Below, one piece after another: positions 1 through 36,604 of a stretch of DNA of 36,604 bases. The position numbers and the translations under genes were made by a program. Location of the stretch: the NCBI GenBank assembly GCA_012729055.1, contig JAAYDW010000039.1, forward strand, positions 1-36,604. The letters run 5' to 3'. The notes under the pieces are model-generated. The model ran no database searches and was not told the origin of the DNA. It worked only from the letters and a program-made list of their open reading frames with translations. Within the stretch, counting starts at the first letter, position 1; the number at the start of each line of letters is the position of its first letter. This DNA is from Deltaproteobacteria bacterium. GTDB taxonomy: Bacteria > Desulfobacterota > Syntrophia > Syntrophales > Smithellaceae.

Positions 1-942
1 AATGTCGAGGTCGCTGAACTTCATATTGAAATTTTTAAGAACCTTTTCCGTGCACGGAACGGGCCCCCAGCCCATGATGGACGGATCCACGCCGATGAAG
101 GCAGCGCCCACAAATTTCATCTTGGGTTTGATGCCCAGCTCTTTGCATTTTTTACCCGACATCAGAAGCGAAACGCACGCGCCGTCATTCAAACCCGAGG
201 CGTTGGCCGGCGTCACGCGGCCTTCCGCCTTGAAAGGGAATTTCCGTAAGTTTTTAATGCTTTCCAGTGTCGTGTCGCGCCGGGGTTGCTCGTCAAAGTT
301 AGCCACTCTCCAGCCGTTGGGTGTAAATACCGTCATGTCGACGCAGTGCTTGTTGTAGTATCCCGCGTCCAGAGCCTTGAAATATTTCTCAACGCAGTGG
401 TAGGCGTATTCATCCGCCTCGTCCTTGGTTACCGGCTGCTCGCCGTTCTCCGGCAGCCAGTCGTGCAGCTTTTCTGCCGTGACGCCCATGTTAAAATATT
501 TTGGATCCACCATTTTCTCGGTGACTACCCGCGGATTCGGATCGGCGCCCGCTCCCATGGGATGGTGAGCCATGTGCTCCACGCCGCCGGCGATGATGAT
601 GTCGGCGCAGCCCGTTTTGATAAATGATGTTCCGATGGCCTGGCAGGTCATGCCGCCCGCGCACATCCGGTCCACGGAAAATCCGGGAACCTTTTCCGAA
701 AGCCCCGATGTCAGAACCGTGACCCTGCCCATCGTGGTGCCCTGATCGCCGACCTGCGTCGTTGCACCCCAGATATTGTCGTCCACTTCATCCCAGGGAA
801 CGGTCGGGTTTCTTCTGAAGAGCTCCTTCATTACCTTGTTCACCAGGTCATCCGCTCTGGTTGTCCAGTAGTGACCATCCTGTTTGGCCCTGCCAAACCA
901 TGTCCGCACGCCATCTACAAAATACGCATCTCTTAAATCCAT
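1..942 (-). CDS. Acetyl-CoA C-acyltransferase (thiolase), 3' end outside window
   Basis: Thiolases cleave 3-ketoacyl-CoA with CoA or condense two acyl-CoAs; here the likely role is cytoplasmic beta-oxidation or short-chain acyl-CoA metabolism. The 314 visible codons run open to the window edge. The N-terminus MDLRDAYFVDGVRT is thiolase-like, and the nucleophilic cysteine lies at about residue 94 in DRMCAGGMTC. Further family motifs are the GGVEHMAHHPMG stretch and NASGLNDGA. The start ATG at 942 follows AAGGAGG. Full-length members have about 390-430 residues, so the C-terminal CxG and histidine motifs lie beyond the edge. Substrate length cannot be judged from this fragment. Confidence 0.93.
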   Translation of the reverse strand, partial: MDLRDAYFVDGVRTWFGRAKQDGHYWTTRADDLVNKVMKELFRRNPTVPWDEVDDNIWGATTQVGDQGTTMGRVTVLTSGLSEKVPGFSVDRMCAGGMTCQAIGTSFIKTGCADIIIAGGVEHMAHHPMGAGADPNPRVVTEKMVDPKYFNMGVTAEKLHDWLPENGEQPVTKDEADEYAYHCVEKYFKALDAGYYNKHCVDMTVFTPNGWRVANFDEQPRRDTTLESIKNLRKFPFKAEGRVTPANASGLNDGACVSLLMSGKKCKELGIKPKMKFVGAAFIGVDPSIMGWGPVPCTEKVLKNFNMKFSDLDI

Positions 943-1691
943 ACATCCTCCTTACTATGCCTGTTTATTAACTCCAGCACAGAGATCATCCGTTACGGCG
1001 AGGCCTCCTGCTTCTCCAGGTTTTGCAGAACGCCATCCGGCGAATCCCGGTGCGATGTCATAATTCAGATTCAACGATCAATCTGCCGGCAGCAAACATC
1101 GCTGCTGCCCGGCTGGAGAAGCATTGGGCGGTTGGCCTCAGCGGTCATCAATAAAAATCAACAAAGTTAGAATTATCTGTCGTTGCTTGCGAACCGATTA
1201 TTGAAAAGAATCATTTTCATCAGTTGGAAAGCCATGTCGGCCGTAGTAGAAGCATTCATCGTGCCAGGAAGAGGCGCTTTGATATGTCATTAATTTAATG
1301 CGGCATTTTACAGCCTTCTGAATTATTGCATCAAAAAATGATTCATTATAGTCTCGGTGAGACAATAATGATGCGCCATGAGACATATTTTGAGCAAGGA
1401 TGGATGGGTAATAAACAGGATCGGCATCATTAACGGAAGGAAAGATGTCGCAGGCAAAAATCAGATTTGGGCAGAGCAGGAAGTGTGACCCGGCAAGATA
1501 AATTGCAGACAGACCCAGAACCATTTTCGCTCGCGGCAAGGAAAGAACCCTCCTCCGCTGAAAAAGCAGGATTGGCATGCAATGCTGTTGAATAAATGCA
1601 GGGCGGACCTTCAGGTCCGCCAATGACAGCGTGCCAGCGGGAATAAAAGCGGTAAAGAATCAGTAACGGTTTTGCCACAAACAAGGGTCAT
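943..1691. other. Intergenic stretch without a convincing gene
   Basis: About 750 bp between the thiolase start and the heptamer array. Reverse-strand ORFs of 84 and 141 codons overlap each other in different frames, have no family motif and no good ribosome-binding site, and are not called. The stretch contains an inverted repeat GCTTCTCCAG (1010-1019) / CTGGAGAAGC (1113-1122) and a REP-like hairpin at 1602-1621. The thiolase promoter should lie here but no clear -35/-10 pair was recognised. Confidence 0.5.
1602..1621. repeat. REP-like GC hairpin
   Basis: GGCGGACCT, a 2-nt loop TC, and AGGTCCGCC form a perfect 9 bp stem. It is preceded by ATGCAGGGCGGA. The hairpin at 6183-6199, read on the reverse strand, carries the same ATGCAGGGCGGA lead, so the two appear to belong to one dispersed family. 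There is no T-run, so it is not a classic terminator. Confidence 0.6.
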
Positions 1692-1750
1692 CCATCCACC
1701 ATCCACCATTCACCATTCACCATTCACCATCCACCATCCACCATTCACCA
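1692..1750. repeat. Tandem heptamer array (CCATYCA)x8
   Basis: Eight uninterrupted 7-bp units of CCATCCA or CCATTCA run from 1692 to 1747, followed by a partial CCA. The order is C,C,T,T,T,C,C,T at the variable base. On the reverse strand the array supplies the final TGG codon and the TGA stop of the malic enzyme gene. A three-unit version sits at 27410-27430, also directly against a stop codon. Confidence 0.9.
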
Positions 1751-3421
1751 TAGCGGATATGCCGGGTCGTACATCCGGGCCTTGATGTAGCCCGGAAGAT
1801 TGACCGGTTCCTTCATTTTTGTCAGTTTCCGGGCGAAGGCTACTTTGGCCACGGCCAGCGCAATGGCGGCCGAGACGTCGCGGATGCGGCCAAGCGAGGG
1901 GAAAATCCGCCCTTTTTCGAAATCTTCTTTCGAGACCTGCTCGTCCAGAGATTCGGCGGCGGCGGAAAACATTTCATTCGTGACGCGCGCGGCCTGCGCC
2001 GCCATGACTCCCAAACCGACGCCGGGGAAGATGTAAACATTGTTGGCCTGTCCGGGGATAAACGTCCGGCCGTCGAGTTCGACTTTCGGAAACGGACTGC
2101 CGCTCGCGAAGACGGCGCGCCCCTTCGTATGGCGGTAAGCGTCCTCGGCCGTACATTCGGCCTGCGAGGTCGGATTGGAAAGGGCAAAGACAATCGGGCG
2201 GTCGTTTAACCGCGCCATCGCCGCGAGAATCTCCGGCGTAAACGTCGCGGGCTGGCCGGACGCGCCGATGATGGCCGTAGGCCGGATTGCTTCCACGACC
2301 TCCGGCAGATCCCGGTGGAAGGGGAAGTCATGCGCAAAACGGCGCTTGTGTTCCTCCAGATCCGTCCGGCAGGCGACCACCAGACCCCTGGAATCGACAA
2401 ACCAGCAGCGGCCGATGGCTTCTTCTTCAGTGAGCCCCTGAGCCATCATCGCCCGGGCCACAAGACTTCCGATTCCCAGCGCCGCCTCGCCTGCGCCCAG
2501 AAAGACAATCCGCTGCCCGGTGATTTTGCCTTGAATCATCCTGAGCGCGGAATAGAGCCCGCCCAGCGTAACGCCGGCGGTCCCCTGAATGTCGTCGTCG
2601 AACATGCAGTACCGGTCGCGGTAACGCGCCAGCAGCCGGAAGGCGTTTTTATTGCCGAAGTCTTCGAGCTGAATCATGACATTGGGAAACACGGCGCTTG
2701 CCGCTTCCATGAATTCGTCCAGAAGCGAGTCGTAGTCGTCGCCTTCGAGACGGGGTTCCGGAAGGCCGATATACTGGGGATCGCTCCACAATTCGCTGTT
2801 GTTGGTCCCGACGTCGATCATGATGGGCAGACAGGCCGCCGGGTCGATGCCCGCGCAGGCGGTGTATAAAGACAGCTTTCCCACCGGGATGCCCATGCCG
2901 TTGGCGCCCAGGTCGCCCAGGCCCAAGATTCGCTCGCCGTCGGTCACCACGATCACCCGGACGTTCTTGCAGGGCCAGTTTTGCAGCACCTCCCGGATAT
3001 GGCCCCGGTCGTAGCGCGTAATGAACAATCCGCGCGGACGGCGGTAAAGGTGGCTGTATTCCTGGCAGGCCAGTCCCACGGTCGGCGTGTAGATAATCGG
3101 GCTCAGCTCTTCGAGATTTTCCACCAGCGTTTTGTAATACAGCCGCTCGTTGCGGTCCTGCAATCCGATCAGGTAGAGATACTTTTCCAGATTGTTGGGT
3201 TTGCGGCGCACGTTGTACATGACGTGCTGAATCTGCTGCTCCTGGGTCGAAATGCGCGGCGGCAGCAGTCCGTGCAGGCCCAGCGCGTCGCGCTCGGCCG
3301 CCGTAAACGCGGTCCCCTTATTGAGACTGGGATCGTGGAGGATTTCGACGCCTCGCAGCAAATGATCGTGGCAGCCGTCATTCATTTTCATTTTGTCCTT
3401 CTTGGATTTTCTCTCAGCCAT
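1745..3421 (-). CDS. NAD(P)-dependent malic enzyme
   Basis: Malic enzyme oxidatively decarboxylates malate to pyruvate in the cytoplasm. The product has about 558 residues, the size of the large bacterial/eukaryotic-type enzyme rather than the MaeB fusion. Visible motifs in order are YTPTVGLAC, GLGDLGANGMGIPVGK (malate/nucleotide region), the acidic metal site FDDDIQGTAGVTL, a dinucleotide loop GAGEAALGIG, FALSNPTSQAE and GQANNVYIFPG. The ATG at 3421 overlaps the stop of the upstream carboxyltransferase gene (AATGGCTGA), suggesting translational coupling. An ATG at 3391 preceded by AAGGA is an alternative. The final Trp and the stop lie inside a heptamer repeat array. The paired carboxyltransferase suggests pyruvate/oxaloacetate/malate interconversion. 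Confidence 0.95.
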   Translation of the reverse strand: MAERKSKKDKMKMNDGCHDHLLRGVEILHDPSLNKGTAFTAAERDALGLHGLLPPRISTQEQQIQHVMYNVRRKPNNLEKYLYLIGLQDRNERLYYKTLVENLEELSPIIYTPTVGLACQEYSHLYRRPRGLFITRYDRGHIREVLQNWPCKNVRVIVVTDGERILGLGDLGANGMGIPVGKLSLYTACAGIDPAACLPIMIDVGTNNSELWSDPQYIGLPEPRLEGDDYDSLLDEFMEAASAVFPNVMIQLEDFGNKNAFRLLARYRDRYCMFDDDIQGTAGVTLGGLYSALRMIQGKITGQRIVFLGAGEAALGIGSLVARAMMAQGLTEEEAIGRCWFVDSRGLVVACRTDLEEHKRRFAHDFPFHRDLPEVVEAIRPTAIIGASGQPATFTPEILAAMARLNDRPIVFALSNPTSQAECTAEDAYRHTKGRAVFASGSPFPKVELDGRTFIPGQANNVYIFPGVGLGVMAAQAARVTNEMFSAAAESLDEQVSKEDFEKGRIFPSLGRIRDVSAAIALAVAKVAFARKLTKMKEPVNLPGYIKARMYDPAYPLW

Positions 3422-4838
3422 TGGTCGGTGCGCTTTCCGGATCGTCAATCCCGTATTTTGCCTTCAGATATTTTTCCATGGTCTGCGGAAATAAAATCCA
3501 CCCCAGCAGGTCTTCATCCGTCCTTGCCAGATCGCCGATCGCCTTTTTCGCGTCTTCGATTTCCGGCGGGAGGTGATCGGCCGGCCGTCCGGTGATGGGG
3601 GTCTGGCCCCGTTTGTAATTTTTCAGTATTTTCCGGACCAGCGCTTTGTCGATGGGCGCCGGCGTCCTGCCGTACAGGCCCAGGACGAGGTCTTTGAGTT
3701 GATTGGAGATCCGGACATACCGGCCGAAAAGAACATTGAGCGCCGCCTGGGAAGCGATGATCTGCGAAGACGGCGTCACCAGGGGCGGATAGCCCATGTC
3801 TTTGCGCGTCTGCACCACTTCTTTATAAATCTCTTCCAACCGGTCCAGCGCTTTCATCTCCTTAAGCTGGCTTGCCAGATTGGAAATCATGCCGCCCGGA
3901 ATCTGATGCGCGAGTACGCCGTTGTCGATGATGGAAAGCCGCTGGTCCGCGAGGAGATGTTTGTATTTGGGCGCGATTTTCTCCAGGTGTTCGCTGAGCG
4001 CCAGCAGTTTTTGGAGGTCGATGCCCGCATCCCTCTGTGTCCCCTGGAGCGCCGCCACGATGGGCTCGATGGCGGGCATGGAGGTCCGGAGCGCATACGG
4101 CGCCAGGCAGGTATCGATGATATCCACGCCGGCTTCCACGGCTTTGAGGTACGTCATGCTGCCCATGCCGCTGGTGTAATGCGTATGCAGATGCAGGGGG
4201 ACGCGGACGGCTTTTTTCAAGGCGGTGAAAAGTTCGAAGGCGTCATAGGGTGAAAGCAGGCCGGCCATATCCTTGATGCAGATCGTGTCCGACCCCATCT
4301 GTTCGAGTTCCCGCGCTTTGCGGACATAATAATCGATGGTGTAGATTTCACCGCCCAGGCGGCTCCGGGTGAGCGAGTAACAGACGGTTCCTTCCACATG
4401 CTTGCCGTTTTGCTTGATCCGCTCCACGCAGGTTTCGATGTTGCGAAAATCGTTGAGCGCGTCAAAGCAGCGGAAGATGTCGATCCCGATTTCGCAGGAC
4501 TTGTCCACGAAAGCCTTGACGACATCGTCCGCGTAGTGGCGGTAGCCGACCAGGTTCTGTCCGCGCAGCAGCATGGTAAAGGGGGTTTTCCTGACGTAGC
4601 GCTTCAGAATCCGGGGCCTCATCCACGGATCTTCGGCGAGAAAGCGGTGCATCGCGTCGAAGGTTGCGCCTCCCCAAACCTCCATGGCCCAGAAGCCGCA
4701 CTGATCCATTTCTTCGGCAATGGGAATCATATCCTCTGTTTTCATCCGCGTCGCGTAAATCGACTGATGACCGTCGCGGAAAGTGTTGTCCTGAATGCGA
4801 ATCGGCCGGGGGGGTGTCTTGCTTTTGCGGTGCATCAT
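3414..4838 (-). CDS. Pyruvate carboxylase subunit B-type carboxyltransferase (no biotin domain)
   Basis: This is the biotin-dependent carboxyltransferase domain, as in PycB, the oxaloacetate decarboxylase alpha subunit and transcarboxylase 5S; it moves CO2 between carboxybiotin and pyruvate/oxaloacetate. Motifs from the N-terminus are DNTFRDGHQS (metal Asp and catalytic region), LLRGQNLVGYRHY, CIKDMAG (the lysine expected to be carbamylated) and HLHTHYTSG (metal histidines). The product has about 474 residues from the ATG at 4838 (an adjacent ATG at 4835 is possible). It ends without the biotinyl AMKM motif, so biotin must come from a separate carrier not seen here. The reading frame extends upstream to 4910, but that stretch lacks family similarity. 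Confidence 0.92.
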   Translation of the reverse strand: MMHRKSKTPPRPIRIQDNTFRDGHQSIYATRMKTEDMIPIAEEMDQCGFWAMEVWGGATFDAMHRFLAEDPWMRPRILKRYVRKTPFTMLLRGQNLVGYRHYADDVVKAFVDKSCEIGIDIFRCFDALNDFRNIETCVERIKQNGKHVEGTVCYSLTRSRLGGEIYTIDYYVRKARELEQMGSDTICIKDMAGLLSPYDAFELFTALKKAVRVPLHLHTHYTSGMGSMTYLKAVEAGVDIIDTCLAPYALRTSMPAIEPIVAALQGTQRDAGIDLQKLLALSEHLEKIAPKYKHLLADQRLSIIDNGVLAHQIPGGMISNLASQLKEMKALDRLEEIYKEVVQTRKDMGYPPLVTPSSQIIASQAALNVLFGRYVRISNQLKDLVLGLYGRTPAPIDKALVRKILKNYKRGQTPITGRPADHLPPEIEDAKKAIGDLARTDEDLLGWILFPQTMEKYLKAKYGIDDPESAPTNG

Positions 4839-5153
4839 CTTAAAACATCTCAAATAAATTTCTTTATACGTTAATTCAATACAGCAAATCCACGGCAAAT
4901 ACCACAGCATTCCTGTGCCACGCGGGAAAGTCTCCGGGAATATCTCAGATTTGCAGGCTGCGGGCAGTGGCGGATCTCAATGCCCGACTGTGCGGGAAGC
5001 TGTTTTGCCCAAACGGACCGGCGGCTGAGGGTGTGTTGGGCCCATGCGGTTATGATAGCCGGTCGGCAAAGGCATTTTCACCCGCCCGCTGCATCGATAT
5101 CTTCGCGATTATTGAAGACGACGTTGTGTATCGTTTGTTCAGACCATTTCGTT
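4839..5153. other. Intergenic region upstream of carboxyltransferase
   Basis: About 315 bp with no supported gene. It should hold the promoter of the carboxyltransferase/malic enzyme operon. A TGGCAC-like element on the reverse strand near 4909-4922 resembles a sigma54 site but has the wrong spacing. Nothing else stands out. Confidence 0.4.
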
Positions 5154-5942
5154 TTACGCCAGGAGCCGGAGCATTTCCGGCGGCATGAGAAACCAGGTCG
5201 CGAGCGACCGGCCGACGATTTGTCCTTTGGCGTCGAAGAGGGCCGTTCCGGTGTACAGTTTCCTTCCGTCGCTCCCCGTGGGCCAGGCGGCGACGACGCA
5301 CGGCTCGCCGCAGCGCAGGGGCTTTTCGATCCGGCCGATCAACCGTCCTAAAAAGCCGGGCTTTGTATCCGTCAGTTCCCAGAGAGCATAGGCGCCCGGG
5401 CAGTCCAGGGCCGTCCAGAGAAATTCCGGCCGGACATAGCCCTGCTCGTCGCCATGCTCCAGCGTCGGCGTCCAGGGAGCGGCAACCATGTTGGTGCCGG
5501 GAACGCGGCCGGGGTGAATCTTCAGACCTTCGCCTTCCGGCACATCCGCGCCGCAGCAAAAACAGATGGGATGAATGCCGTGTCCGGTGACGTGGGTATA
5601 AGGCGTCGGTTTCAGGGCCAGGGAGGCCTGCGCAGCCGTGACGGCTTCTTCATAACCGGGGGCGTCCGGCACCGATAGATCCATGATGCCCGGCATGGCC
5701 GAAATGATCATCTGCTCGCCGTCCATCAGATAATGCGTTCCGTCGTCGCCCGCGCAAAGGTGCAGTTCCCGGTCCAGCGGCGTGGGGCGTTTGATCATCA
5801 CGTCGATCGCGCCGTCGATGTATTCGGCGAACAGGCTGCAAACGTATCCGCCGTTGGCGATGTCCGGCGGGCCTTTGTATTTTGATGGAATGGTCACGCT
5901 GCTCAGCGTTTTCAGACCCGATTGATGTTTTTCCCGAGACAT
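5154..5942 (-). CDS. Hotdog-fold thioesterase-like protein
   Basis: The product has 262 residues, no signal peptide and no membrane segment. The C-terminal half (about residues 125-262) resembles acyl-CoA thioesterase-like hotdog domains: a CFCCG motif followed by EGLKIHPGR, then the buried-helix region with LDCPGAYALW, a proline-rich turn and GRSLATWFL near the end. The N-terminal half contains PPDIANGGYVC, which looks like the start of another hotdog module, so a double-hotdog fold is likely. It stands alone on the reverse strand and its substrate is unknown. The CxCC cluster near residue 127 could bind a metal, which is inference. Confidence 0.6.
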   Translation of the reverse strand: MSREKHQSGLKTLSSVTIPSKYKGPPDIANGGYVCSLFAEYIDGAIDVMIKRPTPLDRELHLCAGDDGTHYLMDGEQMIISAMPGIMDLSVPDAPGYEEAVTAAQASLALKPTPYTHVTGHGIHPICFCCGADVPEGEGLKIHPGRVPGTNMVAAPWTPTLEHGDEQGYVRPEFLWTALDCPGAYALWELTDTKPGFLGRLIGRIEKPLRCGEPCVVAAWPTGSDGRKLYTGTALFDAKGQIVGRSLATWFLMPPEMLRLLA

Positions 5943-6239
5943 GAGATGGCCCTGTTCCTTCCGTTTGTTTGCTGTTGCGGATCATCCCTCGCTTATCAGA
6001 TTTTGTTTGTCAATAATTTTCTGAACACGTTCGGAGTCTTATTTGTGGCTCATCCGCTTGATGCATACTTTTGTTTTGCTGAAATGGATCAGCTTCCACC
6101 GCACGCTTTTCACCTGCAGGTCAATGAATTTTGAAAATCTGAATATTGATGATTATGAAGTGAAACAGGGCACACTCTTGTAGCGGAGCAGTGCTCCGCC
6201 CTGCATCCTCAAAAGAAAATAACCAAATGCCCCAATGAT
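5943..6239. other. Intergenic region with REP-like hairpin
   Basis: About 300 bp with no supported gene. A hairpin GCGGAGCA-g-TGCTCCGC lies at 6183-6199. It sits just downstream of the DUF1566 gene on the reverse strand and could help end its transcript, but no strong T-run follows. Its reverse-strand lead ATGCAGGGCGGA is shared with the hairpin at 1602-1621. Confidence 0.5.
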
Positions 6240-6695
6240 CTATTGGCCCGACCGCACAGGCAAAGCGCGGAAGCTGGGGTCGTAGGACTGGGGATATCGG
6301 AGCCAGAGGCCGTCGAGGAAATCGAAGCAGTAGGCATCGGAACGGCTTGTCTCCGATGACCAAATACACACACGTCCGGTTTTGCTTCTCTGTATTACAG
6401 ATCCATAGGCGCCGCTGTTATACAGTTGCCGCAGCTCATCCATAGTCGGCATCCGCCAGCCGGATTTTCCGCCTCCGCTATATCCTTCACAATAGCTCTT
6501 GGCGCTATACCAGTTAATATTCGATCCGTTGTCCTTATCCGCCCACATGAGGCCGGTTTGTGTGTCCGCAACCGTGCCGTTGCCGTTGTTTATGAAACGA
6601 TCCGCCTGGGCTTCGCCGGACAGGACCAGTCCCGCCACGCAGAACATCGCCGTCATTACCGCTATCCCAATCCATTTACCGAAATTGCGTCCCAC
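6240..6695 (-). CDS. Secreted DUF1566 (Lcl C-terminal) domain protein
   Basis: The product has 151 residues and starts at GTG 6695, with GAAGGAGG at good distance. Residues 1-31 form a typical Sec signal peptide (basic start, hydrophobic core, SGEAQA cleavage region). The mature part has hallmarks of DUF1566: GNGTVADTQTGLMWADKD, a conserved Trp/Ser/Ala stretch around NWYSAKSYCE, GGKSGWRMPTMDELRQLY, IWSSE and a C-terminal RALPVRSG. The fold resembles C-type-lectin/formylglycine-enzyme-like modules, usually exported and of unknown function. It appears monocistronic. Confidence 0.85.
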   Translation of the reverse strand: MGRNFGKWIGIAVMTAMFCVAGLVLSGEAQADRFINNGNGTVADTQTGLMWADKDNGSNINWYSAKSYCEGYSGGGKSGWRMPTMDELRQLYNSGAYGSVIQRSKTGRVCIWSSETSRSDAYCFDFLDGLWLRYPQSYDPSFRALPVRSGQ

Positions 6696-6947
6696 AGCAA
6701 ACCTCCTTCTGCCTCAAGATATTTATCGTGTTGTAATTCTTGCCTGAACCGGGATCAGCAGAGTGTCCTGCCCACCTGATTGCAGGATGCCGGGCGTTTT
6801 TATAATTTAGCAGGAGCCAGATGTCAAGAACGGGAGAAAACCTGTTTGTCATCTATAGTTTGTAATAATATTCTGTCCGCTACATTTCCCGCTGAATCCG
6901 TCTCAAAGAGGGTAACCGCCTTACCGTACTTTAAAGCTCCTTGAATT

Positions 6948-7040
6948 ATTGATAAGAACTTTCTTTTTCCTGGACGCAGTATTATAAGCGCGGTCTTGTG
7001 CGTCAAGAAGATTTTAGGAACAGAAGATTTTAGGGACAGG
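6948..7040. repeat. Dispersed GATAAGAAC-type element, copy 1
   Basis: The segment from 6948 starts with ATTGATAAGAACTTTCTTTT, identical to the left end of the element at 18501. It then follows the same order of blocks: a variable GC spacer, TATAAGCG.GGTC, TTGTG.GTCAA and repeated AGAAGATTTTAGG units. The matching right-hand inverted end found at 18693-18712 is not visible here. A 60-codon reverse ORF (6824-7006, TTG start, no ribosome-binding site) runs through it and shares the residues THK and KRKFLS with the ORF at copy 2; it is not called as a gene. Confidence 0.6.
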
Positions 7041-7123
7041 AAAGGAGGAACCCGGGTAAAAAGTCATTATCTGAAAAATGCCGTTTTGCAAAATATCAAT
7101 TTACACATTACCTTTTGGGTTTT

Positions 7124-7170
7124 GCTCATCCCCGTTGCCGATCGCTGAGGCTTCGGCAACGGGGATGAGC
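7124..7170. repeat. 18 bp perfect inverted repeat (hairpin)
   Basis: The left arm 7124-7141 (GCTCATCCCCGTTGCCGA) is the exact reverse complement of the right arm 7153-7170, with an 11-nt loop. There is no T-run on either side, so it is not a standard intrinsic terminator. It lies about 120 bp beyond the stop codon of the acetoacetate-decarboxylase-like gene. The rest of 6696-7290 carries no supported gene. Confidence 0.85.
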
Positions 7171-7290
7171 GCAGAGAATCTTTCCGGTGGTCCGTGGCGG
7201 AATGTTTTTGCCGCCTGGCTCAGGAGGCATCTCTTCCCGCGACGGAGATCCTGCGGAGATCATCGCAGTTTACGGCTTCACGTCTTCCGG

Positions 7291-8160
7291 TTAAAATTGC
7301 CCGTAGCGCTGCGTCCGCTTCGTGACGAGGGTGGAGCGGTCCCAGCGGCCCGTGAACAGGTATGAAATGAGGCCGTCCGCCTCAGCGCCTTCGAACTCGG
7401 CGAGGGGCGTGATGCCCGCCACCCGGTTGGAATTCACGCTGTAGCCGGCGCCGAGAAGCTTTACCACCTCCATCTCCGCCCAGGGATCATCGAGAGACGG
7501 CTCCATCTTCAGGGACTGAATGCAGGCCGGCTCCCACGACTGGTAATCCGTGATGCTGTCGTAATCGACGAGCTTCACCTTGGGAAACGCCACGCGGCCG
7601 TCGGCTGCCTTGCCGAACTCGTATTGGAACAGCAGGCAGGTGCTGCGGTCCTGATAACCCGGCCCCGCGTCTTTAAACATCGTCTTCATGAGCGGATCGT
7701 TGTATGTTCCGATTTCCGCCTCGGCACAGAAGATTTTCCTCCCCTTGCTCTCGATGAGGACGCGGCTCCAGTCGCCGTTGCGTTCGACGACGATGCGTTC
7801 GCAGACCTTTTTGGGCAGGCCGGAAAGTTCGCGCCCGCTGGCGAGGCCCATTTGCGCGCCCGGTCCGCTGAGCTGGAGGTTCAGGAAATAAACGCCCGGG
7901 GTTTCGCCGTAGCGGCACAGCAGGCAGATGCCGCCTTCCATGTACCAGGGGGCAAAGGTGGGCTCGCGGATGTTGACGACGTACACCATGGAGATGGGGT
8001 GTGCGGGATCGGGAAGCTCGAGCACCGGTGGCAGCACGCGCCGCGCGGCGGCGGGATCCGTCTCCCAGTAAAGGTAAAGGCCCTCTTCGTTATTCATCGC
8101 ACCGGGGTTCATGAACGGATAGATCTGATCCCGCGGAATGAAATAGCTGCCGTTTTTCAT
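7291..8160 (-). CDS. Acetoacetate decarboxylase family protein
   Basis: The product has 289 residues and belongs to the ADC fold, whose founding member decarboxylates acetoacetate to acetone through a lysine Schiff base. Visible family features are an N-terminal YPFMNPGAM, the central GRELSGLPKKV segment with the expected Schiff-base Lys pair around residues 115-116, and a C-terminal basic stretch. The ATG at 8160 follows AAAGGAGG. It lies 29 bp downstream of an SDR gene on the same strand, so the two are probably cotranscribed. ADC-like proteins often act on other keto acids or as C-C lyases, so acetone production is not assured. No CoA-transferase is next to it. Confidence 0.88.
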   Translation of the reverse strand: MKNGSYFIPRDQIYPFMNPGAMNNEEGLYLYWETDPAAARRVLPPVLELPDPAHPISMVYVVNIREPTFAPWYMEGGICLLCRYGETPGVYFLNLQLSGPGAQMGLASGRELSGLPKKVCERIVVERNGDWSRVLIESKGRKIFCAEAEIGTYNDPLMKTMFKDAGPGYQDRSTCLLFQYEFGKAADGRVAFPKVKLVDYDSITDYQSWEPACIQSLKMEPSLDDPWAEMEVVKLLGAGYSVNSNRVAGITPLAEFEGAEADGLISYLFTGRWDRSTLVTKRTQRYGQF

Positions 8161-8189
8161 GATGTCCTCCTTTTTCTGTTTTCAGCCGG

Positions 8190-9008
8190 TTACACGACCC
8201 ATTGACCGCTGCGGCGCTTGCGGGCATTGTCGAGCAGGTACTCATCGGCGGATGGGGCGGTGTCGGGATTGAAGCAGCTCCTGGCGCCGGAGGCGTCTCC
8301 TTCGTCTCCCAGGACCAGACGCTCGTTTTTCGCCACGCCCGCCAGGATCGTTTGCGCGGAGTGTGCGGGCGTTTGCGCGGTCGGCGGAGCTTCCACGCCG
8401 CCCGTCGACCAGATCGCGGTGGCCGTCGTTCCCGGCGTGGCGGAGGTAAACCGGATGTGGTCGTCCCAGAACTCATAGCGCAAGGCCAGGGTGAGCCCGT
8501 TGAGCGCGGCCTTGGTCGCGGCGTACATTGTCTGGTAGGCCATCGGGTAGAACGCGATGCCCGAAATGATGTCGACGATGTGTCCGCCGCCCTGCGCTTT
8601 CATGATCGGCAGAACGGCGCGGATGCCGTACAGGGCCCCGTAGAAGTTTAGGGCGAAGGCTTTCTCCCAGTCCTGGTTCGTCAACTCGGCGAAAAAGCCT
8701 CCAAAACCCGCTCCCGCGTTGTTGAACAGAAAGTCGATGCGTCCGGCGCCGAAGTCGGCCGCTTTCCGGATCATGCTTTGGACGTCCTCTTCTTTTGTGA
8801 CGTTGCACAGGACGCCGAGTGTCCGGTCGGGGTAAGCCGTATTGAGCCTTGCGGTCTCCCGGGCAAGATTCGCGTCGTTGAAGTCCGCAAGAATGACCCG
8901 TTTCGCTCCATAGGAAAGCATGGTTTCCGCCAGCGCCAGTCCGATGCCCGAGGCGCCTCCCGTCACAACGGCTACTTTGTCCCGATAGTACTCTTTCGTT
9001 TCGCTCAT
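8190..9008 (-). CDS. SDR family NAD(P)-dependent oxidoreductase
   Basis: This is a classical short-chain dehydrogenase of 272 residues. Motifs are TGGASGIG (nucleotide loop, about residues 16-23), a CNV segment, NNAG, a serine in DIISGIAF and the catalytic YAATK. An acidic residue after the second strand (ILADF) favours NAD(H). The C-terminal tail is longer than in minimal SDRs. It is the promoter-proximal gene of the pair with the ADC-like protein, and the two may handle one keto/hydroxy-acyl substrate. The ribosome-binding region (AAGGAGAGAACCG) supports the ATG at 9008. Confidence 0.93.
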   Translation of the reverse strand: MSETKEYYRDKVAVVTGGASGIGLALAETMLSYGAKRVILADFNDANLARETARLNTAYPDRTLGVLCNVTKEEDVQSMIRKAADFGAGRIDFLFNNAGAGFGGFFAELTNQDWEKAFALNFYGALYGIRAVLPIMKAQGGGHIVDIISGIAFYPMAYQTMYAATKAALNGLTLALRYEFWDDHIRFTSATPGTTATAIWSTGGVEAPPTAQTPAHSAQTILAGVAKNERLVLGDEGDASGARSCFNPDTAPSADEYLLDNARKRRSGQWVV

Positions 9009-9368
9009 GGTCGGTTCTCTCCTTGATCAGATTTTTTTGACTTTTCACGTTTTAACGTCAGGGCCTTTCGGCCGGTCTGCAATGAAAATGAAGAGGAATG
9101 ACATCATACGGGATTCCCGCATCCTGCCGCATTCCGTCCGGAACAACCAGAAGATACTGCCTCTGTGAAATGTTCTTCAACTTTTCAATTCAATAACTAT
9201 TTTCTTTACGCGAGGCGCTGCTCTGTGTAAACATTAAACAGGGGCGGTGTCAATGATGTTTCATACGTATTGCGCAAGCAATCGTTCCATCCGGTCGTCG
9301 AAAAGCCAAACGCACGTGGAGGGGGCGGGCCGGTTGCGATGGGCTTTAATAAAAAAAGTTGTGCGGCC
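9009..9368. other. Intergenic region upstream of SDR gene
   Basis: About 360 bp. It should contain the SDR/ADC promoter and the end of the DUF169 transcript. A forward 102-codon frame (9247-9555) is mostly antisense to the DUF169 gene and is not supported. No terminator-like hairpin with a T-run was recognised. Confidence 0.4.
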
Positions 9369-10124
9369 TTATTCCCGGTCTTTTGGATTGAGGCGTTTAC
9401 GAATATTTTCCCAGATGGATGTATTCAAAAAACAATCATCCATATTCTTGAGCATGCTAAGAAACTTAGGCCAGGGAATTGAAAAACTGAGCAGATCGGG
9501 TCTGACCCATCTCCTGGCGCTCGGATCCAGCAGGCCGATGACGGCTTTGGGATGATCGGATTCAAGTTCTTTCATCGGAAAGGCAACGAGCATCTCGCAG
9601 CCGGAACAGAATGGCGTTATGGCTCCATGAGGCGTCATCGTATCGAAGTTGGCCAGGCCGTGCAGCCCCGCAAGGACGTCCGGGGTGCAAAAGAAGAATA
9701 CAACCTGCGGGTCGTCGTTCTCCGTTAGAAGATCCCACCGTTTGAAGATCAGGTATTTTTTGAGGGCTTTCAGCGGAGGGCTATTTTGAAACATGGCTTT
9801 TACATGGGCCGGGGATTTCTTGTATTTCTCGACGTTCACCATAAAGTCTACGGTTTGCTCGTCAGCCCCCGCAGGCATAAACCCCAATAAACCCTTTGAC
9901 CCCCAGCAGCCCAGGTTCTCCTGGTTGAAAGCGCGTGCTTTGCCCTTTCGGACGGGAGCCAATTGGCCGAAAATGCAGGTGATGCCATGTTTGTTCGGCT
10001 TGGGCGCCTTAGGAAATTCAGCATCCATAAGATCGTCGGAATAAAAACAGGCTATCGGAAGTTCATTTCCGGTGAAGTACTTTTCCCATTGTTCGATGAA
10101 GCGTGTCTTAATTTTCAGGTCCAT
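9369..10124 (-). CDS. DUF169 domain-containing protein
   Basis: The product has 251 residues starting at ATG 10124, which follows GGAG at a 6-nt spacing; an upstream TTG at 10136 is part of that ribosome-binding region and is unlikely to be the start. The sequence resembles the DUF169 family common in methanogens and syntrophic/sulfate-reducing anaerobes, with an early PIACFYSDD segment, a Cys in HGITCIFGQL, another in NLGCWG, and a conserved pair in PFCSGCEML. The cysteines suggest a cofactor or metal, but no function is established. No signal peptide. It appears to be a single gene. Confidence 0.75.
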   Translation of the reverse strand: MDLKIKTRFIEQWEKYFTGNELPIACFYSDDLMDAEFPKAPKPNKHGITCIFGQLAPVRKGKARAFNQENLGCWGSKGLLGFMPAGADEQTVDFMVNVEKYKKSPAHVKAMFQNSPPLKALKKYLIFKRWDLLTENDDPQVVFFFCTPDVLAGLHGLANFDTMTPHGAITPFCSGCEMLVAFPMKELESDHPKAVIGLLDPSARRWVRPDLLSFSIPWPKFLSMLKNMDDCFLNTSIWENIRKRLNPKDRE

Positions 10125-10190
10125 ATTATTCTCCAATAGTACAGGCTAAAATCATTTCCCCGGCGAAAAGCTCAGGCGGCTTATGGATTT

Positions 10191-10514
10191 TTAGCGGTAC
10201 AAAGCAACTCCGCAGTTTTGGCATTTCTTTTGCGGGGGAAAGCTAATGCTGCTGGCCGGTGTATAATTGCGCCTGGTAACCGTCTGAACAAAGAAGAAAG
10301 CATTACAGTTGGGACATTTCTGCTTGTGTAATCTGTTCTGGACAAATATTCCCAGAAAGAACAGGGAAACCGGAAGAATGATTGGAAGCCAGGATTTGAA
10401 CCGCTTTATGGAGATCATTGTCACAACGAAAATTGGAAACAGGGAAAAAAGGATGAACAGAAATATCCGCCTCATCTTACGAATATGGGCCAATCCTTTA
10501 TTGTTGATTTTCAT
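10191..10514 (-). CDS. Small two-helix membrane protein with zinc-ribbon-like Cys pairs
   Basis: The product has 107 residues from the ATG at 10514, chosen because AAAGGAGG precedes it; the frame extends further upstream without a better start. Two hydrophobic segments (about residues 15-33 and 40-58) should form a hairpin in the membrane. The C-terminal cytoplasmic part holds CPNC and CQNC about 40 residues apart, typical of a small zinc ribbon. The family is not recognised. It lies upstream of the DUF169 gene on the same strand with a gap of about 65 bp. Confidence 0.6.
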   Translation of the reverse strand: MKINNKGLAHIRKMRRIFLFILFSLFPIFVVTMISIKRFKSWLPIILPVSLFFLGIFVQNRLHKQKCPNCNAFFFVQTVTRRNYTPASSISFPPQKKCQNCGVALYR

Positions 10515-10640
10515 TGGTCCTCCTTTGATGATGTAAGTCAAGCCGGAGGCAGCGGTCGGCTGTATTGATTTTTGGGCTCTGCTTATGGCTGCAAAGCGCA
10601 TCGGAGTAGAAAACCGGCGCCGTGCTCTGTTGGGGGTTTT

Positions 10641-11069
10641 TCATTTCTCGCTTTCTTTTTTTATTGCTTCATTCATCAATTCAAATCCCCGCTTTGTTTT
10701 CTTCAACATACTGCCTGAGAAACCGGCCAATAATCCGCTGAATATTTCTCCGTGTGCAAAGGTGGTCGTACCATTCTTGTTATCCGATAACCGGAAATAA
10801 TGTTCCCCATCAAAAAGCCCCTTGAGCAATAGTTTTCCTGACCAACGAAATTCCTTGTTTTGTTCAAACTTCAAAATTGAAGGTTTAAAAGTCATGGTGC
10901 CGCCGCCCGGGGGGTGGATTTTTACGATCAGTTGCTCTCCCATATTTTTACGTCCTGAAATAGACTTGATGAATGGATTCCATTCAGGGTACTTTTCAAA
11001 ATTCGTCAAAATTCGCCAAACCTTTTCCGGCTCCGCATTTATAATGCTTTCTGTCCTGATCTCCTTCAT
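10641..11069 (-). CDS. SRPBCC (polyketide cyclase/START-like) family protein
   Basis: The product has 142 residues from the ATG at 11069 (MKEIRTESI). The pattern of an initial strand, then AEPEKVWRILTNFEKYPEWNPF, is the standard opening of SRPBCC ligand-binding proteins. GTTTFAHGEIFSG and a long C-terminal helix complete the fold. These proteins bind hydrophobic ligands or act as cyclases, and no substrate can be inferred here. The frame remains open upstream to 11138 but without family similarity. Confidence 0.8.
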   Translation of the reverse strand: MKEIRTESIINAEPEKVWRILTNFEKYPEWNPFIKSISGRKNMGEQLIVKIHPPGGGTMTFKPSILKFEQNKEFRWSGKLLLKGLFDGEHYFRLSDNKNGTTTFAHGEIFSGLLAGFSGSMLKKTKRGFELMNEAIKKESEK

Positions 11070-11162
11070 CTCTAATCCTTCATCAGTCCGCAAAATGGAC
11101 GGAGCGCGGTTGTTTCTGAAAACATGATGAAAAGCCAAGTTGAGAGGCAGTAAATAATATTT

Positions 11163-11345
11163 TCACGGATTGTCGGACTCAAGGTAACGGTCAACTTTTT
11201 TCAACTCCTCTTCCAGATCATAACCTGGTTTATGGTAATGCCAATTTAACAGATGGTCAATGAAATCTTGCCAGGTTGCTTGAGACAGCGGGAAACGGCA
11301 GGGGAAGCGCTTCGGGAATTCCAAATTTCTTTGGACCCGAAGCAT
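11163..11345 (-). CDS. Possible small hypothetical protein or gene remnant
   Basis: A frame of about 60 codons from ATG 11345 ends in an acidic helix (DLEEELKKVDRYLESDNP) that looks protein-like. It begins directly after the terminator of the substrate-binding protein gene and has no clear ribosome-binding site. It may be the tail of a degraded gene. The family is not recognised. Confidence 0.3.
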   Translation of the reverse strand: MLRVQRNLEFPKRFPCRFPLSQATWQDFIDHLLNWHYHKPGYDLEEELKKVDRYLESDNP

Positions 11346-11364
11346 TTCGAAAATGTGCAATAAA

Positions 11365-11403
11365 AAAAACCGGAATCGGCAGAATTCACCGATTCCGGTT
11401 TTT
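11365..11403 (-). terminator. Intrinsic terminator of the substrate-binding protein gene
   Basis: A 15 bp perfect stem (AAAAACCGGAATCGG / CCGATTCCGGTTTTT) with a 9-nt loop is followed on the reverse strand by a long T-run. It lies about 20 bp past the stop at 11425. The A/T ends make it potentially bidirectional. Confidence 0.9.
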
Positions 11404-11424
11404 CTGAGTTAATGGATTTGGCGT

Positions 11425-12891
11425 TTATTCGCCCCAATCATTCTTGCCTTTGCAGCGATCCAGGCTCTGGTCCATCCAGGGGAGAATCTTCTCCGCGGGA
11501 ATAACCGCCGTCGGACCGTAGGACGACGACGTCTTGTACCAGTAATACGGCGCGATATTCATATGGACTTTCTGCTGCTCCCAGGGAACGAATTCGACGA
11601 TGGACAGATCCTGAACCACCTTGTGGTCGCAGGCTCTCATTTTAACCACTCTGCCGTTGATGTACTTGTAGGTGTCGTTTTCCCACACGGCGATGATCTT
11701 TTCCGGATCCGTGCTTTTCGCGCGTTCAATGACGCTGAAGAGCCAGTAGGTTTCGTTGGTCCACGAGCCGAAGTTTCCGAAATAATGTTCGAACAGCTTC
11801 CCATTGTACGGCTGGGTTTTCCACGTCGTCTTCCATAAATTATTCCAGGCCTTGTAGGCTTTGGTGTAGCCGGGCGTCTTGAACTGCGGATTCGCGATCC
11901 AGAAAGAGCTGATGTTCACCAGGCCTTTGGTGCCTTCCACGCCGACTTCGTTGAGCATGTTGGGGTCGTCGAAATAGACATTGGCGATCGGCAGCATCAC
12001 GCCCATGTGGCGCGCCTGCTTGAGCAGGTTTGCGGCATCGGGGAGCCAGTCGCCCGAGAAAATCACTTCGGCGCCGGAAGCTTTGATTTTGGTCAGGTAA
12101 GGGGCGTAGTCAGTCAAAAAGAGTTTATGGTAGTCTTCACCCACGATCGTTGCCGTCGGATAGTATTCCTGCAGACCCTGCTTGAAAGCCGCTGCATATT
12201 GGCGGCCGAAGGCGTAATCCTGGTTGAGGATATAAAACTTCGTTTCTTTTTTCCGAATCTGGCCGTAGTAATAGGCGAAGGCGCGGGCAATCTGTTCCGT
12301 GGAGAAAGACGCCTGGAAGGCGTAGCGGGAAAAATTGCTGGCATCCTGGAGGTCATCCGACATGGTGGTCGCATTGATGGCGATGACTTTGTGCTTCTCC
12401 GCGGCGGCATTGATGATTCTCATCATGTGGCTGCCGTCGGTTCCCCACAGCACATGAACCTTTTCCTGCAGAATCATGCGTTCGAGGACTTTTTTGCACT
12501 GATCAACCTTGCCCATGTGATCGGCCTTGATGACCTCGATGAGCTTCTTTTTTCCGTCGACGAAGATGCCGCCCCGCTTGTTCAAATCGTAGGCCACCCA
12601 GTTGACGACCAGCCAGTAGATCTGGCCGTTGATGGCCGACGGTCCGGAAAATGACGCCACAACGGCAATCTTGATGGTGTCGCCCGTGGGCTGAACAATG
12701 TTGGCCGGATCGTAGCCGGTCATATCGCCCATTTTGCTTGCGTCAAAAGCCGCCTTGACAGCGGGCGCTTTTTCGGCCTTGGCCGGCTTCGCCGCCAGAG
12801 CGGCCGTCGGTGCAAAGGCGACCGCGACCAGAGAAAGAACGGCAACCACTAACAACAAACCTGAAAAACGCTTCAACAAACATCTCATCAT
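11425..12891 (-). CDS. ABC transporter substrate-binding protein (branched-chain amino-acid type)
   Basis: The product has 488 residues. The N-terminal 33 or so form a Sec signal peptide ending in ALAA, followed by a Lys/Ala/Pro-rich linker. The mature part is a type-I periplasmic binding protein of the LivJ/Peripla_BP_6 class: IKIAVVASFSGPSA at about residue 73, VLWGTDGSHMM, FYILNQDYAFGRQYA and a C-terminal region rich in aromatic residues. It would capture a small carboxylate or amino acid in the periplasm. AGGAGG lies 8 nt before the ATG at 12891 (12888 is an alternative). No permease or ATPase gene is adjacent, so this is an orphan receptor within the window. Confidence 0.9.
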   Translation of the reverse strand: MMRCLLKRFSGLLLVVAVLSLVAVAFAPTAALAAKPAKAEKAPAVKAAFDASKMGDMTGYDPANIVQPTGDTIKIAVVASFSGPSAINGQIYWLVVNWVAYDLNKRGGIFVDGKKKLIEVIKADHMGKVDQCKKVLERMILQEKVHVLWGTDGSHMMRIINAAAEKHKVIAINATTMSDDLQDASNFSRYAFQASFSTEQIARAFAYYYGQIRKKETKFYILNQDYAFGRQYAAAFKQGLQEYYPTATIVGEDYHKLFLTDYAPYLTKIKASGAEVIFSGDWLPDAANLLKQARHMGVMLPIANVYFDDPNMLNEVGVEGTKGLVNISSFWIANPQFKTPGYTKAYKAWNNLWKTTWKTQPYNGKLFEHYFGNFGSWTNETYWLFSVIERAKSTDPEKIIAVWENDTYKYINGRVVKMRACDHKVVQDLSIVEFVPWEQQKVHMNIAPYYWYKTSSSYGPTAVIPAEKILPWMDQSLDRCKGKNDWGE

Positions 12892-13918
12892 TCAAACATC
12901 CTCCTGACTCATTTATTACCAGGTGTTAAACCTGATTATTCCGAAATTCAGATGTAAAAAAGGGATAAGGCTTCCTCGTTTACCCATTTGGCATTTTTGT
13001 TGAATTTCCAACCGGTTGATCGGGATTCTGCGGATATCGGAATGAAAAATTTTTTCCGGGATGGCTTCATGAAACGGCGGGGAGGGCGATCGGTTGTCCC
13101 GGTAGCGTCTTCTCCTTATCGGTTCTCTGCAGCAGCCGAACGGCCGGCAGAGGTTTGAAGCAAAACGGCGATGAGCTTCAGCGATTTTCAATCCGCCAAT
13201 ATCTGCGTTATTCTGAAATCCGGATCTTGGGCCTCTTGTTTCAGGAAGAAGCACTAAAGAAACTTTTGCTTCGATTCCATTGGTTCAATTCATGGCGGCT
13301 TTCGCCGTCTATTCGGGTTTTTCCCAACGACCGGCAGCGGGGATCAAACGGAATATTTACAACGGACGTTGGTTGTAATAACTACTAGAGAGCGGTTTCT
13401 TTTGTCAAGGAATATTTCAGGCAAAGCAATAAGGCCGATCTTCGGCAACAGGGGTGGAAGAAAGCGGCCGCCAGGGAGAAAACGTCGGAAATGCCGGACA
13501 AGCTCGGAAAACCGACAGAGCCGCAGGCGGCGCGACAGTCCTTCACAAAATGTCCGGAGCGCGCCTGCGCCGATCAGCCGATATCCCTGCGTTTCCCCGT
13601 TACCAAAGTCATTTTTGATCGCTCATCCGATTCTTTCGTACTTCGTGGAATCTTAATATTTTCAATCTTAAAGAAAATACTGGGCTTCAACCCATAAAAT
13701 CCTTATCATGCAGTACATTTTATCCTAATTCAAAAATAAATATATTGTAATTTATGTTTAATTCTGTTTAAAATTAATTCAAATATAATTAAATATCAAA
13801 ACGCGTATTTGCAACGAAACAACCAACGCTTCAAATAATCAATACATACTCAGTCCTTAACTGTTTTTTCAGCCGGAAATATAATCATTAATGAATTATA
13901 TAGAAAGGAGGAAAGAGC
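12892..13918. other. Long intergenic region, AT-rich in its right part
   Basis: About 1 kb between two divergent genes. Short frames on both strands have no recognised family or ribosome-binding site. The right 200 bp (about 13720-13890) is strikingly AT-rich compared with its surroundings and contains the promoter proposed for the channel gene. No clear promoter for the reverse-strand substrate-binding protein was recognised. Confidence 0.45.
13857..13885 (+). promoter_or_regulatory. Probable sigma70-type promoter of the channel gene
   Basis: TTAACT (13857-13862), a 17-bp spacer and a perfect TATAAT (13880-13885). The predicted transcript start near 13892 is about 27 nt before the ATG at 13919, leaving room for the AAAGGAGG ribosome-binding site. 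Confidence 0.6.
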
Positions 13919-15379
13919 ATGAATTCAAATTTAACAGCGATGTGGAATGCCGTGCAAAATGGACTGGGAGGTCACATTCCGGTCCTTTTGGGAGCATTGG
14001 CCGTTCTGGTTTTGGGTTGGCTAATTGCTGTATTGGCACGAGCGGGCGTCCGTCGGGGATTGGGCAAGCTCAATTTGAACACGCGGTTCGCTCAACTTAC
14101 AGGTCAGAGCATCAACCTCGAAAATGGTTTGGCGATAGCTATTTTTTGGATCGTAATGCTTTTTGTCATAACCGGTGTATTGAACTCACTTGATCTGGCG
14201 ATGGTTTCTGCTCCCTTTGCCGCGCTTTTGACAAAATTTCTGGCATACATTCCGCACCTGCTGGCCGGGTTGATGCTTGCTCTGATTGCCTGGTTGCTGG
14301 CAAGCATTGTCCGAAAGTTCGTTACCAAGGCGCTTTCCAAAACCACACTGGATGAAAAACTTTCCGAACATGCGGGCATGTCGCCCATCAGCGACGGACT
14401 GAGTCAAGCTTTATTCTGGCTCATCATTCTGCTGTTCGTGCCGGCCATCATGGGCGCGCTGCAAATGGACGGCCTCCTGGATCCGTTTCGGGATATGATT
14501 GCCAAAGTACTTGATTTTCTGCCCAATGCGGTAGCCGCCATCGTCATCGGCTTCGTGGGCTGGGTTTTAGCCACCGTTCTGCGCAATCTGACAACAAATC
14601 TTCTGCGTACCGCCGGAAGTGACAAACTCAGTCAGAAGGTCGGGTTGACGGAATCCGTTCAGCTTTCCAACGCGATAGGTCTGCTGGTTTTCGTGGCCGT
14701 GTTTTTACCGGCGTTGATCGCCGCCCTGGACGCATTACAAATCGAAGCCATTTCCAAGCCGGCAACGGATATGTTGGACATGTTTTTGATGGCTGTGCCT
14801 CATATCGTTGCGGCCGGCCTTATTCTGGTGATCACCTGGATGGTTGCTTCTTTTGCTTCTCGGCTTCTGGCTAGTCTTCTCAACACAATGGGTTTTGACA
14901 ACATTCCGAAACACATCGGATTGGAACATGCGTTTCATAAAACACCGGCATCGGTTTTTGTGGGATACGTGGTTTTGTTTTTTGCCATGCTTTTCGCCAC
15001 AGTTGAAGCCGCAAATCAACTCGGATTCACGCACGTCAGCGATACGGTGGATACATTCATCCGCTTCGGCGGCGATGTGCTCTTGGGCTCGCTTATTCTT
15101 GTGATAGGATTCTGGCTGGCCAACCTTGCCTATGAAACCATGGATAAAGCCAGCGGACCCAACACGAAGGGGCTCGCACGAATCGGACGTTTCGCCATTT
15201 TGGGATTGGTCCTGGCTCTTGGTCTCCGTGCCATGGGCATTGCCGATGATATCGTCAATCTGGCGTTTGGACTGACGTTGGGCGCCATCGCGGTAACTGT
15301 GGCGTTATCCTTCGGTCTGGGTGGACGTGAAGCGGCAGGAAAACTCATGGAACACTGGTTGTCGAGATTTCGTCAATAA
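13919..15379 (+). CDS. MscS-related mechanosensitive channel / conserved TM-helix protein (CmpX-like)
   Basis: An integral membrane protein of 486 residues with about ten or more hydrophobic segments. It has repeated units of the type LxxxPxxxAxxxxxxxxWxxA, seen three to four times (for example IPHLLAGLMLALIAWLLAS, LPNAVAAIVIGFVGWVLAT, VPHIVAAGLILVITWMVAS), which mark the conserved TM-helix repeat family. The C-terminal FGLTLGAIAVTVALSFGLG resembles the pore-lining region of MscS-family channels. There is no MscS cytoplasmic beta domain. The likely role is osmotic or envelope-stress response. It has its own promoter (TATAAT at 13880), AAAGGAGG site and terminator, so it is monocistronic. Confidence 0.82.
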   Translation: MNSNLTAMWNAVQNGLGGHIPVLLGALAVLVLGWLIAVLARAGVRRGLGKLNLNTRFAQLTGQSINLENGLAIAIFWIVMLFVITGVLNSLDLAMVSAPFAALLTKFLAYIPHLLAGLMLALIAWLLASIVRKFVTKALSKTTLDEKLSEHAGMSPISDGLSQALFWLIILLFVPAIMGALQMDGLLDPFRDMIAKVLDFLPNAVAAIVIGFVGWVLATVLRNLTTNLLRTAGSDKLSQKVGLTESVQLSNAIGLLVFVAVFLPALIAALDALQIEAISKPATDMLDMFLMAVPHIVAAGLILVITWMVASFASRLLASLLNTMGFDNIPKHIGLEHAFHKTPASVFVGYVVLFFAMLFATVEAANQLGFTHVSDTVDTFIRFGGDVLLGSLILVIGFWLANLAYETMDKASGPNTKGLARIGRFAILGLVLALGLRAMGIADDIVNLAFGLTLGAIAVTVALSFGLGGREAAGKLMEHWLSRFRQ

Positions 15380-15435
15380 TCAGGGAAGATGATCCGTCCA
15401 GCGAAGGGTACACCATAGATAAACAGCTTGATTTG

Positions 15436-15469
15436 AAATGGGGCAGCCTGTGTGAAGGCTGCCCCATTT
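15436..15469 (+). terminator. Terminator after the channel gene
   Basis: A 13 bp perfect stem (AAATGGGGCAGCC / GGCTGCCCCATTT) with an 8-nt loop lies 57 bp past the stop codon. The downstream T-run is short. Its right arm overlaps the start of the RND-permease remnant. Confidence 0.75.
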
Positions 15470-15640
15470 GCTATTATCGTTATTCGCAAATCCATTCTGT
15501 TGGTGAGTTTTATACAGATGAAATGGGATGAGAAGGGGGATTTGCGCCAGGCGCTCATTCAGGCAGGGGCCACGCGATTCCGGCCGATTATCCCGACCGC
15601 TGCCGCTGTCGTGCGCGGCGCTTACGAATTCAAAACGCAT
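15452..15640 (+). pseudogene. RND efflux permease remnant
   Basis: In one frame, residues read IIVIRKSILLVSFIQ, then DLRQALIQAGATRFRPII, then TAAAVV.GAYEF. This matches the conserved central segment of AcrB/CusA-type RND permeases (GIVVrNSILLVdFI...REALieAGatRFRPIlmTa), normally inside a protein of about 1000 residues. Only about 60 residues remain. The match stops near GAYEF and the frame closes at the TGA around 15684. It is clearly a fragment, with no start or family context. Confidence 0.6.
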
Positions 15641-15659
15641 TTCCTGTGGAGGAGGTCAG

Positions 15660-15854
15660 CGCATCGGTCTGCCGCGCGTGGCTGACGATCTGCTGAATAC
15701 TCCCGGAACCTGGCTGTTGTGGCCGGACGGAGCCTGCACACGACCGAGGGTATCCGACAGGCAATCCCCGACCCGGGTGGTGGTGATTGATGCAACCCGG
15801 CAACAGGCCCGCCGGTTGTACAGCAGCCTGCCGGCTTTATGGCGGCTGCTGTAG
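15660..15854 (+). pseudogene. DTW-domain (tRNA aminocarboxypropyltransferase-like) remnant
   Basis: A different frame reads LLNTPGTWLLWPDGA and then RVVVIDATRQQARRLYSSLPAL, ending at TAG 15852-15854. This resembles the core of DTW/TapT proteins, where the signature is DxTWxqAR. Here the tryptophan is replaced (DATRQQAR) and the N-terminal zinc-binding Cys motifs are absent, so it is a degraded fragment. The assignment is by motif resemblance only. Confidence 0.4.
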
Positions 15855-15860
15855 CGATCC

Positions 15861-16115
15861 TTGATGGAAGCGGTCACGAAGCTGAAGTCAGGAAATTTTA
15901 TTGTCGGCATTCTGAGCGATCAGACGGACTGGCTCGACGTCCTGAATTCACGTTTTGATTTCTTCAAGCATTTTGATGATGTCTTGAACAGTTGTCATCC
16001 GGGCAAAGGGAAAAGAGACAAGTCGCTTTTTGATGATATTTCCGGATTGCTGAATGGAACACCGGACAACATTTTATTCATTGCATTCCAGCCGCAGCAT
16101 CCTTCCCGGAAATAA
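15861..16115 (+). pseudogene. HAD-superfamily hydrolase remnant
   Basis: The frame of 84 codons reads FIVGILSDQTDWLD, FDFFKHFDDVLNS, GKGKRDKSLFDDIS and NILFI. It matches the middle and C-terminal part of HAD hydrolases: motif II Ser/Thr in SDQT, the Lys of GKRD and the strand before motif III. The expected aspartates (LFIDDn) are replaced by LFIAFQ and the N-terminal nucleophile motif DxDGT is missing. It is truncated at both ends. Confidence 0.6.
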
Positions 16116-16121
16116 AACGGC

Positions 16122-17447
16122 TTATTTCATAATGAAGATCAGGGTTCCGGAAGGAATGGATTTTTTCTCTACGTCATCCCCGTTGAGAATGCGCCCGTCA
16201 GGCATTCGATAGAATGTCGATGGATAATTCCATTTTCTGCCGGCGATCCGGATGGCGGATCGCCCTTTTTGAACGTACCCGCCGTAAATATAACCCACCA
16301 GCAGACGGGTTCCCTTGGGCGGATTTTTCAGAAGCTTGCGCAGCGATGACGATTTCTTCATTTCTGCTCCGGTTCGGATCAGTCCGTCGGGGAAGAAATA
16401 GATTGTTGTCGGATCGGCGTAGAGATTGCCGGCCAGATCTTGAACCGTGTTTCCATCTTTGCCGACTTCCAGGAATTTTTCAAATTCCTGCTCGCAGTCT
16501 TCCTCTGCTAATGAAACGCGGGTGCCCACGGGGATGCTGTCCCATTTGCGGATTTCATTACCGCGCAGTTTCTGCCCGTTGGGATAGGTATAAATTGTCG
16601 AAGGGGCATCGTACTTCTCCCGGGCAATGCGCCAGGCATTGTTGCCCTGGTCAATAACCATGGATTGACTGACGGATGAATCCTTCGGTCCGTTCAAAGC
16701 CGCCAATACCTTCGGCGGCTTGTAAAGAAAACGATTCAGATCCGGATCGGCAACAACGAGCCGGCCGGCGGCAACGTCCGGATCTCTTTTAGGTCCGGGC
16801 AAAAGGCCCAGACGTTTTCTGACATCGGGATGAGAAAAAAACATTCCGCATTTTTTCCTGCCCCGATGCTTCCGGGGATGAAAAATGTTCGGCCGTCCAT
16901 AAGCCACCATGGAGTGCGTCAGAATGTTTTTATCCTTGATCCGGTAAATCTTTTTCAACTGACGCAGTAATTGACGAAGCGCCGTGTACTGGGCCTGAGT
17001 AATGTCTTGATCGTGAAACCCGACAACTTCAATGCCGATGGAAATATTGTCAAGGGTGGTTTGCCCTTTCCACATGCTTCTTCCCGCATGGGTGGCGATT
17101 TTTTTACGGTCAATGATTCGATATACTTTCCCGCTGGGCGTAACGAAATAGTGCGTTTCGCCGAACCGATGCACCTTTCGAAGCGAACCCTCCAGAGCGC
17201 CTTCAGTTGTATGCAAAATGATGTATTGCGTTTTCGAACGAAACGGACGTTTTTTATTCAGAGGGCTGTACATGTTGTTAATGTCCAGCGCATGAACGTC
17301 GGCCGCCTGAAACATAACCGCAAGAGCGACAATGATGAACGATACTAAAAATGTAAATCCGTGCGACGTTTTCTTTTTAAAAATCATCATCCGATGGTCA
17401 TCTTTTGTCGATTCATTGATTTGTTCTTTTCTGAAAGAATTAATCAT
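16122..17447 (-). CDS. N-acetylmuramoyl-L-alanine amidase (Amidase_2) with C-terminal repeats
   Basis: Cleaves the lactyl-amide bond between muramic acid and the peptide of peptidoglycan. The N-terminus has a hydrophobic export segment (about residues 31-50). The amidase domain follows with the zinc ligand in YIILHTTEG (His79), then GETHYFVTPSGKVYRIID, NISIGIEVVG and a second ligand in LTHSMVAYGRP. The C-terminal 180 residues contain three related units of about 45-50 residues (near 265-315, 327-385, 393-441), each with a pattern such as PSTIYTYPNG..L.G.EI....IP.GT, possibly binding cell wall. It begins 4 bp after the M23 peptidase gene, so the two form an operon. The ATG at 17390 is an alternative start. 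Confidence 0.87.
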   Translation of the reverse strand: MINSFRKEQINESTKDDHRMMIFKKKTSHGFTFLVSFIIVALAVMFQAADVHALDINNMYSPLNKKRPFRSKTQYIILHTTEGALEGSLRKVHRFGETHYFVTPSGKVYRIIDRKKIATHAGRSMWKGQTTLDNISIGIEVVGFHDQDITQAQYTALRQLLRQLKKIYRIKDKNILTHSMVAYGRPNIFHPRKHRGRKKCGMFFSHPDVRKRLGLLPGPKRDPDVAAGRLVVADPDLNRFLYKPPKVLAALNGPKDSSVSQSMVIDQGNNAWRIAREKYDAPSTIYTYPNGQKLRGNEIRKWDSIPVGTRVSLAEEDCEQEFEKFLEVGKDGNTVQDLAGNLYADPTTIYFFPDGLIRTGAEMKKSSSLRKLLKNPPKGTRLLVGYIYGGYVQKGRSAIRIAGRKWNYPSTFYRMPDGRILNGDDVEKKSIPSGTLIFIMK

Positions 17448-17451
17448 CCAT

Positions 17452-18336
17452 TTATTCTTTCAGGGCGCCGCTCAATTCGATCAACGTCAGGGGATTGATC
17501 CGGTTGCCGTTGATTCGCACTCCCCAGTGAAGATGAGGACCCGTAACGCGCCCCGTTGCGCCCAAAAGGCCGACGACCTCGCCTTTTTGAATATCATCTC
17601 CTTTGCTGACCAATATTTTGTCAAGATGGAAATACATGCTTATGATGCCTCCGCCATGGTTCACATAAACGGATTTGCCGCTGAAAAAATGATCTGCCAC
17701 AAGAAGAACTCTTCCGGAATTGATGGCGACAACAGGATCACCTTTTTTGCCGGCCAGGTCCACGCCGGTATGCGGCGATTTGTGAAGATGGTTAATAATG
17801 CTTTTCCTGCCGAAGGTGCCCACAATATCTCCGTCAACCGGCATCAGGAATTGCCCTTTCCATTTTGGCGATATATCGCCGGCCGGCCATAACGAATGAA
17901 TGACCGCGGCCTCGTTCTTTATTCTCTTTAAGGATTTGGCATCCAGCTCCACTTTGGCTTTGGGAAGTTTCAATCGGCGAACGCCGTAATCTTTCAGACG
18001 GATACGGATCGGATATCTTTCCTGAAATCCGGAAGAAAGCTCCCGGATCATGCAGTCATGTAAGCCGGTTTCCTGATGCAGGTCCGCGCTGATAAATCCC
18101 GACCATGATTCGTCCGACGCGCTGTATACCAGGGGCACATCTTTTTGCAGCCAGATTATTCGGGGCGCTTTTTGCTCGTCCGCCTTAACAGTGACAAGAA
18201 TCACTCCGCCCCGGTCCATTGCGTCAGATGAAAATGAAACATCCGCTTTGGACAACGCCTCGGTGTCTGCCGGAAATGTGAAAAACAGAAGCGCTGAAAA
18301 AAGAGATAATGCAAATCCGACCAACATCCTTTTCAA
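17452..18336 (-). CDS. M23 family metallopeptidase (LytM-type)
   Basis: A peptidoglycan endopeptidase of 294 residues when started at TTG 18336, preceded by GGAGGG 10 nt away; ATG 18327 is an alternative and the frame stays open to 18477. Residues 1-28 form a signal peptide. The LytM domain in the C-terminal half shows FGRKSIINHLHKSPHTGVDLA, with zinc ligands H and D in HTGVD, GDPVVAINSGRV, VNHGGGI and the catalytic HLHWG. The N-terminal half resembles a small beta domain found before LytM in exported peptidases. It is coupled to the downstream amidase, suggesting a joint role in wall turnover. Confidence 0.92.
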   Translation of the reverse strand: MKRMLVGFALSLFSALLFFTFPADTEALSKADVSFSSDAMDRGGVILVTVKADEQKAPRIIWLQKDVPLVYSASDESWSGFISADLHQETGLHDCMIRELSSGFQERYPIRIRLKDYGVRRLKLPKAKVELDAKSLKRIKNEAAVIHSLWPAGDISPKWKGQFLMPVDGDIVGTFGRKSIINHLHKSPHTGVDLAGKKGDPVVAINSGRVLLVADHFFSGKSVYVNHGGGIISMYFHLDKILVSKGDDIQKGEVVGLLGATGRVTGPHLHWGVRINGNRINPLTLIELSGALKE

Positions 18337-18500
18337 TTGCGCTACTCCCTCCAAAATTTTTTCTTGTGCGTCAAACAGCGTAAAACGGGATAAAAAAAAT
18401 CGCTCATCCGACTTATGCCAGATGGCGACCCTACCATCGAAAAATCTCCTCAAGTCTTGATGACCTTTTGGACCCACTCGATATTTTCTAGATGCTTATC

Positions 18501-18712
18501 ATTGATAAGAACTTTCTTTTTGTAGGGTGAAGTATATTAAGCGGTCCCTTGTGTGTCAAGGAGATTTTGGCTGACAGGAGATTTTGCCCACAGGAGATTT
18601 TGGCCACTGGTGAAAAATATCCCTGGTGAAAATATCCCTGGTGAAAATATCCCTTGACTCGATCAAACTGCACTTCTATACTCTCTGACGTCAAAAGCAA
18701 GTTCTTATCAAT
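18501..18712. mobile_element. 212 bp element bounded by 20 bp inverted repeats (MITE-like)
   Basis: The left end ATTGATAAGAACTTTCTTTT (18501-18520) and the right end AAAAGCAAGTTCTTATCAAT (18693-18712) are reverse complements at 19 of 20 positions. Inside are three AGGAGATTTTG units (about 18559-18607) and three TGGTGAAAATATCCC units (about 18608-18654). The left half is shared with 6948-7040. No transposase is encoded and no clear target-site duplication is visible. The immediate left flank makes CTTATCA-t-TGATAAG, a further palindrome at the tip. Confidence 0.6.
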
Positions 18713-18714
18713 GG

Positions 18715-18963
18715 AAGTCGTTCTGCATCATCACCAACAATGTTGCAGACAGCAGGGAAGGGGTGTCGATCTTTAAAAACATCGACACCATCAGCAAGCC
18801 CTTTCTGGGTTTTTCGCTGACTTGGCTGGAGAATATCCGGCAGGATGACCTTGTGCCGAGGTCTATTTTAAGGCAGGAAATTCCCGTCTGGCAATTCCCC
18901 CGTTCCGGTGTGGTTAAGGATTTCAATCAAATCGGCAAAGCGCTGCCGGAGACGAAAGTCTGA
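18715..18963 (+). pseudogene. C-terminal remnant of a MinD/FlhG-type ParA ATPase
   Basis: The frame reads ITNNVADSREGVSIFKNI, PFLGFSLTWLENIRQDD, VPRSILRQEIPVWQFP and FNQIGKAL, ending at TGA 18961-18963. It matches the last third of MinD/FlhG-like ATPases (vvNrv.s..eG...f..l...fLg..l..lG.ip.D..v..av..q.pv...P.s.a...i..ia). The Walker A and switch motifs are missing. The match begins only a few bases after the right end of the 212 bp element, so the gene was probably truncated at that point. Confidence 0.6.
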
Positions 18964-19024
18964 CGGCAGGAAAGAAAGCAGGTTCTTTCAACCGGCAAAG
19001 ATATTATCCCGATGGAGGTGTTAA

Positions 19025-19378
19025 ATGAGAAGACGCATAATCATTCCTCTGGTTTTATTGATGTCCGTTGCCTGGGCAACCGCGCAGGCGGCCACGGTCA
19101 ACATATCGAACAATTGTAATCAGAATGTAACCGTGTCGGCCTATTCCATCAAAGAGGCAAGCCAGGGTTATCTGCTGGCCCGGAAGGTTGTTTACGCGCA
19201 CAACTCCCACACGATGACCGTCAGCGCGCCGGTGAAATGCATCCAGACCCAGTATCCGCAGCCCGGCTACTCGACGGTGGGAAATTACTTTTATTTCGGC
19301 GGCGCAACAATCGTTACGGTCAAGATTGTCATGGACCCGCAGAACTCGAACAGCTGCAGCATATCCGTTACCGAATGA
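19025..19378 (+). CDS. Small secreted protein of unknown function
   Basis: The product has 117 residues with a clear signal peptide (RRR start, hydrophobic core, cleavage after AQA near residue 22). The mature 95 residues are Ser/Thr/Asn-rich and predicted all-beta, with cysteines in NNCNQN, VKCIQT and NSCSIS that may pair after export. GGAGGTG precedes the ATG by about 5 nt. No family was recognised. It stands between two gene remnants. Confidence 0.7.
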   Translation: MRRRIIIPLVLLMSVAWATAQAATVNISNNCNQNVTVSAYSIKEASQGYLLARKVVYAHNSHTMTVSAPVKCIQTQYPQPGYSTVGNYFYFGGATIVTVKIVMDPQNSNSCSISVTE

Positions 19379-19413
19379 CGGCTTCAAAGACCTGTCGGTT
19401 GATCTTTGCGTGA

Positions 19414-19611
19414 CGTATTTGTCATTCATGGTCGGAATTGGCGGAAGCGGTTGGAGGGTCCTGGTTTGTTTCGCCGGAACAGGCCGTGGATGCCGATCTG
19501 ATTGCTCTGGTTTTGCCCGCATCGGCCGTCCGCGAGATATTGGAACAGCTTCAGGTTTTGGTGAAAAAGGGGGCTATGGTCCTGAACAGGGACCAAGCGG
19601 GATGCCCTTAA
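19414..19611 (+). pseudogene. Rossmann-fold dehydrogenase/reductase remnant
   Basis: One frame reads ELAEAVGGSWFVSPEQAVDADLI in two overlapping parts, then ALVLPASAVREILEQLQ, KKGAMVLN, and stops at TAA 19609-19611. The spacing is that of the second half of an NAD(P)-binding domain in prephenate/F420/glycerol-3-phosphate-type dehydrogenases (..eeAv.dADlvvlavPasavrevleel...l..gamvvn). There is no start, no GxGxxG loop and no catalytic domain. The exact family is uncertain. Confidence 0.4.
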
Positions 19612-19715
19612 GCTATTAAGTTCCTGTCCGATGATTGATGGAAATAACAGGGTTAGGTCCTGATATATAAGTTTATCTCAGAACTTGTTTCTCCTTTCCG
19701 GGAGTTATGATTTCG

Positions 19716-19744
19716 TTGACATTCGGGTGCGTTTCCCCTATACG
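19716..19744 (+). promoter_or_regulatory. Probable sigma70 promoter of the acyl-CoA ligase gene
   Basis: A perfect TTGACA (19716-19721), a 17-bp spacer and TATACG (19739-19744). The expected transcript start is near 19751, so the translation start must lie at 19784 or later, excluding the longer frame that opens at 19685. Confidence 0.65.
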
Positions 19745-19783
19745 TCGCTGTGCAAAAAGAGCATTTCCATCTTCCGATGGCGA

Positions 19784-21709
19784 ATGTTTCATGAACCGCC
19801 GGACCGGAGAAGTATTCCATTGAACACCATACCGCAGATTCTAAACGACATCCAAAAACGCCATCCGCAGATCAACGCCCAGTACTTCCGGAAGACCGGC
19901 GCCGGACCTTTCGTCGCCCGCACGTTTGCCGAATTTTACCAGGACGCCCTGACTTTCGGCGCGGGGCTTTTGAGCCTCGGGGTTTGCCGGGGCGAGCCGG
20001 TCGGCCTCTTGGCCGACAACCGCCGGGAATGGAGTGTTGCCGACATCGGCATCCAGGCCTGCGGCGCCTGCGACGTTCCGCGGGGCCGCGACATCACCGA
20101 CGCCGAAATCCGCATCATTTTCGGGACGACAAAATGCCGTTTCGTCATCGTCGAACGCGGGCAGGAACTGAACCGTCTGGTGGCCGCCAAAGACGCGCTT
20201 CCCGAGCTTGCGGCGCTGATTATCATCGATCCGGCCGCGCCCGTCCCCGATGAGGCGGGAATCGCAATTCTCAGCTTCGACCAGTTGACCGAAAAAGGCC
20301 GGCAATACCGCGCGGAGCATCCGGGCGCCGTCGAGGCGGCCGTCGCAGCGGGCCGGAAGGAGGATTTGGCGACCATTCTGTTTACCTCCGGCACGACCGG
20401 ACGTCCCAAGGGCGTCATGCTCACCCAGGAAAATTATCTGCGGCACGTTTCGGGCGGCCGCGAGCGCATGATGACCGAACCCGGCGACGTGTGGCTCACC
20501 ATGCTTCCCGTGTGGCATTCCTTCGAACGGGCGGTCCAGTACATCGCGCTCGGGAACGGCGTCGGCCTGGCGTATTCGAAGGCCGTGAGCATGATGAAGG
20601 ATTTCACCGAAATCAATCCGCATTACACGACCGCCGTGCCGCGCATCTGGGAAATGATTTACAACTCGGTGCAGAAGAAAATCGACGCCGCGGGCGGGGT
20701 GAAGAAGAAGCTCTTCCGTTTCTTCGTCGCCGTCGGCGGCGCTTACGTCGTCCTGGACAATCTCTACAAGGGGCTTGCGCCGAGCTTTTCAAAGCGGTCG
20801 CGCGCCTTCGATAAAATCATTTCCTGCCTGCCGCGGCTTTTTTTGATGCCGCTTACCGCCGTCGGATCGCGGTTGGTCCTTCAGCCCATCAAAGCCCTGT
20901 TCGGCCACCGTCTCAAGGCCGGCGTCTCCGGCGGCGGCAGCCTGCAGCGCAAAATCGATCTTTTCTTCGCTTCCGCGGGAATCGTGCTCATGGAAGGCTA
21001 CGGGCTCACCGAGGCGGGGCCTGTCGTCGCTGTGCGCAGCCTTCGGCATCTCGAAGCCGGCACGGTCGGCACGGCTTTTCCCGGCATGGAAATCAAACTG
21101 GTCGATGAAGAGGGCCGGCCCTGCCCGCCCGGCGCCGTCGGGCTGATTTTCGCCCGCAGCGACCAGATCATGAAAGGGTATTATGAAGACCCTGTCGAGA
21201 CGGCCAAGGTTCTTTCGCCCGACGGCTGGCTCAATACCGGCGACCTGGGCGTTCTGACCCATGACGGAGCGCTGGCGATTGTCGGGCGGAAAAAGGATAC
21301 GATCGTTCTTCTGAGCGGCAAAAACATCGAACCGGCGCCCATCGAAAAGCATCTGGCTTACTCGCCGCTCATCGACACCGCCGTTGTCGTCGGCCAGGAT
21401 CAAAAACACTTAGGCGCGCTGATCGTTCCGAACATTGCATTTCTCAGGCAGTATGCCCGGGAAAACGCCGTCCGGGACGACAGCATCGAAGAACTCGTCC
21501 GGAATGCAGCGGTGCTGAACCTGTACCGCGAGGCGATCGACGGGCAGGTGAATGCGCGCCACGGCTTTCAATCCTACGAACGCATTCGCGCTTTTGCGCT
21601 GCTCACCCGGCCGTTCGAAGCCCCGCGCGAGCTATCCGCCAAGCAGGAGTTGAAGCGCGCCGAGGTGAACAGACTCCACGCGCGGGAGATCGCCGGCCTG
21701 TTCCGGTAA
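19784..21709 (+). CDS. Long-chain fatty acid--CoA ligase (AMP-forming, FadD15/FAA1-like)
   Basis: Activates long-chain fatty acids to acyl-CoA via an acyl-adenylate, at or near the inner membrane. The product has about 641 residues. ANL-superfamily motifs are present: ILFTSGTTGRPKGVMLT (P-loop-like A3), MLPVWHSFER, a Gly-rich GVSGGGSL, EGYGLTEAGPV (A5), WLNTGDLG (A7) and GRKKDTIVLLSGKNIEP (A8/A10 region). The length and insert match long-chain rather than acetyl ligases. The ATG at 19784 is used; a TTG at 19820 preceded by GGAG is a credible alternative. It has its own promoter. The ADP-forming synthetase and thioesterases elsewhere in the window suggest active acyl-CoA metabolism. Confidence 0.93.
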   Translation: MFHEPPDRRSIPLNTIPQILNDIQKRHPQINAQYFRKTGAGPFVARTFAEFYQDALTFGAGLLSLGVCRGEPVGLLADNRREWSVADIGIQACGACDVPRGRDITDAEIRIIFGTTKCRFVIVERGQELNRLVAAKDALPELAALIIIDPAAPVPDEAGIAILSFDQLTEKGRQYRAEHPGAVEAAVAAGRKEDLATILFTSGTTGRPKGVMLTQENYLRHVSGGRERMMTEPGDVWLTMLPVWHSFERAVQYIALGNGVGLAYSKAVSMMKDFTEINPHYTTAVPRIWEMIYNSVQKKIDAAGGVKKKLFRFFVAVGGAYVVLDNLYKGLAPSFSKRSRAFDKIISCLPRLFLMPLTAVGSRLVLQPIKALFGHRLKAGVSGGGSLQRKIDLFFASAGIVLMEGYGLTEAGPVVAVRSLRHLEAGTVGTAFPGMEIKLVDEEGRPCPPGAVGLIFARSDQIMKGYYEDPVETAKVLSPDGWLNTGDLGVLTHDGALAIVGRKKDTIVLLSGKNIEPAPIEKHLAYSPLIDTAVVVGQDQKHLGALIVPNIAFLRQYARENAVRDDSIEELVRNAAVLNLYREAIDGQVNARHGFQSYERIRAFALLTRPFEAPRELSAKQELKRAEVNRLHAREIAGLFR

Positions 21710-21811
21710 GCCGCCTGAATGCTGCGGCAAAATTTATCAGGCGCGGGCGGGCAAACCAGAATCCGATTAATTCAAGGCGTGTTGCGCAAAAGGCAATCTT
21801 TCCGCCTCCGG

Positions 21812-22492
21812 TTATCCGTTTCCTTCCGCGAGATCGACAAGGGCGCCGCGGTCGAGAATGCGGATGGTGCGGCCTGACGCCCGGAGAATGCCGTCTTCGG
21901 CCAGTTTGCGCAGCGCCCGGGAAAGCGCTTCGGGCGTGGCGCCGAGGATTTTTGCCAGTTCGCGCTGTGTGATGGCCAGCTCCAGGCGGTCGGTCTCCCC
22001 GTGCGACTGCGCCAGCGAATGCAGCAGGAACGAGGCGAGCCTTCCCGGAATTTCCTTGAGCGCCAGCGATTCGATGAGCGTCATGGAATCCTTGAGGCGC
22101 CGGGACAGGATTTGAATGATATTGAGCAGCAGTTTGGGCTCTTTCAGGGCCGTGCTTTCCATGAGCGTTCCGGGAATTAAAATGACGGAGCTTTCCTCAA
22201 GGGTCATGGCGCTGGCCGGAAAAGCGTCGGTGGCAAACGCCGTGCACAATCCGAAGGGATCGCCCGGCCCCAAAAGCTGGATCGTCTGCTCCTTGCCTTC
22301 CGGCGAGCTTTTGTAAAGCTTCAGCCTTCCCGTGAGCACCACGTAGAATGACTTGATCGGATCCGCCTCGCCGATGATGATTTCCTGGGCGGGATATTTT
22401 CGATAAAGCGCCTGCGCCGCCAGCAGACGCAGGTTTTCCGGCGACACTCCCTGAAAAAGATCAAATGTTTTAAGATGTCGTACAATGTCCAT
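21812..22492 (-). CDS. Crp/Fnr family transcriptional regulator
   Basis: The product has 226 residues from ATG 22492 (GGAG 8 nt upstream); the frame opens further upstream but without similarity. The N-terminal cyclic-nucleotide-binding-type beta barrel includes a FYVVLTGRLKLYK strand pair and LLGPGDPFGL. A long dimerisation helix follows. The C-terminal winged helix contains ITQRELAKILGATPEALSRALRKL, whose E..SR recognition helix is that of FNR/DNR-type proteins that read TTGAT. There is no N-terminal Cys cluster (one Cys in total), so it is not a [4Fe-4S] FNR and could be DNR-like, sensing another signal. A perfect FNR box lies 17 bp before its start codon, implying autoregulation. Confidence 0.9.
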   Translation of the reverse strand: MDIVRHLKTFDLFQGVSPENLRLLAAQALYRKYPAQEIIIGEADPIKSFYVVLTGRLKLYKSSPEGKEQTIQLLGPGDPFGLCTAFATDAFPASAMTLEESSVILIPGTLMESTALKEPKLLLNIIQILSRRLKDSMTLIESLALKEIPGRLASFLLHSLAQSHGETDRLELAITQRELAKILGATPEALSRALRKLAEDGILRASGRTIRILDRGALVDLAEGNG

Positions 22493-22508
22493 AAAATAAG
22501 CTCCGGCG

Positions 22509-22522
22509 TTGATCCAGATCAA
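22509..22522. promoter_or_regulatory. Perfect FNR-type operator TTGAT-N4-ATCAA
   Basis: TTGATCCAGATCAA is fully palindromic in its half-sites. It lies between the divergent regulator gene (start 22492) and thioredoxin gene (start 22622). Its centre, 22515.5, is about 23 nt from the regulator start codon, a position suited to repression. A TG-TATTCC element at 22543-22550 would place a transcript start near 22557, exactly 41.5 nt from the centre, the class II activation spacing; the -10 match is weak. Confidence 0.8.
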
Positions 22523-22621
22523 TGACGGGGACGAAAGGATCCTGTATTCCTGTGATCGTGGACGGGAAATTTTTACCATAAACAATAAAAGAGACCAAAT
22601 AAAATATCGGAGGAGAAAGAG

Positions 22622-22957
22622 ATGAGTATCAATGAATATGTTAAACACGCGGATGATCGGAATTTTTCGGCGACGGTTTTAGAGGAAGCCGGGCCGGTGC
22701 TGGTGGATTTCTGGGCGCCGTGGTGCGGACCCTGCCGGGCGATCGGTCCGGTGCTGGAAGAGGTGGCGGCCGCGTATCAGGGTAAAGTCGCCGTCGTCAA
22801 GGTCAATGTGGATGAGAATCCGGCGACTGCGTCCCAGTACGGCGTACGCAGCATTCCGACGCTGCTCGTCATTAAAAACGGCAAGGTCAAGGAATCCCAG
22901 ATCGGGCTGATTTCCAAAGAGCAGCTGGCGGCTATGCTGGACCGGAATTTGAATTGA
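22622..22957 (+). CDS. trxA: Thioredoxin
   Basis: A cytoplasmic disulfide reductase of 111 residues, the normal length. The active site WCGPC is at about residues 34-38 after VLVDFWAP. The cis-proline lies in RSIPTLLV and the C-terminal helix is normal. GGAGGAGAAAGAG precedes the ATG. It is transcribed away from the Crp/Fnr regulator across an FNR box, so its expression is probably tied to redox or oxygen/NO state. An intrinsic terminator follows 25 bp after the stop, before two tiny ORFs that may encode redox-active selenoproteins. Confidence 0.96.
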   Translation: MSINEYVKHADDRNFSATVLEEAGPVLVDFWAPWCGPCRAIGPVLEEVAAAYQGKVAVVKVNVDENPATASQYGVRSIPTLLVIKNGKVKESQIGLISKEQLAAMLDRNLN

Positions 22958-22981
22958 TTTGTTTTTAAAACCCGGCGGGGA

Positions 22982-23012
22982 GCGGCCGGTCATTGCGGAC
23001 CAGGCCGCTTTT
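22982..23012 (+). terminator. Intrinsic terminator after thioredoxin
   Basis: GCGGCC-GGTC paired with GACC-a-GGCCGC gives 10 base pairs with one bulge and a 6-nt loop, followed by TTTT. A second inverted repeat, GCCGGCAAT / ATTGCCGGC, lies just beyond, between about 23019 and 23051, without a T-run. Confidence 0.7.
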
Positions 23013-23093
23013 CGCAACGCCGGCAATAATGTCGCTGGTCAATTGCCGGCAATTGGGCTAAACTTAAGACACATTGTGTAAAAGGCGGATGCT

Positions 23094-23246
23094 ATGAAGG
23101 AAATCCTGATTCTTCTTTTGATCGTGGCCGTGTGGATCTTTGTCCAGGCCTGGCTTTTGCCCAAACTGGGCGTTTCCACCTGAATGCGCCCAGCTTGTCC
23201 GGGTCCGGACAAAAAGGACAAGGAAAGCCATCCGGAAAATCCTTGA
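23094..23246 (+). CDS. Candidate small membrane selenoprotein (in-frame TGA at 23181)
   Basis: From ATG 23094 (AAGGCGG upstream) 29 codons encode a basic/acidic start, one hydrophobic helix (about residues 4-21) and LLPKLGVST, then TGA. Reading through the TGA as selenocysteine gives 20 more residues, UMRPACPGPDKKDKESHPEN plus Pro, ending at TGA 23244-23246. The result is a 50-residue single-span protein with U and a Cys five residues later (UxxxxC), a plausible redox pair, and a charged tail. A hairpin follows the first TGA at a SECIS-like distance. The position behind thioredoxin fits a redox role. The alternative is a 29-residue peptide that simply stops. Sec machinery is not visible in the window, so this is a hypothesis. 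Confidence 0.45.
23195..23212 (+). promoter_or_regulatory. Candidate bacterial SECIS hairpin 1
   Basis: TTGTCCG / CGGACAA forms a 7 bp stem with loop GGTC. The loop GGU lies 19-21 nt after the TGA at 23181-23183, the same distance as in Escherichia coli fdhF. The bulged U of the fdhF element is not reproduced exactly. Confidence 0.4.
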
Positions 23247-23297
23247 AAAAGAAGGTCGGCTTTGACCGGCCGTCCGGTTGAATTCCGGAAGCAGACG

Positions 23298-23489
23298 ATG
23301 CTGAAATTTCTGAAAAATTGCAAAGACGCGGCGTTCAAGCGGGCGCGCCCGGTCGATCCCGACGAGGATCTGCTCGACGGCCCGCTTCCCGCGGGGTGAA
23401 GCGCCTCTCAAGACGGCGAAGCGGTCCGCTTCCCGGGCATCCTTTTCGAAAAACTCAAAAACGGATTTCGGCGTTTCCGGAAGGAGTAA
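23298..23489 (+). CDS. Second candidate selenoprotein (in-frame TGA at 23397)
   Basis: From ATG 23298 (GGAAG 8 nt upstream) 33 codons read MLKFLKNCKDAAFKRARP, then an acidic DPDEDLLDGPLPAG, then TGA 23397-23399. The frame stays open for 29 codons after the TGA, giving SASQDGEAVRFPG and a basic amphipathic end, and stops at TAA 23487-23489. Codons after the TGA keep the GC-rich third positions seen before it (about 19 of 29). Read-through would give 63 residues with one Cys and one U. A hairpin with a GGUCC loop follows the TGA. It may instead be a 33-residue peptide or a decayed gene. The family is not recognised. Confidence 0.35.
23418..23432 (+). promoter_or_regulatory. Candidate bacterial SECIS hairpin 2
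   Basis: GAAGC / GCTTC with a 5-nt loop GGTCC, which can close to a 7 bp stem. The loop begins 24 nt after the TGA at 23397-23399 and is nearly the GGUCU loop of Escherichia coli fdhF. It is short and could be chance in GC-rich DNA. Confidence 0.3.
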
Positions 23490-23507
23490 ACCGCCCGGTC
23501 GCTGTCT

Positions 23508-23906
23508 TTACAGAATTTTTTTCCCGGCGTCCGGGCCGCCCTTGACGAGATACACGTCTGTGATCTTTCCGACGACGGCCGTCTTGGGCTCGAGCGTCGC
23601 CCGGATGCTGTGAACCCATTCCACGTTTTTCTGAAAGATTTCGCCTTCCGTGTGGAGGGTGATATCGGCCTTGAGCTGGAAGCCGCCTTTTTCTCCCCAC
23701 CAGGCCAGCGCAATTTTCGGATTTTCACGCAGGTTGCGCAGCGTTTTGCCGAAATACTGGTCCGAGATGAGGATCGTTTCGTCGTCGAGAAATTTGACCG
23801 CGCCGATGGGAACGACGTTGGGAGTGCCGTCTGGGGACGCGGTTGAGAGGTACGCTAATTTTGCCGCCTGTAAACTTTCTTTGATTTCCGAAGTGACTTT
23901 AATCAT
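23508..23906 (-). CDS. Pyridoxamine 5'-phosphate oxidase-fold (PPOX) flavin-binding protein
   Basis: The product has 132 residues and a split-barrel flavin-binding fold. Visible features are the opening helix and AYLSTASPDGTPNVVPIGAV, the FLDDETILISDQYFGKTLRNLRENPKIAL segment that places the phosphate-binding residues, and a C-terminal strand DVYLVKGG. Related proteins bind FMN or F420 and often have undefined substrates. It is convergent with the candidate selenoprotein ORFs (18 bp between ends) and is the last gene of the reverse-strand group starting at 25038 or further upstream. Confidence 0.85.
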   Translation of the reverse strand: MIKVTSEIKESLQAAKLAYLSTASPDGTPNVVPIGAVKFLDDETILISDQYFGKTLRNLRENPKIALAWWGEKGGFQLKADITLHTEGEIFQKNVEWVHSIRATLEPKTAVVGKITDVYLVKGGPDAGKKIL

Positions 23907-23988
23907 ATCGCCTTTCCTGTTTCTGTATTTGCTTGAATGCGGCCGGCGATGTTCCGCTGGCCCGTTTTAAATTTTCCTTTGCCGGCGG

Positions 23989-24516
23989 CTATCGGGGAGC
24001 ATCCGGAAGACCGGAATTCCGGCCGGATTGCGCCTCGAGGATCAATTCGCCGGCAATCCGGGCGGCCCTTTCGGCGGGACGGCGGCATTTTTTGATGGCG
24101 TCGGCTTTCACGAATTCCATCCCTTCCCTGGGATCGGTGAGCTCGAAGCTGCGGCCGAAGATGCCGTGCTGCACGTCGCGGCAGTTGCATCCCCCGAATT
24201 CCGCTTCAAATCGCTTGCAAAGCTTGCGGGCCGCGGAGGTCGTCCGCGTCACCGCGGCCAGATCGTCGGCGCGTTCCCTGCCGAAGGCCAGCCCCAGCGC
24301 CATGATGCCGGCGACGACGGCGCCGCACGTCTCGCCGCGCAGCGCCATGCCGGGCATGGCGGTGGCCGCCTTCATCACCTCGGCATTGCCCAGGTGAAAA
24401 TGCTCCTGCAACGCCAGCAACGTGCCCTGCGAGCAGCTCGCAAACAGCTCTTCATAGTCGCCGGCCTTCTTTTCCAGCGCATCGAGCAGGGCTTCTGCAT
24501 TTTGATCAGGCTGCAT
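23989..24516 (-). CDS. C_GCAxxG_C_C family protein (divergent)
   Basis: The product has 175 residues. Family hallmarks in order are SCSQGTLLAL, ALRGETCGAVVAGIMALGLAFGR (the GCAxxG region, here TCGAVVAG) and GGCNCRDV. Such proteins are common in strict anaerobes and are thought to bind metals or redox cofactors through the conserved cysteines, but no reaction is established. It starts 3 bp after the ATC-hydrolase-like gene, in the same operon. A second family member lies at 26641-27168. The C-terminal tail is basic and slightly longer than usual. Confidence 0.75.
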   Translation of the reverse strand: MQPDQNAEALLDALEKKAGDYEELFASCSQGTLLALQEHFHLGNAEVMKAATAMPGMALRGETCGAVVAGIMALGLAFGRERADDLAAVTRTTSAARKLCKRFEAEFGGCNCRDVQHGIFGRSFELTDPREGMEFVKADAIKKCRRPAERAARIAGELILEAQSGRNSGLPDAPR

Positions 24517-24519
24517 GAC

Positions 24520-25038
24520 TTATTTCTCCATTTCCACTCTGAAGCGGCAGGTTTTATCGCCCTTCACCAGTAATTGGCTGAAGCCTTTCGGCTGAAATTT
24601 CGGATTCAGGCTCTCCATCATGCCGCACATGGAGGCGTCAAGCAGAATCCCGCAAAGATCGGGCTCCCTGGACCAGATGCCGGCTACCGGGCACGTGTAG
24701 ACTTCTTTTTCAAACGCCTCCGGCGTGGTTTCAATATAGCCTTGCCAGAAATTGGCAAAGGTATCGTCCATGCAGTCCTGCAGTTTCGGGATGCCGCGGC
24801 AGTCCGCCATATCCTCCGGTTGCGAACCGGAGCGCTTCATCCACATTTTGGCGCTTTGCTTCCCCATGGCATGAAATTTTTCTTTCATGCGTTCGACGTA
24901 CGCATCGCCTCCCACCTCTTTGCCTGTTTCATACGCCATGACGACATACAGGGCCAGGACCTGCATCCAGTTTTTGTAGCGTTTGCCCATTTCCTCTTCG
25001 CTCACGGGGTAATTTTCATATGCGGGTTTTTCTTTCAT
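24520..25038 (-). CDS. L-2-amino-thiazoline-4-carboxylate hydrolase-like protein
   Basis: The product has 172 residues with GGGAGG before the ATG at 25038. The N-terminal half is helical. The C-terminal half holds EKEVYTCPVAGIW, PDLCGILLDASMCGMM and a final GDKTCRFRVE. This Cys pattern and the ending resemble the ATC-hydrolase-like family found in anaerobes, several of which have no proven activity. It is immediately upstream of the C_GCAxxG_C_C gene (3 bp gap). The name is a family label; the true substrate is unknown. Confidence 0.6.
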   Translation of the reverse strand: MKEKPAYENYPVSEEEMGKRYKNWMQVLALYVVMAYETGKEVGGDAYVERMKEKFHAMGKQSAKMWMKRSGSQPEDMADCRGIPKLQDCMDDTFANFWQGYIETTPEAFEKEVYTCPVAGIWSREPDLCGILLDASMCGMMESLNPKFQPKGFSQLLVKGDKTCRFRVEMEK

Positions 25039-25081
25039 CTTCGGACCTCCCTTGGCTTAATATATTACAGAGTGTTTTCTT

Positions 25082-26533
25082 TTACATTCTTCTGCGTCTT
25101 TCGTGGTACTCCCGCACGGCGGCGAGCGAACGCGCGGCGCGCTCCGGATCCTGATAAACGGGAACGCCGCTGTCGAGCAGTGTGCGCACCATCTTTTCCT
25201 GAAGGCTGCGGTAGGTAAATCCGACGATCGGCTTATCGGGGTGGCGTCGGATGAGGCTCACGAACTTCTGTGCGTAATCGCCAATCAGCTTGTCCGCCTC
25301 CGCGCCGACCGCCTCCTCCGCAATGCCCATCTCCCCCAGAATGCGTTCCAGAAACAGCCCCGGCGAGACAAAATATGCAAGGAGCATATCCGTCTGTTTG
25401 TCCTGAAGCAGGGCATCCGGGATATTGAAATAATCCTCCGAAGGATTTTTGCTGAAAGTCATGTCCACCGGGTTGGCCGTGCTGGCGGTTTTCGGGATCA
25501 TCGGTTTGAGCTTCTCCACGGTTTCGGGCGTGAGGCGCGGCAGCGTGAGTCCCGAACGCCCGCAGGAATCCGCCGCCGTGGCGCCGGGGCCGCCGGAATG
25601 CGTCTGGATGACGATCCGGTTTCCACCGGGCTCTGGCAGGGTGCCCAGAGCGAGCGCGTAATCGAACAGCTCGGTAAGCGTGTGGGCGCGGATAATGCCG
25701 CACTGTTTGAAAATGCCGTCATAAATTTCGTTGGGGCCGGACAGAGAGCCGGTGTGCGAGAGCCCCGCCTGCTTTCCCGCTTCCGATCCGCCCACGTAAA
25801 GCGCGACGATGGGTTTGTGCGGCGTGATGGCTTTGGCGATTTCCATGAACTTATCGCCGCGGTTGATGCCTTCAATGTACAGGGTGATGACTTTGGTGTG
25901 AGGGCAGGCGCCCAGATATTCCAGGCAGTCCACGATGTCGATGCTGGCTTCGTTGCCCACGCTCAAGGCCGCGCTGAATCCCATGCCGTGCCGGTAAAGA
26001 TAGTTGAACATCTGCGTGATGAAGCTTCCGCTTTGCGACGCCAGACCGACGAAGCCCGCCTGGCAATCCGCCTTGATGGGCGTGGGATTGAGCTTGAGAT
26101 GGAGATTGGCGACGCCCAGGCAGTTGGGGCCCAAAAACCGGATGCCGTGACGGCGGGCAATCGCTTCGAGTTCCTTTTGCAGCGCCGCGCCTTCCGGGCC
26201 TGCCTCGCGGAATCCTCCGGAAACCACGATGGCGCTTCGGATGCCTTTCTTCCCGCAGTCGTCGAGCGTCTGGCAGACGATTTCCGTGGGCAGCACGATG
26301 ATGGCCAGATCGGGGATTTCCGGCACATCCAGAATACTCGGATAGGCGGGGAGTCCGCGGACAACTTTCTCCGTGGGATGGACCGGGAAGATTTTGCCTT
26401 CATAACCCAGCGCCTGCAGGGAGGACAGCATGATCGAACCCATGCGCATAAACGTGTTGGAGGCGCCGAAAAAGGCGATGCTTTTCGGATTGACAATCGG
26501 ATAGAGAGGACTTTCGGAGATTGAACGGATCAT
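25082..26533 (-). CDS. NDP-forming acyl-CoA synthetase, alpha (CoA-binding) subunit
   Basis: Converts acyl-CoA plus ADP and phosphate to acid plus ATP together with a beta subunit, giving energy conservation in anaerobes. The product has 483 residues with three domains: CoA binding (SIAFFGASN near residue 18, FPVHPTEKVVRGLPAYPS, AIIVLPTEIV, RFLGPNCLGVAN), a succinyl-CoA-ligase-like domain (GLASQSGSF, SVGNEASIDIVD, ALYVGGSEAG) with the phosphohistidine in SHTGSLSG, and a third domain (IVIQTHSGGPGATAAD). The ATP-grasp beta domain is absent from this protein and from the window, so a partner must lie elsewhere. No strong ribosome-binding site; AGG lies about 10 nt upstream. Confidence 0.92.
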   Translation of the reverse strand: MIRSISESPLYPIVNPKSIAFFGASNTFMRMGSIMLSSLQALGYEGKIFPVHPTEKVVRGLPAYPSILDVPEIPDLAIIVLPTEIVCQTLDDCGKKGIRSAIVVSGGFREAGPEGAALQKELEAIARRHGIRFLGPNCLGVANLHLKLNPTPIKADCQAGFVGLASQSGSFITQMFNYLYRHGMGFSAALSVGNEASIDIVDCLEYLGACPHTKVITLYIEGINRGDKFMEIAKAITPHKPIVALYVGGSEAGKQAGLSHTGSLSGPNEIYDGIFKQCGIIRAHTLTELFDYALALGTLPEPGGNRIVIQTHSGGPGATAADSCGRSGLTLPRLTPETVEKLKPMIPKTASTANPVDMTFSKNPSEDYFNIPDALLQDKQTDMLLAYFVSPGLFLERILGEMGIAEEAVGAEADKLIGDYAQKFVSLIRRHPDKPIVGFTYRSLQEKMVRTLLDSGVPVYQDPERAARSLAAVREYHERRRRM

Positions 26534-26595
26534 TTTTTTATACCTGCCTTTACAGTTGAATTTTCATGGAGGTGAACTGGAGATCCGGGCGAGAC

Positions 26596-26624
26596 GCCGG
26601 ATTCCCGAAAGGCGGGAACCCGGC
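26596..26624. repeat. REP-like hairpin
   Basis: GCCGG-a-TTCCCG, a short loop, CGGGAA-c-CCGGC: 11 paired bases with one mismatch. It lies in the 107 bp between the synthetase start and the end of the next gene. The form (GATTCCCGaaaGGCGGGAAcCC) resembles palindromic dispersed repeats of proteobacteria. Confidence 0.6.
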
Positions 26625-26640
26625 GCCGGAGAGCGATTCT

Positions 26641-27168
26641 TTAAACCACCGGCATTTCCTGTTTTTTGTCTTTTTGGGCCTGTTCGTCGAGGATGATGGC
26701 AAGCGCCATGCGGGCGGCCTTCCCCACGAGCGTGGAGCAGCCTTCCGGCATTCCCGCGGCCAGGGCCGCCTTCATGTCTTCCATGTTGTAGAGGTTGAAG
26801 AAGCGGCCGAACTGTTTGACCTGGAGGTCATGGCAGCGGCAGGCGGAAAACTCTTTTACAAACTGTTCGTGAAACTGCTTGGCCAGAAGCAGCGCTTTGA
26901 TCTGCTTGCCCATTTTCGCCAGATCTTCTTTTTTGCGGCCGAAAAAGTAGCTGATAGCCATCGTGCCGCCGGAAAGGGCGCCACAGTGGCCGTCGCCGGA
27001 AAGTCCCACGCCGTCGGCAAATCCCGTGGCGGAGCGCACGACATTTTCGTCCTCCACGCCCAGGACTTCGAAGATGGCGGACAGCGAGCATTGCGCGCAG
27101 TTGCCGCCGCGAAGTTCATAAGCTTTCGCCCGTTTATAGACTTCTTCAATCATTTCTTCTTTGTTCAT
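26641..27168 (-). CDS. C_GCAxxG_C_C family protein
   Basis: The product has 175 residues and is a clear member: GGNCAQCSLSAIFEVLG near residue 22, DGHCGALSGGTMAISYFFGR (the GCAxxG-type core), and SACRCHDLQ. The conserved cysteines are all present, unlike the more divergent paralogue at 23989. The role is undefined; a redox-linked or metal-binding role is inferred from the cysteines and from occurrence in anaerobes. It is on the same strand upstream of the acyl-CoA synthetase gene but separated by a REP-like hairpin. GGAG lies 11 nt before the ATG. Confidence 0.85.
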   Translation of the reverse strand: MNKEEMIEEVYKRAKAYELRGGNCAQCSLSAIFEVLGVEDENVVRSATGFADGVGLSGDGHCGALSGGTMAISYFFGRKKEDLAKMGKQIKALLLAKQFHEQFVKEFSACRCHDLQVKQFGRFFNLYNMEDMKAALAAGMPEGCSTLVGKAARMALAIILDEQAQKDKKQEMPVV

Positions 27169-27409
27169 TTAATGATTATCTCCATGGTCATTATTTTGGT
27201 CTTTGGCTTCCTTAAGATACTTCCCTGCCCCTGGTGGGCGGGGACCCTCCCCCAGCCCCTCCCATCAAGGGAGGGGTGAAGGGCCGATCCTTGCAGAGAG
27301 GTGCCCTCCCATGCGTGCCATTCAGGGTATTCGCCGGGAACCCTTCATGATATTCCTGGATTTCCGATCGCTCTTCGCTTGTCCGGAATGACGCAGATGG
27401 ATGACACCA
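27169..27409. repeat. Intergenic repeat-rich stretch
   Basis: No supported gene. It holds a hairpin CCCCTCCC-atcaa-GGGAGGGG (27256-27276) inside a longer C/G-rich block, then on the reverse strand a segment starting CATTCCGGACAAGCGAAGAG that resembles common dispersed palindromic repeats. It ends at the heptamer units at 27410. Confidence 0.5.
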
Positions 27410-27430
27410 CCATCCACCATCCACCATTCA
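27410..27430. repeat. Heptamer repeat, three units
   Basis: CCATCCA, CCATCCA, CCATTCA end exactly at the TAG stop codon (27431-27433) of the Fe-S protein gene. The unit and placement match the eight-unit array at 1692-1750. Confidence 0.85.
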
Positions 27431-28606
27431 CTACTTCCGGGCCCGTTCCAGTATTTCGGCAAGGCTAAGCACTTCCAGGCGGTCCTCCAGGTTTTCCATC
27501 TTCACCGCGTCCGTCAACATCTTGGCGCAGTTGGGGCAGGCCACCGCGAGAATCGAAGCGCCCGTCTCAGCCGCTTCACGCACGCGCACACGCGAGGCGC
27601 TGTCTTCAGACATGCCCAGAATGTCCGTGAAGAAGTTGCCACCGCCTCCGCCGCAGCAAAAGGCGTCTGCGCCGTGGCGGTGCATTTCGACAAATTCGGC
27701 CTTGGGAATGGCTTTCAGAATGTCCCGCGGCGCCTGATAAATATTCTGATGCCGTCCCAGATAGCAGGGATCGTGATACGTGATGGTCACCGGCCAGGCT
27801 TTGAGCTTGATCTTTTTCTTTTTAATGAGTTCGGCTAAAACCTCGCTGTAGTGGCGCACCTTGAAGAGCCCGCCAAGGCGGGGATAATCTTTCTTAAAGG
27901 TGTTCAGCGCGTGAGGGTCAAGCGTAATAATTTCCTTCACGCCCTTTGCTTTGAAGGTTTCAATATTGGCTTGGGCCAACTGGACAAAAAGCCCCATCTC
28001 GCCCAGAGCCCGCACGTCGTTTCCGTCGCAGCCCTCCTCGTTTCCGAGAATCCCCACGGAAAGGCCCGCATCCACCAACATTTTCCCCACGCTTTGGGCC
28101 ATGCGCTTTCCGACTTCGTCGTAAGAGCCGACTGAGCCGGCGTAGAAGAGGTATTTCTGGTTGGTAAAAGGTTTCAGCCCCGTCCCTTTGGCCCAGTCAC
28201 CCCGCTCGGACTGCGGCAGCTTATAGGGGTTGCCGCTCACCGCGACGGCCTTGAAATAGTCGCGCACGCCCGGCGGAATTTTTCCCTCTCCCACCAGTTC
28301 GGCGCGGGTTTCCTGAAAGATGTCCGGCAGGAAATCCTTGAATTTGGGAAACACGCACTGGTCCTTGCAGTTGTCGCAGGCGACACAGGAAAACATAATT
28401 TCGGCAAAGCGCGCTGAGGTTTCAATTTCGCCGGATAGCCATGCGCGGGTAAGCCACATGCGGCCGCCGGGGGCGAAGGTGTCCCAGCCGAAGGCCTTGT
28501 AGGACGGGCAGTTGAAGTCGCTGTAATCGGACGGATACTTGCAGTAGCCACAGCGGAAGCAGCGGTGGACGATATTTTCATGTTCGATGTGCCGGATGTA
28601 GGTCAT
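27431..28606 (-). CDS. (Fe-S)-binding protein with CCG domain, HdrD/GlcF-like
   Basis: A cytoplasmic electron-transfer protein of 391 residues. The N-terminus has RCFRCGYCKYPS and CVACDNCKDQCVF, consistent with two ferredoxin-type [4Fe-4S] sites, the first atypical. The C-terminal part contains the cysteine-rich CCG pattern: YHDPCYLGRH...FCCGGGGGNFF, then ACPNCAKML, as in HdrB/HdrD and GlcF. Its ATG overlaps the stop of the FAD oxidase gene by 4 nt (ATGA). With the other two genes it likely passes electrons from a hydroxyacid or acyl substrate to a quinone, ETF or disulfide partner. A heptamer repeat directly follows the stop. Confidence 0.9.
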   Translation of the reverse strand: MTYIRHIEHENIVHRCFRCGYCKYPSDYSDFNCPSYKAFGWDTFAPGGRMWLTRAWLSGEIETSARFAEIMFSCVACDNCKDQCVFPKFKDFLPDIFQETRAELVGEGKIPPGVRDYFKAVAVSGNPYKLPQSERGDWAKGTGLKPFTNQKYLFYAGSVGSYDEVGKRMAQSVGKMLVDAGLSVGILGNEEGCDGNDVRALGEMGLFVQLAQANIETFKAKGVKEIITLDPHALNTFKKDYPRLGGLFKVRHYSEVLAELIKKKKIKLKAWPVTITYHDPCYLGRHQNIYQAPRDILKAIPKAEFVEMHRHGADAFCCGGGGGNFFTDILGMSEDSASRVRVREAAETGASILAVACPNCAKMLTDAVKMENLEDRLEVLSLAEILERARK

Positions 28607-29985
28607 GAGTTCACCTCCCAGTTGCCGGGGTTCATGATCCCCTGGGGATCGAGGTTTTTCTTGATCATCAAAAGGAGCTTGCGCGCGTTGGGCTCCATTT
28701 TGGCAAGCGTCATCTGCTGCTCCTTGAAGTTGGGTTTCCAGGGAATGCCGCCCATGTCGAGGGCAAACGCCGTTGCTTCGGTGAGCGCCTGCTCCACGCG
28801 CTCCATCATCGCCTTGTCGTTGCGGTTGAAGGCGAAAGAGATGCTGTACATCATGGAGTGCCCGCCGGAAATGAGCCTCGCCGTACTGGCGTACAGAACA
28901 TTGTATTTGGCGGCGAGTTCCACCACCTTGGCGGCGTATTGCGGGAAATGCTCAATCGGCGCGATGGGGCCGGAGTATTCAAACCCGCCGCCTTTGGGCA
29001 CATCGGCGAAATCGGCGATGTTGCGACCCGGCATTTCCAGAAGCATGGGCTTCATGTACTGCATCGACATGAAGCCTCCGTCTTTGGAATCCATGTATTC
29101 CTGAAGGCAGTCCCAGACCATCTTCCTCTTGAATTCGATTTCTTCTTCCGTATCGCCGGTGAAAAAAATCGTGATGTGGTAGTTGCCCAGAAACATGAGC
29201 GGCTTGGGCTGAAACCAGACGTTGATGTCTTCGAGCATTTCCAGATGCGTGAGCTTGTAGAGAATATGCGGAATCAGATCGACCCGGTCCGTGACGAAGA
29301 GTTCGGCGTCGCGGATTTTTTTATTGGGGTAGAGCTTCAACCCGACCTTGGTGATGATACCCGTACAGCCCAGCCAGCCGAGGAAGAGTCCCGACAGGTC
29401 GGGCAGCGTCGGCCCTTTGGAAATCCAGTAGGGGCCGATCGACGGCGAGCCGATGAGGCAGATCTCGCCCGTGGGCAGCACCACCTCGAGCCCCGTGACC
29501 ATGTCCGAATTGAAGCCGTACTGGTTGGTGAGCCGGCCCTGGCCGTGCAGCGAAACGTTGGCGGCGATGGTCGTGGTGGCCGGCGCGTCGGGAATACTGT
29601 GCCTAAGCGTCGGATGGTTTTTTTGCAGATAGGATTTGAGCGCGCCCTGGGACGTGCCGCCTTCCACAACGACGTAGCGGGCCATGGCGTTCACTTCCAG
29701 GATTTTATTCATCCGCTTCATGTCCAAAACGATGCCGCCCTTCAAGGGAATCACCAGTCCCGCGAGCGACATGCCGTTTCCCATCGGGACAACGGGAACC
29801 TTTTCCCGGTTGGCCAACTGGACGATCTTCTGGACTTCTTCGGTCGTTTTGGGCGCGACCACATAGTCGGGCTTGTGCGGCGCAAGCACGCCGGGATCGC
29901 GGGAATAAAACCAGAGCTCTTCGGGCGCGTTGGAAACAGATCGTTCGCCGACAATGTCAATCAGGGATTGCAGGATATCGCTCAT
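28603..29985 (-). CDS. FAD-binding oxidoreductase (GlcD/D-lactate dehydrogenase type)
   Basis: The product has 460 residues from ATG 29985 (AGGGAGG 7 nt upstream, 4-nt ATGA overlap with the preceding gene). The FAD-binding type 4 (PCMH) domain shows PDYVVAPKTTEEVQKIV, VPVVPMGNGMSLAG, GGIVLDMKRMNKI, VVEGGTSQGAL and GLTN-like GRLTNQYGFNSDMV. The C-terminal FAD-oxidase domain ends DPQGIMNPGNW, the standard motif. The substrate would be a 2-hydroxyacid such as lactate or glycolate, by family. It is flanked on both sides by Fe-S proteins, resembling GlcDEF-like modules. Confidence 0.92.
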   Translation of the reverse strand: MSDILQSLIDIVGERSVSNAPEELWFYSRDPGVLAPHKPDYVVAPKTTEEVQKIVQLANREKVPVVPMGNGMSLAGLVIPLKGGIVLDMKRMNKILEVNAMARYVVVEGGTSQGALKSYLQKNHPTLRHSIPDAPATTTIAANVSLHGQGRLTNQYGFNSDMVTGLEVVLPTGEICLIGSPSIGPYWISKGPTLPDLSGLFLGWLGCTGIITKVGLKLYPNKKIRDAELFVTDRVDLIPHILYKLTHLEMLEDINVWFQPKPLMFLGNYHITIFFTGDTEEEIEFKRKMVWDCLQEYMDSKDGGFMSMQYMKPMLLEMPGRNIADFADVPKGGGFEYSGPIAPIEHFPQYAAKVVELAAKYNVLYASTARLISGGHSMMYSISFAFNRNDKAMMERVEQALTEATAFALDMGGIPWKPNFKEQQMTLAKMEPNARKLLLMIKKNLDPQGIMNPGNWEVNS

Positions 29986-31016
29986 GAGGCAGCCTCCCTT
30001 TCTTTTTCGCCGATGGCCATTTTGCATAGATCGATGATATGCAAGGGTTTCAAGCCCCGCTTGGAGACTTTTTCCGCTAAAGACGTCTGACAGGCCGGAC
30101 AGTTGAAAACGCAGTATTCGGCGCCGGCGGCCAGCATGTCGTCAATGTTGCGCTTCTGCACGTCGTCGGCCAGTTTGTAGCCGGAAATAGAGCGCAGAAT
30201 CTCCGCGCAGCAAAGCGCGTTTTCGTCCTGGTAGGTTCTTTTGGGCGCCTTGACGCCGATGAGAGTGAAGATTTTTTTCACGAGCGCGTGCTTGTCCGGA
30301 ATGAGCCGGTTGGAGCAGGATCGCTGATAGGCGACAGTGATGTTTAGCGGTTTTATTTTATCTTTAAGCTCCTTCATGCGCTGCAAAACATAATCCAGGT
30401 AGTAAACCGGCTGAAAGGGCACCTCCATGCCGTAGGCGGAGGCAATCGAGGTCAGCGTGCCGTAGCATTCGTCATGCAGGCAGATGACTTCCTTGACGCC
30501 GAGTTTCCGGTAATTGTCAATGACGATGGGGAGGCGCTCCTTGATGACCGACATGCGGGCGAAGTGTGTGTGGACGGCGGGGCACATGAATTCCGCGCCG
30601 AACACGCCGGCGTCGGCGACATCCTTGAAAATCTCACCACTTCCCAGCGGCCCCAGGTCGGGAATGTAGCAGCAGGAGAGCGCCTTGTCTTTCACGTTGC
30701 CCACGAGACACTTGCCCTGCATCACCGTCATGTTGATCCACTGGTTGGTGATGGGCCGGGGCGCGGTGAACATGCCTTTTTCCTCGCGCTTCTCGGAAAT
30801 GAGGTAGAAGGGGTGGTTGCCCCGCGTGCAGTATTCCTCACAGGCGTAGCAGGTCATGCATTCGGAAAGCACCCGGGAATCTTTGCCTTTCATGATTTTC
30901 ATCATTTCCCCGTGCGCTTCCTTGTGTCCGCTAAAGGTCATGTACTGGCACTTGAGCAGACAGTCGGCCGAGCGGCAGCTTGCGCAAACTTTTTGATCGA
31001 ATTTCAATTGATACAC
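29982..31016 (-). CDS. (Fe-S)-binding protein with CCG domain, HdrB/HdrD-like
   Basis: The product has 344 residues starting at GTG 31016, which follows GGAGGTG at 7 nt. The N-terminal clusters CASCRSADCLLKC and CMTCYACEEYC suit two [4Fe-4S] sites. The C-terminal half has AYQRSCSNRL, ALCCAEIL and FNCPACQTSL, CCG-like cysteine sets that in HdrB form a noncubane cluster. It is the first gene of the three-gene operon and is followed by ATGA coupling. Having two different CCG proteins around one GlcD-type flavoprotein suggests a multi-cluster electron path. The exact electron acceptor cannot be told. Confidence 0.88.
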   Translation of the reverse strand: MYQLKFDQKVCASCRSADCLLKCQYMTFSGHKEAHGEMMKIMKGKDSRVLSECMTCYACEEYCTRGNHPFYLISEKREEKGMFTAPRPITNQWINMTVMQGKCLVGNVKDKALSCCYIPDLGPLGSGEIFKDVADAGVFGAEFMCPAVHTHFARMSVIKERLPIVIDNYRKLGVKEVICLHDECYGTLTSIASAYGMEVPFQPVYYLDYVLQRMKELKDKIKPLNITVAYQRSCSNRLIPDKHALVKKIFTLIGVKAPKRTYQDENALCCAEILRSISGYKLADDVQKRNIDDMLAAGAEYCVFNCPACQTSLAEKVSKRGLKPLHIIDLCKMAIGEKEREAAS

Positions 31017-31111
31017 GAAATCACCTCCATGAATTAAACATTCGTTTGATGATCGCCTTGCGGCATGATCCCGCTTGACCGGCGCCCCTTGGGTTTGGGC
31101 GAAGGCTACTA

Positions 31112-31144
31112 TACAAAAAAATAATGTGCGCCGTTACCGCGCAC
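31112..31144 (-). terminator. Intrinsic terminator of the AraC gene, overlapping its stop
   Basis: On the reverse strand GTGCGC-ggtaacg-GCGCAC is followed by ATTATTTTTTTG. The stop TAA of the regulator (31134-31136) lies in the loop, an economical arrangement. Confidence 0.75.
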
Positions 31145-31994
31145 AGGCCAAAATTGCTTTGCTGTGCGGGTCATTCAGGGCCGAGGGATTCCGCCCGTAA
31201 ACTTCCTTGAAGGACGAGGAAAAATGGGAAAGATTTTCAAAGCCCACCTCCAGATAAACATCCGAGGGCGCTTTGTGTTTTTCCTTGATCAGGTAATAGG
31301 CATGCTCCAGGCGTTTTTTCTTGAGCCAGCGGCTGGGCGGCTCGTCGAAAACCTTTTTAAAATCCCTCTTGAAGGTGGAAAGGCTCCGGCCGGTCATTCT
31401 GGAAAATGTTGTGAGAGAGACGTTGAAGACGAAGTTCTTGCTCATGAAGTCTTCCAGATCGATCTTGCCCGGATCCGTGAAATGAAACAGGGATTCGTAA
31501 AGGGGCAAATCGAGCTGTCTGATGAGCCAAACGGCTTCGCGGGTTTTGATGTCGCTCAATTCCCGGCCGAGCGTCATGCCGGAGTCGAAATAAAGACGAA
31601 GCGATTCGAACAGATTGTCCAGGAGCGCCGAAGGCGGAAGTTTTTTGACACGACAGCAGGCGCCGGCGTGGTCCGCCGGCGGATCGTAAGCAATGCCTTC
31701 CTTTTTTAAATGATCCTGCAGGAACGTTTTCCGGATAAAGATGCTCAGCGTCTTGAAAGGTTCGCCCGATTCCTCGGGGTATTTGGTAAATTTGGCCAGC
31801 GTGCTGCGGCGGACGAACAGCGTCTGGCCTTTTTCAAACGTGTTCCTGGAATCCGCCTCCACAACGGAAAGCCAGCCGGAAAGAACGTGGATCAGGACAT
31901 GGGCCGGAACGAACTGTTCCTTCTCGGTCATTTTATTGGCTCTGACGGAACAGAAGATGCTCTGGCGTCTGAAACTGAAATCTTCCTCACTCAT
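31134..31994 (-). CDS. AraC family transcriptional regulator
   Basis: The product has 286 residues. The N-terminal half is a cupin-like sensor (PAHVLIHVLSGWLSVVEA and GQTLFVRRSTLAKFTKYP). The C-terminal 100 residues have two helix-turn-helix units, ending with the classic signature DVYLEVGFENLSHFSSSFKEVYGRNPS. It is transcribed towards the Fe-S/FAD operon on the same strand and ends about 120 bp before that operon's start, so it is a reasonable candidate regulator of it; the ligand is unknown. A terminator overlaps the stop codon. The start at ATG 31994 lacks a strong ribosome-binding site; ATG 31931 is possible. Confidence 0.9.
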   Translation of the reverse strand: MSEEDFSFRRQSIFCSVRANKMTEKEQFVPAHVLIHVLSGWLSVVEADSRNTFEKGQTLFVRRSTLAKFTKYPEESGEPFKTLSIFIRKTFLQDHLKKEGIAYDPPADHAGACCRVKKLPPSALLDNLFESLRLYFDSGMTLGRELSDIKTREAVWLIRQLDLPLYESLFHFTDPGKIDLEDFMSKNFVFNVSLTTFSRMTGRSLSTFKRDFKKVFDEPPSRWLKKKRLEHAYYLIKEKHKAPSDVYLEVGFENLSHFSSSFKEVYGRNPSALNDPHSKAILACAR

Positions 31995-32034
31995 GGGTTT
32001 CCATGTCCGCTTGCCGGGCTGTCCGGCGCATTGG

Positions 32035-32958
32035 TTATTTATCCGTGCGGGGCGCTTTGTTGTTCGTGGTTACCGGCGCATCCGGGTCTTGCGCCCATTC
32101 CTGCATCGCTCCGGCGTATAGTTTGACGTTCTTGTAGCCCAGAACCTGCGTCATCAGATAAGCCCAGGTCGGACAGCACTGGCCGATGTCGCAGTAGGTG
32201 ACGATCGCGGCTCTCCGGTCTTTTCCGGCGGCCGCCTCGACGATTTCGGCCAGCTGTTCCTTAGTCTTGAAGGTTTTGTCCTCATTGAAGGCGCAGGAGG
32301 TCGGCATGTTGAACGCGCCGGGAATGTGTCCGCGCAGAGGAACGCAGTCCATTTTCTTTTCACCGGTGAAAAATTCGCGCTCGCGGGTGTCGAGCAGAAT
32401 CAGCTTGTCCAGGTTTTGCTTGAGGTCGCTTTTGTCGATGAATTTCTCCCCGGAATATTTTCCCTTGAAGTTCTTCGACTTGCGGCGTTCGACTTTGTTG
32501 GCAAGGGGCTTCTTTTCCGTGAGCCACTTATTCATGCCGCCGTCGAGCAGGGCGACATTTTCGATTCCTGCATACTGAAGCGTGCAGGCGACGCGGGCGC
32601 TCTGGTAGCTGAGCCTAGGGGTGTCCATGCAGCCGGTCACGACGATCCACTTGTCGGAATCGATTCCAAAGTAACCGATGGTATCGTCAATATCGTCTTT
32701 TTCCGGAAGCGACGAAAATATACCGTCTTTCATGTAGGCCCAGGCGCCGTAAAAGGAACTCACTGCGCCCGGAATGTGGCCTTCCCGGTATTCCTCTACG
32801 CGCCGGACATCCAGAATCACCAGTTTGGGATTCTTCAGATTGGCCAGAAGCCAGTCGGTAGAGACGATGGGTGCGATCTCCCGGGCCTGACCGAGCGCCG
32901 GCACGAGCAGAATTGCATATAAAAACACAAGAAGTGTTATGCGAATACGGATTTTCAT
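32035..32958 (-). CDS. Periplasmic sulfurtransferase with two rhodanese domains
   Basis: The product has 307 residues with AGGAGGTCACC before the ATG at 32958. A signal peptide ends near residue 25 (GQAR). Domain 1 contains VILDVRRVEEYREGHIPGA and VTGCMDTPRL, with a Cys in the active-loop position. Domain 2 has LLDTREREFF, RGHIPGAFNMP and the active loop TYCDIGQCCPTW, with a catalytic Cys and two more. Such proteins move sulfane sulfur in the periplasm, often in sulfur oxidation or reduction. It lies 40 bp upstream of the AraC gene on the same strand and may be cotranscribed. Confidence 0.9.
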   Translation of the reverse strand: MKIRIRITLLVFLYAILLVPALGQAREIAPIVSTDWLLANLKNPKLVILDVRRVEEYREGHIPGAVSSFYGAWAYMKDGIFSSLPEKDDIDDTIGYFGIDSDKWIVVTGCMDTPRLSYQSARVACTLQYAGIENVALLDGGMNKWLTEKKPLANKVERRKSKNFKGKYSGEKFIDKSDLKQNLDKLILLDTREREFFTGEKKMDCVPLRGHIPGAFNMPTSCAFNEDKTFKTKEQLAEIVEAAAGKDRRAAIVTYCDIGQCCPTWAYLMTQVLGYKNVKLYAGAMQEWAQDPDAPVTTNNKAPRTDK

Positions 32959-33101
32959 ACGGTGACCTCCTGTTTCAGCTTCATGAAGGGTTAAAACTTT
33001 CTTTATTAAACGCGCTTATTCTACCACATTCATCCATTAAAGAGCCAGACGAATGTGCGGGCGGGCCGGAGTTCCGGGCCGTTTCGCCGTCACGGTCCGG
33101 C

Positions 33102-33581
33102 TTATTTCACACCGCGATACACGCCGCCGTAGTCGAGGGTGGACAGAGTCCGGCTTTTGTCGGGGTTTTTCAGACCGCCCGAGATGATGGTTCCGATAAA
33201 AAGGGTGTGGTCGCCCGCGTCGATGGCGCTTTCCAGAAGGCAGTCCAGATAGCCGATGCAGTCGTCGAGAACGGGCAGGCCGCCGGGCGACAGGGTATAT
33301 GAAGCTGCGTCAAATTTGGTTTTCCAGTCCGCGATTTTGAAGTCTCCGATGGTTTTGGCTTTTTCGCTCGACAGGACGTTGATGCAGAATGTCTTCGTTT
33401 CCAGTATCTGCTGGTGAGAAAGCCGGTTTTTCCGGATCGCGAGGGCCACCCGCGGCGGTTCGTGCGAACACTGGGTCACCCACGAGGCGATCATGCCGTT
33501 GTAGCCCTGTGCAGTCGCAAGCGTGATCAGATAAATGCCGTACATAAATCTGTCGAAGACATCCTGCCATGCCTGTTCCAT
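33102..33581 (-). CDS. Flavin reductase-like domain protein
   Basis: The product has 159 residues. Of three consecutive start codons (TTG 33587, ATG 33584, ATG 33581) the last is chosen because GGGAGG lies about 6 nt upstream. The FMN-binding split barrel shows YLITLATAQGYNGMIASWVTQ, ALAIRKNRLSHQQILETKTFCINVLS and a C-terminal DYGGVYRGVK. The family reduces free flavin or uses bound FMN in electron transfer, as in FlrAv/FprA-linked proteins. It is preceded upstream by the M24 peptidase terminator, so it is a separate transcript. Confidence 0.88.
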   Translation of the reverse strand: MEQAWQDVFDRFMYGIYLITLATAQGYNGMIASWVTQCSHEPPRVALAIRKNRLSHQQILETKTFCINVLSSEKAKTIGDFKIADWKTKFDAASYTLSPGGLPVLDDCIGYLDCLLESAIDAGDHTLFIGTIISGGLKNPDKSRTLSTLDYGGVYRGVK

Positions 33582-33693
33582 CATCAACCTCCCGGTCGGG
33601 GCTCGCCGCCTTCCCCTCGCGGATTTCGCGAAAGCCGGCGCCTTCCGGCATTATTTATACACGCGACGGCCTGAAATGCAAGGCCGGTGGATA

Positions 33694-33736
33694 AAAAAAC
33701 GAGGGCGACAGGATAATCCCGTCGCCCTCGTTTTTT
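33694..33736. terminator. Bidirectional intrinsic terminator
   Basis: A 16 bp perfect stem AAAAAACGAGGGCGAC / GTCGCCCTCGTTTTTT with an 11-nt loop, with T-runs on both strands. It serves the M24 peptidase gene ending at 33767. Confidence 0.92.
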
Positions 33737-33766
33737 CCTTCTCAGGCAGAGCCGTGGTTGTCGGCA

Positions 33767-34936
33767 TTAAATATCCAGCACCGTCAGCGCCAGCGGCGTT
33801 TTGCAAAGCATTTCTCCGCCGTCTTTCGTGACCAGCACCGGGCATTCCAGCCGCATGCCGCAGACGCCGGGAACGGTCATGGCCAGAAACGCCACTTCGA
33901 CGACGTTTTCCTCGAGCACGACGTCCCGGAATTCCTCGTTATTGACGACGGCGGGATACCATTCATGGCCGAACACGCCCAGGCCGTGGCCGAAAGAGGG
34001 GATGGTGTACTGGGCGTAGCCCAGTTCGGTCACCGTATCCATCACCGTCTTGGTGATATCGCCGATTTTATTGCCGGCCTTGAAATTGCGGACGATCGTT
34101 TCCGCCGTCTGGAGATAAGCGTCGGCCAGCTTCAACTGCTCGGACGACGGTTTGCCCAAAATGAAATTGTGGGCCAGGTCCGAGGGATAGAGCTGGTAGA
34201 GCGGGTGCAGATCGACGATGATGTTTTCGCCCGCCTGCACCATTTTCTGCGTGGGCTGCGTCGTTCCGTTCATGGCGTAAGTCGCCCGGTAGCCGGAGGC
34301 CACCTCCGACGATCCGGTGACGGCCCAGTGGTACTCGCTGCCGAGGCGCCGCAGTTCCATTTCGCCGATGCCGGCGATTTCCGTTTCCATCATGCCGACG
34401 TCCAGGGCGTCGCGGACGCACTTGATTCCTGAATCCGCGATGGCGGCGGCCTGGCGCAGCAGTTTGATTTCGCCCGGCTCCTTGATGTAGCAGGCCAGGT
34501 CAACCGCCTGGACGGCGTTGACGAACGTCGCCTGCGGCAGGGCATTTTTCAGAAATTCGTATTCCGTCGCAAACAGGTACCCCGTGTTGCCGCGGGGGGA
34601 GTGGCCGAGTTCCACGCCGATGCGCGCTTTTTCCGCTTTATTCTGTTTGACGAAGTGGACGATCAGGTCCAGCAGGTCCATTCCGGGCAGGGGGGCATAG
34701 GGGGTGACGGTGTCCAGCCAGGACTCGTTTTTCAGCCGCTCGCAGTCGAGCAGCATGGATATCAAACCGGCCTGACCGTCTTTCGTTACGATCACCGCGC
34801 TTCTCCAGGGAACGAAGGCCCCGGCGACGTAGCTCAGACTGACCGTTCGCGTGCCCACGAAAAGATCGAGATCGGATTTTTTCATTTGTTCCTGTATTTT
34901 CTTGATGCGTTTGGAATAATCGATGTAGGTGTTCAT
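33767..34936 (-). CDS. M24 family metallopeptidase (Xaa-Pro aminopeptidase/creatinase fold)
   Basis: The product has 389 residues with an N-terminal creatinase-type domain and a C-terminal pita-bread domain. Metal-site residues are seen in IIVDLHPLYQLYPSDLAHNF (two Asp), SFGHGLGVFGHE (His) and CGMRLECPVLV (Glu); the Glu usually before the last one lies in a changed context (LEENVVEVAF). It may remove N-terminal residues before proline or act on a small molecule such as creatine-like amidines, and cannot be decided. GGAGGCACC lies before the ATG at 34936. A strong terminator follows. Confidence 0.9.
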   Translation of the reverse strand: MNTYIDYSKRIKKIQEQMKKSDLDLFVGTRTVSLSYVAGAFVPWRSAVIVTKDGQAGLISMLLDCERLKNESWLDTVTPYAPLPGMDLLDLIVHFVKQNKAEKARIGVELGHSPRGNTGYLFATEYEFLKNALPQATFVNAVQAVDLACYIKEPGEIKLLRQAAAIADSGIKCVRDALDVGMMETEIAGIGEMELRRLGSEYHWAVTGSSEVASGYRATYAMNGTTQPTQKMVQAGENIIVDLHPLYQLYPSDLAHNFILGKPSSEQLKLADAYLQTAETIVRNFKAGNKIGDITKTVMDTVTELGYAQYTIPSFGHGLGVFGHEWYPAVVNNEEFRDVVLEENVVEVAFLAMTVPGVCGMRLECPVLVTKDGGEMLCKTPLALTVLDI

Positions 34937-35036
34937 GGTGCCTCCACTTTTGTTTTATTCGATGAAAGCGTCTTTCATCGGAAGGCAGTATAGGCCCCTC
35001 GCCGGGGCAAGTCAAGCCGCCCCCGATTTCGCGCCG

Positions 35037-35453
35037 CTACAGGGCTTTCGCCTGCTCCTGGAGAAGCAGGTCCTCGGGCGTGGCGGCTTCGATGGTGATG
35101 CCGTGGGGCAGGGGGCGCCCGTCCTGATCGACATGGACGAACGTCAGAAATCCCTCCACAAGCAGCTCTTCGGTTCTGCTGATGGCGGCCCTCACGAAAC
35201 AGACGAGGCGCGTGTTGCCGGTCAGGATGACCCGGCTGATAAAGCGGATCACGGTTCCGGCCGGAGCCGGCCGCCGAAACTGCATGCCGTGGATATTCAC
35301 GCAAACGATGTTTTCCCGCCGGGTCAGATTGGCGGCGGCGATAAAACCCGCTTCGACAAACCACTTGGCGCCCTGGCCGGCAAACAGCGTGCCGTGATGA
35401 TTCAGGTCCGCCCCCATGACGACGTGGGATATTTCACAGGATTGAACAACCAT
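35037..35453 (-). CDS. Acyl-CoA thioesterase (hotdog, YciA/BACH-like)
   Basis: The product has 138 residues from ATG 35453, with AGAAGGGAG upstream; the frame is open further to 35522 without similarity. It has the acyl-CoA hydrolase opening: DLNHHGTLFAGQGAKWFVEAGF, with the conserved N-x2-G-x-LF motif, then NIHGMQFRRPAPAGTVIRFISRV and FVHVDQDGRPLPHG. It hydrolyses acyl-CoA to free acid plus CoA in the cytoplasm. The usual aspartate of the long helix is replaced (WFVEAG in place of WMDEAG), with Glu possibly acting instead. It lies about 100 bp upstream of the M24 gene. Confidence 0.88.
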   Translation of the reverse strand: MVVQSCEISHVVMGADLNHHGTLFAGQGAKWFVEAGFIAAANLTRRENIVCVNIHGMQFRRPAPAGTVIRFISRVILTGNTRLVCFVRAAISRTEELLVEGFLTFVHVDQDGRPLPHGITIEAATPEDLLLQEQAKAL

Positions 35454-35628
35454 CTTTTTTCTCCCTTCTCCGCTGAATGAATCGACCATGGGCACCTTAA
35501 CAAATGCGCCGGCGCAAGGCAACGGGGGAATGATTCCGGCCGGGCCGCTCCGCCTCCGAGAATGGACTTGCGCAAATCAAAAAAAGGGGATACAGGCGAG
35601 CCCGTATGAAACCGGCAGGCGGCATTGC

Positions 35629-35982
35629 ATGAAGACCTTTCGATCGGGCGTCAATTTCAGAATCCTGTTTCTTGTTCTGGCCGTCGTTCTGTCTTCGAGC
35701 GCCGCGGACATTTCCCGCGGCATTGCCGGCAGCCTCGACAAAATTCCGGTCATTGAAAATTCCACCGCCTCTGCCGTCCTGGATGCGGGAAACGCCGCCC
35801 GGATCAAACCGGGCTTCCCAGGAATCGTTTTTGCGCATGTGTCTTTAACCGACAGTTCCCTGGCCTCAGCATACGCCTGCGTCCGCATGCCGTATCCGAG
35901 TCCGAAAGATGTCTATCTTTCCGCCGAATCCCAACGCGGTCCTCCCTGGACAATCCTTTTCCATCACCAAACGCTTGTTTAA
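35629..35982 (+). CDS. Possible small secreted protein of unknown function
   Basis: The frame from ATG 35629 encodes 117 residues with a plausible signal peptide (basic KTFRSG, hydrophobic FLVLAVVLSSSAA). AGGCGG lies upstream. The mature part shows no known domain. A longer frame starts at 35488 but its first part overlaps the thioesterase region antisense and lacks protein character. Reverse-strand frames cover the same DNA, so the call is uncertain. Confidence 0.4.
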   Translation: MKTFRSGVNFRILFLVLAVVLSSSAADISRGIAGSLDKIPVIENSTASAVLDAGNAARIKPGFPGIVFAHVSLTDSSLASAYACVRMPYPSPKDVYLSAESQRGPPWTILFHHQTLV

Positions 35983-36145
35983 AGTTGCACAGCGCCGTTT
36001 GCCCTGCGCGCGTTTTGCCGTTTCCAAGCGGAACGGCACCGGTTTGCCGGCGGCTTGAAACCGCGCGTCATCCAACGCCAGGCAGGCCCTGCGTCTCGCG
36101 TCCATGAACATTTTGCGGGGAGACTCCCGGAAAGGATATTGGAAA

Positions 36146-36331
36146 ATGAACAGTTTGTATGCTGAACTGATTTTGTTTGTCGTCATTGCGTTGATTATTG
36201 CCGTGGTCGCGCTCGTTGTTCGGTCCGGAAAAAAACCGGATAGCGAAGCGGGCGGCATCGCAAAGGATGCGGACAAGTCCGATGACGTTGCCGCCGGATT
36301 TGCCAAAGACAATAAGCGAAAGAAGAAATAG
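36146..36331 (+). CDS. Small single-span membrane protein
   Basis: The product has 61 residues from ATG 36146. A strong transmembrane helix (about residues 4-25) is followed by a highly charged Lys/Asp-rich tail ending KDNKRKKK. The preceding GGAAAGGATATTGG may serve ribosome binding. This topology is common in small membrane proteins of unknown role. A perfect hairpin at 36397-36419 follows. Confidence 0.55.
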   Translation: MNSLYAELILFVVIALIIAVVALVVRSGKKPDSEAGGIAKDADKSDDVAAGFAKDNKRKKK

Positions 36332-36396
36332 AGACCGCCGGAGGGGCCGTATTTCAGAAAAGGAAGCAATTTCGATCCGGTAAAACAAACAACGAA

Positions 36397-36419
36397 GAAT
36401 ACGCCGCTGCGGCGTATTC
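36397..36419. repeat. Perfect hairpin after the small membrane protein gene
   Basis: GAATACGCCG-ctg-CGGCGTATTC: a 10 bp perfect stem with a 3-nt loop. No T-run follows on the forward strand, so it is at best a weak terminator or an mRNA 3'-end stabiliser. Confidence 0.6.
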
Positions 36420-36492
36420 GGGAAAAATCCGGCGGCGCGGGCAGGAGCAATCCTCCGGTCCGCGCTACCGGAACGCAAAGGACGATTCAAGG

Positions 36493-36604
36493 ATGACCCC
36501 GACCACGACCGGTTTAATCGGTTTTGCCGTTTTGATAATTCTGATGTTTCTGCGGCTTCCCGTGGGTTTTGTCATGGCGATCGTAGGCTGCCTGGGATTC
36601 GGCT
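36493..36604 (+). CDS. TRAP transporter large permease (DctM type), 5' end only
   Basis: The frame from ATG 36493 runs off the window. The 37 visible codons encode a hydrophobic start with GLIGFAVLIILMFLRLPVGF, matching the first helix and the conserved (G/R)xPVGF turn of DctM-family permeases, which import organic acids using the sodium or proton gradient with a periplasmic receptor. AAGG lies just before the ATG. The small subunit (DctQ) normally precedes it but is not present in the 150 bp upstream. Confidence 0.7.
   Translation, partial: MTPTTTGLIGFAVLIILMFLRLPVGFVMAIVGCLGFG

Follow-up and report, generated by a model that had tools for sequence, protein, structure and literature searches.

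A predicted 50-residue membrane selenoprotein, apparently undescribed and widespread in the Desulfobacterota

In the stretch of Deltaproteobacteria bacterium DNA analysed here (36,604 nucleotides, called the window), a 29-codon frame ends in a TGA codon that is almost certainly read as selenocysteine (Sec). This reading was drawn from the comparison of sequences and the incorporation of Sec has not been shown experimentally. The resulting 50-residue product is, with nearly as much confidence, predicted from its hydropathy to be a single-pass membrane protein. The explanation that best accounts for the whole, an inner-membrane selenoprotein whose Sec/Cys pair would be reduced by thioredoxin and would serve as a relay or sensor, is considered probable but is not backed by any experiment.

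The gene and its predicted product

The features of the region are listed below.

21812..22648, minus strand: CRP/FNR-type regulator gene, divergent from the thioredoxin gene, start uncertain (PF00027, PF13545)
22622..22957, plus strand: thioredoxin gene, 136 nt upstream of the selenoprotein gene (PF00085, 113 bits)
23081..23088, plus strand: AAAGGCGG, Shine-Dalgarno-like, 5 nt before the ATG (inferred by eye)
23094..23246, plus strand: putative selenoprotein gene, 50 amino acids, MKEILILLLIVAVWIFVQAWLLPKLGVST-Sec-MRPACPGPDKKDKESHPENP (read from the sequence and from relatives)
23103..23159, plus strand: predicted single membrane span, about residues 4-22 (hydropathy; range set by eye)
23181..23183, plus strand: in-frame TGA, read as Sec, residue 30 (inferred from the TGA in relatives)
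23195..23212, plus strand: bSECIS-type hairpin TTGTCCG-GGTC-CGGACAA, loop 23202-23205 (sequence, RNA fold, CP-tail relatives)
23196..23198, plus strand: Cys35 codon TGT, giving U-x4-C (Cys at +5 in relatives)
23244-23246, plus strand: TGA, closing stop of the selenoprotein gene

From the ATG at 23094, 29 sense codons with LPKLGVST as last residues run up to the TGA at 23181-23183, and frame translation of the 20 further codons gives MRPACPGPDKKDKESHPENP. The sequence-only reading had described this frame, its continuation past the TGA and a Cys five residues beyond it, and each of these elements was confirmed on the sequence.

The family was compared in a set of 202 distinct members, obtained from 225 rows by removal of duplicates, short stretches and stretches with N. 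The earlier rows of this set had been picked by the pattern P..G...TGA, and L227 was left out of the later ones, so that the invariance of P, G and TGA in it cannot count as evidence. The best 19-residue Kyte-Doolittle score (mean 2.40) reached at least 1.6 in 199 of the 202 members. The first five residues carry on average 0.47 K+R and 0.83 D+E, against 4.5 K+R and 2.3 D+E from residue 21 to the 15th residue after Sec, the comparison being unequal since five N-terminal residues are set against a longer C-terminal stretch. Taken with the positive-inside rule, this distribution of charges suggests that the protein spans the membrane once and holds its Sec-bearing tail in the cytoplasm. On hydropathy and charge, the protein would consist of one membrane helix with its N-terminus outside and a short charged cytoplasmic tail, and Sec30 and Cys35 would lie at the inner membrane surface.

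In an alignment of the window with 22 relatives, W14, Q18, L22, P23, G26 and C35 were invariant; the X at the Sec site of the alignments was entered by hand and is not evidence. In the 202 members, Cys was found at +5 after Sec in 183 (codon TGT in 107 and TGC in 76), not at +5 in 19, and within 12 residues after Sec in 197. L226, L241, L243 and L245 contain no Cys in the 19 codons read after Sec, so that in these members Sec may work with no partner in the same protein. Over codons +6 to +13, the differences between related sequences (596 overlapping pairs) amounted to 1211, 911 and 1562 at codon positions 1, 2 and 3. Part of this stretch is also hairpin; the higher number of differences at third positions is as expected if the tail is translated.

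Reading of the in-frame TGA

The proposal of Sec at this TGA would have been refuted if no homologue extended past it or if other types of stop were found there. Homologues were looked for, and 36 places were matched in 59 close-group genomes. The 32 places with E ≤ 3.1e-4 each contained exactly one TGA, and the 4 stop-free places were weak (E 0.04-0.09). Every phylum-wide match listed also contained a TGA. The Sec site was TGA in 139 of 139 loci read, namely 105 counted (as U or C only), 28 on the other strand and 6 read separately; these loci include duplicates, with the window present twice and some genomes present under two names. In a further 88 loci, mostly more distant, 87 had TGA at the site and one had TGA one codon later. 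No other stop was met at the site among the loci read. One criterion for a bacterial selenoprotein is a UGA that homologues share at a single position, the sequence being conserved before and after it; this was observed here. Together, the TGA of the relatives, the Sec machinery and a hairpin with compensatory changes strongly support the earlier proposal.

If the TGA were a true stop, the product would be a 29-residue membrane peptide and the conservation downstream would reflect an RNA element only. Termination competes with decoding at Sec codons, and a 29-residue product may therefore also exist. As the sole explanation, however, a true stop is barely tenable: no stop interrupts the first 13 codons past the TGA in 202 of 202 members (rows chosen with TGA in the pattern), the Cys at +5 is kept as an amino acid by both TGT and TGC, the site is TGA and never TAA or TAG in the loci read, and carrier genomes possess Sec machinery. 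A genome-wide reassignment of TGA was also considered and rejected, since the adjacent thioredoxin gene (22622-22957) terminates in TGA, which is thus still a stop in the source genome.

The source genome was searched for selA, selB, selC and selD, whose absence would have counted against Sec. All were present above the curated cut-offs (selB 355 bits, tRNA-Sec 76 bits, selA 599 bits, selD 379 bits), and the presence of this machinery, a further criterion for a bacterial selenoprotein, was thereby met. The selD match (L048, C51:96102-97031) itself holds an in-frame TGA, so that selD is a probable selenoprotein. The tRNA-Sec gene lies elsewhere in the genome; the whole window and the 4.9-kb selB locus yielded no tRNA gene, and Rfam returned nothing over gathering scores in either. 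Among 166 carrier genomes, 159 have selA and the other 7 (no selA match at E ≤ 1e-20) have tRNA-Sec over the cut-off, with selB over the cut-off in 6 and in pieces in G224. As all 7 have tRNA-Sec, the absence of selA is inferred to be probably an assembly gap. The co-occurrence of selA with the family is, taken alone, weak (Fisher p 0.001).

The hairpin proved to be exactly as claimed in the sequence-only reading, with 7 bp and GGT at nt 19-21 after the TGA; nt 12-18 pair with nt 23-29 around the loop GGTC. RNA folding gave -11.3 kcal/mol for 39 nt and -8.8 for the 21-nt core, and 32 of 200 shuffles were as good for the former (z -1.08) and 7 of 200 for the latter (z -2.35). The window hairpin is thus only modestly above chance and would prove nothing alone; the evidence comes from the relatives. 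RNAalifold found no consensus fold in 183 pooled U-x4-C sequences, probably because the register of the hairpin differs. When run by tail class, it gave a consensus for P and D and none for Q, S, R and E, and pairs were then counted by naming them in two tail classes. In the CP-tail class (33 distinct sequences, window included), 188 of the 198 cells of six pairs were paired, all six pairs were formed in 27 sequences, and the outermost pair 12-29 was C-G in 21 and T-A in 10. In the CQ-tail class (84 sequences, mostly Desulfobacterales-type), 467 of 588 cells of seven pairs were paired; pair 15-22 was T-A in 51 and C-G in 26, and the loop was AGGT in 61. The two outermost pairs of this class were often broken (47/84 and 53/84) and all seven were formed in only 19 sequences. 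Sliding one arm reduced the paired cells to at best 384/588 (CQ) and 89/198 (CP). None of 2000 shuffles matched the paired count of either class, a result that relatedness alone can cause. Other tail classes show different stems by eye. A lenient hairpin scan, positive in 200 of 202 members, had no control and was not counted as evidence; its comparison with mononucleotide shuffles gave a mean z of -1.78 versus -0.75 for an upstream control.

On the window fold and the two tail classes, a bSECIS hairpin downstream of the UGA, again a criterion for a bacterial selenoprotein, is present. The in-frame UGA, the hairpin directly downstream and the G in the first loop positions resemble the selenoproteins of the E. 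coli fdhF type, and the genome, with its selA, selB, selC and selD, resembles those in which SelB and bSECIS elements decode UGA. The insertion of Sec would be driven here by the hairpin directly behind the TGA together with these four genes. The window hairpin falls within all limits of the bSECIS model given in a 2026 review (PMC13188914): loop 3-9 nt, stem 4-16 bp, spacing 16-37 nt and MFE ≤ -7.5.

Unlike bacterial selenoproteins decoded by SelB and bSECIS, the family showed no Cys counterpart. Cys homologues, which had been expected beforehand, were not seen among the matches listed or the loci read. Such homologues are usual for selenoproteins without strictly defining them, and their absence here applies to the listed phylum matches, the genome-by-genome search being confined to this phylum. 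Because the Sec position was X in the alignments, homologues with Cys there should have been scored without any penalty. The 14 genomes with the weakest matches (G060, G081, G160, G166, G258, G266, G268, G321, G328, G341, G359, G360, G377 and G438) stood outside the TGA/Cys tally and the codon at the site was not read there. The broad alignment was also run against the genomes lacking a selA match (38 out of 39). Strong matches were obtained in 7, all with TGA; the only others were one partial, stop-free match (E 0.009) and one with TAA inside (E 0.04).

Gene neighbours and proposed function

Neighbours were counted in 169 loci (the window, L078-L157 and L158-L245), the shorter loci L010-L077 being left out. 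Labels were checked by Pfam on representatives for sigma, CRP, zf-HC2, Trx, MobB, Fe-S, FmdB, ArsR and CcdA and given by eye for the rest. In 29 loci a thioredoxin-family gene was located no more than 2.5 kb away, in 22 of them next to the selenoprotein gene and on its strand (28 and 21 by phmmer with the window thioredoxin); the other 140 have no thioredoxin-cluster gene within that distance. In the wider sample, 13 of 88 loci had such a gene within 2.5 kb versus about 1% expected, the expectation resting on 6 thioredoxin matches in the 3.36 Mb of the source genome, a density assumed to be typical. In 4 of the 13 (L169, L181, L194 and L195) the gene is TlpA/redoxin-type and on the opposite strand; the label of L194 was checked by Pfam. 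The loci are related, so that the counts are not independent events and the binomial p-value for thioredoxin proximity is too small.

Gene order varies: L188 reads ArsR-SEL-FmdB-Trx-CcdA (domains checked by Pfam), L201 ArsR-SEL-FmdB-Trx, L204 ArsR-SEL-Trx-CcdA, L228 and L235 SEL-FmdB-Trx, and L241 SEL-Trx. These changes between separate lineages argue for a repeated association with thioredoxin. The redox link with thioredoxin inferred earlier from the window has only partial support: the gene association recurs, in varied gene orders and separate lineages, but most loci lack thioredoxin. Within 2.5 kb, a CRP regulator was found in 17 loci, ArsR in 8 and CcdA in 7; the CRP-type gene is upstream in Syntrophaceae-type loci. 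The FmdB zinc ribbon lies within 2.5 kb in 30 loci and is the immediate same-strand neighbour in 29, including L171, L174, L179, L184 and L188. FmdB (PF09723) is thus a frequent neighbour but a separate soluble protein, whereas the family studied here is a membrane peptide. A selenoprotein form of FmdB was predicted from GOS data, according to PMC2398784.

A simple scan of the window found no terminator and no forward-strand promoter, and whether its thioredoxin and selenoprotein genes share a transcript remains undecided, given the 136-nt gap. Two ORFs of the window, 23989-24516 (-), assigned by clustering, and 26641-27168 (-), assigned by eye, resemble C-GCAxxG-C-C redox proteins; in L078-L080 and L151 a relative, whose family was named on L080, immediately precedes the selenoprotein gene.

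The Cys found within 12 residues of Sec in nearly all members and the thioredoxin-family neighbours support a redox role. As inferred from the neighbours, Sec30 and Cys35 may form a selenenyl-sulfide/selenol-thiol pair that would be reduced by the neighbouring thioredoxin, and the protein would serve as a redox relay or sensor at the membrane surface. The other partner would depend on the lineage: a CcdA/DsbD-type protein, FmdB, ArsR, or an ECF sigma factor with a zf-HC2 protein. This thioredoxin-linked function, in which reduction has not been shown, is favoured somewhat over its absence.

Alternatively, the Sec/Cys site might bind soft metals or metalloids at the membrane without thiol cycling, as could be suggested by the ArsR-family gene in 8 of 169 loci and by the FeoB-like genes (a 6-locus cluster) and CopA-like ATPase (3 loci) that recur nearby, labelled by eye. 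ArsR-type regulators, though, also sense redox or sulfur species, and each such neighbour is rare among the loci (among the 45 largest clusters listed). According to section 7 of PMC13188914, Sec may bind metals in some families (SaoB, SaoC and UXX-star). We consider this alternative to the thioredoxin-reduced pair unlikely.

Less likely still, the protein might be a small accessory subunit belonging to some membrane oxidoreductase, for instance one with the neighbouring Tat-exported Fe-S protein and cytochrome-b-like gene. An Fe-S/Tat gene was found within 2.5 kb in 15 of 169 loci and a cytochrome-b-like gene, labelled by eye, in 13, and the L099 Fe-S protein shows a similarity to HybA and HmcB that stays below the cut-off. 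Most loci nevertheless lack these genes, a complete complex could not be made out, and the cytochrome-like protein tested has no named Pfam or NCBIfam domain.

In 25 of the 169 loci (among them L088, L092, L094-L096, L099, L104 and L131), the selenoprotein gene is followed by an ECF sigma gene and then by a zf-HC2 gene. In 24 of these 25, a start codon of the sigma frame falls within the selenoprotein tail, which is read in a different frame: counted from the first TGA base, 19 have ATG at +40, 4 have ATG at +34 and L127 has GTG at +40. The sigma start would thus stand just behind the SECIS element. Such an arrangement is compatible with the thioredoxin-reduced pair and could also indicate that the selenoprotein is a redox or selenium sensor controlling a regulator instead of a thiol relay; in the Desulfobacterales-type loci, Sec decoding may in addition gate the translation of sigma. 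ArsR or CRP regulators adjoin the selenoprotein gene elsewhere, and the zf-HC2 protein of L120 is RsrA-like, although below the cut-off (33.7 versus 62.5 bits). Against a general sensor role, the sigma pair is absent from 144 of 169 loci, window included, in L140, which does have both genes, the tail contains no start codon, and start use and translational coupling are only inferred. Moreover, a zf-HC2 protein is a common companion of ECF sigma factors generally. The sensor without thiol relay is accordingly kept as a minority possibility. Only slightly more weight is given, and tentatively, to a joint reading of a Sec-obligate membrane microprotein acting as the selenol switch of the thioredoxin system, with Desulfobacterales-type sigma production gated by decoding of the TGA.

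Distribution and relation to known selenoproteins

The alignment of the window and 22 relatives matched 166 of 395 genomes of the phylum, and a broader alignment of 75 rows matched 167 of 395, in 111 of 246 genera. Two matches per genome were present in G015, G020 (the second partial), G075, G112 and G203, and in L116 and L117. In a collection of 84,980 species, 330 stretches were confirmed. The best 80 of these 330 all had TGA and bore titles of Deltaproteobacteria or Desulfobacterota groups, except a Proteobacteria bacterium (L099) and a Pseudomonadota bacterium (L119). No family match was found in plasmid records. In viral contigs, 12 stretches were matched, of which one (contig L246) was a relative, again with TGA; whether L246 is a virus, a provirus or a mis-sorted contig is undecided.

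The window peptide had no match in NCBIfam and, in Pfam, only DUF4808 (13.9 bits versus a 27-bit cut-off). The 75 members gave scattered weak matches and no convincing family in these databases, the best E being 0.0022 (ATP synthase subunit B, 2 members), with PF04602 at E 0.011 in 11 members. SELENOK and SELENOS of eukaryotes are likewise small, cross the membrane once and carry Sec in a tail on the cytosolic side; the likeness is one of architecture only and the SECIS type is different.

Table 1 of PMC13188914 comprises 119 prokaryotic selenoprotein families or subfamilies, none of which fits by name, motif or domain. Small Sec/Cys redox motifs are common there, as in this family, and TsoB is listed with UxxxxU, but no entry is listed with U-x4-C. 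Some entries have no motif and no topology is given; the comparison did not extend to PTHR and cd models or to the sequences behind the table. A literature text search for the motif matched only through the letters 'gistum', in papers unrelated by title. Table S3 of PMC2702500, which lists Sec proteins of Desulfobacterium autotrophicum, was outside the comparison. In the deep-Sep paper, D. widdelii PP31 is used as a test genome, the method is said to possibly miss selenoproteins without Cys homologues, and seemingly every known selenoprotein has Cys homologues. The PP31 genome carries the family member L088, and the members L087 and L154 come from Desulfonema magnum and Desulfocicer vacuolatum. 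The 29-codon frame before the TGA, the lack of any Cys homologue seen and the lineage-varying register of the hairpin make it likely that published methods miss the family. It is apparently undescribed and widespread in the phylum; an earlier mention is not excluded, supplementary Sec lists being outside the search.

A selenoprotein family is thus proposed in about 42% of the sampled genomes of the phylum (167/395). Apparently free of Cys versions, it offers a testable counter-example to the deep-Sep statement on Cys homologues, and its seeming avoidance of Cys is relevant to the question of why evolution keeps Sec. The results suggest that in sulfate reducers and syntrophs the thioredoxin system has a membrane arm dependent on selenium, and that a sigma factor may be coupled to Sec. 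If the joint reading were true, Sec would not be replaceable by Cys in this protein and selenium-dependent decoding would gate a stress sigma factor.
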